Positions 1-47,298 of a stretch of 47,298 bases of DNA are shown one piece after another (position 1 is the first letter of the stretch; each line of letters starts with the position of its first letter). Origin of the DNA: Bacteroidota bacterium (GTDB lineage Bacteria; Bacteroidota; Bacteroidia; Palsa-965); the NCBI GenBank assembly GCA_013298545.1, contig JAAFIA010000036.1, forward strand, positions 1-47,298, written 5' to 3'. The position numbers and the translations under genes were made by a program. The notes beneath the pieces are model-generated. The model was not told the DNA's origin. It ran no database searches and saw only the letters and a list, made by a program, of their open reading frames with translations.

Positions 1-237
1 ACCGATATGGCGTATGTGGCTTGTGGGCGTTTCGATGCGTTTTATGAATACGGATTGAGTCCGTGGGATGTTGCCGCAGGCTGTATTTTGATCACCGAAG
101 CAGGTGGCGCGGTAAGCGATTTTAATGGAAAAGACAATTTCGTTTTTGGCAAACAACTGATTTGTGGGACAAAAGCGGTACAGCAAGCATTACAAAAAAC
201 CATCAACGTGTATTTTCCTAACTTTAACCATTCTTGA
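1..237 (+). CDS. Inositol monophosphatase family protein, C-terminal part (5' end outside window)
   Basis: Only the last 78 codons are present; the reading frame is open from base 1. The segment contains the second family signature, a WDVAAG motif followed by an EAGG turn (SPWDVAAG, then [10 protein letters not shown]). This part of inositol monophosphatase / SuhB-like phosphatases supplies the metal-binding Asp and the end of the active site. The family removes phosphate from myo-inositol phosphates or related small molecules using Mg2+. The N-terminal metal site lies outside the window, so catalytic competence cannot be judged. CysQ-type bisphosphate phosphatases share this motif and are an alternative. 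Confidence 0.85.
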
Positions 238-264
238 GTATTCACCGCATACCCTAACGCCCAG

Positions 265-1041
265 ATGACCCGACTCCAACTCAAACGTCCCATTGCTCTT
301 TTCGATCTAGAAACAACTGGAACCAATGTTGCATCCGATCGCATTGTTGAAATTGCGATTCTCAAAATCAATCCCGATGGCTCGCAGGATGCTAAGTCCA
401 TGCGCTTAAATCCAACCATTCCCATTCCTGAACATTCCACCAGTTTTCATGGCATTCGCGATGAAGACATTCAAGATGCGCCGACGTTTAAAGATGTGGC
501 GCATACGCTGGCAAAATTTCTGGAAAACTGCGATCTCGGTGGCTACAATTCCAACAAATTTGATGTGCCTGTTTTGGTTGAAGAATTTCTACGCGCCGAA
601 GTTGAGTTTGATGTAAAAAATAGAAAATTGGTGGATGTGCAAAACATCTTCCACAAAATGGAACAGCGCACTTTGGTTGCGGCCTATAAATTTTATTGCG
701 ACAAACCGCTCGTAAACGCACATCAAGCAGCAGCCGATACAAAAGCTACGTGGGAAATTCTTGAAGCACAACTAGAACGTTATTCGGAATTAAAAACCGA
801 TGTCGATTTCCTTTCCGATTTTTCGAGCCGTACCAACAATGTCGATTTGGCGGGACGAATTATTTACAACGATAAAGGTGTTGAAGTATTTGGGTTTGGC
901 AAACACAATGGCAAATCGGTTGTCGAAGTTTTTGCGAAAGAACCCTCGTATTACAATTGGATGATGGATGGCGATTTTCCGCTATACACCAAGAAAATCA
1001 TCACCCAAATTCGGTTGCGTATGAAATCTAGCAATGGGTAA
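265..1041 (+). CDS. 3'-5' exonuclease, DEDDh family, with ExoX-like C-terminal domain
   Basis: A 258-residue protein with all DnaQ-fold catalytic residues visible: D14 and E16 in DLETTG, D100 in the NSNKFD segment, and H153/D158 in HQAAAD (H-x4-D). This is the DEDDh arrangement used by DNA polymerase III epsilon, ExoX and related nucleases that remove nucleotides from DNA 3' ends. Residues about 195-250 contain an FGFGKHNGK segment and a YNWMMDGDF segment, like the short C-terminal domain of ExoX-type proteins. It is therefore more likely a stand-alone repair or processing nuclease than the proofreading subunit. It follows the phosphatase gene by 27 bp on the same strand and may be cotranscribed with it. 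Confidence 0.88.
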   Translation: MTRLQLKRPIALFDLETTGTNVASDRIVEIAILKINPDGSQDAKSMRLNPTIPIPEHSTSFHGIRDEDIQDAPTFKDVAHTLAKFLENCDLGGYNSNKFDVPVLVEEFLRAEVEFDVKNRKLVDVQNIFHKMEQRTLVAAYKFYCDKPLVNAHQAAADTKATWEILEAQLERYSELKTDVDFLSDFSSRTNNVDLAGRIIYNDKGVEVFGFGKHNGKSVVEVFAKEPSYYNWMMDGDFPLYTKKIITQIRLRMKSSNG

Positions 1042-1052
1042 AAAAGAGCCTC

Positions 1053-1418
1053 ATGAAAAAAACAATTTTCTTCTTATTGCTCCTGAGTAGTGTAACGGTA
1101 GGCACTTCGATGATCACCGATACCGAGGCAGAAATTGTGCGTGGAAAAAAATTATTCGATGCTGAATGCAAACGTTGTCATAAAACAACCGATGAAAAAT
1201 CCATTGGTCCAGGCTTGAAAGGCGCAAGCGAACGTGCACCGAGCAAAGATTGGTTATATCAATTTGTCAGAAATTCAAAGGTCGTCATCAATTCGGGCGA
1301 TGTGTATGCCAACGAACTTTTTGTCAAGTATAAAAAGAAAAAAATGCCAGCCTTTCCAAAACTCAGCAATGCCGATATTGATGCGATTTTTACTTATGTG
1401 AATTCGGAGAATAAGTAA
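1053..1418 (+). CDS. Small secreted class I cytochrome c
   Basis: A 121-residue protein with a hydrophobic signal peptide (residues 1-19), then one haem-attachment motif CKRCH at residues 39-43. A KKKKMPAFP segment near residue 95 carries the probable axial Met ligand, and the helix NADIDAIFTYV closes the fold. Haem would be attached to C39 and C42 with H43 as the proximal ligand. The protein should act in the periplasm as an electron carrier. Its partner cannot be inferred because no oxidase or dehydrogenase gene is adjacent. It begins 11 bp after the exonuclease gene; the next gene converges on it. Confidence 0.88.
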   Translation: MKKTIFFLLLLSSVTVGTSMITDTEAEIVRGKKLFDAECKRCHKTTDEKSIGPGLKGASERAPSKDWLYQFVRNSKVVINSGDVYANELFVKYKKKKMPAFPKLSNADIDAIFTYVNSENK

Positions 1419-1432
1419 GTCCAATCAAAAAA

Positions 1433-1960
1433 TTATTTCACATTCTCAATTTGATCGTTGCGGATAAATAACACATCGACGGTCATGCGTTCGTCGATAT
1501 ACCCGCTGGCCACATTGGCTTGTACAAACCAATAGCCTTTTTGCTCTACCATGCGTACCACGATGCCATCCATAGCTGCATCGTCTTGTGCGTAAACACC
1601 GGTATTGAAACCCGCAACAATTGCTGTAAATGCAGCCGATTTAACGCCTGTGTTGTAAAATATCTTTTCTGTATTGAATTGAAAACTTGTGCGCACAAAA
1701 TGCTTCGTGGTTGCAAAAACGCGTTCCTTATTGCCTTTTGAAAATGTATCCACCACTTGATAATCGGTTAAAGCATAACCACGCACAACAGAATCGAGTG
1801 CTTCGGGAGATTTTTCCTTAGTTTCGTTCGCATTTGCAGGCGTGTTTGCGGTGGGATTTTGCGCGGGGGCACGATTCAAAGAGTCTTGCGATTGAGCTTG
1901 CGGCGCATCGTTACAAGCCATGAAAAATAAAACGATGCAAAGTAGAGAGGTTATTTTCAT
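1433..1960 (-). CDS. Putative lipoprotein of unknown function
   Basis: A 175-residue protein with a lipoprotein signal: MKITSLLCIVLFFMAC, where the Cys is the likely lipidation site. I chose this ATG because an in-frame ATG 60 bp upstream would place a non-signal stretch ahead of it. After a Gln/Ala/Asn/Pro-rich linker (about residues 20-55) the rest looks like one compact alpha/beta domain. No family is recognised. The gene converges on the cytochrome gene with a 14-bp gap. Confidence 0.7.
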   Translation of the reverse strand: MKITSLLCIVLFFMACNDAPQAQSQDSLNRAPAQNPTANTPANANETKEKSPEALDSVVRGYALTDYQVVDTFSKGNKERVFATTKHFVRTSFQFNTEKIFYNTGVKSAAFTAIVAGFNTGVYAQDDAAMDGIVVRMVEQKGYWFVQANVASGYIDERMTVDVLFIRNDQIENVK

Positions 1961-2072
1961 GGTGTAAATATCTTGAAAAAGTATTATGTATTTTTCAACA
2001 CATGAAAAACATCTTTGCAAGAAATAGTTGCCGCCAATTTTGTCAATTCCATTTTAGAATTATCTTTAATTC

Positions 2073-3470
2073 ATGCTTTACGCCATTCTCAGACTTCTCT
2101 TTCGGATTACGTTCAAAATTTTCTTTCGCAAAGCGGTTATTCATCGCTTAGATAATATCCCGAAAGATGGCCCTTTGCTGATTTGTGCCAATCACCCAGG
2201 CGCATTTCTCGATCCGATTATTGTTGCAGTTTTGATGAATCGGCCCATTCATTTTCTGGCAAAAGGTGTAGTGTTTAAAACCAAATTTGCACAATGGTTG
2301 TTTCCGAAATTCAACATGATTCCGATTTACCGCAAACAAGACGATCCGTCGATGATGCACAAAAACAAGGAAACATTTGAGAAGTGTTACGAGCATTTAG
2401 GAAAAGGCGGCGCCATTATTATTTTCCCTGAAGGCATCAGCATCACCGAGCGAAAACTACGTCCCCTCAAAACCGGTGCAGCACGCATTGCGCTTGGCGC
2501 AGAAGAAGCATACGGATACGGCTTAGGTGTGAAAATCATCACCATTGGTTTGAATTACCAAGATCCGCATAGCTTCCGACAAGATGTTTTTGTGCATGTA
2601 GGCGAACCGATTGTAGCCAATGATTATGCCGAGTCGTGGAAAAAAGATTCGTATGTGGCGGCAGATGAATTGACGGAAGAAATCAGAAAACGCATGGAGA
2701 TGCAAATCATCATCACCGAAAATGAAACATCGGACGAATTGGTGGCGCAGGTAGAGCGGTTGTACAAAGACAAATTAAAAGCGTTTCATGGTATTGATCC
2801 CAACGACAGCGTGAAAGATTTCAAAGCATCGCAACGCATTTCGCAAGTGGTGCATTGGTATTTAGAAAACGATCATGCGCGTGCCGGACGCATTGCCGAT
2901 CATGTGCGAAGCTATTTCTGGAAATTGGATGCACTTGGTTTAAACGATGGCACTGTTGAGGTTGCCGAGAAAAAAAGTACGGTCTTTCAAAAAGGTTTAA
3001 TGGATTTGTTTGTAGCGATTGTAGGGTTTCCGGTGTTTGTCTATGGATTTATGCACAACTACCTTCCATTTGCCTTGGCGGCGTGGCTCTCAAAAAAAGT
3101 AGCCAAAGTGCGCGAATTTCGCGGGGCGGTTGCTGTGGCGGCGGGCATGTTTTTATTTCTCATCTGGCATTTGGTGCTTGGCATCTTGGCTTGGAAATTT
3201 ACACATCACCTTGTGTTTACACTCCTCTACATCGCTTCGTGGATTCCGTCAGGTTTGCTTGCTTACCTCTGGTATCGCGTGGTTTGGCGTATGTCGCGGA
3301 AATGGTTGCTGCTTTCTATTTTCTCGAAAAGATCAACACTTGTTAACGAACTGGTACATCAACGCGCTTTATTGATTGCCGAATTTGAAACGGCTGCCGC
3401 CGAATTCCGCGCCGCTGAAGCCGCCGGAACAACGGGCACCACAACCAATCCATTGAACGAAGGAATTTAA
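2073..3470 (+). CDS. PlsC-like glycerolipid acyltransferase with C-terminal membrane region
   Basis: A 465-residue protein. The N-terminal half is an acyltransferase domain: NHPGAFLDP at residues 40-48 is the longer variant of the NHx4D motif (His and Asp separated by five residues). It is followed by IYRKQ, by FPEGISITERKLRPLKTGAA (substrate-binding FPEG block) and by an IGL strand. This points to acyl transfer to glycerol-3-phosphate or lysophosphatidate at the inner membrane. Hydrophobic segments near residues 310-345 and 350-400 form two or more membrane helices. The C-terminal tail is rich in Ala, Glu and Thr. A TATCTTTA sequence, one mismatch from the Bacteroidota promoter element, ends 4 bp before the ATG. 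The last 4 bases overlap the convergent gene's stop. Confidence 0.85.
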   Translation: MLYAILRLLFRITFKIFFRKAVIHRLDNIPKDGPLLICANHPGAFLDPIIVAVLMNRPIHFLAKGVVFKTKFAQWLFPKFNMIPIYRKQDDPSMMHKNKETFEKCYEHLGKGGAIIIFPEGISITERKLRPLKTGAARIALGAEEAYGYGLGVKIITIGLNYQDPHSFRQDVFVHVGEPIVANDYAESWKKDSYVAADELTEEIRKRMEMQIIITENETSDELVAQVERLYKDKLKAFHGIDPNDSVKDFKASQRISQVVHWYLENDHARAGRIADHVRSYFWKLDALGLNDGTVEVAEKKSTVFQKGLMDLFVAIVGFPVFVYGFMHNYLPFALAAWLSKKVAKVREFRGAVAVAAGMFLFLIWHLVLGILAWKFTHHLVFTLLYIASWIPSGLLAYLWYRVVWRMSRKWLLLSIFSKRSTLVNELVHQRALLIAEFETAAAEFRAAEAAGTTGTTTNPLNEGI

Positions 3471-5275
3471 TTTTTCTTCGTTGTAGCAAGCGTTTCAGTC
3501 AAAACACGCCAGATGCTGGTGAGTGGAACATGTAACATTTTAGCTAAATCACGCGGCGTAAGATTTGGATTTTCATGCAATACCGAAGCAATTGTTCGCG
3601 ATAAATACGAACCTTTTTCTTCATCCTGCACAAAACGTTCGCGCAATTCCTCGTACATTTCTTTTCCTAAAATTTCCGCAAATGGTTTGTTCGCATAAGT
3701 GTCGTTAAATTTCTCGACTAACGTTTGTAATAAATTGCGACGCTTTTCTTTTCGTTGTGTCCGCTTGATTTGACGTTTTTCTTTTCCTTTCAATTCACGC
3801 AGTTCCTCATACTCCAGTGCTTCGCCGCTAGCATCGTTTACGGCATTGGGGATCGCACCCACATGAACGCCTTCAATTGGTGGAATAAGCTGATCAAATG
3901 GATTCTCAAAAATTCCACCTTTTCCTTTGAGTTTTTTCAGTTTTGTAATTCCTTTAAATTCTAATTGAAAAGGCTTCAACGTTCCCGCAATAATATCCAT
4001 CAATTCGTTTGCCGGTGTTTGCTGTTTTTCAAATTCCGCCATCATTTTCGGTACAGGCGCAAACGTTGTAAACGGCGAATCGTAGTAGAGGTATTCCGAC
4101 AAATAATCATTCAAACTATGCGCCATAATCAATTCCGAATGATCCATTGCTGCCTCGCGAATAGCTTGATGTCCGGCCCGAAACATAGGCGTTCCGGCAA
4201 CAGGCATTTTTGAGAAATCGGTGTAGCCAAAATGCTTCGCAGCCAAAATTTCCAAGGCACGCAAATCAGGAGAAGCCGTATTGTTTTTCAAAATCAACGT
4301 CTTCAAATTATGCACCATCTGCGAAATCACCGTGTCGTGTGTGTGGCTTTTGCTTTGAAAATAAGTATAGGCACACAACAAGCCCAACATCGGCGATTCA
4401 AATTTTGTTCGGGCAGCAAAATCAATCAATTCGCCCGTTAATTCCGTAGCGTTGTTTTGAAGTTTGTCGAGAAAAATATCAATGTATTTATTTGTGTTGT
4501 TGTGTCTTGAGAATTTTCTTTCCGACGATAAAAAAACACGCAGCGTACCAAATAAAGGCTTGTCGCCCAAGGTTAAAAAAACTTGTGTATGCCAATTGCC
4601 AAAAACATACATCGGAATTTGGCGCGGACTTTCGCCTTTGCAATCCAAGATATAAAGCCCAACGGGCAATTCGGCATTAAACGCCAACCAACCATCTGCA
4701 TTGTTTACGGCTATTGTTCCTGTTTTACCAAAATCAACCAAGGTCTTTCCTGTTTGATCGAGTAACCGGAATGCGTTTGCAAAATCATTTTCCCAAGCAG
4801 GTTTAAATTCTTCAAATTTTTCTTTTGATGGAAAACGAAGAAACACAAAGAGCGAATTTTTTTCTTGCTGCTTAAACGGAGCACATGTTGATTCGCAACT
4901 ATACTTCTCCGCCGCTTCGATGTAATACGGATGCGATGATTTATACGAATCGAATTTTTCGTCTTGCAAAGGCGCAGAGGAATACAATTCGGGCATATCA
5001 ATGATACGCGCCTTGCTCCATTCTTTTGTGCTTGGACCTTTGCGGATGATGATGTAGGTATCTTCGGTCAGCGAAATGGCCGTATCGGAAACTTGTCCGT
5101 TCAATTCAACACGAATGGTATAAATACCGCGCGGTAATTTTTCTTTCACGGGCTCGGCAATGCCGCCCGAATACACACGCTCATTAAATGCACTAAACAC
5201 ATTGACCGCAATCGCAAACCGATAATCCGAACTGCTCGCGATGTTGAGGAAATATTTTTCTTCAGAAGCTGACAT
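3467..5275 (-). CDS. Large protein of unknown function with beta-sandwich-like repeats and C-terminal helix-turn-helix; third gene of the caspase cassette
   Basis: A 602-residue protein starting at MSASEEK, overlapping the end of the caspase gene by 14 bp; an ATG 33 bp further upstream is possible but less natural. No signal peptide. Residues 1-90 and about 145-255 are beta-rich and each contains a similar LP-x-G-x-Y strand (LPRGIYTIRVEL; LPVGLYILDCKG), suggesting two related beta-sandwich domains. Residues about 270-440 are alpha-helical. A very basic Lys/Arg/Glu stretch follows (around KEKRQIKRTQRKEKRR). The last 45 residues read as a helix-turn-helix (LTPRDLAKMLHVPLTSIW). No family is recognised. 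Translational coupling to a caspase and a lipase-like hydrolase suggests a sensor, adaptor or DNA-binding partner. That is inference. Confidence 0.75.
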   Translation of the reverse strand: MSASEEKYFLNIASSSDYRFAIAVNVFSAFNERVYSGGIAEPVKEKLPRGIYTIRVELNGQVSDTAISLTEDTYIIIRKGPSTKEWSKARIIDMPELYSSAPLQDEKFDSYKSSHPYYIEAAEKYSCESTCAPFKQQEKNSLFVFLRFPSKEKFEEFKPAWENDFANAFRLLDQTGKTLVDFGKTGTIAVNNADGWLAFNAELPVGLYILDCKGESPRQIPMYVFGNWHTQVFLTLGDKPLFGTLRVFLSSERKFSRHNNTNKYIDIFLDKLQNNATELTGELIDFAARTKFESPMLGLLCAYTYFQSKSHTHDTVISQMVHNLKTLILKNNTASPDLRALEILAAKHFGYTDFSKMPVAGTPMFRAGHQAIREAAMDHSELIMAHSLNDYLSEYLYYDSPFTTFAPVPKMMAEFEKQQTPANELMDIIAGTLKPFQLEFKGITKLKKLKGKGGIFENPFDQLIPPIEGVHVGAIPNAVNDASGEALEYEELRELKGKEKRQIKRTQRKEKRRNLLQTLVEKFNDTYANKPFAEILGKEMYEELRERFVQDEEKGSYLSRTIASVLHENPNLTPRDLAKMLHVPLTSIWRVLTETLATTKKN

Positions 5276-6299
5276 GGAATTCTTCGTTTTGTGTGAGTGG
5301 AATTTCAATCAAACATGTTTTCGACGATGGCTTATCCATCAGCATAAACTTTTTTTGTCGCGGAAGATTGAGCGAAACCGTAGGTTGGATGGTTGGCGAA
5401 AATTTTGCCATCTCGTCGCTATTTCCATCAAGCAAAAAAACAGGCCCTTGTGTTTCAGGTAAAAATTGAATCGTACACGAACACGTTCCGCCATTCACGT
5501 TTGTAACGTTAAACACAATCGGTTTTGCTATGGAGTGCGGTGCATGAACAATTTGTGGCGTTTGTTTCAGGTTATGTTTTTCTGCTTCGATGCGGGTATT
5601 GAGTTCTAAATAAGCACCAAGCGAATCGCCCGTAATCACCCCATCTTTATTGGCCGCCGCACCCGAAAGGCCGTTGATTAAAACCGTTGTGAAAATGCCT
5701 TCCACTTCATTGGCCTCGTTGGTTACTTCAAAAGCCTGATCGCCATACTGGGCGGCAAACGCTTTGAACCAACTGACTTTACGTGCAAATTGCCCAGGAA
5801 AATTATCGGGCGTAATTTCGCTCACCGCAGGTACAGCGCGCCATTCGCGCACACGGCAGCAATCTGCGATGTAAACAATTTCTTGAAAAACTCCTGTATC
5901 GTTAAAGACTTGTTCGTGGTTGCTCACAGAAACCGCTGCTCCTCCCCGCTTCTTCGACCAGTTGGCCATGCACAACGCAACATTAACCTTATTGGCTTCT
6001 TCGGCCATGCCATGCCCTGCAAAATAAAAATACAAGCGGCGGCCCGATTTCTTTTTGCTTGCGAGTGCTTTGTCAAGTACCTCTTGCAATTTATCGTCAA
6101 TCTCAACCGTATTGGGTTTAAGCGGATCGAGCGTAGAAAAAAGATCTACAACTTGCTCTTTAGGCACATCGCCACCATGCGCATCTAAAACCCATTCTTT
6201 GAATTTTTTCGCATCGCGTATGGGGCCATTGAGCGTTCGCAAACCGCCATCAGGCTTGTAATGATCAATGCCAATGATCAACGCATAATCTTCTTCCAT
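5262..6299 (-). CDS. Caspase-like cysteine protease (peptidase C14 family)
   Basis: A 345-residue protein. Residues 1-250 are a caspase-fold domain: the opening strand ALIIGIDHY, the His strand FYFAGHGM with catalytic H96, and YIADCC with catalytic C147 (D146-C147). The dyad is intact. Such proteases cleave after specific residues in target proteins and in bacteria often act as effectors of conflict or cell-death systems. Residues about 258-345 form a separate beta-rich C-terminal domain (GPVFLLDG, SLNLPRQKKF) that may resemble the beta domains of its downstream neighbour. No signal peptide, so probably cytoplasmic. It is the middle gene of three: 32 bp after the hydrolase gene, overlapping the next gene by 14 bp. 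Its target and activator are not evident. Confidence 0.88.
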   Translation of the reverse strand: MEEDYALIIGIDHYKPDGGLRTLNGPIRDAKKFKEWVLDAHGGDVPKEQVVDLFSTLDPLKPNTVEIDDKLQEVLDKALASKKKSGRRLYFYFAGHGMAEEANKVNVALCMANWSKKRGGAAVSVSNHEQVFNDTGVFQEIVYIADCCRVREWRAVPAVSEITPDNFPGQFARKVSWFKAFAAQYGDQAFEVTNEANEVEGIFTTVLINGLSGAAANKDGVITGDSLGAYLELNTRIEAEKHNLKQTPQIVHAPHSIAKPIVFNVTNVNGGTCSCTIQFLPETQGPVFLLDGNSDEMAKFSPTIQPTVSLNLPRQKKFMLMDKPSSKTCLIEIPLTQNEEFHVSF

Positions 6300-6331
6300 A
6301 ACGGAACAGCTGATTAGAAAAAACTAGTCGA

Positions 6332-7822
6332 TTATTGTTGCAAGATGTACTGAATACTTGGAATGGTAAACTTGACATCATCGTCAAAATCGCCATGCTT
6401 GTACGATTGCGAGCGCATACCATCGCCACCGCCAATATCGTCAGAAAACACAATACGATTTTTGCCTGATTCGTAAATAAATTGATGCACTTCCGTCAAA
6501 ATTTTCTGTTCGGTTTCATCGCCAATAGCGTTGTAGGGTTCTTCACCATTGATGTGGCGATCTAAGCCAAGAATATACGCATCAAACGATTTTCCTTCAT
6601 CTTCCAAAATTCCAGAAACAAGGTAGAGCAAGGAATGCGGATAAAAATACCAAAGCAATTTATCTTTTGTTTCAAGCTCATCTTTCATGGTAAAGATGCG
6701 CAAGCCCGAGAACCGTTCTGGTTTGGTAACAATTTCGGCATGGAATAAGTCGATGCGGCATGCCGGTGCCATCAATAAAATATTGCCGAATGTGAGTTGC
6801 GGAAAATCTTTTGCTGCGGCTTTGAGCATGTTGCAGATGGCGATGGATCCGGCGCTATGGCCAACAAGATCAATGCGTGTCGTTGGATTTGCCGATTTAA
6901 AGGCAGCCAATTTTTCGAGGAAATAGCGTCCTGCATGACGACCAAGCGGGGTGGCATTTGGCGGGTGGGGCATCCACATTTTCTCCGCTTTCAGTTTCAT
7001 GCCATTCCAAACAAATGCGCCGAAATCGGCGATGTAAACATGGCGCAAAATTTCTTCAACAATGGTTGGGATAAAATTATGATCGCGTTTGTTGAGGTAA
7101 CGTTTAATCACTTTCAACGCAATCTGTACCGCTTCTTTGATAAAACTCGCCAACGTAATCAATCCGCGCCCTTGCACACCATTTTGATCTGTGCCCGAAC
7201 TATTCGGAAGTGCAATGGGACTGCTTTGAATCGCATATTCGTATTCCGCTTCATTTTCATTCACCGTCAATTCAATATCACGTTCCAAATCGCGTTCGAG
7301 CGAAAGTTCATCGGCCAGTTCTTCGGCAGGCGACATGCCACGACCAGCGGCCACAACAAAAGGCGTTGCACGCTCGTAATGCGCAAACGGATTGGGCTTG
7401 GCCAATTCTGCTTCAATCTCTTCATTGGTCATTTCGACACCCGTTCCGCGCCCCATGGCAAGATCAAAACCAAGGCGTTTGCCTACTTTTTTAATGATGA
7501 GTTGCATCAGCTTCTCAAACAAAGCCGTGTCTTTGATTTTATCCAAATTGGTTAGAATCGTTTCCATCAATCCTGTTTCCCATACAAAACAGGCTGGTGT
7601 AACGCCTATGGCTTCAAAATGTTTTTGCATTTTATCTGCACTTTCCAGCCCATTCTTTTCATTGATTAAACCGCCATGAAAATAAATAGCAATTTTTTGA
7701 GGTTGCTCGGCTTGCCATTTTGCAAACATCGCATCCAAGTGTTCCGGTAAGGTTTGATAATCGCCAGATTTTTTAAAGGTGCCGTTTGGGCCAACATTGA
7801 CCACGTAATCGTTGCGTTCCAT
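6332..7822 (-). CDS. Alpha/beta hydrolase, lipase-like; first gene of the caspase cassette
   Basis: A 496-residue protein without a signal peptide. An IAIYFHGG strand (residues 44-51) looks like an oxyanion-hole region. The nucleophile elbow is DLVGHSAGS with S323, and a C-terminal KHGDF (H476) is a possible catalytic His. The acid residue is less certain; D381 is a candidate. Between about residues 125 and 215 lies a Glu-rich, probably disordered insert (ELADELSLERDLERDIEL), which makes the protein longer than typical alpha/beta hydrolases. It probably hydrolyses an ester, perhaps a lipid. It leads a three-gene minus-strand operon with the caspase, which suggests that it is either a second effector or a protease substrate. 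Confidence 0.8.
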   Translation of the reverse strand: MERNDYVVNVGPNGTFKKSGDYQTLPEHLDAMFAKWQAEQPQKIAIYFHGGLINEKNGLESADKMQKHFEAIGVTPACFVWETGLMETILTNLDKIKDTALFEKLMQLIIKKVGKRLGFDLAMGRGTGVEMTNEEIEAELAKPNPFAHYERATPFVVAAGRGMSPAEELADELSLERDLERDIELTVNENEAEYEYAIQSSPIALPNSSGTDQNGVQGRGLITLASFIKEAVQIALKVIKRYLNKRDHNFIPTIVEEILRHVYIADFGAFVWNGMKLKAEKMWMPHPPNATPLGRHAGRYFLEKLAAFKSANPTTRIDLVGHSAGSIAICNMLKAAAKDFPQLTFGNILLMAPACRIDLFHAEIVTKPERFSGLRIFTMKDELETKDKLLWYFYPHSLLYLVSGILEDEGKSFDAYILGLDRHINGEEPYNAIGDETEQKILTEVHQFIYESGKNRIVFSDDIGGGDGMRSQSYKHGDFDDDVKFTIPSIQYILQQ

Positions 7823-8096
7823 AAGTGTAGAGGTTTATATTTTGTACAAGTCTAAGATAAATTAGAGTGCAAGGCAAGTACTCATTTCGATTATTTACAG
7901 AAGTCTTCTTAACGCGAAATCTATCTTTTAGTGCTGATTGTGAATTATTTAAACCAAACAACTGCTACTCTTTTGACATCATTAAAATTCGAGCAAACGC
8001 ATACTTAGATGTCTTGATAAAGCATTGATTAAATCGCAAAAGGAAATTGAAGCTTCATTTCATTTACTTCGTAAAAGCAAGAATCCCTAACCAGCC

Positions 8097-8161
8097 GAAA
8101 ATGAACAAGTCCCGCGAAAAGCGGGACCTGTTCTGTGAGTTAAAGCGGAGAAAGAGGGATT
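8097..8161 (-). repeat. 65-bp direct repeat, copy 1: duplicated tRNA-Ser 3' end plus terminator hairpin
   Basis: Identical over 65 bp to 8277-8341, exactly 180 bp away. Read on the minus strand the unit begins with the last 16 bases of tRNA-Ser, continues through the downstream spacer, and ends in the hairpin at 8104-8132. A tRNA 3' fragment repeated next to the intact gene resembles the attachment-site duplication left by tRNA-targeting integrases, but only 115 bp separate the copies and no integrase is present. Confidence 0.9.
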
Positions 8162-8276
8162 AACTCCGTTGATCCCTATACGCCCATCCTGAAATTACAG
8201 AACACGCCACTATCGTGTCGCTTTCATTTCCACCCGGCTCCGTCAAAATGCAAAAAGCATTCTGCCTGAGCCGGAT

Positions 8277-8341
8277 GAAAATGAACAAGTCCCGCGAAAA
8301 GCGGGACCTGTTCTGTGAGTTAAAGCGGAGAAAGAGGGATT
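8277..8341 (-). repeat. 65-bp direct repeat, copy 2: contains the 3' end of the intact tRNA-Ser
   Basis: Perfect partner of 8097-8161. It covers the last 16 bases of the intact tRNA-Ser gene and the hairpin behind it. Confidence 0.9.
8284..8312 (-). terminator. Probable intrinsic terminator of tRNA-Ser
   Basis: Read on the minus strand: a 12-bp stem (AACA, one G-T pair, then GTCCCGC / GCGGGAC) around a TTTTC loop, starting 14 bases after the tRNA. The following tract (CATTTTC) is only moderately T-rich. A second perfect copy lies at 8104-8132 within the upstream repeat. Confidence 0.65.
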
Positions 8342-8410
8342 CGAACCCCCGGAAGTGTTACCTTCAACAGTTTTCAAGACTGCCGCAATCGACCACTCTG
8401 CCATTTCTCC
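8326..8410 (-). tRNA. tRNA-Ser (anticodon UGA)
   Basis: An 85-base class II tRNA. Acceptor strands GGAGAAA and TTTCTCC pair perfectly and are followed by the discriminator G. The anticodon loop is CTTGAAA, giving anticodon TGA, flanked by the stem GCAGT / ACTGT. A long variable arm (GAAGGTAACACTTC) is typical of tRNA-Ser, and the T loop reads GGTTCGAATCC. CCA is not encoded; the gene is followed by CTTTAA. It reads UCA and related serine codons. Its 3' end is duplicated 180 bp downstream. Confidence 0.96.
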
Positions 8411-8592
8411 GAGGGCAAAATTAACAAAGAGATTTTATTCTGGAAGTGAATTGAAAAATAAAATGTTTCTTTTTCTTTTTATTCTTCTATTTCACTCATT
8501 ATCAGTCGCTAGCAAAGCCTATTCCATGAAAAATATTTTCATAAACTCCTGCTTACACGCATTTTTGCGCATTTTTCGCCCAAAGAAATCGG

Positions 8593-8600
8593 TACTTTTG
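8593..8600 (+). promoter_or_regulatory. Possible TAnnTTTG promoter element for the 8604 gene
   Basis: TACTTTTG matches the Bacteroidota -7 element. It lies just upstream of a signal-peptide coding stretch and supports a translation start downstream of it rather than the longer in-frame ATGs. No clear -33 element is visible. Confidence 0.35.
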
Positions 8601-8603
8601 CTT

Positions 8604-9461
8604 GTGATTCGTTTCAATTGCTTGCTTTTCAGATGGCCTCAGATCAGTTTCTTGCTGTTCTTGCTTTCCTTCTCGTCATCCGTTTTGGGGCAAGTCGATT
8701 CGCTTTCGCCCTTGGATGTTGTTGGTCGCTATATTTCTCTAGCCGGATTTCCAAACAAAGCCCCTTATTTCTGCTGCGAACTGGCTGCCGAATCGCGAAG
8801 CGATTCGACCTTGGGCCAATTGCTCCCGAAAAATGTAAAACGTTCTACGCACCTGATTTCGCAAGATAGTACCCGCGCCATTGTTTCGGTTTGGTTGCGC
8901 GATTCCATGACCTCGCGCGATTTTTACCTGTACCTCGGTCACAACAAAACACGGTGGGTGATGATTTGCATTCGCTCATTAGTCTTGACCGATGCGGCCC
9001 GCGACGAAATTAAACGGCTCGACAGTGTTCCCATTCGCGAACGCGGAAAAATTTACAGCAAAAAAACAGGGCGCGACTGGAACTTTGAACGCAACAATAC
9101 CTTGCTCTGGCTTGCCGCCGATACCGATCTGGTTCAACATTTCAGGCAAAATGAAAAAGCCTTTGAAGCCGCGCGGAAACAAATTGCCAAAGAAAAACTC
9201 ATCGCTCCTGGCGATACCGTTTGTGCCAATGTGATGGTGCATAAAAAAATTGTCAAACAACTCGATCGTGCATTGATTCGCGAAGTAACAATGGATCGCG
9301 GCTATCCGGGAACGTTGTTGTTTGTGGTGGGTGGTATTGGCGACAATGCTGTTGGCTACATGTATCAACCCGATCCAACAAAATTGCCGCCTTGCAACAC
9401 ACGGTATTATATTTTAATTCGTCCACTCGGCAAGGGTTGGTATTTGTATAAAACAACCTGA
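8604..9461 (+). CDS. Secreted protein of unknown function
   Basis: The reading frame is open far upstream, even across the antisense tRNA, so the start is uncertain. A good signal peptide (IRFNCLLFRWPQISFLLFLL, then SFSSSVLG|Q) begins at the GTG at 8604, right behind a TACTTTTG element. Alternatives are ATGs at 8463 and 8526 and a TTG at 8622. The mature part (about 255 residues) begins QVDSLSPLDVVGRYI and is an alpha/beta protein with several Trp/Tyr-rich strands. No family is recognised and no catalytic motif is seen. The next gene, also secreted, starts 34 bp after its stop, so both may be expressed together. Confidence 0.6.
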   Translation: MIRFNCLLFRWPQISFLLFLLSFSSSVLGQVDSLSPLDVVGRYISLAGFPNKAPYFCCELAAESRSDSTLGQLLPKNVKRSTHLISQDSTRAIVSVWLRDSMTSRDFYLYLGHNKTRWVMICIRSLVLTDAARDEIKRLDSVPIRERGKIYSKKTGRDWNFERNNTLLWLAADTDLVQHFRQNEKAFEAARKQIAKEKLIAPGDTVCANVMVHKKIVKQLDRALIREVTMDRGYPGTLLFVVGGIGDNAVGYMYQPDPTKLPPCNTRYYILIRPLGKGWYLYKTT

Positions 9462-9495
9462 GCAACGAAATCATTCGGCCAACGTCTTATCTGAT

Positions 9496-10746
9496 ATGAA
9501 ATCTTTTTTTGCGGCTTTGCTATTTATCTGCTTCAGCCATTCCCTACAAGCCCGTGTTACCTGCGATTCGTTGCACAAACTCGTCAAACGTGGCGATTTT
9601 TTTTTGCTTGACGATGCCTTGCGTGGAAAACCGGCTTTGCGTGTTATGGATAGTTTGTTTTTTTCGGCCATTCGTTTTCAGGCGTTTAATTTGCTCGATT
9701 ATGCGACTACCGATGCCCGCAAGGTATTGGGTGAACTGAAAGAGCCATTACCCGATTCAGCCTTGTTGCAATTGCACGAATTGATGGCCGAAAATGCCAT
9801 GAAGCGTTACCGCTATTACGAAGCAAAAACATGGAACAATACCATCTTGCGCCGCTTCGCGTCGATTCTTACGCCCGAGCGCAAAGCAGAAATTGAAAAC
9901 AATTTAGCCTTGGCGCAAGCCCTCGCGCACACCCTCCCGCAAGAAGTAAAACGCAAACAAACCTGCGAAATCACTTACACTTACGACAAAGCGGGATTGA
10001 TGCGAGTACCGGTAAAATCGGCGGGCATACAATCCGATTTTGTATTTGATACGGGCGCGAATCTCTCCACCATTACGGCATCGCTTGCCAAATCGATGAA
10101 ATTTAGAATGCTTCAAGGAACCGTAAATGTCAATACGTCGAGTGGCAATATCGTGAAAGCCAATCTTGCCGAAGCGGATTCCTTGGTGATGGGCGATCTG
10201 TTTTTTTACCATGTTGTGTTTTTAGTCTTGAGCGATGCTGATTTAAAATTTCTGGGTGGTTTGTATAAAATTGATGGTATTCTTGGCTATCCGGTTATTG
10301 CACAAGCGGGCACGGTTCATATTTTCCAAAATGGGCGCATGCGTTTTGACGAGGCGGTGGCGGCTGGTACGCGTTCCAATTTATCTTTGGCTGGTTATAC
10401 GCCGATGCTTGAACTAACAATTGCAGACGAGCGCACAGCACTAGTATTTGATTCGGGTGCAGGTAAGTCGATGCTTGGTTCCGATTTCTCATATCGTCAT
10501 GCCGATTTATGTGCGAAGGGGAAGCGGAAGGCCGTGCGTGTAGGCGGTGCGGGGGGTAGCCGCAAACTGAAAGCAATGGCCTTAAAAAATATCCCGTGGA
10601 CAATCGGCAGCAAAACAGCCGCTTTTCAGTCTATTCTGGCGGCTCATCCACAAGCCAATCAACACGGGTACATAGGGCAAGATGTCATTAAAGCATCGAC
10701 AGAGGTGATCATTGATTGGAAGAATATGCGGATGGAATTGCGTTGA
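9496..10746 (+). CDS. Secreted retropepsin-like aspartic protease
   Basis: A 416-residue protein with a signal peptide (MKSFFAALLFICFSHSLQA). An N-terminal helical region (about residues 25-155) is followed by two aspartyl-protease half-domains. The first has FDTGANLST with D185-T-G, the second VFDSGAGKS with D319-S-G; hydrophobic-hydrophobic-Gly segments (FLGGLY; HGYIGQD) follow each. Two D(T/S)G motifs in one chain mean a pseudo-dimeric active site can form within the monomer, as in pepsins, although each half looks retropepsin-like. It is predicted to be exported and to act in the periplasm or outside. Substrate unknown. Confidence 0.82.
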   Translation: MKSFFAALLFICFSHSLQARVTCDSLHKLVKRGDFFLLDDALRGKPALRVMDSLFFSAIRFQAFNLLDYATTDARKVLGELKEPLPDSALLQLHELMAENAMKRYRYYEAKTWNNTILRRFASILTPERKAEIENNLALAQALAHTLPQEVKRKQTCEITYTYDKAGLMRVPVKSAGIQSDFVFDTGANLSTITASLAKSMKFRMLQGTVNVNTSSGNIVKANLAEADSLVMGDLFFYHVVFLVLSDADLKFLGGLYKIDGILGYPVIAQAGTVHIFQNGRMRFDEAVAAGTRSNLSLAGYTPMLELTIADERTALVFDSGAGKSMLGSDFSYRHADLCAKGKRKAVRVGGAGGSRKLKAMALKNIPWTIGSKTAAFQSILAAHPQANQHGYIGQDVIKASTEVIIDWKNMRMELR

Positions 10747-10784
10747 ATATTTTTTGTGCTGGTTTGTTTCTGAAATTTGTATGT

Positions 10785-10812
10785 TTCTAACTCGCTCCGC
10801 TCGTTTTTTTTA
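10785..10812 (+). repeat. 28-bp dispersed module, copy 1
   Basis: TTCTAACTCGCTCCGCTCG followed by eight T and an A. It recurs in reverse complement at 25053-25080 with one mismatch. The core ACTCGCTCCGCTCG is imperfectly palindromic. In both places the module is followed by GAGAC/GTCTC-rich sequence. Confidence 0.8.
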
Positions 10813-10922
10813 GACGTGAGACAAGAGACGAGAGACATGAGACTGGGTTGCCCTTCGGCATAGAGAGATGGGTTGGTATAATTCTATACAATCTCATGTC
10901 TCTCGTCTCTCGTCTCACGTCT
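10812..10922. repeat. Long inverted repeat (31-bp arms)
   Basis: The arm at 10812-10842 (AGACGTGAGAC, AAG, then AGACGAGAGACATGAGA) is complementary to 10892-10922 at 28 of 31 positions; only the middle AAG/CTC triplet fails to pair. The loop is 49 bp. Transcribed, it would form a very stable stem. Confidence 0.85.
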
Positions 10923-10926
10923 CAAG

Positions 10927-11049
10927 TCTGCGCGGCTAGTGCGGGAAGAAAAACCTCACGTCTCAAGTCTGCGCGGCTAGTGCGGGAAGAAAAACCTCAC
11001 GTCTCATGTCTGCGCGGCTAGTGCGGGAAGAAAAATCTCATGTCTCTTG
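10927..11049 (+). repeat. 41-bp tandem repeat, three copies
   Basis: Copies at 10927-10967, 10968-11008 and 11009-11049. Each starts TCTGCGCGGCTAGTGCGGGA and ends with a CTCACGTCTCAAG-type tail. The first two are almost identical; the third differs at a few positions in the tail. There are no unique spacers, so this is not a CRISPR array. Confidence 0.88.
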
Positions 11050-11179
11050 TTACAAATCCTCAGGCATTGTGGTGGCGTTTTAAATTTCCCCCAAGGCTTT
11101 GTATTTATTCTTATTTTCGTTGCGCTTACAACACGATTCGTTTTCTTACAAAACCACATTCATCAAACACATTCAACGC

Positions 11180-13138
11180 ATGGCGTTTAACGATTTATTC
11201 CGTAAAAAAACAGTTTCGCAAATTCTCGCACAAGTTGAGAAAGAAGGTAGCGACGGGCATGGCGGTTCGATGGCCAAACATTTGGGCGTTCGCGACTTAA
11301 CAGCCTTAGGCATTGCGGCCATCATTGGTGCCGGAATTTTCACAACCATTGGTACAGCCAGTTTTGATGGCGGACCGGGTGTTATTTTCCTGTTCATCTT
11401 TACTGCTATTGCTTGCGGATTTGCAGCCTTTGCGTATGCCGAGTTTGCCTCGCTCCTACCCGTTTCGGGAAGTGCTTACACGTATTCGTATGTCGCTTTT
11501 GGCGAATTGTTTGCATGGATTATCGGCTGGGCCTTGATTATGGAATACGCCATTGGTAACGTAGCCGTTGCTTTGGGCTGGTCGGGCTATTTTACGAGTT
11601 TTCTCGAAAGTGGAGGCATTCATCTTCCACAATGGCTCACAACCGATTTTTTCTCGGCCTCGCGGGGTTTTGAAACGGCACAAGGATTACTCGCCGAATC
11701 GCATTCGCTTACTTCACTTGATGCCGGTTTGCTCGAAAACTGGTTAGCGTGGAAACATGCGCCACAAATTTTTGGCTTACGCATCATCATCGACGCTCCC
11801 GCGCTTTTAATTGTTGCCCTCATTACGGCCTTAGTTTACCGTGGCATTAAAGAATCGCGCAATGCAAGTAATTTGATGGTGGTCATTAAACTTGCTGTTA
11901 TTCTTTTAGTTATTGCCGTAGGAATATTTTACGTCGATTCCGAAAATTGGGATCCATTTACACCCAACGGTATTCCGGGAATTTTAAAAGGTGTTTCCGC
12001 CGTATTCTTTGCCTACATCGGGTTCGATGCTATTTCTACCACTGCCGAAGAATGCAAAGACCCGCAACGCGATCTCCCGCGCGGCATGATGTGGGCCATC
12101 ATCATTTGTACCATTCTCTATATTCTCATTGCACTCGTTTTGACGGGCATGGTGAGCTACACCGAATTGCAAGTTTCCGATCCACTCGCATTTGTCTTTG
12201 ACCGATTAGATTTGAAATGGTTATCTGGCATTATTGCGGTCAGCGCCATTGTTGCTATGGCAAGTGTTTTACTCGTATTCCAACTTGGTCAGCCTCGTAT
12301 TTGGATGAGCATGAGTCGCGATGGCTTGCTACCCAAACCATTTGCACGCATTCATCCGCGTTTCAAAACACCTTCCTTCTCAACCGTAATTACAGGTTTG
12401 CTCGTGTGTTCAGGTGTGGTGTTTTTGGATATGAAAACAGTAACCGATTTAACCAGTATCGGAACCTTGTTTGCTTTTGTGCTCGTGTGTGCCGGTGTCT
12501 TGCGCTTGCGTTCGTTGCCCGATGCGCCACAATCGAAATTCAAAACGCCTTACATCAATTCCCGCTTTATTATTCCAGCACTTTTTGTACTGGCTTGTAT
12601 TTTGGTAAGCATGTACAACCTACCCAATGCGAAAGACTTTTTTAGTTCGCGCGACATCAATTCCGTTGAACTTGTTTCCGATTCGCTTGCTAAAAATCCG
12701 GCCACCAATCAAGCACTCCGAACCGCGCTTTCGGGACAAGTAAAACTGGCTGCTGAAGTATTTGATACAACAATTACTTCATCCTTACTCGGTCAACTTT
12801 CCGAAACACAATACCGCGATTTTGCATTGAGCCTTCCTGCAAATTCCGATGTGCGCAAAACAATGATTCATTCGGGCATGGGTGTATTTGCCGAAAATAT
12901 TCCCATGTGGCTTTTTATACTCGTCAGCATCTGGATCGTGATCTCTTGCGTACGCATGAAACATTCACTCATTCCGGTTCTGGGCCTTGTTTCGTGTTTA
13001 TACATGATGGTTCAAGTACCCTTCATCAGTTGGGTTGGCTTTACCATCTGGTTGATTATTGGCCTGTGTATTTATTTCGGATATGGACGCAAAAACAGTC
13101 GTTTAGGCTTGATGCAAAAAGAAAACGCTAACGTATGA
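11180..13138 (+). CDS. APC-family amino acid permease with a large soluble insertion
   Basis: A 652-residue membrane protein. It shows the APC N-terminal signature (LTALGIAAIIGAGIFTTIG) in the first membrane helix and about twelve or more hydrophobic segments overall. It most resembles the cationic/neutral amino-acid transporter branch (YfnA/CAT-like), which imports amino acids by proton or solute coupling. Unusually, residues about 480-573 (from YNLPNAKDFF to AENIPMWL) are a hydrophilic, Ser/Ala/Leu-rich stretch of nearly 100 residues between late membrane segments. I chose the ATG beginning MAFNDLFRKK; an upstream ATG would add 27 unlikely residues. It overlaps the next gene by ATGA, so the two are translationally coupled. 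Confidence 0.88.
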   Translation: MAFNDLFRKKTVSQILAQVEKEGSDGHGGSMAKHLGVRDLTALGIAAIIGAGIFTTIGTASFDGGPGVIFLFIFTAIACGFAAFAYAEFASLLPVSGSAYTYSYVAFGELFAWIIGWALIMEYAIGNVAVALGWSGYFTSFLESGGIHLPQWLTTDFFSASRGFETAQGLLAESHSLTSLDAGLLENWLAWKHAPQIFGLRIIIDAPALLIVALITALVYRGIKESRNASNLMVVIKLAVILLVIAVGIFYVDSENWDPFTPNGIPGILKGVSAVFFAYIGFDAISTTAEECKDPQRDLPRGMMWAIIICTILYILIALVLTGMVSYTELQVSDPLAFVFDRLDLKWLSGIIAVSAIVAMASVLLVFQLGQPRIWMSMSRDGLLPKPFARIHPRFKTPSFSTVITGLLVCSGVVFLDMKTVTDLTSIGTLFAFVLVCAGVLRLRSLPDAPQSKFKTPYINSRFIIPALFVLACILVSMYNLPNAKDFFSSRDINSVELVSDSLAKNPATNQALRTALSGQVKLAAEVFDTTITSSLLGQLSETQYRDFALSLPANSDVRKTMIHSGMGVFAENIPMWLFILVSIWIVISCVRMKHSLIPVLGLVSCLYMMVQVPFISWVGFTIWLIIGLCIYFGYGRKNSRLGLMQKENANV

Positions 13139-13899
13139 ACGGAAAAATTGCACTGATAACAGGCGCAACTGCCGGAATCGGAAAAGCTACTGCAGATATT
13201 TTTGCTTCGCATGGCTGGAACATCATCATTACCGGACGTAGAAAACTGCGTCTCGATGTAGCTGAACGTCAATTAAAAGAAAAATACGGCGTAGATGTGC
13301 TTTCGCTTTGCTTCGATGTTCGTCATAACGATGAAGTAAAAAAAGCAATTGATGCGCTTCCCGAAAAATGGCGCGCGATTGATGTCTTGGTTAACAATGC
13401 CGGACTGGCTGCGGGCCTCGGCCCTATTCAAGAAGGGGCACTCGATGATTGGGAACGCATGATTGATACGAATGTAAAAGGTTTATTGTATGTCAGTCGC
13501 GCCGTTTCGCCGCTTTTGATTGCACGAAAAAAAGGACACATCATCAACATTGGCTCCATTGCCGGAAAAGAAGTTTATCCAAACGGCAATGTGTATTGTG
13601 CGACCAAACATGCGGTAGATGCCTTGAGCAAAGGCATGCGTTTGGATTTATTGCAACATGGTGTTTGTGTAACACAAATTGCGCCGGGCATGGTTGAAAC
13701 CGAATTTTCAATCGTGCGTTTTAAAGGCGACGAACAACGCGCCAAGCAAGTATATCAAGGCATGCAGCCACTCACTGCCGACGATATTGCCGAAACAATT
13801 TATTGGACAGCAACTCGTCCGGCGCATGTCAATATCAATGATCTTATAATTGTACCAGCTGCTCAGGGCAGTTCATCCCATGTCGTTCGTAAAGCATAA
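13135..13899 (+). CDS. Short-chain dehydrogenase/reductase, YdfG-like
   Basis: A 254-residue classical SDR. The Rossmann motif is TGATAGIGKA (residues 9-18), NNAG lies at 87-90, and the catalytic S141, Y154 and K158 are in the GSIAGKEVYPNGNVYCATK region. An Arg-rich turn (TGRRKLRL) after the second beta strand suggests NADP(H). The LGPIQEGALDDWERMIDTNV pattern is typical of the YdfG branch (3-hydroxy acid / serine dehydrogenases), so a small hydroxy acid is a plausible substrate. It overlaps the permease gene by 4 bp and the amidohydrolase gene by 20 bp. This implies one transcript and possibly a shared amino-acid or hydroxy-acid catabolic role. Confidence 0.88.
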   Translation: MNGKIALITGATAGIGKATADIFASHGWNIIITGRRKLRLDVAERQLKEKYGVDVLSLCFDVRHNDEVKKAIDALPEKWRAIDVLVNNAGLAAGLGPIQEGALDDWERMIDTNVKGLLYVSRAVSPLLIARKKGHIINIGSIAGKEVYPNGNVYCATKHAVDALSKGMRLDLLQHGVCVTQIAPGMVETEFSIVRFKGDEQRAKQVYQGMQPLTADDIAETIYWTATRPAHVNINDLIIVPAAQGSSSHVVRKA

Positions 13900-15571
13900 A
13901 TTTCGTTTTCTCTTTTTAGCTCCACTCGTGCTGCTGTTTGCGTGTTCGGGGCGCGAGCAGGTAGATTTAATTGTACATCATGCGCGTGTTTATACGGTTG
14001 ATGGCGGAAATGCCAAACTCGAAAGTTTTGCGGTGCGCGATGGAAAAATTGTGGCCGTTGGAACAAATGAGTCGATTGCAGCTATGTATAAAGCTTACAA
14101 CGAACTGCATGCGGAAGGGAAAACAATTTTACCGGGATTGATTGATGCGCATTGTCATTTTTTAGCTTACGGAAAAGGAACACAAGAATGTGATCTGATG
14201 GGAACAAAATCGTTTGCCGAAATGATCGAGCGTGTGAAAAAATATGCGGCAACCAATAAACGTCCGTGGATCGTTGGTCGTGGCTGGGATCAAAACGACT
14301 GGGCGGATAAAACGTACCCTGATCGGGCCATGTTGGATTCGTTGTTTCCACGGATTCCGGTTTTGTTGAAACGTATTGATGGACATGCGGCGTTGGCCAA
14401 TGGCGAAGCGTTACGACGGGCCAAGGTTACAGATTCATTGCGGGTAACGGGTGGCGAATTGTTGCGCCGTGAAGATGGTTCGTATTCGGGCATTTTGATT
14501 GACAATGGTGTTGAAGTGATCAATCGGGTGATTCCTGCGGCTGATGCGGCTTCTGTGCGGGAGGCGTTGTTGCGTGCGCAGCAAGATTGTTTCGCGCTTG
14601 GCATCACATCCATTACCGAAGCGGGTTTGATGAAATCGGATATTGATGCGATGGATGCCTTACAGCAAAAAGGCGATTTAAAAATGCGTATTTATGCCAT
14701 GTTGAGTGATAGCGCACCAAATTATGCGTGGTATATGAAACAAGGTCCGTACAAAACAGATCGCCTGCATGTACGTTCGTTTAAATTTTATGGCGATGGT
14801 GCGTTGGGATCGCGCGGGGCTTGCTTGTTGCAGCCTTACAGCGATTTGCCCGATCATTCGGGCTTCTTCCTCGAATCGAAAAAACATTATGAGGAAAAAT
14901 TTAAACTACTTGCCTCCAAAGGTTTTCAAATCAATACGCATTGCATCGGCGATTCGGCCAATCGTTTTTTCATGCAGTTGTACGGACAAATTTTATCGCA
15001 GTTGCCACGCACCGATACCACGCTTTCAGAAACCGATTTCCTCTCGAAATTTCGGTGGCGGATTGAGCATGCACAAGTTGTGAATCCGGCAGATTTGATT
15101 TTGTTTGAGCGTTGGAAAATCATTCCGTCTGTTCAACCCACACATGCCACCAGCGATATGTATTGGGCTGGCGCGCGGTTGGGCGAAGCAAGACTTGCAC
15201 ATGCTTATACATACAAGAGTTTGCTTGCGCGGGCGGGCGTGTTGCCACTTGGAACAGATTTTCCAGTAGAGCGTATTGAACCGATGAATACATTTTATGC
15301 GGCAGTAGCTCGACAAGATTTAAAAGGATTTCCTGAAAAAGGATTTCAGATGGGCGAAGCGCTATCGCGTTTGCAAACCTTGCGGGGCATGACCATTGAC
15401 GGTGCTTACGCGGCTTTTGAAGAAAATGAAAAAGGAAGCCTCGAACCCGGAAAATTTGCCGACTTCGTCATTCTTGACAACGACCCAATGACTTGCGAAA
15501 TTTCAAAAATACCAAGCATTAAAGTTCTGGCAACGTATTCAAACGGCGAACTTGTTTATAAAAAACCATGA
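13880..15571 (+). CDS. Lipoprotein amidohydrolase (YtcJ-like, amidohydrolase family 3)
   Basis: A 563-residue protein starting MSFVKHKF. A lipoprotein signal ends at LLFAC (C22), predicting membrane anchoring after export. The metal-dependent amidohydrolase fold is clear: GLIDAHCHF with H91 and H93, further metal-site candidates in INTHCIGDSAN and WRIEHAQV, a GTDFPVE strand, and the closing LEPGKFADFVILD of the composite beta domain. These enzymes hydrolyse amide or ester bonds of small molecules; no specific substrate can be read. It overlaps the SDR gene by 20 bp and the outer-membrane protein gene by 4 bp. Confidence 0.88.
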   Translation: MSFVKHKFRFLFLAPLVLLFACSGREQVDLIVHHARVYTVDGGNAKLESFAVRDGKIVAVGTNESIAAMYKAYNELHAEGKTILPGLIDAHCHFLAYGKGTQECDLMGTKSFAEMIERVKKYAATNKRPWIVGRGWDQNDWADKTYPDRAMLDSLFPRIPVLLKRIDGHAALANGEALRRAKVTDSLRVTGGELLRREDGSYSGILIDNGVEVINRVIPAADAASVREALLRAQQDCFALGITSITEAGLMKSDIDAMDALQQKGDLKMRIYAMLSDSAPNYAWYMKQGPYKTDRLHVRSFKFYGDGALGSRGACLLQPYSDLPDHSGFFLESKKHYEEKFKLLASKGFQINTHCIGDSANRFFMQLYGQILSQLPRTDTTLSETDFLSKFRWRIEHAQVVNPADLILFERWKIIPSVQPTHATSDMYWAGARLGEARLAHAYTYKSLLARAGVLPLGTDFPVERIEPMNTFYAAVARQDLKGFPEKGFQMGEALSRLQTLRGMTIDGAYAAFEENEKGSLEPGKFADFVILDNDPMTCEISKIPSIKVLATYSNGELVYKKP

Positions 15572-16311
15572 AACAATTTCTGATTTCGTTTTTGCTATGT
15601 TCAACCCTTGCCCTTCATGCACGTTTACCCATGCGTGTTGCAGATGGTGGTGAGCCGGGTAAAAAGAATTATGCCATTACGTTTTCGGCATCTTCCCTCA
15701 TTTCATTCAATAGCGTTGATTTGCGCCACAGTTTACCAGCGCGTCCACGTTTTGGAATGGGTGGTGCAATGCGGTTTAGCATTTTTATTTCGGAGTCTTT
15801 TCATTTGCAAACCGGATTAGAGGTCTTGAGTCAAGGATGTTCGTTTGAGACGTATTATTTTGCGCCAGGACATTCCACGTTGTTTGATCGGAGTTTTGGC
15901 TATGTGCATCGGTTGCGGACGTATGAATTGTATGTTCCGGTATTGTTTCGTTTGGGATTGGCGGGCAATTCTTCCAATTCGCCTAAAACGGTTTATGTTA
16001 TTGGTGGCTGGTCGCCCAAATTAATTTTAGCGGCTTCTACCGATATTCGTAGTGCAGGAAATGGCCAAGGCATTTGGGGGGGCACAACGGAATTGGAATA
16101 CGAAAATTATTTTTGGGGCAAACAAACGGGCAATGTCTTGATGGCCGGAATGGGTATGGAAGATCGCATGGGATTGAAAGAAAAATTTATTACCTACGAA
16201 ATTAATTACCGTTACAATTTATCGCGGATTCGGTATCAAGGAAATTTCAATACGAATGATTTGATGATTAAAAATTCGTGCGTGAGCTTGAGCGTGGGCG
16301 TGCGGTTTTAA
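15568..16311 (+). CDS. Outer-membrane beta-barrel protein (PorT-like fold)
   Basis: A 247-residue protein with a signal peptide (MKQFLISFLLCSTLALHA). The rest is a series of alternating, amphipathic beta strands rich in Gly, Phe and Tyr (MGGAMRFSIFISESFHLQTG, YELYVPVLFRLGL, VSLSVGVRF). It ends in an aromatic residue, as outer-membrane barrels do. Length and pattern fit a small 8-10-strand barrel. It overlaps the amidohydrolase gene by 4 bp and is the last gene of the permease-SDR-amidohydrolase run. Confidence 0.75.
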   Translation: MKQFLISFLLCSTLALHARLPMRVADGGEPGKKNYAITFSASSLISFNSVDLRHSLPARPRFGMGGAMRFSIFISESFHLQTGLEVLSQGCSFETYYFAPGHSTLFDRSFGYVHRLRTYELYVPVLFRLGLAGNSSNSPKTVYVIGGWSPKLILAASTDIRSAGNGQGIWGGTTELEYENYFWGKQTGNVLMAGMGMEDRMGLKEKFITYEINYRYNLSRIRYQGNFNTNDLMIKNSCVSLSVGVRF

Positions 16312-16335
16312 GTAAGTCATCATAAAAATTAACAC

Positions 16336-17079
16336 ATGCGTTTTTCTATACTGCTATGTTCGATTTTACTTTGTAATTGCAATACCCCTTCTCGAAGCAA
16401 TCAACTGAAAGCTGATTCCATCATTACTAAGGTCAAGCAATTCGATACATCAACAAACAAAAATTACCATAGTGATTCGCTACTACGTATTTCTAAAGAT
16501 TTGATTGCTGTATTAGGTCATCGCTTTACAATTACAGGTGATTTTGACGGTGATGGTAAACAGGAACAACTAGTTGAACATTTCTATAGTCGAATTACAA
16601 ATCAAGAGACAAATAAATCGTATCTTAATTTGGATGATTACGACCTTCTTGTAAAATTAACTATCGATAAAAATCCATTCGTTTTTCTTCAATCGACAAA
16701 TGATAAAATTGCGAAATTTAAGATTGATGCTAGTCCACAAATCTTTGGTATTTCTTATCTGAAGAATGAAGGCGATTTAAATAGTGACGGGATCGATGAC
16801 GTTTCTTATGTCGTAGATTGGGCAGATTGGTCGAGTTTAAACACTTGTCATATCATTTCATATCGTAATCAGCACTGGGAAGAATTGTATGCATTTGATA
16901 TATGGGACTGGCAAGTACCTAATACAGAAGAAAATTCTACGACAGGAATCAATACGTCTTCATTTTATGATAAATATTCAGATGGTTTGGTCAAAAAAAT
17001 AGGTACGAATAAAATTCAGCTTATATACAGAAATGAAGAATCCTTAGAGGATACAATGGTCGTTGATTTATCAAAATAA
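16336..17079 (+). CDS. Putative lipoprotein with calcium-loop-like motifs
   Basis: A 247-residue protein. The N-terminus MRFSILLCSILLCNC ends in a probable lipidated Cys (C13 or C15). Two DxDxDG-like loops are visible (GDFDGDGKQEQ and GDLNSDGIDD), similar to the Ca-binding loops of FG-GAP/VCBS-type repeats, so a small beta-propeller fragment or a Ca-binding surface protein is possible. No enzyme motif. Its A/T-rich codon use differs from the upstream operon, and it converges with the next gene after 12 bp. Confidence 0.65.
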   Translation: MRFSILLCSILLCNCNTPSRSNQLKADSIITKVKQFDTSTNKNYHSDSLLRISKDLIAVLGHRFTITGDFDGDGKQEQLVEHFYSRITNQETNKSYLNLDDYDLLVKLTIDKNPFVFLQSTNDKIAKFKIDASPQIFGISYLKNEGDLNSDGIDDVSYVVDWADWSSLNTCHIISYRNQHWEELYAFDIWDWQVPNTEENSTTGINTSSFYDKYSDGLVKKIGTNKIQLIYRNEESLEDTMVVDLSK

Positions 17080-17091
17080 AATAATCCTAAA

Positions 17092-17562
17092 TCATTCCCG
17101 ATAAAGAACAGGAGCGCATTGCACATATTTTTGTTGATTGGGCGTATTCATTTTCAATTTTATTTTTTGGCAATAACATAAGAGCAAATGCTCAAAACGT
17201 ATTTGGTCCGAATCCGATAGTTCTAATTTTTTAAGTGAATACACCCAAAACGCAACACTTCCATCGGCATTGAAATAAACACGATTAAAGCCACGAATTT
17301 CGCCTTTTCGTTCAGTCGGCCAGACAAAATTGCTATCCGCAAGCAATTGACCAAATCCTTGTACGAATTTGGTGTACGCTTGAATGAATACCTCTTCGTT
17401 GGCAGCAAATACAGCATTGGAATCGCCCAAAGCAGGGGCATACACACTATCGAGTTGTGTAATGACGATATTTTTTGCGGGTGCTTGTTTGAAGGTTGAA
17501 ATTTGTTGTGCGTTGGTGGTGAGCGCTAACGAGAAGGCAATAAAGAAAAAAAATTTAGTCAT
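17092..17562 (-). CDS. Small secreted protein of unknown function
   Basis: A 156-residue protein with a signal peptide (MTKFFFFIAFSLALTTNAQ|Q). The mature part contains the segment RGFNRVYFNADGSVAFWVYSL and a Cys near the end (LCYCQK). No family recognised. A TATTTTTC sequence 3 bp before the ATG is one base off the Bacteroidota promoter element. Confidence 0.6.
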   Translation of the reverse strand: MTKFFFFIAFSLALTTNAQQISTFKQAPAKNIVITQLDSVYAPALGDSNAVFAANEEVFIQAYTKFVQGFGQLLADSNFVWPTERKGEIRGFNRVYFNADGSVAFWVYSLKKLELSDSDQIRFEHLLLCYCQKIKLKMNTPNQQKYVQCAPVLYRE

Positions 17563-18097
17563 GACGAAAAATACGACGAATGCTTATACTATTTTATGCT
17601 GTTTGGTAAATGGTGTTATATTTTGATCAAGTGGTTATGCGTTGAGCTTCTATATAAAGTTAGTTACACTCCGCTGGATTTACAAATCCTGCGAAGTGTG
17701 ATAAGCGTATTGCAGCGTTGAAGGAAAAGGCTTTGAGATTAAAAGATGAAAATGAAATCCTGCAAAGCCGGATATTAGACCGAGCCGTGGACGAAGTTCA
17801 AGTAAAACCCCAGTTGTCGGTATTGTGAAACGTAGCGTTAATGTTGTTGCACAAGTGATGAAAAACTGTCCATGTAGAACCTTATGAAGATGGTGAAGAA
17901 GCGTTTTTTGAAGGCCATAGCAAGACGGCTACGGTCAAAAAACGCAACGAAGTATGGTGCAAAAAGGCGCATAACAATTTCGCGGTTTCGGAACAAAGGA
18001 TAAAATTTAAACAGCTTCTTAATGATTCCTAAAAAAATGCTTTTAGAACTAGCATAAAAGAAGTCGTTCTAAACTACTTTTTCGTAAATTTACAATA
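17563..18097. other. Intergenic patch with decayed coding fragments
   Basis: About 535 bp without an intact gene. 17664-17701 is a strong hairpin. 17703-17828 reads on the plus strand as an open stretch with coiled-coil character (RIAALKEKALRLKDENEIL, ending KPQLSVL stop) but has no start codon. 17873-18031 reads as another open stretch (KTVHVEPYEDGEEAFF...) directly after a stop. These look like remnants of one or more disrupted genes of unknown origin. Confidence 0.45.
17664..17701. repeat. REP-like palindromic hairpin
   Basis: Arms ACACT / AGTGT, CGC / GCG and GGATT / AATCC separated by single mismatches around a TACA loop give 13 core base pairs over 34 bp; flanking bases extend the pairing slightly. 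The GGATTTACAAATCC core resembles palindromes associated with REP-type elements and IS200-like transposases, but no transposase gene is present here. Confidence 0.7.
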
Positions 18098-18622
18098 ATG
18101 AAGAAATCCAAACAAAAAGAACTCTCGTTTATCATAGACAAATTGACAAACTCAATTGAAAATGCTATAACAGGAGAATTTTTTGCTACCACAATCACAA
18201 GATTGACAGGAGTCGATAAAAAACAAATAAACAAGTCAAAGTGGTCATTTGACTGGACAACAGAAATTTCAAACAAAAACCGAGAGGTTTATAAACTAAC
18301 AACAGAAAACAATCCTCAAATCATTCAGGGCTTATTGAGTATTGAGGATAAGAATGATCATATTTTCATGCATTTAATAGAAAATTCATATTTCAATAAG
18401 GGTAAAAATAAAATATACTTGGGTGTGCCTGGTAATCTTATTGCTTTTGGATGTTCTATTTCATTTGAGAAAGGATATGATGGCTTTTTAGCTTTCGATG
18501 CAAAATCTACATTAATTAAGCATTATCAACAAACATTGCACGCAACACACTTCCGTGATCAACGCATGTATATTGAAACGGAAGCTGCGTTAAAACTTAT
18601 CAATCAATACTTTAAAAAATAA
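18098..18622 (+). CDS. Protein of unknown function, possible GNAT-like acyltransferase
   Basis: A 174-residue cytoplasmic protein, very Lys/Asn/Ile-rich and more A+T-rich than its neighbours, suggesting acquisition. The C-terminal third (FEKGYDGFLAFDAKS, then TLIKHYQQTLHA) resembles the tail of small GNAT-like acetyltransferases, where a helix and strand pack against the acyl-CoA site. This is from memory and not conclusive. A TAAATTTA sequence, one base off the promoter consensus, lies 5 bp before the ATG. A 46-codon gene follows after 4 bp, so the two form a small operon. The arrangement resembles toxin-antitoxin units, but neither product is recognised as one. Confidence 0.6.
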   Translation: MKKSKQKELSFIIDKLTNSIENAITGEFFATTITRLTGVDKKQINKSKWSFDWTTEISNKNREVYKLTTENNPQIIQGLLSIEDKNDHIFMHLIENSYFNKGKNKIYLGVPGNLIAFGCSISFEKGYDGFLAFDAKSTLIKHYQQTLHATHFRDQRMYIETEAALKLINQYFKK

Positions 18623-18626
18623 CAAA

Positions 18627-18767
18627 ATGGCACTATTTAAAGAACCTAGAGCTGTTGACTTTTCAACCAAATCGTCTCCTTGGACGGAGCAAGAATTAAT
18701 CGATTTTCGAAAGATCATGAATGATTTAAAAAGAAAAAAGAAAAAGAAAAAAAATCCTGCTAAGTAA
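18627..18767 (+). CDS. Small basic protein (46 residues), partner of the preceding gene
   Basis: Starts 4 bp after the stop of the 174-residue gene. The protein reads MALFKEPRAVDF, then SPWTEQELIDFRKIMNDL, and ends in a run of Lys/Arg. The acidic middle helix followed by the poly-Lys tail suggests a small nucleic-acid- or protein-binding peptide. The close spacing and coherent N-terminus make it more likely real than chance, but no family is recognised. Confidence 0.55.
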   Translation: MALFKEPRAVDFSTKSSPWTEQELIDFRKIMNDLKRKKKKKKNPAK

Positions 18768-18798
18768 CACCTGTTTTCTTGGCGGGCATTTTTTTCTC

Positions 18799-19245
18799 TC
18801 AATGAATCTCCAAAATCACATATTTAACACCATTCATTTCCACCGCATCGCCCGTTTTCTTCCCCAGCAATTTTTCGCCAAGCGGCGACTGTGGCGATAA
18901 CGCAAAAATCGTTTTGCCTTCCATACTAATTTTTCCAAGCGCAACACTTAAGTACAACATTCCTTTATCGGTTGTGATGAGGCTTCCCGCCCCCACCCGC
19001 TCGCCAACGCGCCCCACCCGCAATTGCTCCAACACATTTTTCTGCGTCCGCAATTCAGACAATTGCTTGCTCAGTTTCTCCTGCTCCAACTGCATCATGG
19101 CACGCGCCGTTTCATGCTTATCGCCCGCCGTACTTTTTGAATCGTTGGCCGCACCAACAATCAATTCCTCTAAACTCAACTCGTGCGCCTGAATTTTTTT
19201 ATCCAAAATTTCCAAGCAAGCATGAAAAACGTTTGCCTTCACCAT
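18799..19245 (-). CDS. GreA/GreB-like transcription-factor-related protein
   Basis: A 148-residue protein starting MVKANVFHAC; upstream ATGs would run into the exonuclease gene. Residues 1-75 are helical with a coiled coil (MMQLEQEKLSKQLSELR, then TQKNVLEQL). Residues 78-148 form a beta domain (GSLITTDKGMLYLSV, FALSPQSPLGEKLLGKKTGDAVE) matching the C-terminal FKBP-like domain of GreA/GreB, including the SPLGxxLLGKxxGD signature. The canonical acidic pair at the coiled-coil tip is not obvious, so RNA-cleavage stimulation is uncertain. It may bind RNA polymerase in another way. It starts just 1 bp after the exonuclease gene's stop. Confidence 0.78.
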   Translation of the reverse strand: MVKANVFHACLEILDKKIQAHELSLEELIVGAANDSKSTAGDKHETARAMMQLEQEKLSKQLSELRTQKNVLEQLRVGRVGERVGAGSLITTDKGMLYLSVALGKISMEGKTIFALSPQSPLGEKLLGKKTGDAVEMNGVKYVILEIH

Positions 19246-19246
19246 C

Positions 19247-19795
19247 TTATGCTTTTGGAAATTCCCATTGCTCAAAAATTTGCACAAAGATCTTCGCGAT
19301 ATTACGCGCATCGTCAATGCCACGGTGATGTGTTCCTTCCATCGTCAATTGCTCCATTTTCAACGCACCCGCCATACCAATCGGACGCTTCAATTTTTTA
19401 ATCGTGCCGTATTGATGCTTTAAACTGATGTGATTTTTCAACCAATCCGTTTCCAAATGATGCATTTCGCAATCGTATTGCAATTGCATGCGATCGTAAT
19501 TTCCCCACGAGCAAAGCACATACTCCGTTCCAAACAATGCCATCCAATCTTGAAAGGCCGCAACAACAGCGGGAAACAATTCCGCTTTATCGACCTGTCG
19601 TTGCGTAATCGTTGTTAATTCTTTACAGAAATCCGACAATTCTGGATAAACCGTAGGTTTTACAAACTGGCTAAATTCGCCGAGTATGGTCTTTTCAGGT
19701 CCAATACACACAGCACCAATTTCAATAATTTCATTCGGTTGCTTGTCGCGACTTTCCCAGCACGTTGCTTCTAAATCAAGTACAATGTAATTCAT
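19247..19795 (-). CDS. 3'-5' exonuclease, DEDDh family (ERI-1/KapD-like)
   Basis: A 182-residue protein, start MNYIVLDLEATCW. Catalytic residues are D7 and E9 (DLEATCW), D101 (WGNYDRMQL) and H157/D162 (HRGIDDA). The DLEATCW opening, the EIIEIGAV strand and the FVKPTVYPELSDFCKELTTI block match the ERI-1/KapD branch, which in eukaryotes trims small RNAs and rRNA ends; in bacteria the substrate is probably RNA or DNA 3' ends. The GreA-like gene follows after 1 bp, so the two are probably cotranscribed. Confidence 0.87.
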   Translation of the reverse strand: MNYIVLDLEATCWESRDKQPNEIIEIGAVCIGPEKTILGEFSQFVKPTVYPELSDFCKELTTITQRQVDKAELFPAVVAAFQDWMALFGTEYVLCSWGNYDRMQLQYDCEMHHLETDWLKNHISLKHQYGTIKKLKRPIGMAGALKMEQLTMEGTHHRGIDDARNIAKIFVQIFEQWEFPKA

Positions 19796-19916
19796 CTGTA
19801 TTTTTTTAAAGTGTAAACTCATACACGCAAACGATTTGCGCAGTATAAAAACAAACTAGTCGATCGAAAGAAAACTACAACACAACCAACGTGGATGCCG
19901 CAGTAAAAAATCGTTT

Positions 19917-22900
19917 TTACTTCGGTTGTTGTCCTTGCATTTGTTGAATATACGCAGGCGATGTTTCAAAATTATACGTGGCTTCGCTAATCTGTACACC
20001 ATCTTTGAAATAATACACACCACCCCAAGCATACACTTTTTTGGTGTACATCCAACCTTTATTACCAACCACAACCACGCGTTGTATCGTTGTGATATTA
20101 CCCTCTTTTGATTGCTCTTCCGTCAACCCCTGCGGATATTTTTTTACGAGATCATTGATATACTCATCACTTCCCGCTTTGGGTTTGTCGGTTGGATTAT
20201 TGTTTACCGCAACAGGATTAAGAATTTTATCAATCTCCGCAATTTTTTGTTTCGGGTAAAGCTCAATCGGTTTCACCATCAAGGCTTCCTGATAGGTTGC
20301 TTTTGCTGTTTTGTAATCTTTGGCAGCAAATTGCTTATCGGCTTTAACGATCAGGGCGTCGTATTTTTTATTTTTCTCCGCTTCAAATTTCTGATCTGCT
20401 AATAAGCGATCTATTTCCGTGATTTTGTCTTTCGGATATTGATCTGCAGGTTTTTGTTTTACCGCCGCTTGATACGTGAGTTTGGCTGCTGCATATTCTT
20501 TCAACCCAAACAAACTATCGCCTTTTTGCAAGAGTTCGCGGTAAGCACGGTCTTTTGCATTTTCGTTGGCGGCTGCATTTTCTAGACGAGCAATTTCGGC
20601 TAGTTTTTGTTTTGGATAAGCTTCGTTTGGTTTATAACCAAGCGCTTCATTGTAACCTGCTTTCGCCGCTTCGTAATCTTTGCTGTTGAATGCCAAATCT
20701 GCTTTGGCAATTGCATTGCTGTATTTTGCATCCAATTCGGCAGCCGAAGATGATTTGGCCATATTTTCATCGCACTTCGCAATCTGATCTTTCGGATATT
20801 GCTCTGCCGATTTTACAGCACTTGCTTCTTGATACGTTGTTTTTGCACCAGTCCAATCTTTCGCTGCAAACAGTTTGTCCGCTTTTGCAATCAAGTCGTT
20901 GTATTGTTTGTTGAGGGCATCTTGTGCCGCTTTATCGCCCAACAATTTCTCAATTTCAGCGAGTTTGTCTTTCGGATATTGCTCTGTTGGTTTCAATCCA
21001 GATGCTTCGGTGTATGCTGTTCGTGCAGCCACATAGTTTTTTGCCGTCATGGCTTGATCGCCACGCGCAATTGCATCGGTGTATTTTTTCTCTTGCTCGG
21101 CATTGGCTTGATCGGCTAATAATTTCTCGATTTCAGCCAGTTTGTCTTTCGGATATTGCTCGTTTGGTTTGATCGCTAATGCTTCGTTGTAAGCCGTTTT
21201 AGCAGCAGCGTATGTTTTTGCTGTCATCGCTTTATCGCCACGCGCAATCGCATCGTTATACTTTTTATCCATTGCTGCGGCATTCGCTTTATCGGCCATC
21301 AGCTTTTCTATTTCGGCTAATTTATCTTTTGGATATTGTTCCGTAGGCTTGAGTTTCGATGCCGAAGTGTAAGCCACTTTTGCCGCACCATAATCTTGTG
21401 TTCCAAAAGCCGCATCGCCTTGTGCAATCAAATCGGTGTATTGTTTATCCTTTTCCGCATTCTTCTGATCGGCCAATAAACGATCGCATTCCGCCATTTT
21501 ATCTTTTGGATATTGCTCAGTCGCTTTCAAGGCAGAAGCCGAAGCATAAGCCGTTTTCGCAGTAGCGTAATTGGAAAGTCCAAACAAACTATCGCCTTTG
21601 GCAATCGCTGCTTTGTATTTGCGATCAAGTTCGGCAGCAGAGGTAATGGCCGCCAAGCGTTTTTTAATTTCTGCCAGTTGATCTTTCGGATATTTTTCGG
21701 TTGGCTTCAAACCACTGGCTTCGGTGTAAGCCGATTGTGCTGTTTCGTAATCCTGATTATTAAATGCACCATCACCTTTCGCAATCGCATTTTTGTACTT
21801 CTCGTCAATTTCTTTTGCATTCAAATCTTTCGCCAAATTTTCGTCGCAAAGTTTGATGCGATCTTTTGGATATTGTTCCGTTGATTTGAGGTTCGATGCT
21901 TGCTCGTACAAACCACGCGCACCTGCCCAATCTTTCGCGGTAAATTTCTGATCGGCTTGTGTGATCAAATCCTTGTATTGTTTGTTGAGTGCTTCAGTTC
22001 CCGCTTTTTCGGCCAATATCTTTTCAATCTCCGCCAGTTTGTCTTTCGGGTATTGTTCATTAGGACGAATAGCCAAGGCATCGGTGTAAGCGGCTTTTGC
22101 GGCCTCGTACGTTTTGGCCGTCATGGCTTTGTCGCCACGCGCAAGCGCATCTTGGTATTTTTTCTCTTGGTCGGCAAGCGATTTATCAGCGGCAATACTG
22201 GCATCGCATTTGGCAATTTGATCTTTCGGATATTGTTCACCAGCTTTGATGGCGAGGGCTTGCGTGTAAACACCTTTTGCACCGGCCCAATCTTTGCCTT
22301 CAAATTTCTGATCGGCCTGAGCGATTAAGTCTTGGTATTTTTTATCATTGGCCGCATTGGCTGCATCCGCAATATTTTTATCGCATTTCGCAATTTGATC
22401 TTTTGGATATTGTTCTGTCGCTTTCAATGCTGCGGCTTGCGTGTAAACACCTTTGGCACCGGCCCAATCCGAAGCATTGAATTTCTGATCGGCTTGCGAA
22501 ATTAAATCTTGGTATTTTTTCTCTTGTGCATCGGCATTCGCTTTATCCAAAAGTAATTTCTCAATTTCCTTGAGTTTATCTTTCGGATATTTTTCTGTTG
22601 GTTTCAATCCACTTGCTTCAGTATAAGCCACTTTTGCAGAGGCATAATCTTTATCAGCAAATGCTTTATCGCCACGTGCAATCGCATCGTTGTATTTTTT
22701 ATCCGTTTCAGCCGCAGCCGCATCTTTCGCCAGATTATCATCACAGGCTTTGATGCGGTCTTTCGGATACTGTTCTGTTGTTTTGAGTGCTGCTGCTTGC
22801 GTATAAATTGCTTTTGCACCCGCCCAATCCTTCGCCGTAAATTTCTGATCGGCTTGTGTGATCAACTCTTTGTATTGTTTGTCGAGTGCTTCAGCGTTGG

Positions 22901-24692
22901 CTTTGTCGGCTAGTAATTTTTCAATTTCAGCCAATTTATCCTTCGGATATTGCTCTGCCGATTTTAAACCCGTAGCTTCGGTATAGGCTGTTTTGGCCGA
23001 AGCATAATCTTTCGCCGTCATGGCTTTATCGCCACGCGCTATCGCATCTTTGTATTTTTTATCCAGTTCGGCAGACGCTTTTTCAGCATCCAAATTCTGA
23101 TCGCATTTCGCAATCTGATCTTTCGGGTATTGCTCCGTAGCTTTTAAAGCCGAAGCTTGCGTATAAACACCTTTTGCGCCAGCCCAATTTTTCGCCGCGA
23201 ATTTCTGATCGGCATCTTTGATCAAATCTTGATACTTTTTCTCATTTGCCGCAGCGTTGGCATCATCTGCAATCGCTTTATCGCATTTCGCAATTTGATC
23301 TTTCGGATATTGCTCAGCCGACTTGAGTGCGAGGGCTTGTGTATAAACACCTTTTGAACCTGCCCAATCTTTCGCCGCGAATTTCTGATCGGCATCTTTG
23401 ATCAAGTCTTGGTATTTTTTCTCATTCGCTGCCGCGTTGGCATCATCTGCAATCGCTTTATCGCATTTCGCAATTTGATCTTTCGGATATTGTTCAGCCG
23501 ACTTGATGGCAAGTGCTTGCGTGTAAACACCTTTTGCGCCCGCCCAATCTTTCGCTGCAAATTTCTGATCGGCTTGCGCAATCAAATCTTTGTATTTCTG
23601 TTCATTCGCTGCCGCGTTGGCCTCATCTGCAATGGCTTTATCGCATTTGGCAATTTGATCTTTCGGATATTGTTCAGCCGACTTGATGGCGAGGGCTTGC
23701 GTGTAAACACCTTTTGCTCCTGCCCAATCTTTCGCCGCAAATTTCTGATCGGCTTGCGTGATTAAATCTTTATACTTCTGTTCGTTGGCCGCAGCGTTGG
23801 CTGCATCTGCAACAGCTTTATCGCATTTGGCAATCTGATCTTTCGGATATTGCTCGGCAGGTTTGATACCTAATGCTTGCTGGTAAGTCGATTTTGCGCC
23901 CGCGTAATCTTTGCTGTTGAATTTCTGATCGGCCTGAGCGATGAGGTCTTTGTATTTCTGATCGTTGGCCGCAGCCGCACCTGCCGACGCCAATTTCTCG
24001 TCGCATTTCGCAATTTGATCTTTCGGATATTGCTGATCGGGCTTGATCGTTAAGGCTTCTTGGTAAGCAGCTTTTGCACCATTCCAATCCGAAGCATTAA
24101 ATAATTTATCGGCACGATCAATCGCAGCATTGTACAAGCGTTCTTTTTCACGGGCTTGGCGCGCGAGTTCTTTCAAGCGTTCCAATTCCGAGCGCATTTG
24201 CTCGGCATACACTTTGTCGTAATCAAAATCGTCAACATCTGGAGCCGGATTGTAGGTAATACGTGCAATGGGTTTATTGAGAACAGAATAATCGAGGCCG
24301 GGATAGAGTTGAAAAATTTCGATCTCAACATCAAACTCACTGAACGGATTCGTTGCACGTTCGACAGGAATATTGCGGGTAGAAATCGCAAAACGTTTGG
24401 TAATGTACCCACTCTTGGTAACCGTAACAATGTATTCGCCATTGGCGGGAACACGAATTTTAAATTTTCCGTTTCGGTCAGTTGTTTGTGAAGCAATGGA
24501 ACTACCATTTTGCAACAACGTAATGTTTGCTGCATCAACGGGAAGGTCTTTTTGTTTCTTTTCGTTGAACTCGGTTACTTTTCCACCAAAAACAAATTCA
24601 AAGTCCTGCGCGGATAATGAATATCCGATCAGAAAAAACAGCAACAAAAGCGTTGATCGCTTCGCCCACTGGTTCATTAATTTCACAAACAT
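19917..24692 (-). CDS. Giant secreted protein with 22 tandem ~60-residue TPR-like repeats
   Basis: A 1591-residue protein. A signal peptide ends at SLSAQ|D (an internal ATG 15 bp downstream is an equally possible start). Residues about 30-110 are a carboxypeptidase-regulatory-like beta domain (NRNGKFKIRVPANGEYIVTV-type). After a charged helix come 22 consecutive repeats of 59-60 residues (about residues 184-1490). Each carries a pair of helices, roughly YxDLIxxADQKFxAKDWxGA and a YTQALxIKxxEQYPKDQIA segment. The helix pairs, with Ala/Gly at packing positions, resemble TPR. The last 95 residues end in a separate domain (GWMYTKKVYAWGGVYYF). It is probably exported and acts as an envelope scaffold. 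Function unknown. Confidence 0.85.
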   Translation of the reverse strand: MFVKLMNQWAKRSTLLLLFFLIGYSLSAQDFEFVFGGKVTEFNEKKQKDLPVDAANITLLQNGSSIASQTTDRNGKFKIRVPANGEYIVTVTKSGYITKRFAISTRNIPVERATNPFSEFDVEIEIFQLYPGLDYSVLNKPIARITYNPAPDVDDFDYDKVYAEQMRSELERLKELARQAREKERLYNAAIDRADKLFNASDWNGAKAAYQEALTIKPDQQYPKDQIAKCDEKLASAGAAAANDQKYKDLIAQADQKFNSKDYAGAKSTYQQALGIKPAEQYPKDQIAKCDKAVADAANAAANEQKYKDLITQADQKFAAKDWAGAKGVYTQALAIKSAEQYPKDQIAKCDKAIADEANAAANEQKYKDLIAQADQKFAAKDWAGAKGVYTQALAIKSAEQYPKDQIAKCDKAIADDANAAANEKKYQDLIKDADQKFAAKDWAGSKGVYTQALALKSAEQYPKDQIAKCDKAIADDANAAANEKKYQDLIKDADQKFAAKNWAGAKGVYTQASALKATEQYPKDQIAKCDQNLDAEKASAELDKKYKDAIARGDKAMTAKDYASAKTAYTEATGLKSAEQYPKDKLAEIEKLLADKANAEALDKQYKELITQADQKFTAKDWAGAKAIYTQAAALKTTEQYPKDRIKACDDNLAKDAAAAETDKKYNDAIARGDKAFADKDYASAKVAYTEASGLKPTEKYPKDKLKEIEKLLLDKANADAQEKKYQDLISQADQKFNASDWAGAKGVYTQAAALKATEQYPKDQIAKCDKNIADAANAANDKKYQDLIAQADQKFEGKDWAGAKGVYTQALAIKAGEQYPKDQIAKCDASIAADKSLADQEKKYQDALARGDKAMTAKTYEAAKAAYTDALAIRPNEQYPKDKLAEIEKILAEKAGTEALNKQYKDLITQADQKFTAKDWAGARGLYEQASNLKSTEQYPKDRIKLCDENLAKDLNAKEIDEKYKNAIAKGDGAFNNQDYETAQSAYTEASGLKPTEKYPKDQLAEIKKRLAAITSAAELDRKYKAAIAKGDSLFGLSNYATAKTAYASASALKATEQYPKDKMAECDRLLADQKNAEKDKQYTDLIAQGDAAFGTQDYGAAKVAYTSASKLKPTEQYPKDKLAEIEKLMADKANAAAMDKKYNDAIARGDKAMTAKTYAAAKTAYNEALAIKPNEQYPKDKLAEIEKLLADQANAEQEKKYTDAIARGDQAMTAKNYVAARTAYTEASGLKPTEQYPKDKLAEIEKLLGDKAAQDALNKQYNDLIAKADKLFAAKDWTGAKTTYQEASAVKSAEQYPKDQIAKCDENMAKSSSAAELDAKYSNAIAKADLAFNSKDYEAAKAGYNEALGYKPNEAYPKQKLAEIARLENAAANENAKDRAYRELLQKGDSLFGLKEYAAAKLTYQAAVKQKPADQYPKDKITEIDRLLADQKFEAEKNKKYDALIVKADKQFAAKDYKTAKATYQEALMVKPIELYPKQKIAEIDKILNPVAVNNNPTDKPKAGSDEYINDLVKKYPQGLTEEQSKEGNITTIQRVVVVGNKGWMYTKKVYAWGGVYYFKDGVQISEATYNFETSPAYIQQMQGQQPK
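20215..24140 (-). repeat. Coding tandem repeat array, period about 180 bp, 22 copies
   Basis: The DNA behind the 22 protein repeats. Adjacent units in 23160-23880 are near identical at the nucleotide level, for example the GTAAACACCTTTTG and CAAATTTCTGATCGG blocks recurring every 180 bp. The other units are more diverged. This indicates recent amplification in the 23.2-23.9 kb section and older expansion elsewhere. Confidence 0.9.
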
Positions 24693-24950
24693 TCAGGTTT
24701 TAGGTATGGTTATTTGGATAAGGTAGCAAAGATCGTTCAAAATTTGCGAAATGGACGGAAAAATACGGCCAAATGTCAAAAAAATCCGATGACTTGCAAG
24801 GAACTAAATGCTGGGATTTCAATGAATAAATTGCAGAAAGATAAATTGTAAAGTATGAATTAAACAGTGTATAGATTAAATGACGCACAAGGCCCGCGCA
24901 CAGATTTGAGATTTGACACAAGAGTCTTAAGACCGCACAGGCTCGCGCGC

Positions 24951-24990
24951 AATTGGTGAATTGGTGAATTGGTGAATTGGTGAATTGGTG
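24951..24990 (+). repeat. 8-bp tandem repeat (AATTGGTG) x5
   Basis: Five perfect head-to-tail copies of AATTGGTG in intergenic DNA. Such perfect short arrays tend to vary in copy number between strains. Confidence 0.92.
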
Positions 24991-25052
24991 AATCTCCCAT
25001 TCTGTAATTCAACCAGTCTCATGTCTCATGTCTCTCGTCTCAAGTCTCTTGT

Positions 25053-25080
25053 TAAAAAAAACGAGCGAAGCGAGTTAGAA
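25053..25080 (-). repeat. 28-bp dispersed module, copy 2 (inverted)
   Basis: Reverse complement of 10785-10812 with one mismatch (CGCTTCGCTCG instead of CGCTCCGCTCG). It is preceded by CTCATGTCTCTCGTCTCAAG sequence like that beside copy 1, so the shared unit is longer than 28 bp. Confidence 0.8.
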
Positions 25081-25134
25081 AAACCCCGAACTCCGTTCAT
25101 CTCCTTTTCCACAAAAATTTCTATCATTGTTCTT

Positions 25135-26274
25135 ATGCAAACACAAACGAGTTTTTGGGAGTACGACCGTTATTTTTCAGGTGTTGATGTTGTTGTAATT
25201 GGTAGCGGTATTGTAGGACTGACAACAGCTTTAACGTTAAAAGAACACGCACCACAGTTGAATATTGTGGTTACGGAGCGTGGTGCTTTGCCTTCGGGTG
25301 CGAGTACCAAAAATGCGGGATTTGCTTGTTTTGGAAGTGTATCGGAATTGTTGGATGATTTGCTTCAAAGTTCCGAAGCGGAAGTTTTTTCCTTAGTCGA
25401 AAAGCGGTATCGGGGATTATTGCGTTTGCGCGAACGGCTTGGCGATGCGGCTATTCAGTATGAATCGTTAGGCGGTTATGAACTTTTTGATGCGGAGGAC
25501 GACTACCAAAAATGTGCAGCACAGCTTGTTCCTTTCAATGCGTTATTGGCAACGTATGCGGGATTGAAAAATGTGTACCGTGTTGCTGACGATCAACTTG
25601 CTGGGTTTGGGTTTCGTGGTGTCAAGCACCTCATACACAATGGCGCAGAAGGACAAATTGATACGGGTCGCATGATGGATGCGTTGATTGCGCGGGTACG
25701 CAGTGCGGGTGTACAAATTTTGAATGGATTAGACATTATACGCTTGCATTCGGAATCGAATATGCAGGTATTGGAAACCAACCAGGGGCATGTGATTCGG
25801 GCGTGTCGGGTGGTGATTTGTACCAATGGTTTTGCGCGTCAGTTTTTGTCCGAAGAGGATGTGAATCCAGCACGTGCTCAGGTTTTGATAACAGAACCAA
25901 TCGCCGATTTGGCGGTGCGTGGCACTTTTCATTACGACCGTGGGTATTATTATTTTCGGAATGTGGGTAACCGAATTTTGCTGGGCGGAGGTCGTAATTT
26001 AGATTTTAGCGGGGAGCAAACGTCGGAACATGCAGTAACGGATTTGATTCAGGAAAAACTGAATGCGTTGTTGTGGGAGGTGATTTTGCCGAAGCGGGAG
26101 GTTGCGGTGGCGATGCGTTGGAGCGGAACGATGGGTGTTGGCGGCGTGAAACGTCCGATTGTGAAGCAGGTGCGCGCAGGCGTGTATGCGGCGGTGCGGA
26201 TGGGCGGGATGGGCGTTGCCTTAGGTTCGCTCACGGGAGAAGAGGCGGCGGAGATGGTGTTGGAGGGCTTGTAG
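25135..26274 (+). CDS. FAD-dependent oxidoreductase, DAO (D-amino acid/glycine oxidase-like) family
   Basis: A 379-residue protein starting MQTQTSFWEYDRYFSG. It has an FAD-binding Rossmann motif VVIGSGIVGLTTALTL, an Arg/Ser-rich SGASTKNAGFACFG loop that contacts FAD in this family, and a C-terminal GGMGVALGSLTGEEAAEMV block that closes the FAD site. DAO-family enzymes oxidise amines or amino acids such as glycine, sarcosine or D-amino acids, producing H2O2 or passing electrons on. Substrate cannot be read. The longer open frame upstream is discounted because it runs through the repeat region. Confidence 0.87.
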   Translation: MQTQTSFWEYDRYFSGVDVVVIGSGIVGLTTALTLKEHAPQLNIVVTERGALPSGASTKNAGFACFGSVSELLDDLLQSSEAEVFSLVEKRYRGLLRLRERLGDAAIQYESLGGYELFDAEDDYQKCAAQLVPFNALLATYAGLKNVYRVADDQLAGFGFRGVKHLIHNGAEGQIDTGRMMDALIARVRSAGVQILNGLDIIRLHSESNMQVLETNQGHVIRACRVVICTNGFARQFLSEEDVNPARAQVLITEPIADLAVRGTFHYDRGYYYFRNVGNRILLGGGRNLDFSGEQTSEHAVTDLIQEKLNALLWEVILPKREVAVAMRWSGTMGVGGVKRPIVKQVRAGVYAAVRMGGMGVALGSLTGEEAAEMVLEGL

Positions 26275-26310
26275 GGTTGAGGGCCTCCACTCCCGCAAAG
26301 CGCAATTCAT

Positions 26311-26318
26311 TACCTTTG
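26311..26318 (+). promoter_or_regulatory. TAnnTTTG promoter element, start of the polysaccharide locus
   Basis: TACCTTTG lies 25 bp before the sulfotransferase ATG at 26344, in the gap after the oxidoreductase gene. It is the most likely promoter for the head of the locus. No clear -33 TTG at the usual distance. Confidence 0.5.
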
Positions 26319-26343
26319 CAAACCGGAAACAGTAAACGCATTT

Positions 26344-27225
26344 ATGATCAATCCCATCAGTCTTATGATTGTTGGAGCGCAGAAAGCTGGCACAACTTCG
26401 CTCAAACATTATCTTGGCGAGCATCCGCAGTTGTTTGCGCATCAGCAAAAAGAATTTAGTTTTTTTTCTGATGCAACAGAATATAAACAAGGTTTTGCTG
26501 TTGCAGAACGGAAATACTACCCATCAACTTCTTCCAAACAACTGCGCATTGCAAAAAATGCGCAACTCTATTCCCTTCCGAATGGACTAGAACGCCTACA
26601 AGAACACAATCCCAACTGCAAATTGGTACTGGTTCTTCGCAATCCGGTTGATCGCGCTTATTCTAGTTTTTTGATGGAACGTAATTATGGTTCTTTGCAC
26701 TGTACGTTTGATGATATTGCTGCGCTGCGCCATACCCCCGTTTCGCTTGAAGAAGATTGGCGCTTTGAAATTTTGCTGGGTATGAGCATGTATGCCAAAC
26801 ATTTGGAACATATTTGGACGCTATTTCCAGAAACACAAACGCGCATTTTTTTATTTGAAGACCTTATCAAACAACCTACTCATATCTGTCGCGATTTATT
26901 TGAATGGATGGAAATTGATCCCTCTTTTCATCCACAGACCAACCGGAAGTACAACGAAACCAAGCAAGTTAAATCCAACACCTACTCGCGCCTCATTAAG
27001 AAAGTATTGCACAACGAAAATCCACTCAAAAAACTAGCGCGTACCATCCTTCCAACCCAAGCCGAACATAAAGTTGGTGAGCTGCTCTACAACGTCAATA
27101 AATCAAAACATAAACACCCCGAAATCAACACGCAAACACGCAAAGATTTAATTGCCTATTTTCGTCCATACAACGACCACCTGAGCCAACTCCTGAACCG
27201 CGACCTCAGCGCGTGGAACAACTAA
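26344..27225 (+). CDS. Sulfotransferase, PAPS-dependent
   Basis: A 293-residue protein. The 5'-phosphosulfate loop is VGAQKAGTTSLKHYL (residues 10-24), and the 3'-phosphate-binding segment is LVLVLRNPVDRAYSSFLMER. Both are diagnostic of PAPS sulfotransferases that sulfate carbohydrates. It opens a run of polysaccharide genes, so the likely acceptor is a sugar of the exported glycan. No membrane anchor is visible, so it would act in the cytoplasm or at the inner face of the membrane. Confidence 0.88.
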   Translation: MINPISLMIVGAQKAGTTSLKHYLGEHPQLFAHQQKEFSFFSDATEYKQGFAVAERKYYPSTSSKQLRIAKNAQLYSLPNGLERLQEHNPNCKLVLVLRNPVDRAYSSFLMERNYGSLHCTFDDIAALRHTPVSLEEDWRFEILLGMSMYAKHLEHIWTLFPETQTRIFLFEDLIKQPTHICRDLFEWMEIDPSFHPQTNRKYNETKQVKSNTYSRLIKKVLHNENPLKKLARTILPTQAEHKVGELLYNVNKSKHKHPEINTQTRKDLIAYFRPYNDHLSQLLNRDLSAWNN

Positions 27226-27230
27226 TTACG

Positions 27231-28049
27231 ATGGACATAGAATACGATATTAAACCACAACGCAAGCTCAGTCTTGGTCTTCAGGAGCTAAACCGCCACC
27301 GCGAGTTGCTCTATTTTTTTACGTGGCGCGATATTAAAATCAAATACAAACAAACCTTACTCGGATTTGCTTGGGCCATTGTTCAACCACTCTTGCTCAT
27401 GAGTGTGTTTGTGCTTTTTTTTCGTTCTGGTTTGCAAAAAGGAATGGATATTCCTTACACCGTTTTTGCATTTTCAGGATTGATGCTTTGGACTATTTTT
27501 TCGGCAGGGCTTTCCAACGCTGGAAACAGTATGGTAAACAATGCCAACATCATCAAGAAAATTTATTTTCCACGCTTAATCATTCCCATTTCTTCCATAC
27601 TCGTTGCCCTCTTCGATTTTCTGATGACCATTCCGGTATTCATTGGCCTACTAGCGTGGGAAGGTGTTATGCCACGCGTGGAAGCCCTTTACGCACTACC
27701 ACTCGGTATTTTGCTTACGCTTCTTGGAACTTTTGGGCCAGGTTGTTTGTTGGCGGCACTCAATGTCAAATTTCGCGATGTGCGTTACCTCATTCCTTTT
27801 TTTATTCAATTGTTGCTCTTTGTTTCGCCTGTTATTTATCCCGCAACATGGGTACACCATACTTGGCTCAAACACCTGTTGGCTGTCAATCCAATGCATG
27901 GCGCTTTGCAAGTTTTTCGCAGCGCATTTTCTACCGCACCAATTGATGTAACCGATTTGTGCATCAGTATTTTTTCTTCACTCTGTTTTCTTGTTGTCGG
28001 ACTTTTATATTTCCGAAAAACCGAAGCTTATTTTGCTGATCTCGCATGA
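27231..28049 (+). CDS. wzm: Polysaccharide ABC transporter permease (Wzm-like)
   Basis: A 272-residue polytopic protein starting MDIEYDIKPQRKL. An N-terminal amphipathic segment (ELLYFFTWRDIKIKYKQ) is followed by six hydrophobic helices (for example LGFAWAIVQPLLLMSVFVLF). This is the ABC-2 layout of the O-antigen/capsule exporters Wzm, KpsM and TagG. It begins 5 bp after the sulfotransferase stop and overlaps the ATP-binding gene by 4 bp. With it, it should form a heterotetramer that moves a lipid-linked glycan across the inner membrane. Confidence 0.88.
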   Translation: MDIEYDIKPQRKLSLGLQELNRHRELLYFFTWRDIKIKYKQTLLGFAWAIVQPLLLMSVFVLFFRSGLQKGMDIPYTVFAFSGLMLWTIFSAGLSNAGNSMVNNANIIKKIYFPRLIIPISSILVALFDFLMTIPVFIGLLAWEGVMPRVEALYALPLGILLTLLGTFGPGCLLAALNVKFRDVRYLIPFFIQLLLFVSPVIYPATWVHHTWLKHLLAVNPMHGALQVFRSAFSTAPIDVTDLCISIFSSLCFLVVGLLYFRKTEAYFADLA

Positions 28050-29299
28050 AACCCATCCTCGAAATACATCAGGTTTCAAAAACATTTCGGTTGCTTCACG
28101 AGCAGCAATCGTATCTGAATCTGCGCGATTCGATTGCGGGTTTATTTAAACCATCGAAAACAGAACGCGAACTCTTCCACGCTTTGCGCGAGGTGAGTTT
28201 CAGGGTCATGCCCGGCGATACGCTTGGCATCATCGGAAAAAATGGTGCGGGGAAATCAACACTTTTAAAAGTGCTGTCGAAAATTACGCCACCGACTGCC
28301 GGAAAAATCACGGTTCGTGGACGCATTGCGAGTTTGCTCGAGGTTGGTACCGGATTCCACGGCGAATTATCGGGCCGCGAAAATATCTTCTTCAACGGAT
28401 CAATCCTTGGCATGAAACGCGAAGAAATAAAAAAACACTTCGATGCCATTGTTGATTTTTCTGGAACAGAAAAATTTCTGGATACACCACTCAAACATTA
28501 TTCAAGTGGTATGCAATTGCGGCTCGCCTTTGCTGTTGCGGCTTTCCTCGAACCTGAAATTTTAATCATCGACGAAGTATTGGCGGTTGGCGATGCTGAA
28601 TTTCAAAACCGATGCCTCGGAAAAATGGAAGAAGTGAGCAAAAGCGGTCGTACCATTTTGTTTGTCAGCCATAATTTAAAAGCCGTTCAAACGCTCTGCA
28701 AACGCGCCATTCTGCTCGAACGCGGTCAAGTAAAAATGGATACCGAACAAGTCAGCGAAGCCATACGACTCTACCTCAGTTCGGGAAGTTCTGAATCGCG
28801 ACAACGTTGGCTTGCAACCGACACGCATTACAACGATCCAAATTTTGCCCCAAAAAGTTTATCCATCGTAGATGCAAACGGACACCTTGTTGAGCAAGCC
28901 TTACAAAACCGCGAAGCCTATTTTGTGCGCATCGAAGCCGAAATTCAAGAACCCAATTCAGCCCTTACCGTTGGTTATGCGATTTATTCGGAAGATGGTT
29001 TGCTGATTTACAGTTCTTATCAGAATGATTGTGCAACAGGAACCGTTGATCTTTTGCAAGCTGGAACCTATACGTTTACGGCTCCCATTCCTTCAAGCAT
29101 TTTAAATGAAGGCGATTACCGCATCGAATTGCTGGCTAGTTTGCATTACATCCGCTGGATTTGTGAACCCGGAAAAGATGTCCCTACGATCAATATTACC
29201 ATGAATGATTTGCCAACGGATTCTCCGTTTTGGATGAGTAAACGTCCCGGAATTCTTGCACCAGCTCTTCCTTGGAAAATTGTGCCCCAAAACAGTTGA
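28046..29299 (+). CDS. wzt: Polysaccharide ABC transporter ATP-binding protein (Wzt-like) with C-terminal carbohydrate-recognition domain
   Basis: A 417-residue protein. Walker A GKNGAGKST (64-72), signature YSSGMQLRL (152-160), Walker B ILIIDE (172-177) and the SHN switch are all intact. Residues 1-235 are the ATPase. Residues about 245-417 form an extra beta-rich domain of the kind found in Wzt exporters, where it recognises the non-reducing-end modification of the finished chain. This predicts a chain-terminated polymer (methylated or similarly capped); the methyltransferase in the next gene is a candidate for making the cap. Confidence 0.9.
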   Translation: MKPILEIHQVSKTFRLLHEQQSYLNLRDSIAGLFKPSKTERELFHALREVSFRVMPGDTLGIIGKNGAGKSTLLKVLSKITPPTAGKITVRGRIASLLEVGTGFHGELSGRENIFFNGSILGMKREEIKKHFDAIVDFSGTEKFLDTPLKHYSSGMQLRLAFAVAAFLEPEILIIDEVLAVGDAEFQNRCLGKMEEVSKSGRTILFVSHNLKAVQTLCKRAILLERGQVKMDTEQVSEAIRLYLSSGSSESRQRWLATDTHYNDPNFAPKSLSIVDANGHLVEQALQNREAYFVRIEAEIQEPNSALTVGYAIYSEDGLLIYSSYQNDCATGTVDLLQAGTYTFTAPIPSSILNEGDYRIELLASLHYIRWICEPGKDVPTINITMNDLPTDSPFWMSKRPGILAPALPWKIVPQNS

Positions 29300-29316
29300 T
29301 TGCTAATAAAACACCT

Positions 29317-30000
29317 ATGCTTAAAAGTACGCACAAAGAATTTTTGTTGGATTGTATGCCGTCGTTTTTACGCAACCTGTTTATCAAACGACGGGAACGC
29401 ATTCGCGATGCATTTCTTGAGCAATGGCAACAAGCAGGAAGCAGCATACCGCCACCGCACCAATACAAACAAGCAGTTATTGAAGCCTATCAGCGTGCTG
29501 CTGGTTTAGACGTATTGGTTGAAACCGGAACGTTTATGGGGCACATGGTTGAAGCGCAGCGACGCAATTTCAAACAGATCCATTCTATCGAGATCAGTGA
29601 AAAATTGTGGGCTGATGTGGTCAAACGTTTTGAACAATACAAACACATCCATCTCCACCTCGGCGATAGTTCGCACCGTCTTCCTGAAATTGTAGCTCAA
29701 CTCGAATGTCCTGCACTTTTTTGGCTCGATGGGCATTATTCTGCCGGAGAAACAGGCAAAGGTGAAACCGAATGTCCCATTTTTGCTGAGCTGGATGCTA
29801 TTTTCAATGATGCTCCTCATGACCACATCATCCTCATCGACGATGCACGCTGCTTTGTGGGAGAACATGATTACCCAACAATCGACGAATTAAAAGCATA
29901 CCTGTCGCAAAAGAATACGAATTTTGAATGTACCGTCAAAAATGATCTGATCCGAATTGTTCCATCCAATTTTCATGATCGCGCTTTGGCCATGCGCTAA
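29317..30000 (+). CDS. Class I SAM-dependent methyltransferase
   Basis: A 227-residue protein starting MLKSTHKEFLL. VLVETGTFMGHMVEA is the first strand and SAM-binding loop, IHSIEIS the second strand with the acidic ribose-binding Glu, HLHLGDSS the next, and a LIDDARCF strand carries metal-ligand-type Asp residues. It resembles the small sugar O-methyltransferases of glycan loci. Located right after the Wzt-like gene, it may cap or decorate the polymer. It starts 17 bp after the Wzt gene. Confidence 0.75.
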   Translation: MLKSTHKEFLLDCMPSFLRNLFIKRRERIRDAFLEQWQQAGSSIPPPHQYKQAVIEAYQRAAGLDVLVETGTFMGHMVEAQRRNFKQIHSIEISEKLWADVVKRFEQYKHIHLHLGDSSHRLPEIVAQLECPALFWLDGHYSAGETGKGETECPIFAELDAIFNDAPHDHIILIDDARCFVGEHDYPTIDELKAYLSQKNTNFECTVKNDLIRIVPSNFHDRALAMR

Positions 30001-30034
30001 TCAGGTATGGCCTCATTCGTTGTGTACATACTGC

Positions 30035-30042
30035 TATTTTTG
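30035..30042 (+). promoter_or_regulatory. TAnnTTTG promoter element, 6 nt before the ATG
   Basis: TATTTTTG followed by six bases (TAAACC) and the fucosyltransferase ATG at 30049. The expected transcription start falls at or next to the ATG. Confidence 0.6.
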
Positions 30043-30048
30043 TAAACC

Positions 30049-30933
30049 ATGATTCTTGTCAAAATCCGTGGTGGGTTAAGTAACCAACTTTTTCAATATG
30101 CCTGCGCACGTGCCCTCGCGCACAGGCAAAACACACACGTGGTCATCGACCGCACGTGGTTTGATAAACTTCCTGATGATGTAACGCCACGTCTTTTCGA
30201 TCTTGCACAGTTTAACATTGATGCAACGTATGCTTCTACTTGGGAATTGATCGGAACAAACGGTGTGCGCAACACATCCTTACTTCAATTGCCTGTTGCG
30301 CTTTGGCGAAAAATCAATCCCCGTTGGCATTATTTTGAAGAAAAAGAATTTGCCTTTGATCCGCGTGTGCTTCAATTGCCCGATCAAACCTGTCTATACG
30401 GCTACTGGTGTTCCGAAAAATATTTTGACGATTGTGCCGAAATGATTCGCGATGAATTTCAGGTTCGCAAAGCGCCCGATCACATCAATCAACAATGGAT
30501 TACCCAAATGCAGGATTGTACGTCAGTAGCGGTACACATTCGTCGCGGCGATTATGCCAGTAATCCACTTTACACCAAAATTCACGGACTTTGTTCGCCC
30601 GCATATTATGCTGCTGCGGTTAAGAGTATTGCTTCAAAATATCCAGACGCTCATTTATTTATTTTTTCCGACGATCCTGCTTGGGTTGCTGCAAACATGA
30701 CGTTTGAATTGCCGCATGTATTGATTACCCATAACCGCGACGAAAATAATTTTGAGGACTTACGCCTGATGATGCATTGCAAACATCACATCATCGCCAA
30801 CAGTGGTTTTAGTTGGTGGGGCGCATGGCTGGCCAAACAGCACGACAAAACAGTAATTGCGCCCAAAAAGTGGTTTAACGAGGCGAAAAACGATACCCGC
30901 GATCTTTATCCAACTACTTGGATCACGCTCTAG
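30049..30933 (+). CDS. Alpha-1,2-fucosyltransferase-like glycosyltransferase (GT11)
   Basis: A 294-residue protein. The N-terminus KIRGGLSNQLFQYACARALA is the GT11 signature, and the HIRRGDY motif (H163-D168) that binds GDP-fucose is intact, followed by the FIFSDDPAW and SGFSWWGAWLA blocks. Members transfer L-fucose from GDP-fucose in alpha-1,2 linkage to a galactose-type acceptor. It acts at the cytoplasmic side on the lipid-linked glycan. GDP-fucose synthesis genes are not in the window. Confidence 0.9.
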   Translation: MILVKIRGGLSNQLFQYACARALAHRQNTHVVIDRTWFDKLPDDVTPRLFDLAQFNIDATYASTWELIGTNGVRNTSLLQLPVALWRKINPRWHYFEEKEFAFDPRVLQLPDQTCLYGYWCSEKYFDDCAEMIRDEFQVRKAPDHINQQWITQMQDCTSVAVHIRRGDYASNPLYTKIHGLCSPAYYAAAVKSIASKYPDAHLFIFSDDPAWVAANMTFELPHVLITHNRDENNFEDLRLMMHCKHHIIANSGFSWWGAWLAKQHDKTVIAPKKWFNEAKNDTRDLYPTTWITL

Positions 30934-30970
30934 GCAATACATCCGCTTTATGTGTTGCAACGTATATTCG

Positions 30971-30978
30971 TATATTTG
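30971..30978 (+). promoter_or_regulatory. TAnnTTTG promoter element, 6 nt before the ATG
   Basis: TATATTTG, then six bases (CAAGGC), then the ATG at 30985. Same spacing as at 30035-30042 and 35419-35426. A TATG at 30949-30952 is a weak -33 candidate with an 18-bp spacer. Confidence 0.6.
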
Positions 30979-30984
30979 CAAGGC

Positions 30985-31389
30985 ATGTTCAAGGAAATCC
31001 AGCTTCTTACATTCGATCAGCAACTCGATCCTTCGTTTGGGGTAGATAAATTCATTCATTCGCAACACAACGTTCCGTTTGAAATTAGACGCATTTACTG
31101 GACATATCAAACACCACCCGAAGTTATTCGCGGGCATCATGCGCATAAACGACTCGAACAAGTTTTGGTTGCTATACACGGAAACATCGTTGTTCATACC
31201 GAATTTCCGCATGGGAAGAAGCAATCCACTACACTCCATCGTTCTGATGTGGGTTTATTTATTCCCACACACTGTTGGCATACACTCGAATTTTCGGCAG
31301 ATGCGGTTTTGATGGTCATGGCCTCGCAAGAATATGAAGCGGACGAATATGTACGCGATTATAACGTTTTTTTAACGGGTGCATTTTAA
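30985..31389 (+). CDS. dTDP-4-dehydro-6-deoxyglucose 3,4-ketoisomerase-like cupin (FdtA/WxcM-like), copy 1
   Basis: A 134-residue single-domain cupin starting MFKEIQLLTFDQ. RRIYWTYQTPPEVIRGHHAH carries the family RGHHAH active-site motif, followed by EQVLVAIHG and the second cupin strand set (GLFIPTHCWHTLEF). FdtA and QdtA move the keto group of dTDP-4-dehydro-6-deoxyglucose from C4 to C3, the first committed step to 3-amino-3,6-dideoxy sugars. A second, similar gene follows directly. The longer reading frame upstream is discounted because a good promoter element lies inside it. Confidence 0.85.
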   Translation: MFKEIQLLTFDQQLDPSFGVDKFIHSQHNVPFEIRRIYWTYQTPPEVIRGHHAHKRLEQVLVAIHGNIVVHTEFPHGKKQSTTLHRSDVGLFIPTHCWHTLEFSADAVLMVMASQEYEADEYVRDYNVFLTGAF

Positions 31390-31414
31390 CCGATTTCTTA
31401 TATTCGTCGGGAAT

Positions 31415-31819
31415 ATGCAGAACGACATTAAAGTCATTTCATTTGGTCAGATTGGAGATGCGGCAATCGGGTATATTTCCGTTGCACAAACACAAGAAAA
31501 AATCCCCTTCGCAATACGTCGCGTTTATTGGACGTACCATACGCCAACCGAAGTAATTCGCGGGCATCATGCACATACTCGACTCGAACAAGTTTTGATT
31601 GCTATTCATGGAAGGATTACGGTGCATACCGAATTTCCTGACGGACGCAAACAAACTACCCTACTCGATTCGCCCGAAATGGGTTTATACATTCCACCAC
31701 AATGCTGGCGTACGATTGAATTTTCGGAAGGTGCGGTATTGATGGCAATTGTCTCGCATGAATACGAAGCCGCCGAATATATTCGCGATTACCAAGTGTT
31801 TTTAAACAACAAGGCATAA
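31415..31819 (+). CDS. dTDP-4-dehydro-6-deoxyglucose 3,4-ketoisomerase-like cupin (FdtA/WxcM-like), copy 2
   Basis: A 134-residue protein of the same length and alignment as the preceding gene, with well over half the residues identical, including RGHHAH, the EQVL-AIHG block and PxxCWxTxEF. This gene leads straight into the acyltransferase and aminotransferase genes (1-bp and 4-bp overlaps), so it is the copy most tightly tied to the pathway. TATATTCG, one base off the promoter consensus, sits 8 bp before its ATG. The two copies could differ in the C4 stereochemistry they produce (galacto versus gluco), but this cannot be read from sequence. Confidence 0.85.
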   Translation: MQNDIKVISFGQIGDAAIGYISVAQTQEKIPFAIRRVYWTYHTPTEVIRGHHAHTRLEQVLIAIHGRITVHTEFPDGRKQTTLLDSPEMGLYIPPQCWRTIEFSEGAVLMAIVSHEYEAAEYIRDYQVFLNNKA

Positions 31820-32376
31820 TGGCTGTTCACATTCATCCTACGGCGCTCGTCAATTCCAAAAAAATTGGTGATGATACCCGCATTTGGGCATTTGTCAATA
31901 TCCTGGAACATGCCGAAATTGGTGGTGCTTGTAATATCTGTGACCATTGCTTTATCGAAAATAATGTAACCATTGGTAACCGCGTAACCATCAAAACAAA
32001 TGTTTCGCTTTGGGACGGTGTGCGTATTGCGGATGATGTTTTTGTTGGACCAGCAGTTGTGTTTTCAAATGATTTGCGCCCACGTAGCAAAAATTACAAA
32101 CCTGTTGTTGAAACGCATTTGCAGCAAGGTTGCTCGATCGGTGCAGGATCTATTTTACTAGCGGGTATCCGCATTGGAAAATATGCCATGACGGGTATTG
32201 GAAGTGTTGTTACACGCGATGTGCCCGACTACGCACTCGTGTATGGTAATCCTGCTCGTCAACACGGCTGGGTTGATGAATCTGGCGAAAAACTAACGGC
32301 TGATGGAAATGGGTTTTGGAACTCGCCATCCGGCATCAAATTTCGCGAAACCATAAACGGCTTAGAACGCGTATGA
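31819..32376 (+). CDS. Left-handed beta-helix acyltransferase (FdtC/WbpD-like N-acetyltransferase)
   Basis: A 185-residue protein made of hexapeptide repeats ([IV]G-x4-[IV] type: IGDDTRIWAFVNI, IGNRVTIKTNVSL, IGAGSILLAGIRIG, GIGSVVTRDVPDYALVYGNP). The IHPTALV start and the YGNPAR end are typical of sugar-nucleotide N-acetyltransferases. Placed between ketoisomerase and aminotransferase genes, it is the likely N-acetylase of the dTDP-3-amino-3,6-dideoxyhexose. The start overlaps the previous stop (TAATG); the end overlaps the next gene by ATGA. Confidence 0.87.
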   Translation: MAVHIHPTALVNSKKIGDDTRIWAFVNILEHAEIGGACNICDHCFIENNVTIGNRVTIKTNVSLWDGVRIADDVFVGPAVVFSNDLRPRSKNYKPVVETHLQQGCSIGAGSILLAGIRIGKYAMTGIGSVVTRDVPDYALVYGNPARQHGWVDESGEKLTADGNGFWNSPSGIKFRETINGLERV

Positions 32377-33491
32377 ATCACACACCAGTTCCATTCCTCG
32401 ATTTCACACCCATGAACGAGCGGGTGCGCGAAAAAATGTTTGCCGCATTTCAACGCGTATATGATAGCAATTGGTTTATTCTTGGAAAAGAAGTAGATGC
32501 TTTTGAAACCGAATTTGCACGTTTTACACAAACCACGTATGCGATTGGAACAGGTAACGGACTCGATGCGCTCTACCTTTCGCTCAAAGCCATTGGCATT
32601 CAACCGGGCAATGAAGTTATTGTTCCGGCCAACACATACATTGCAACAGCACTTGCGGTAACGTATGCGGGCGCAACCCCTGTTATGTGCGAACCTGACG
32701 CGCAAACATGGAACATCGATCCTAAAAAAGTTGAAGCGTGTATCACGCCAAAAACAAAAGCCATCATGCCTGTTCATTTATATGGACAAGCCTGTGAGCT
32801 AGATGCCATCATGCACATTGCCAAGGCGCATAACCTTTATGTGATTGAAGATAATGCACAAGCACAAGGCGCCACGTGGAATGGAAAACCCACTGGAAGT
32901 TTCGGCGATTTAGCAGCAACGAGTTTTTACCCAAGCAAAAATATCGGGGCGTATGGCGATGGCGGAGCGATTACAACTTCGTCTGAAACATTTGCCAAAC
33001 AGGTGCGTCTTTTACGCAATTACGGTTCTGAGAAAAAATACCACAACGAAATACAAGGTATCAATTCGCGGCTAGACGAAATGCAAGCGGCTTTTTTGCG
33101 GATAAAACTTGAAGCGCTCGAAGCATGGAATCGCGAACGGGTACATATTGCGAATCGGTACACACAAAACTTAGCCGATATTCAACATATTCAATTGCCG
33201 CAGGTTGCTGTTGGTGCAAGTGCTGTTTGGCATGTTTATGTAATCCTGACAAGCCAACGCGAAAAATTGATGGCTTATTTGCAAGATCGAAACATCAGCA
33301 CCATGATTCATTATCCCATTCCGATGCACTTGCAAAAAGCATACGCGGGACTTGGATTCAAAAAAGGAGCATTCCCAATCACCGAACACATTGCCGACTC
33401 GTGTTTGAGTCTTCCGCTCTATCCGGGCATGACCGACGCGCAGGTGGATTTAGTTTGCGAACATCTTGTTACATTTTTCAGGAATGCCTGA
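32373..33491 (+). CDS. DegT/DnrJ/EryC1 sugar aminotransferase (FdtB-like)
   Basis: A 372-residue PLP enzyme starting MNHTPVPFLDF. The PLP-binding Lys is K189 in SFYPSKNIGAYGDGGAI. Other family blocks are GTGNGLDALYLSLKAIGI, VIEDNAQAQGA, and the closing SLPLYPGM. The enzyme would aminate C3 of the dTDP-3-keto-6-deoxyhexose made by the FdtA-like neighbours, using glutamate. It overlaps the acyltransferase gene by 4 bp and the next glycosyltransferase gene by 8 bp. Confidence 0.9.
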   Translation: MNHTPVPFLDFTPMNERVREKMFAAFQRVYDSNWFILGKEVDAFETEFARFTQTTYAIGTGNGLDALYLSLKAIGIQPGNEVIVPANTYIATALAVTYAGATPVMCEPDAQTWNIDPKKVEACITPKTKAIMPVHLYGQACELDAIMHIAKAHNLYVIEDNAQAQGATWNGKPTGSFGDLAATSFYPSKNIGAYGDGGAITTSSETFAKQVRLLRNYGSEKKYHNEIQGINSRLDEMQAAFLRIKLEALEAWNRERVHIANRYTQNLADIQHIQLPQVAVGASAVWHVYVILTSQREKLMAYLQDRNISTMIHYPIPMHLQKAYAGLGFKKGAFPITEHIADSCLSLPLYPGMTDAQVDLVCEHLVTFFRNA

Positions 33492-34464
33492 ACATCCACT
33501 CGTTACGGTATTTGTCCTGTGTTACAACACAGGAAACTATGTCTGCGAAGCCTTAGCGTGTTTGCGTAAACAAACCTATGCGAACTTACAAATTCTGATT
33601 TGCGATGATGCGTCTTCGGATAATTCGGTTGCGTTGATTTCGGACTGGTTGCAACAACATGCATATCCTGCGCAATTGATCCGCAACAAAAAAAATCTGG
33701 GTTTAACCGCTGTTTTTAATCTGTTACTGAAAGAAGCCAAAGGCGAATACATTACGTGGCTTTCTGATGATAAATGGGCTGATGATCGTGTTGCAAAATG
33801 CGTTACGGCTTTTCAAGCATTGCCCGATTCGGTTGGTGTTTTATTTGGCAACATGACCATCATTGATGCACAAAGCAAACGCGGCGATTTGCGATCTCCG
33901 CAACAAACGTTACTGTGGTTGCAACATCCCGAAGCAAATCGCTTGCAATGCGCAGCAGAAGAACAGGTAATTCTAGATGGTGCGTGGGTGCAACAAGTGC
34001 TGTTTTGGAAATGTTTTGTTCCTGCGCCTTCGGTAACCGTGCGCGCAAGCATCTATACGCGTGCAGGCAAGTACGACGAATCGATTGCAATTGAAGATTT
34101 AGATTGTTGGTTGCGCACAGCTTCGCATTTCGATTTTTGTTATTGGAATACGGAGCTTGCAGAGTATCGCTTGCATGAATCGAATTTCAGTTCGGGCAAA
34201 AGTGATCGTTACTTGATTGCACTTGCCGCAATTTTAGAAAAACACCAAAACCTCGCAAAAGGCTTGGCTGTTGCTGCCATGCACCGACACATTCGGGAAG
34301 AGGCGTACCGCGTTATGCATAATTTACTGAATGCCGGAATGCGTAAACAAGCGCAACAGGTTTTTCAGCAATACTATCTGCCTCACCGTCAGGGAACTTG
34401 GACGGAACAAAAAGAAACTTTAAAAATTAGATTGCGTTTTTTGCGATCTTTCGTCGGTTTATGA
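33484..34464 (+). CDS. Glycosyltransferase family 2
   Basis: A 326-residue protein starting MPEHPLVTVF. The GT-A opening is VFVLCYNTGNYVCEAL with the nucleotide-binding Asp pair in ICDDASSDNS, and the acceptor/metal region is ITWLSDDKWADD (the DxD-type position). It would add one sugar to the growing glycan at the cytoplasmic membrane face. Sugar specificity is not readable. It overlaps genes on both sides by 4-8 bp. Confidence 0.87.
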   Translation: MPEHPLVTVFVLCYNTGNYVCEALACLRKQTYANLQILICDDASSDNSVALISDWLQQHAYPAQLIRNKKNLGLTAVFNLLLKEAKGEYITWLSDDKWADDRVAKCVTAFQALPDSVGVLFGNMTIIDAQSKRGDLRSPQQTLLWLQHPEANRLQCAAEEQVILDGAWVQQVLFWKCFVPAPSVTVRASIYTRAGKYDESIAIEDLDCWLRTASHFDFCYWNTELAEYRLHESNFSSGKSDRYLIALAAILEKHQNLAKGLAVAAMHRHIREEAYRVMHNLLNAGMRKQAQQVFQQYYLPHRQGTWTEQKETLKIRLRFLRSFVGL

Positions 34465-35399
34465 CTGCACTGAGTATCATCATGCCGACTGTGCGCCGTG
34501 GAGAATTGCTCTACAGCGTGTTGCGTCCTGCGCTAAAAGCTACGAAGGCGATTGGTGCTGAGTTTATTTTGGTCAACGATAAAAAAGATTCGGATTTGGT
34601 ATTGCCGGAAGAATTTTCGGGTATTCAGGTGAGCAACAGTTCGGGATCGGGAGCAGCAGCAGCGCGTAATCATGGTGCTTCGTTGGCGCAAGGCAAATTG
34701 TTGTTGTTCATTGACGATGATATTCAGATTGAGCCGCAGCATTTGCAGTTGACGTTAGCACTTCATGAAACGCATGCCAATTCGTGTTTTAATCTGAATT
34801 GGAAATATCCCGATGAGGTGATGGGTTATTGCAGAAGTATTGCCTTTGGTCGTTTTTTAATTCATACCGGATTGATCGATTACCGCGGTTGGGTTCCGCA
34901 TCTTCCGTGGCGAAGCGATGCGATTTTTGAGGCCGATCGGTTGGCGGCATTTTATTTTTCGATTGAAGCGGAGGCATTTCGTGCGGCGGGGGGATTCAAC
35001 ATTGCATTTACACGCCAAGCGGTTGAAGACGATGAATTTTCGTTTCGTCTGCGCGAACGGGGCATGCGTCTCTATATTGAACCACGGTACTTCGTACTGC
35101 ACAACGAATTGGATAAAATTGATTTGTACAGCCGTTTGAATCGCCTAAAAACAGGGGCTTTCAACAAACGTCAAGCGCATGAAATGGGTTTACCTGGGTA
35201 CGAAACGACATACAGTACATTCAAAAAAATAGTTTATCCAATTTGCTCCGCATTGAAATCGGTCTTGCTTTTTCATGCCGCGTTTTTTTCAAAATTTCGC
35301 TTGCTCGATTTTGCCTACCGAAAAGTGGTGCATGTCTTAATTGGTACTGCTATTTATGAAGGATATTACCGCCGCGATGCGGAAGTCTTTGTTCGGTAA
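34461..35399 (+). CDS. Glycosyltransferase family 2
   Basis: A 312-residue GT-A protein. The start MTALSIIMPTVRRGELLYSV is followed by ARNHGASLAQGKLLLFIDDD (DxD-type metal site) and a VEDDEFSFRLRERG block near residue 195, typical for the catalytic-acid region. No membrane segment beyond weak hydrophobicity near the C-terminus. It overlaps the previous gene by 4 bp. Its position after the Fdt genes suggests it could use the amino-deoxy sugar, but this is only positional inference. Confidence 0.85.
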   Translation: MTALSIIMPTVRRGELLYSVLRPALKATKAIGAEFILVNDKKDSDLVLPEEFSGIQVSNSSGSGAAAARNHGASLAQGKLLLFIDDDIQIEPQHLQLTLALHETHANSCFNLNWKYPDEVMGYCRSIAFGRFLIHTGLIDYRGWVPHLPWRSDAIFEADRLAAFYFSIEAEAFRAAGGFNIAFTRQAVEDDEFSFRLRERGMRLYIEPRYFVLHNELDKIDLYSRLNRLKTGAFNKRQAHEMGLPGYETTYSTFKKIVYPICSALKSVLLFHAAFFSKFRLLDFAYRKVVHVLIGTAIYEGYYRRDAEVFVR

Positions 35400-35418
35400 T
35401 TCGCTGCTGCATTATTGT

Positions 35419-35426
35419 TATTTTTG
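35419..35426 (+). promoter_or_regulatory. TAnnTTTG promoter element, 6 nt before the ATG
   Basis: TATTTTTG, then six bases (AGCGTT), then the ATG at 35433. An internal promoter inside the polysaccharide locus. Confidence 0.6.
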
Positions 35427-35432
35427 AGCGTT

Positions 35433-36668
35433 ATGCCCGACGAAAAATCTACCCGTTCCATTCTGATTTTTTCACAAAACAGTTTCCGCGATCCGTTGTT
35501 TTACGGAACCGTGATTGTGTATTTGAAAGCAATCAATCAGCCTAAACGGTATGCATTTCATGTCATCAGTTACGAGCAACCAGAATTTGTACGGAGTGCT
35601 GAAGAGGAAAAACAACTTGACGAAGAACTTGCAACCTATGGCATTTACCGTTATCCGCTAACTTGGGGCGCGGGAAGCTTGGTGCGTAAGCTGCGCGAAT
35701 TGTTTCAAGGATTTTTTCTCGCGCGGCGCATTGCCAAACAATACAACTGCAATTCGATTTTTGCCTTGGCCAATATCGCAGGAGCATTCTCGTACATCAT
35801 TTCCAAATTCACCGGACTCAAGTGCATTGTCTTTACATACGAGCCGCACAGCGAGTTTATGCGCGATTGTGGTGTTTGGAGTGAGAAAAGCTTGAAATAC
35901 AAATTACTGCATTACCTCGAACGTAAAATGGGTGTTGGTTCTGCTTATATCGCAACAGGTACAACGCACATGGTTGAGCGGTTGAAAGAATGGAAATCGC
36001 GCGCTAAAGTGTATCGCGTTCCGTCGTGCATTGACGAAAATCTATTTGTCTTTCATCCCGAAAAGCGTACAGCTATTCGGCAGCAGTTAAACATCGGCGA
36101 ACGTCCCGTATTTATCTATGCCGGAAAATTTGGCGATTTATACTACAAGGAAGAAATTGCTTTTTTGTGCGCGGGTATTCAGAAACTGTATGCTGATGCT
36201 TTCTTTATCATCTTAACGCCTAATCCGCACAACGAAATTGAAGCCATGTTTCGCAAAGCCGAAATTGCGGCAACGGATGTTTGGATTGGTCGTTGTCAGT
36301 TGCAAGAAATGCCGCACTGGCTTTCGGCGGCGGATATGGGCATTGTGGCTGTTCCGCCACTTCCTTCACAAAAATTTCGTTCTCCCATCAAAGTTGGCGA
36401 ATACTTGGCTTGCGGCTTGCCATACCTTGTTTGTAAAGGTGTTTCGGAAGATGATCGTTGGGCAACAAAATACAACGTGGGTGTCGTTTTGAATGATTTT
36501 ACACCAGAAGCAATCCTCAACAACCGCGAACAAATTGACCAGTTGTTGCAAACGCCTAAAACTGATTTACGTGCGCGCTGCCGCGAAACGGGCATTGCTT
36601 ACCGCAGCAAAAAAATTGCCGTTCAGGCCTTCAGCGAAATTTTTAACGAATTGTATCCGCAAGCATGA
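35433..36668 (+). CDS. Glycosyltransferase, GT-B fold (GT4-like)
   Basis: A 411-residue protein starting MPDEKSTRS. The N-terminal Rossmann half has SILIFSQNSFRDPLFYGTV. The C-terminal half has the donor-binding strand RPVFIYAGKFGDLYYK, a MPHWLSAADMGIVAVPP block, and a RSPIKVGEYLACGLPYLV motif corresponding to the conserved E-x7-E region of GT4 enzymes. It likely acts in the cytoplasm on the lipid-linked glycan. It has its own promoter-like element and overlaps the following gene by 4 bp. Confidence 0.85.
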   Translation: MPDEKSTRSILIFSQNSFRDPLFYGTVIVYLKAINQPKRYAFHVISYEQPEFVRSAEEEKQLDEELATYGIYRYPLTWGAGSLVRKLRELFQGFFLARRIAKQYNCNSIFALANIAGAFSYIISKFTGLKCIVFTYEPHSEFMRDCGVWSEKSLKYKLLHYLERKMGVGSAYIATGTTHMVERLKEWKSRAKVYRVPSCIDENLFVFHPEKRTAIRQQLNIGERPVFIYAGKFGDLYYKEEIAFLCAGIQKLYADAFFIILTPNPHNEIEAMFRKAEIAATDVWIGRCQLQEMPHWLSAADMGIVAVPPLPSQKFRSPIKVGEYLACGLPYLVCKGVSEDDRWATKYNVGVVLNDFTPEAILNNREQIDQLLQTPKTDLRARCRETGIAYRSKKIAVQAFSEIFNELYPQA

Positions 36669-37549
36669 ATCCATTGGTAAGCATCGTTGTACCCGCATAC
36701 AATGCAGCACTATGGATTGCCGAGACCATACGCGCTGTTCAAGCACAAACCTATCAAAACTGGGAATTGTTGGTGGTTGACGACGGCTCTACGGATGATA
36801 CTGCAAACGTAGTCCAAGCATTTTTAACCGATTCGCGTGTGAGCCTGATTCGACAAAAAAACGCAGGCGTTTCGCAAGCGCGTAATGCAGGAATAACGCA
36901 AGCGCGTGGAGCCTACATCGCCTTCCTCGATGCCGATGATTGGTGGCTTCCCACGAATCTCGAACGAAAAGTTGCCGTGCTGAATTTGCCAGAAATTGAT
37001 TTTGTCTTTTGCGATATGCTGCGCTTCTTTGAACGTTCGCAAACATATTCCAAGTCTGAAAACGGAAGTGATGAAAACATGCTAGAACATTTATTGCTCT
37101 GGGATCGCGAAGTTATACCGGGCATTCCGAGTAATGTCATGATCAAACGTCATTGCTTCGAGTCGGGCGGCTTACGTTTTGATCCACAATTTTCGACGGC
37201 AGCCGATCAAGACTTTGCCTTTCATTTGGCAAGTCAGTTTCGCGGAAAACGGATTGCCGAAGCCTTAGTGGTTTACCGCATTTTACCAGAAAGCATGAGT
37301 AGAAATATTGCGCGCTTAGAGTCAGATCATCTTGGTGTATATCGTAAAGCTGCGGCAATGGGTATATTCAAATCAGGCTTTTTTAAACGTCGGTGTTTTG
37401 GCAATTTGTATGTCATGCTTGCCGGAAATTGGTGGGTTCAGGGCAATAACAAAAAACGAAGCCTCTGGTTTATGTTGCGCGCGGTATGCATTCATCCTCC
37501 CGTTTTGGTTAATTTAGTACCCAAACTTTTTCGAAGAAATCATTCATGA
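36665..37549 (+). CDS. Glycosyltransferase family 2
   Basis: A 294-residue GT-A enzyme. VSIVVPAYNAALWIAETI, LLVVDDGSTDDT and the metal site AYIAFLDADDWWLP are all intact, and AADQDFAFHL carries the later acidic residues. These are the canonical motifs, so catalysis is expected. ATGA overlap with the previous and next genes puts it in the same operon as galE. Confidence 0.9.
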   Translation: MNPLVSIVVPAYNAALWIAETIRAVQAQTYQNWELLVVDDGSTDDTANVVQAFLTDSRVSLIRQKNAGVSQARNAGITQARGAYIAFLDADDWWLPTNLERKVAVLNLPEIDFVFCDMLRFFERSQTYSKSENGSDENMLEHLLLWDREVIPGIPSNVMIKRHCFESGGLRFDPQFSTAADQDFAFHLASQFRGKRIAEALVVYRILPESMSRNIARLESDHLGVYRKAAAMGIFKSGFFKRRCFGNLYVMLAGNWWVQGNNKKRSLWFMLRAVCIHPPVLVNLVPKLFRRNHS

Positions 37550-38583
37550 GCAATCGTCCCTTAATTCTTGTTACCGGAGGTGCCGGCTATATCGGATCGC
37601 ATACCATTATTGAATTGCTCGCATCGGGCTTTGATGTAGTCTCTGCCGATAATTACGCCAATTCATCAGCCCGTACTTACGAACGCATTCAACAGATTAC
37701 AGGAATAACCGTTGATCACGAAGAAGTTGATTTGAATCAATACGAAAATTGCAAACGTATTTTTGAAAAATATCCACGCATCTCGGGCATCATTCATTTT
37801 GCGGCCTTCAAATCGGTTCCCGAATCGGTTGCCAATCCTTATTCCTATTACTCCAACAATTTGGGAAGCCTGCTACATTTACTGAAATGTGCCGAGACGT
37901 TTGCTGTCAACCAGTTTATTTTTTCTTCATCGTGTTCTGTTTACGGCAATATCCAATCCTTGCCCGTGAGCGAACAAACACCATTGAATGCCGTTGAATC
38001 GCCTTATGCAGCTACGAAACTGATGGGCGAAACGATCTTGCGCGATTGTGTATTGGCCTCCGAAAAGTTACGTGGTATTGCGCTGCGTTATTTCAATCCT
38101 GCTGGCGCGCACCCCACGGCACTAAACGGCGAACTACCGATCAACGCGCCTAACAACCTGGTTCCGGTTATCACCCGAACGGCCATGGGTTTGATTCCGT
38201 CGTTTACAGTTTTTGGAAGCGATTACGACACGCGCGACGGTACGTGCATTCGTGATTACATTCATGTGTGCGACATTGCTCGAGCGCATGTGATGGCTTT
38301 ACAAGCCTTGCAGGAAAACAAGATTACAACACGTTTCGATTTATTCAATCTCGGTTCGGGAAATGGCGTTACGGTACTCGAAGCCATTCAATCGTTTGAA
38401 AAAATGAGTGGTATTAAACCCAACTACAAACTTGGCGAACGGCGGGCAGGTGATGTAATGGCTATTTTTTCTGATTCTTCCAAAGCAGCAACAATCCTCA
38501 ACTGGCAACCGCGTCATTCGCTCGATGAAATGATGGATAGTGCATGGAAATGGGAATTGCAGTTGGCCAAAGAACGTGTTTGA
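37546..38583 (+). CDS. galE: UDP-glucose 4-epimerase
   Basis: A 345-residue extended SDR. VTGGAGYIGSHT (NAD-binding), ADNYANSS, SSSCSVYG and the catalytic SPYAATK (Y-x3-K) are all present, with the LRYFNPAGAHP block that is diagnostic for GalE and a GTCIRDYIHVCDIARAH block. It interconverts UDP-glucose and UDP-galactose (or the HexNAc forms), supplying galactose for the locus; galactose would be a fitting acceptor for the GT11 fucosyltransferase. The next gene converges on it, 7 bp away. Confidence 0.92.
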   Translation: MSNRPLILVTGGAGYIGSHTIIELLASGFDVVSADNYANSSARTYERIQQITGITVDHEEVDLNQYENCKRIFEKYPRISGIIHFAAFKSVPESVANPYSYYSNNLGSLLHLLKCAETFAVNQFIFSSSCSVYGNIQSLPVSEQTPLNAVESPYAATKLMGETILRDCVLASEKLRGIALRYFNPAGAHPTALNGELPINAPNNLVPVITRTAMGLIPSFTVFGSDYDTRDGTCIRDYIHVCDIARAHVMALQALQENKITTRFDLFNLGSGNGVTVLEAIQSFEKMSGIKPNYKLGERRAGDVMAIFSDSSKAATILNWQPRHSLDEMMDSAWKWELQLAKERV

Positions 38584-38590
38584 TTTTTTG

Positions 38591-39970
38591 TCAAGACACC
38601 TTCACGCGACTTGTTTTGTCTGTTTTCTTATGCTGCATGTAATAAAATAAAATCACCAAACTGCTGATGTAGAATGGCAGTAATGGAATTTTATACCGCA
38701 CCAAGGCCCCGAAATTTGCAGTCGTTAAGCCAACCGAAAACGAGAAGAGAATAGCAAACGACAAGGAGAAAAAAAGTAAGGGATTATTGAAGAGAATTTT
38801 GAAAAGTCGGAAGGTTTTAATCCGAATGAGTAAAAGGATGGTCATGCCCATCAGGAATAAATTTTCGATGGCTGAAAAAAGCATGACGACATTGCGTGTT
38901 TCCCAAATATGTGGTTTGAATAAACCTGCTGCAATAGCTGCGGGTGCTTTGGACAAAACGCCTGTTATCGATGCATCAAAATCGCCAATATCGAAATGAT
39001 TGCCGCCGTAATAATCCATGCGTAAATCGCGCTGTGTAGCAACAGCTGTATCGAGCAACTTATCGAGTGCAAATTTCGACATGGAACCGCCGAGCGAAGA
39101 TAAAATCAACAAACCGCCACCAATTGAAACCAGATAAATTGCAGGCAATAGCACCATTACTGTTGCTCGATTCTTAATGCGTAACAAGCGTTCGTTGAGA
39201 ACCCACATCAAACTCCCCGGAAGCAAGGTGATGAAAATATAAGGTTTCACGCCAATGATTAGTATCGAAAACAGCAGCAGGAGAAATGCGTTGAAAAGCA
39301 TGTTTTTGCGCTCGATAAAGGCTTTGAATAAAATATAGACAAACCAACAAGCGGCAGACAAACTGATCGTATCTTTCAACAAGCCCGATCCCCAAAAAGC
39401 CACCGATGGAAAGCATAAAATACCTAAAGCTAATGGCCGCGATAAATGAGGATAATAGGAACAAAACAAACGGTACAAACGCCATAAACCAAAATACGAA
39501 ACCCAGCTAAACAGCACCGAAGCAATCAGAAAACTTTTTGAACCTAGAATGATAAATGGTGTGATGATGCGAATCACAAACATTGCCCGTGGATCGTAAT
39601 ACATGTAGGGAAGCGGATAACCCGTTGTGCCATCGAACAAAGACATTTTCTCTGGTGTAGCTTCGCCAAAGAGTACAGCAAAAAAATCGGCCGGATTTTT
39701 CCAAAACAAATTGGTTAAGGCTAAACCATTCTCGTAATAACTTGTTGTATCGCCTCCCGGATAGTAGAAAATATAAATACAGCAGAACGCAACAGCGGCA
39801 AAAATTTTAATCCACAAGCCCGTCAAATACCACTTATAATCGGGCGAAATCCGCATCATTTTTTCCTTGTAACGCCACGAAATGAAATAGATGAACGGCA
39901 AATAAAAGCAGAGCAGCAAAAACTCCCAAAGCTCGATTGTGATATAGCCGAAATACTCTGTCCTTACCAT
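38591..39970 (-). CDS. Polytopic membrane protein, possible polymerase or glycosyl-carrier enzyme
   Basis: A 459-residue protein with roughly ten to twelve hydrophobic helices. A luminal-type loop begins with YYPGGDTTSYYENG; another contains WGSGLLKDTISL. The arrangement resembles Wzy-type polymerases or GT-C enzymes of Bacteroidota, but no decisive motif is seen. It lies convergent to the polysaccharide locus, its start overlaps the end of the PAP2 gene by 7 bp, and both probably share a transcript. Confidence 0.6.
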   Translation of the reverse strand: MVRTEYFGYITIELWEFLLLCFYLPFIYFISWRYKEKMMRISPDYKWYLTGLWIKIFAAVAFCCIYIFYYPGGDTTSYYENGLALTNLFWKNPADFFAVLFGEATPEKMSLFDGTTGYPLPYMYYDPRAMFVIRIITPFIILGSKSFLIASVLFSWVSYFGLWRLYRLFCSYYPHLSRPLALGILCFPSVAFWGSGLLKDTISLSAACWFVYILFKAFIERKNMLFNAFLLLLFSILIIGVKPYIFITLLPGSLMWVLNERLLRIKNRATVMVLLPAIYLVSIGGGLLILSSLGGSMSKFALDKLLDTAVATQRDLRMDYYGGNHFDIGDFDASITGVLSKAPAAIAAGLFKPHIWETRNVVMLFSAIENLFLMGMTILLLIRIKTFRLFKILFNNPLLFFSLSFAILFSFSVGLTTANFGALVRYKIPLLPFYISSLVILFYYMQHKKTDKTSRVKVS

Positions 39971-40575
39971 TTCGCAGTTGTTTTAATGGCCATGTGTTTG
40001 TCAAACACATCGGGCAAGAAACGTTTAAGCAATTGGGCAAATAAGCCATAGAGCAATAAGGCCCATAGACATCCAGACAACGTACCGGTTAGCACATCGA
40101 GCGGATAATGAACGCCTTGGTAGATGCGGCTCCAAGAAACCAAGAACGACCAGAAAAAAAGCAACAAAGCCCAGCGGTTATTTTTTTTGTTACGCAGCAA
40201 AAGCCAGAGAAACAACGCCGCAGCTGCACTGTTTGCGGCATGGCCAGAATAAAACCCATATCGCCCACCACAGCCATCGGGCGTAATAATTTGATTATTG
40301 ATTGCTGTATTGTAGCAAGGTCGTTCGCGCTTGATGTTGCGTTTGAAATAATTTGCTGTTTGGTCTGTACTCAAAATCAAAAACCCGAATGCGAGAATGG
40401 GAAGCCAACATTGTTTTCCCCAAACACGCCAAAGTACAAAGGCCATAAAAACATAAAGCGGAATAAAAGCGCCACGGCTAGAGAACACACTCGCACACAC
40501 ATCGAAAAAGCTATTCCGACAGTGGTGAATGCTCAAAAAAACTTCCGTATCCCAATGGATCAAACTTTCCAGCAT
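39964..40575 (-). CDS. PAP2-family membrane phosphatase
   Basis: A 203-residue protein starting MLESLIHWD. The three phosphatase motifs are intact: KRNIKRERP (Kx6RP), SGHAANSAA (PSGH-like) and SRIYQGVHYPLD (SRx5Hx3D). Five to six membrane helices surround them. PAP2 enzymes dephosphorylate lipid phosphates such as undecaprenyl pyrophosphate or phosphatidate; next to a glycan locus, recycling of the lipid carrier is plausible. The ATG is preceded by TATCTTTG with a 6-nt spacer. Confidence 0.88.
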   Translation of the reverse strand: MLESLIHWDTEVFLSIHHCRNSFFDVCASVFSSRGAFIPLYVFMAFVLWRVWGKQCWLPILAFGFLILSTDQTANYFKRNIKRERPCYNTAINNQIITPDGCGGRYGFYSGHAANSAAAALFLWLLLRNKKNNRWALLLFFWSFLVSWSRIYQGVHYPLDVLTGTLSGCLWALLLYGLFAQLLKRFLPDVFDKHMAIKTTAKW

Positions 40576-40581
40576 GGCGCT

Positions 40582-40589
40582 CAAAGATA
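40582..40589 (-). promoter_or_regulatory. TAnnTTTG promoter element, 6 nt before the ATG (minus strand)
   Basis: On the minus strand TATCTTTG, six bases (AGCGCC), then the PAP2 ATG at 40575. The same 6-nt spacing as three plus-strand genes. Confidence 0.6.
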
Positions 40590-40654
40590 GGTTTTATTAG
40601 GTTTTATATTTTAATTCTAGCACCGGAGTTTCGCTTTCTTTGCCCCGAAAAAAG

Positions 40655-40662
40655 TACCTTTG
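40655..40662 (+). promoter_or_regulatory. TAnnTTTG promoter element for the arginase-family gene
   Basis: TACCTTTG lies 16 bp before the ATG at 40679. A TTTG at 40639-40642 is too close (12 bp) to be a standard -33 element. Confidence 0.5.
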
Positions 40663-40678
40663 CCCCAATTTTAACGAT

Positions 40679-41740
40679 ATGACTAAAGCAGAAAAAATTG
40701 CCGCATTCGACCCGAATAGCCCGGGCGATCCAAACAGTAATTTATACGGTTTGCCATTCACGTGTGATGAAGCCGAAACAGTGGTTATTCCGGTTCCTTG
40801 GGATGTTACCGTTTCGTATAGCGACGGAACCGCCGCTGGACCAGAAGCGATTTTTGACGCATCATTTCAAGTGGATTTGATTGATCCGCTCGTGCGCGAA
40901 GCGTGGAAAGGCGGTATTGCCATGACCGAGATGCCAAATGATTTGGCACAACAAGCAGCCGAATTGCGCGAACAAGCAAAAACATACATCGACGCGCTCA
41001 TTGCAGGCGAACCAATTGATACTGATCCAAAACTCGTTCAGATTTTGGCAACCATCAACACAGCGTCTGAACAACTCAATACACACGTGCAAACTACTTG
41101 CGGGCATTGGCTCGACAAAGGAAAATGCGTGGCTTTGTTGGGCGGCGATCATAGCACACCTTACGGGTTAATGCAAGCCTTGGCCGAACGCCATGAATCG
41201 TATGCGATTCTTCAAATTGATGCGCATGCCGATTTGCGCGATGCATTTGAAGGATTCACATTTTCGCATGCCTCCATCATGTTCAACGCACTTGGTATTT
41301 CGCAGGTGAGTAAATTGGTGCAAGTTGGTATTCGCGATTTTTGCCTTGCCGAAGCGGAATTGATTGAAAATTCTAACGGACGCATCAAAACGTTTTTTGA
41401 CCGCGATCTGAAACAAGCCAGTTATACTGGAGAAACTTGGGCACAACAATGTCAACGCATTGTAGCCGAATTGCCTCAAAAAGTATATGTGAGTTTTGAT
41501 ATCGATGGACTTGATCCCAAACTTTGTCCAAATACGGGAACGCCTGTGGCTGGTGGTTTTGAGTTTGAGCAAGCGGTTTATTTACTCGAACAAGTTGTGG
41601 CTTCGGGAAAAACAATCATTGCGCTCGATTTGAACGAAGTTGCACCTGATCCGAATGGCAGTGAGTGGGACGCCAACGTCGGCGCGCGTTTGTTGTTTCG
41701 TATGTGCAATTTGATGGCACGTTCGCAAGGAAAAATTTAA
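40679..41740 (+). CDS. Arginase/agmatinase/formiminoglutamase family hydrolase
   Basis: A 353-residue protein starting MTKAEKIAAFDP. The three manganese-binding blocks are intact: LLGGDHS, QIDAHADLRDAFEG and SFDIDGLDPKLCPNTG. These are the ligands of the binuclear Mn site. The family hydrolyses guanidino or formimino groups (arginine, agmatine, formiminoglutamate); which one cannot be decided. A linker insert of about 60 residues (from MTEMPNDLAQQAAELREQA onward) is longer than in minimal agmatinases. The TrmH-like gene begins 3 bp later, suggesting cotranscription. Confidence 0.87.
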   Translation: MTKAEKIAAFDPNSPGDPNSNLYGLPFTCDEAETVVIPVPWDVTVSYSDGTAAGPEAIFDASFQVDLIDPLVREAWKGGIAMTEMPNDLAQQAAELREQAKTYIDALIAGEPIDTDPKLVQILATINTASEQLNTHVQTTCGHWLDKGKCVALLGGDHSTPYGLMQALAERHESYAILQIDAHADLRDAFEGFTFSHASIMFNALGISQVSKLVQVGIRDFCLAEAELIENSNGRIKTFFDRDLKQASYTGETWAQQCQRIVAELPQKVYVSFDIDGLDPKLCPNTGTPVAGGFEFEQAVYLLEQVVASGKTIIALDLNEVAPDPNGSEWDANVGARLLFRMCNLMARSQGKI

Positions 41741-41743
41741 CGC

Positions 41744-42433
41744 ATGGATAGAGCCACGAAACAAGCCTTGTACGATTACCTTACGGAATGTATCAGCGAT
41801 ACCCGCAAGCAAAAGTTTGAAGAGAATATCAATTGGCGTACACGGTATCTGACCATTGCGGTTGAAGATATTTACCAAACACACAATGCGAGTGCGGTCA
41901 TGCGTAGCGCAGAGTGTATGGGCATTCACGATGTGCATGTGATTGAAAATGTCAATCAATACCGACCCAATGCCGATATTGTGATGGGTGCAAATAAATG
42001 GATGAACATGATCCATTACAACGGACAAGAAGACAATACGCTGACCTGCATTCAACATCTGCGCAAGCAAGGCTATCGCATTGTGGCCACAACGCCTCAC
42101 GAAAAAGATTGTTTGATTCAAGATTTACCAATTGAGAAAGGCCCGATGGCGTTGTTTTTTGGAACAGAGCGCGAAGGAATTTCGCAAACCGTTTTTGAAC
42201 AGGCCGATGAATTTGTAAAAATTCCGATGGTTGGTTTTACCGAAAGCTATAACATTTCCGTATCGGCAGCGATCTGTATGTATGAATTGATGAAACGCCT
42301 TCGTGCATCTGACTTGCCCATTGGCTTGTCGGAAGACGAAATGTTGGACATTAAACTGAGTTGGGTAAAAGCAACCATCACGCGCCCTGATTTGATTGAG
42401 GCGGAATTTTTCAAAAACAATCCTTCACTCTAG
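41744..42433 (+). CDS. TrmH-family (SPOUT) RNA 2'-O-methyltransferase
   Basis: A 229-residue SPOUT enzyme. Motif 1 has the Asn/Arg pattern NASAVMRSAE, motif 2 is LFFGTEREGIS, and motif 3 is IPMVGFTESYNISVSAAICMYEL, forming the knotted SAM site. The N-terminal helical part and short C-terminal extension match TrmH, which methylates G18 of tRNA. TrmL or RlmB activity cannot be excluded. Start 3 bp after the arginase-family gene. Confidence 0.87.
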   Translation: MDRATKQALYDYLTECISDTRKQKFEENINWRTRYLTIAVEDIYQTHNASAVMRSAECMGIHDVHVIENVNQYRPNADIVMGANKWMNMIHYNGQEDNTLTCIQHLRKQGYRIVATTPHEKDCLIQDLPIEKGPMALFFGTEREGISQTVFEQADEFVKIPMVGFTESYNISVSAAICMYELMKRLRASDLPIGLSEDEMLDIKLSWVKATITRPDLIEAEFFKNNPSL

Positions 42434-42511
42434 TTGTTAAGCAATTAGTCTTAACTTTAAATACGGCATAAACGTTTATCCGTTAAGCTAATTTCAAATA
42501 CATATCAACGA

Positions 42512-43915
42512 ATGGATTTTGATGTAGTAATTATTGGTGGTGGACCGGGTGGCTCAACATGTGCAACGTATTTGCGCAAAATGGGCTATACTGTTGGTGT
42601 TTTTGAAAAGGCTATTTTTCCGCGCGATCATGTGGGTGAATCGTTGATCCCATTTATTTATTACAAGCTCGAAGAGTTGGGTGTGTTGGAGGAAGTCAAA
42701 AAAATAACCACCAAAAAACCGGGTGTCAATTTTGTCGATCGTGATGGATTGCGACAATCTGTTTGGTGTTTCGATCGCATTATGAAAGATGGGGCAGAAA
42801 TGTCGATGCACGGGCTACGCGCGCCATTCGACCACGTCTTGTTGCGCAATTCGGCAAGGCATGGCGCAACGGTTTACGAAGGCGCATTGGTAAAAGATGT
42901 TGATTTGAGTAATCCGCAACAAGCGAAAATCCGTGTTTGTTTTGTTGATGGTTCGGAGCGTTGGATTACGGCACGTTTTCTCGTTGATGCAAGCGGACAG
43001 AATTCTTTTTTGGCCTCAAAAACGGGCAAGAAAAAACCTTACGAAGGGCTGGATCGCTTAGCGCTGTTTACACATTGGATTCATACCAACTACGATAGCG
43101 CACTGAAAGGCGGCTTGATTAAGATCATGTACCTCGGTGGCGAGAAACTGGGCTGGTTGTGGGTGATTCCGGTTGGTCGCAACCACCTGAGTATTGGTGT
43201 AACGCTCAACAATGCGTATGTGCGCGAGCAGAAAAAACTACTCGGCGAAAATTGGAAGAAATTACTTTACACACAAGAAGTACAAGAAGCCATTGGTTTG
43301 CGTTCGATTCTTGAAAATGCTTCGATGGAACACGATGTCCAAATTTTAGGCGATTATTCTTACCGTGTTGACCAAAAATACGGATCCAATTTTGCGTATG
43401 TGGGCGATGCAGGTGCATTTTTAGATCCCATTTTTTCGAGTGGTATTTATGTAGCAATGGAAGTTGCGCATCGGGTAGCCAACTGTTTGGATGTTAAATT
43501 CAAATCAGGCGATACGACGGGGGAAGAAAAATTTGCTGCTGAGTTTCAAGAAATCGACCAAGCGTATTTATTGATCGAAAAATTTATTCGCCTTTTTTAT
43601 GAGCCTGATTTACTCAATTTCTCGCATGCGGGTGGCGTAGAAGATGGCTATCAGAAAATTCTGAATGCTTACGAAATTTTTCATTATCTGCTTGCGGGCG
43701 ATTTTTTCTTAAATGCGCCCAAATACCTCCATTTTATTGACTCGTTGAACAAGGAACGCAATTTCAATCAGTTTGTACATTACGTCAAGACCCAAGCCAA
43801 CGAATTTGCAACGGAAGATTTTTGCCGGTATTCATTTGATGATATTTACGGCCATTTACCGGCGGGCGAGCAAGTAGCACCAGGCTTACTGAAAGCTACT
43901 CCTGAACAGCCTTAG
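42512..43915 (+). CDS. FAD-dependent oxidoreductase, flavin-halogenase-like
   Basis: A 467-residue protein. The FAD motif VVIIGGGPGGSTCATYL is at residues 5-21; GESLIP follows at the position of the GE(A/S) block of halogenases. The sequence KLGWLWVIPVGRNHLSIGV contains WxWxIP (WLWVIP), which is the halogenase fingerprint. A TTKKPGVNF segment near residue 70 offers a candidate active-site Lys. An alternative is a geranylgeranyl-reductase-like oxidoreductase, which shares the fold but usually lacks WxWxIP. No indole or peptide substrate gene is nearby. Confidence 0.75.
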   Translation: MDFDVVIIGGGPGGSTCATYLRKMGYTVGVFEKAIFPRDHVGESLIPFIYYKLEELGVLEEVKKITTKKPGVNFVDRDGLRQSVWCFDRIMKDGAEMSMHGLRAPFDHVLLRNSARHGATVYEGALVKDVDLSNPQQAKIRVCFVDGSERWITARFLVDASGQNSFLASKTGKKKPYEGLDRLALFTHWIHTNYDSALKGGLIKIMYLGGEKLGWLWVIPVGRNHLSIGVTLNNAYVREQKKLLGENWKKLLYTQEVQEAIGLRSILENASMEHDVQILGDYSYRVDQKYGSNFAYVGDAGAFLDPIFSSGIYVAMEVAHRVANCLDVKFKSGDTTGEEKFAAEFQEIDQAYLLIEKFIRLFYEPDLLNFSHAGGVEDGYQKILNAYEIFHYLLAGDFFLNAPKYLHFIDSLNKERNFNQFVHYVKTQANEFATEDFCRYSFDDIYGHLPAGEQVAPGLLKATPEQP

Positions 43916-44236
43916 TTGTTTTTCAAAAATTGCATACATTCTTTGTGGGGAAAAAATTAACCGCTAAGGGCGCAAAGTCCGCAAAGACCAAAACGTAAAA
44001 AGCTTTGTGTGCTTTGCGATTAAGAAACATCCCCACAAACAAAAAAACTTAGCGTCCTTGGCGTAAACCTTGGCGTACTTTGCGGTTAAAACAACATCCC
44101 CACAAACAAAAAAACTTAGCGTTCTTGGCGTAAACCTTGGCGTACTTTGCGGTTAAAACAACATCCCCACAAACAAAAAAAATTAGCGTTCTTGGCGTAA
44201 ACCTTGGCGTACTTTGCGGTTAACTAACACCCAATT
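43916..44236. other. Intergenic region with inverted and tandem repeats
   Basis: 321 bp between convergent genes. 43958-43986 (TTAACCGCTAAGG, then GCGCAAAG, CCGCAAAG) is roughly complementary to the CTTTGCGGTTAA ends of the 67-bp units that follow, so the whole region could fold. No gene. Confidence 0.7.
44026..44224 (-). repeat. 67-bp tandem repeat, three copies
   Basis: Units start at 44026, 44093 and 44160, each AACATCCCCACAAAC, an A run, then CTTAGCGT[CT]CTTGGCG, TAAACCTTGGCGTACTTTGC and GGTTAA. Within each unit shorter direct repeats of CTTGGCGTA occur. On the minus strand the units read AACCGCAAAG..., a motif widely seen in Bacteroidota intergenic DNA. Confidence 0.88.
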
Positions 44237-46522
44237 TCATTTCCCAGTCAGTTCCAAAAAACGCATGGCTTCGTGCTGATTTTCTTTGCGCAACATACAC
44301 GCCAGAATGCGTTTCTTTTCGCGACCCGTTAAATGCCAACTCAATGAAATACGATCTGGGTCTTCGTTGTAGAGTTCAAAACTCAGCAAATCGGTTTGGA
44401 AATTGAATGAACTCGCAGCCACATCTAAAAGTAAATCGTGGTTGTAATCTTGCACCGTAAACAGGTTACCATAAAAGCTACCCATAGGTCGCGAAAAATC
44501 TTGCATGATGGTTTTCTGATGCTCGTCTAGAATTGGCCGAGCCTTGCTTTTATCGCGCGTCTGAACCAAAACTACACCACTCGTATTGGCTGCAATCCAA
44601 TGCCGAAACTGATGCAAAAAACGAATCGTATTGGTGATGCCGTAATTGTCGCGCATACCCGCATCAAACACTTCCATCTCTGGATTACTCGGCAACGTTG
44701 TAATCGGTGTGATGTAGGGAAACGTCGCATTCATACGCAAGACAGAAGCAAAACGAACTTGATCTGCACCTTGATTTTTGAAAAATCGCATAAACTCTAC
44801 GCCATCAGTCAGCCGTGCTTGATTGACGTGTGGTTCCGGACTAGCACGAAGCATATACGAAACAGGATGCGAGGCAATCAACAAGCGGCGACCATCATTT
44901 ACAATCGTTGGTGCAAAAACCATCATCGGAATAACTGCATCTGATTCAGCTTGTGTGTAATCGGTCAGCAAACGTTCTTTAAAAATTCCAGTATTCGCTT
45001 CAAGCTCTTCTTCAAATGCCCAAGCACGGTTGCGGCTGTATTGCTGACCTTTATACGAAGCACTCCGCAGCGGCAAAAACCAATCGTTGACAGCCAAGCT
45101 AAACGCCATCGGATTGAGTAAATCATTCGAAATACGTTCGCGCCAGATGACATCTTTGGTATTGACATTTTCGCCTTTTTGTTGCCGCCATTGCACCTCG
45201 CGCAAACAGGCCGCACCTACCATTCCACCCGAAGAGCCGCAAATCAACGCTGTTTGATTCAGAAATGAACTGTTGCTGATGCTGTCTAAATATTGCATCG
45301 TGTAAAGTGTCCACAAAGCCGAACGAATGCCGCCACCGCTGCATTGCAAGACAATCAATTTCGGCTTATGCAAACTATCGCCTTGTTGTTTTGCTTTCCA
45401 ATTTTCTAAAATACGAATCGTATGAAGCGAATCATTCCGATATTCCTCGCGATTGAAATCACCATTCAACGTATGCGCATTGTAGGGTGCAAGTTGCGTT
45501 GCATAATTCATGCCTGTTGCCCGCGTTTTATTGCCAAAGAGATCAAACTGATGCAGGTAATTGATGAGGAGCAAAATTGAAACTAGCGCTACATTGGTCC
45601 AACCGCGAAACCACGTGTAAAGAATGCCTGAAAACATCAAGTAAAGTGTAAACAGCAAAAACACACTTGCGCCTGCGGGAATCATGAGCCAACGCACATC
45701 GCGGAAAAGACCAAACAAGAGCAGGGTAAGAATCACTACCAATTCAAAAACAACAGCAATGACATGGTTTTGCCGAAACACACGATTTAGAATGTATTTA
45801 TCGTAATGCTCAAACGGACGTGCGCGACGCAAGCGCCATGGCAATGACAAATACGTTTCTACATGCCAATCGCGCGCTTCTCTGCCCGTACTGATCGTTT
45901 TCCATTCCAGCGCATCGCGAATGATGTTGCGTCGTAGAAAAACACGTTTCGTTTTGGGCGTACGTGCAATGTGTGCGGCACTCATGACATCTTCCAAATC
46001 GTGTCCGGCGCGGTAGAACCAGAAAAAACCAATTCCGGCAAACGTAAAATTCCCAAGCAGGAAACCAAGCAAATTTAGAACACGATCCATATTCGTAATC
46101 GGTTCGTCGGCCAAAAAATGAATGATGCGGTAAACGTAAACAAACAAGAAAAGTGCTGGAATAACAATATTGTTCAGACTGAATTTGAGGAAGGGATAGC
46201 TCAACGTAGCGAGAAACGGAAACCGATACGCATTGTGGATGTAACAAGAAATCTGATAGGCAAGAATAAATCCGCCACTAGCAAAACCCACTAAGAAATA
46301 CGAACGAAAATCGACCGTTCCCAAATACTCAGGATCAACAAAGAGCCACGCAAGGCCATAACGCGCGGCGATGCTACCGGTCAGAAATCCAAATAACAGT
46401 AGCCAGAAAATAATGAGTACCGGATTTTTCTTGAACTGAACAAGCAACAACTGCACCGGAAAGAAATAAATGATATTTCTAGCAAGCGGGGTACGACTGA
46501 TCCAACGTTTTAAACTACCCAT
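44237..46522 (-). CDS. Polytopic membrane protein with C-terminal patatin-like lipase domain
   Basis: A 761-residue protein. The N-terminal half (about 1-340) contains around eight membrane helices with short loops. The C-terminal half (about 390-740) is a patatin-type fold: LQCSGGGIRSALW supplies the oxyanion-hole Gly-rich turn, ICGSSGGMVGA the nucleophile Ser (GxSxG), and VFDAGMRDNYGI the catalytic Asp (DxG). Patatins hydrolyse acyl chains of glycerolipids. The membrane anchor suggests it works on lipids of its own membrane, with a Trp-rich luminal or cytosolic loop around residue 300. No operon partner is visible. Confidence 0.83.
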   Translation of the reverse strand: MGSLKRWISRTPLARNIIYFFPVQLLLVQFKKNPVLIIFWLLLFGFLTGSIAARYGLAWLFVDPEYLGTVDFRSYFLVGFASGGFILAYQISCYIHNAYRFPFLATLSYPFLKFSLNNIVIPALFLFVYVYRIIHFLADEPITNMDRVLNLLGFLLGNFTFAGIGFFWFYRAGHDLEDVMSAAHIARTPKTKRVFLRRNIIRDALEWKTISTGREARDWHVETYLSLPWRLRRARPFEHYDKYILNRVFRQNHVIAVVFELVVILTLLLFGLFRDVRWLMIPAGASVFLLFTLYLMFSGILYTWFRGWTNVALVSILLLINYLHQFDLFGNKTRATGMNYATQLAPYNAHTLNGDFNREEYRNDSLHTIRILENWKAKQQGDSLHKPKLIVLQCSGGGIRSALWTLYTMQYLDSISNSSFLNQTALICGSSGGMVGAACLREVQWRQQKGENVNTKDVIWRERISNDLLNPMAFSLAVNDWFLPLRSASYKGQQYSRNRAWAFEEELEANTGIFKERLLTDYTQAESDAVIPMMVFAPTIVNDGRRLLIASHPVSYMLRASPEPHVNQARLTDGVEFMRFFKNQGADQVRFASVLRMNATFPYITPITTLPSNPEMEVFDAGMRDNYGITNTIRFLHQFRHWIAANTSGVVLVQTRDKSKARPILDEHQKTIMQDFSRPMGSFYGNLFTVQDYNHDLLLDVAASSFNFQTDLLSFELYNEDPDRISLSWHLTGREKKRILACMLRKENQHEAMRFLELTGK

Positions 46523-47096
46523 AATGAAATCGGATACGATTTACGACAAAAAAAAGCAGAAACGAAATAAAAAAACGTTCAAAACAGATGAGGTCGGTTT
46601 TGATGTTGGGGAATGTTGTATTCTTATACGCACGTATTTCTAAAAAGTTGGCCCTTTATATAGCTATGTTAGTAATCTCATTTTCATAAGCGCGGATATA
46701 AAAACACCCAACACCAATTGCGTGAAAAACTAAACGTTTTACGGCATGAATATATTTTTCATGCAATCTCTTTACACATGAGTTTGCTAAATGTTATTTG
46801 CAAGATGTAGCATATCCATTTCCTTACAAAACAAGATGCTCGCAAAGTAATTTCGGTACGATTTTTGCTGTTCAATCAAAGACTCAATCCCTGTGCTGTT
46901 TCGCTTATTTCTCCGCAGCCGCAAGCCTCCCCCAATTTTTCCGCATTCTGATTTCCGTTTAATAATTAGCACTATTTTTTTTACATTATATTCACGTTAC
47001 AACATCTGTTGCGTGAAACTTTTATCGTTATCTTTCGTATAATTAACAACGCAATTTATCCGAATGAAACACATTTACAGCAAATCCCTTTTCTAG
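46523..47096. other. Intergenic region upstream of rpoD
   Basis: About 575 bp, A/T-rich, between the divergent patatin-like gene and rpoD. No convincing gene; a 61-codon antisense frame (46787-46972) has no supporting features. The promoter-like element at 47029-47036 is the only signal I can point to. Confidence 0.6.
47008..47036 (+). promoter_or_regulatory. Possible rpoD promoter (-33 / -7 elements)
   Basis: GTTG at 47008-47011 and TATCTTTC at 47029-47036, separated by 17 bp, match the Bacteroidota -33 (TTTG) and -7 (TAnnTTTG) elements with one mismatch each. The predicted leader is about 54 nt. Confidence 0.4.
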
Positions 47097-47298
47097 ATGA
47101 GACAGTTAAAAATTTCAAAGCAGGTAACGAATCGCGAAACTGCATCGCTTGACAAATACTTACAAGAAATCGGTCGTGTAGATTTGATCACCGCCGATGA
47201 AGAAGTCGAACTCGCTCGCCGCATTCGGCAAAACGACCAACTCGCACTTGCCAAACTCGTCAATGCCAACTTACGCTTTGTTGTTTCTGTCTCTAAGC
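47097..47298 (+). CDS. rpoD: Primary RNA polymerase sigma factor RpoD (N-terminal part; runs off the window)
   Basis: The first 67 codons. [20 protein letters not shown] is the strongly conserved start of the short (about 290-residue) Bacteroidota primary sigma factor. [20 protein letters not shown] is region 1.2, and [17 protein letters not shown] begins region 2.1. This sigma recognises the TAnnTTTG-type promoters noted in the window. The 3' part lies outside. Confidence 0.95.

Follow-up and report, generated by a model that had tools for sequence, protein, structure and literature searches.

A predicted Sec-exported protein with 22 TPR-like units from a Bacteroidota bacterium, and relatives of it in vitamin B12 uptake operons

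The window analyzed here is a stretch of 47,298 nucleotides from a Bacteroidota bacterium (contig JAAFIA010000036.1, assembly GCA_013298545.1). One open reading frame on its minus strand (19917–24692) encodes an exported repeat protein of 1591 residues. The original prediction had placed this ORF at the same coordinates and had described a secreted protein with 22 repeats, an N-terminal regulatory-like β domain and a separate C-terminal domain, all of which were borne out. A Sec signal peptide (24609–24692, residues 1–28), with likely cleavage at A28|Q29 and no lipobox, was recognized from the sequence and by a script scan; Met6, an in-frame ATG 15 bp downstream of the called start, suits this signal peptide better. 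Next comes an Ig-like domain of the CarboxypepD_reg type (PF13620; 24390–24548, residues 49–101), which passed the Pfam cut-off marginally (32.7 bits vs. 32.3). The repeat array consists of 22 units marked by the motif YPK and spaced 59–60 residues apart. Units 1–6 (23058–24137) are all of a Cys/Trp class (QADQKF..DW..QIAKCDK), with unit 1 forming a diverged N-terminal cap. The class order is mixed in units 7–22 (20217–23057), where units 8, 10, 11, 13 and 19 belong to the Cys/Trp class and units 7, 9, 12, 14–18 and 20–22 to an Ile class (RGDK..LAEIEKLL); unit 22 is an orthologous C-terminal cap. The protein ends with the C-terminal domain (19962–20165, about residues 1510–1577), which is common to the relatives and is predicted to form a five-strand β-meander with C-terminal helices. 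A search of NCBIfam made no credible addition to the Pfam domains. A match to the lipoprotein model TIGR04452 (35.1 bits, residues 205–248) spans one repeat only and was rejected as a repeat artefact, and the Pfam Glyoxalase and ARM matches were judged likewise.

A gene for a DAO-type FAD oxidoreductase (24985–26274, plus strand; real start probably near 25135) is the divergent neighbor. The shared intergenic region, upstream of the oxidoreductase gene, holds a perfect 8-bp tandem repeat (AATTGGTG × 5.4; 24951–24993). Two other tandem arrays occur in the window, one of 41 bp × 3.2 at 10914–11046 and one of 67 bp × 3.2 at 44012–44223, both 96% matched.

The existence of two unit classes was confirmed by a leading-eigenvector split made without prior labels, which returned exactly the classes proposed earlier: units 1–6, 8, 10, 11, 13 and 19 on one side and units 7, 9, 12, 14–18 and 20–22 on the other, with units 1–6 being of the first type and mixtures following. 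The separation of the classes was 0.184, compared to a maximum of 0.078 over 300 column shuffles, and the mean identity was 0.674 and 0.564 within the classes and 0.435 between them. The class marks are an A or G before D in helix A and a Cys or Ile in helix C. These marks are linked inside a unit (8,1 / 2,11; p = 0.0015), but no such linkage extends over the border into the following unit (p = 1); the same within-unit linkage is found in the congener G006 (p = 0.0055). The duplication steps therefore seem to respect a unit border near “KY”, and duplication was apparently stepwise.

The two classes had been said to alternate irregularly and to derive from an ancestral two-unit module. The order is indeed irregular, but there is no alternation beyond chance, with 10 runs against 12.0 expected. 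Unit similarity at lag 2 (0.592) is barely above that at lag 5 (0.581) and lag 1 (0.565), and we reject the two-unit module on the runs test and this lag profile. It is also opposed by the distribution of the classes, since the Ile class is the sole or predominant one in the majority of relatives from other genera: G031, G016, G026 and G035 have no Cys-class mark, and G029 is mostly of the Ile class. Nearly all units belong to the Cys class in the congeners G003 and G005. The simplest reading is that the Ile class is the general form of the family and that the Cys/Trp class spread in the genus of the window organism. A 360-bp period reported by TRF in the array reflects local block similarity. 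The 39-unit gene of G005 (L071) has a higher-order period of 6–7 units (identity 0.63 at lags 6 and 7, compared to ≈0.52), a block-wise amplification that differs from the array in the window.

Some units had been described as nearly identical in DNA, as would be expected after very recent amplification. This did not hold up: units 3 and 4, which form the closest pair, share 92% identity across a 141-bp core and differ by 10 synonymous changes and one nonsynonymous change (dN 0.009, dS 0.485), which rules out a fresh duplication. The pairs 3–5, 4–5, 5–6 and 4–11 have dS values of 0.64–1.12. The median dN/dS between units is 0.24 (146 of 231 pairs with finite dS), indicating that the unit is under selection. 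Judging from these substitution patterns, the likeness of the units is kept by selection, not by very recent copying, and units held alike in this way can pass for recent duplicates. No exact repeat in the gene is longer than 59 bp, so that the array can be resolved with ordinary short reads; with the gene lying well inside its contig, a collapsed or mis-assembled array is unlikely.

Unequal amplification, another part of the original prediction, is supported, and a variable copy number is evident between species: among complete genes of this genus, the unit count is 19 (G006), 22 (window), 23 (G003) and 39 (G005). This range makes a scaffold of “defined length” doubtful. The copies of several other relatives end at contig edges, and their unit counts are lower bounds. 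When units from multiple species were compared, the nearest match of a unit lay in its own protein for 16 of 22 units in the window protein, 14 of 23 in G003, 31 of 39 in G005, 13 of 21 in G029 and 14 of 21 in G031; in G006, a close relative, this was so for just 5 of 19. Units 1 and 22 were nearest to the end units of other species. By this comparison of sequences, the end units are orthologous and the middle units have been remodeled in each lineage.

Within the repeats, the Pfam models TPR_8 (38.2 bits, cut-off 25.7) and TPR_2 (29.7 bits, cut-off 27) pass their curated cut-offs, and the units show the helix–turn–helix hairpin of the TPR clan. A search of the PDB with the whole protein sequence gave no match at E ≤ 0.001. 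Residues 1247–1591, comprising the last four-plus units and the C-terminal domain, were modeled with AlphaFold using 16 aligned relatives (alignment A2, which took 17 of 32 longer stretches; proteins with unknown residues were left out of the structure alignments). The model had a mean pLDDT of 92.9 and a pTM of 0.54, and consists of a repeating 39-residue helix followed by a 14-residue helix, with the C-terminal domain after the last repeat. Foldseek matched it to TPR proteins with E values down to 4.9e-5 and TM-scores of ≈0.2 or less over the whole model. With VIA-align, single units matched TPR hairpins over 53–61 residues at an rmsd of 1.3–2.0 Å, including 61 residues at 2.0 Å for the Sgt2 TPR and 53 residues at 1.3 Å for Sti1 TPR2B (Z below 13, which is modest for helical repeats), while most longer alignments had an rmsd of ≈25 Å or more. 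The good matches of single units and the poor longer alignments suggest one TPR hairpin with a cap per unit, the cap helix continuing into the next unit. The prediction for each unit, made with high confidence, is thus a TPR hairpin followed by a helix that passes into the next unit without a break. Unlike TPR proteins, in which the period is 34 and hairpins abut directly, the window protein has a period of 59–60, with a 39-residue helix between hairpins. This one long helix is made up of the cap helix of a unit and the opening helix of the unit after it, so that the units would be strung along such helices and not packed into the canonical superhelix. Such an array may have the geometry of a rod. 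Ideal helix geometry gives an estimate of ≈3 nm per unit, at which an array of 22 units, if straight, would be longer than a periplasm is wide.

The C-terminal domain defines the family and has no consistent match in Pfam or the PDB. It is a β-meander with a near-invariant WGGVYYFK core, which is present in the window protein. A model from all 33 C-terminal stretches (alignment A3) had a pLDDT of 88.7 and showed the five-strand meander and C-terminal helices. Foldseek found nothing in the PDB at E ≤ 0.001 for this model, the best hits being SMC heads and PUR domains (E = 0.037), and no PDB sequence matched at E ≤ 1. Weak Pfam matches were scattered over 32 families, with three or fewer of the 54 members for any one of them (alignment A1, 54 of 74 C-terminal domains). 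We make no fold assignment; the absence of a match does not make the fold new.

Used as a query, the C-terminal region had a match in 26 of 39 genomes (its own included), and 28 named loci with a family member were found in the genome contigs. Of 247 genomes sampled from the class, 114 matched a 54-row profile of the domain, among the best 150 places of the scan. The number of units ranges from 0 to 39 across the 76 proteins of the first set. These data show that the family spans the Bacteroidia, with conserved end units and with inner units that expand in number and become homogenized lineage by lineage. It is a widespread Bacteroidota family with an apparently undescribed C-terminal domain. 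The genome of the window organism has one further member, a 464-residue ORF without these repeats on another contig (locus L102 on C92). Together with L100, L101, L103 and L104, it forms a repeat-free branch with a CarboxypepD_reg domain, a K/E-rich middle and the C-terminal domain. This branch adjoins a large neighbor that is conserved at several of these loci, and which at L100 resembles a two-component-regulator propeller.

Where the protein resides bears on the earlier proposal of a scaffold or stalk on the cell surface with a tuned length. The very long predicted rod and the species-dependent number of units would suit such a role, and many proteins in the phylum are exported by the T9SS. 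However, the window protein has no T9SS sorting domain (PF18962, TIGR04183) at E ≤ 1 in either Pfam or NCBIfam, and a simple pattern scan found a lipobox in none of 81 family N-termini, giving no sign of a surface lipoprotein. The periplasm is therefore the default place for the protein, and we regard a surface stalk as quite improbable.

A periplasmic rod might also be a general-purpose spacer or scaffold with no fixed pathway, whose paralogs are recruited by the operons in which they lie. The copy in the window would then work with the FAD oxidoreductase or with a DUF4846 protein. Several observations point this way. A DAO-type gene adjoins the family gene divergently in the window and at 8 of the 68 fetched loci (L060, L061, L065, L066, L071, L073, L074 and L095), and a DUF4846 gene lies downstream of the family gene at L037, L065, L066, L073, L074 and L081. 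Genomes carry one to eight members in many other contexts, and several members have K/E-rich or other spacers in place of the 60-residue units. On the other hand, divergent neighbors need not share a function, the single DUF4846 gene of the window genome is on another contig, and linkage to B12 genes recurs in several separate branches of the family tree. We consider a general spacer possible, if somewhat less than probable.

The B12 linkage is seen in relatives that lie in co-directional operons with a cobalamin riboswitch and btu genes. L038 and L039 carry, on one strand, the riboswitch, a DUF4465 protein, a T9SS protein, a BtuB-type receptor, a DUF5074 propeller, a short CarboxypepD_reg-like ORF and two family members (the domain assignments come from L038 and were extended to L039 on the basis of similarity and gene order). 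L105, L106, L107 and L120 have the riboswitch, two leader proteins, BtuB, a BtuG-like protein, DUF71, a family member of 1854–1968 residues and BtuF, with domain calls made on L105. BtuC is also present at L105–L107; the L120 stretch ends after BtuF, and its BtuG-like and DUF71 genes are separated by an additional Peripla_BP_2 gene. For the receptor and permease of L105, B12 models match best, yet below their equivalog cut-offs. Riboswitch, BtuB and BtuG-like genes precede the family gene at L086 (taken together with L118), L115 and L117; L116 has the riboswitch and BtuB, and L108 has the riboswitch upstream and less clear receptor genes. The family gene stands before btuF at L042, L046, L049, L109, L111, L112 and L113, and directly before btuC at L043. 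At L073, the order is family gene, DAO gene, DUF71, BtuG-like, BtuB and riboswitch, with 1.5 kb between the family gene and the DUF71–BtuG–BtuB–riboswitch group. Among the first 68 loci, which were chosen by similarity, B12 genes were near eight (L038, L039, L042, L043, L046, L049, L073 and L086), some flanks being too short to show them.

The association is most regular in one taxonomic family (f34), in which 43 of 46 genomes, and all 32 of good quality, have exactly one member. In 35 of the 43 gene-bearing genomes, one of the next three genes downstream is a btuF gene with the same orientation (27 of 34 newly fetched, with one miss at a contig end, and 8 of 9 obtained earlier). The other eight have no btuF within three genes (seven newly fetched, including one early contig end, and one earlier). 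Eight of the 43 have a riboswitch on the strand of the family gene, no more than 15 kb upstream. In many f34 genomes, an exported protein of ≈335 residues (at L113, 14880–15875), often followed by one of ≈310 residues, is encoded between the family gene and btuF.

Across the class, 6 of 80 gene–riboswitch pairs drawn from the best 150 places of each scan lay within 15 kb, compared to 0.69 expected under uniform placing. All six are on the same strand with the riboswitch upstream; two are a tandem in one genome. The 60-residue units occur in 22 of 22 B12-linked members and 34 of 72 others (p = 2e-6), a comparison in which related genomes repeat, part of the set was fetched for its B12 linkage, and the exact duplicates L068 and L083 were dropped. 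Since a riboswitch is present in 220 of the 247 genomes, co-occurrence with a need for B12 is uninformative. The family is not tied to riboswitch-bearing genomes, as five genomes (G019, G076, G150, G160 and G197) of the 20 listed as having no riboswitch match carry it. Built from 91 rows and 67 columns, with stars on 30 of its 88 branches, the tree of the C-terminal domain cannot tell repeated gain from repeated loss of the linkage.

The position of the gene between btuG-like and btuF genes in these operons would also fit a protein that binds a corrinoid or another cofactor directly, with B12 held by the repeats or by the C-terminal domain. Against this, the number of units varies from 1 to 22 among B12-linked members (some cut by contig ends), and the modeled C-terminal domain has no PDB match at the Foldseek threshold given above. 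We think direct binding very improbable.

At the window gene itself, there is no cobalamin riboswitch and there are no btu genes, so its own context is not that of B12 uptake. No family member is encoded at the riboswitch loci of G006, G001 or the window genome, and in the 15-row starred set of the tree that includes the window protein only L073 is near B12 genes (1/15). The window gene is therefore not filed as a B12 uptake gene. The closest functional clue that we have for it does point to B12 uptake, in which this copy could plausibly have a part. The only riboswitch match in the window genome (L125, on contig C94, 5966–8438) leads a TonB receptor-like ORF, which matches the BtuB reference weakly and has no recognized BtuG-like gene beside it.

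The operons of the relatives resemble the B12 loci of Bacteroides, with their BtuB–BtuG, BtuH and BtuJ/K/L proteins (PMC10404256, PMC8941943, PMC12751083, PMC13398666, PMC6143338): they are led by riboswitches and contain a BtuB-type receptor, a DUF5074 (BtuG-like) propeller, DUF4465 or T9SS proteins, DUF71 and btuF/btuC. The window copy differs in lying outside such a locus. DUF4465 proteins, BtuJ among them, bind B12 (PMC13398666, PMC12751083), and the outer-membrane part of Bacteroidota B12 uptake is known in atomic detail (PMC10404256). The Diphthami_syn_2/DUF71 gene directly before the family gene in several operons is like the DUF71/COG2102 genes of B12 salvage (PMC3541065). A term search of the accessible text of the five Bacteroides papers found no mention of TPR or tetratricopeptide, and the main text of PMC3541065 had no match to TPR, tetratricopeptide, BtuB or riboswitch. 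In four of these six papers, “carboxypeptidase” had no match either. No TPR protein in B12 loci was thus mentioned in the literature searched, from which most subscription papers were out of reach, and this is no proof of novelty.

Taken as a whole, the reading that we tentatively favor is that of a non-lipidated periplasmic rod or tether. The gene product would be exported by Sec to the periplasm and form a rod of 22 units, in which the two end domains would grip partners and the array would serve as the spacer between them. More speculatively, those partners might be components of an envelope uptake pathway. In branches where the family gene is flanked by genes for the outer-membrane receptor (btuB, btuG-like) on one side and by btuF/btuC on the other, the rod would link receptor and binding protein. 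The rod gene in the window adjoins a FAD oxidoreductase gene and not B12 genes, and its partner may therefore be the B12 system acting in trans, or may lie in some other pathway. We consider it unlikely that this family of periplasmic helical rods is a structural part of B12 uptake in several Bacteroidota lineages, coupling the outer-membrane receptor to BtuF/BtuCD, with the window protein as the same component moved out of its operon.

To our knowledge, the route from the outer-membrane receptor to BtuF has been little studied. A long repeat protein encoded between the genes for receptor and binding protein in many genomes would be an unrecognized part of this route, and the B12 context of the relatives offers a testable first clue to the function of such rods. 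Even without the B12 link, the family would provide a natural series of rods with very different numbers of units and conserved ends, which may be useful for understanding why the length of envelope proteins drifts.
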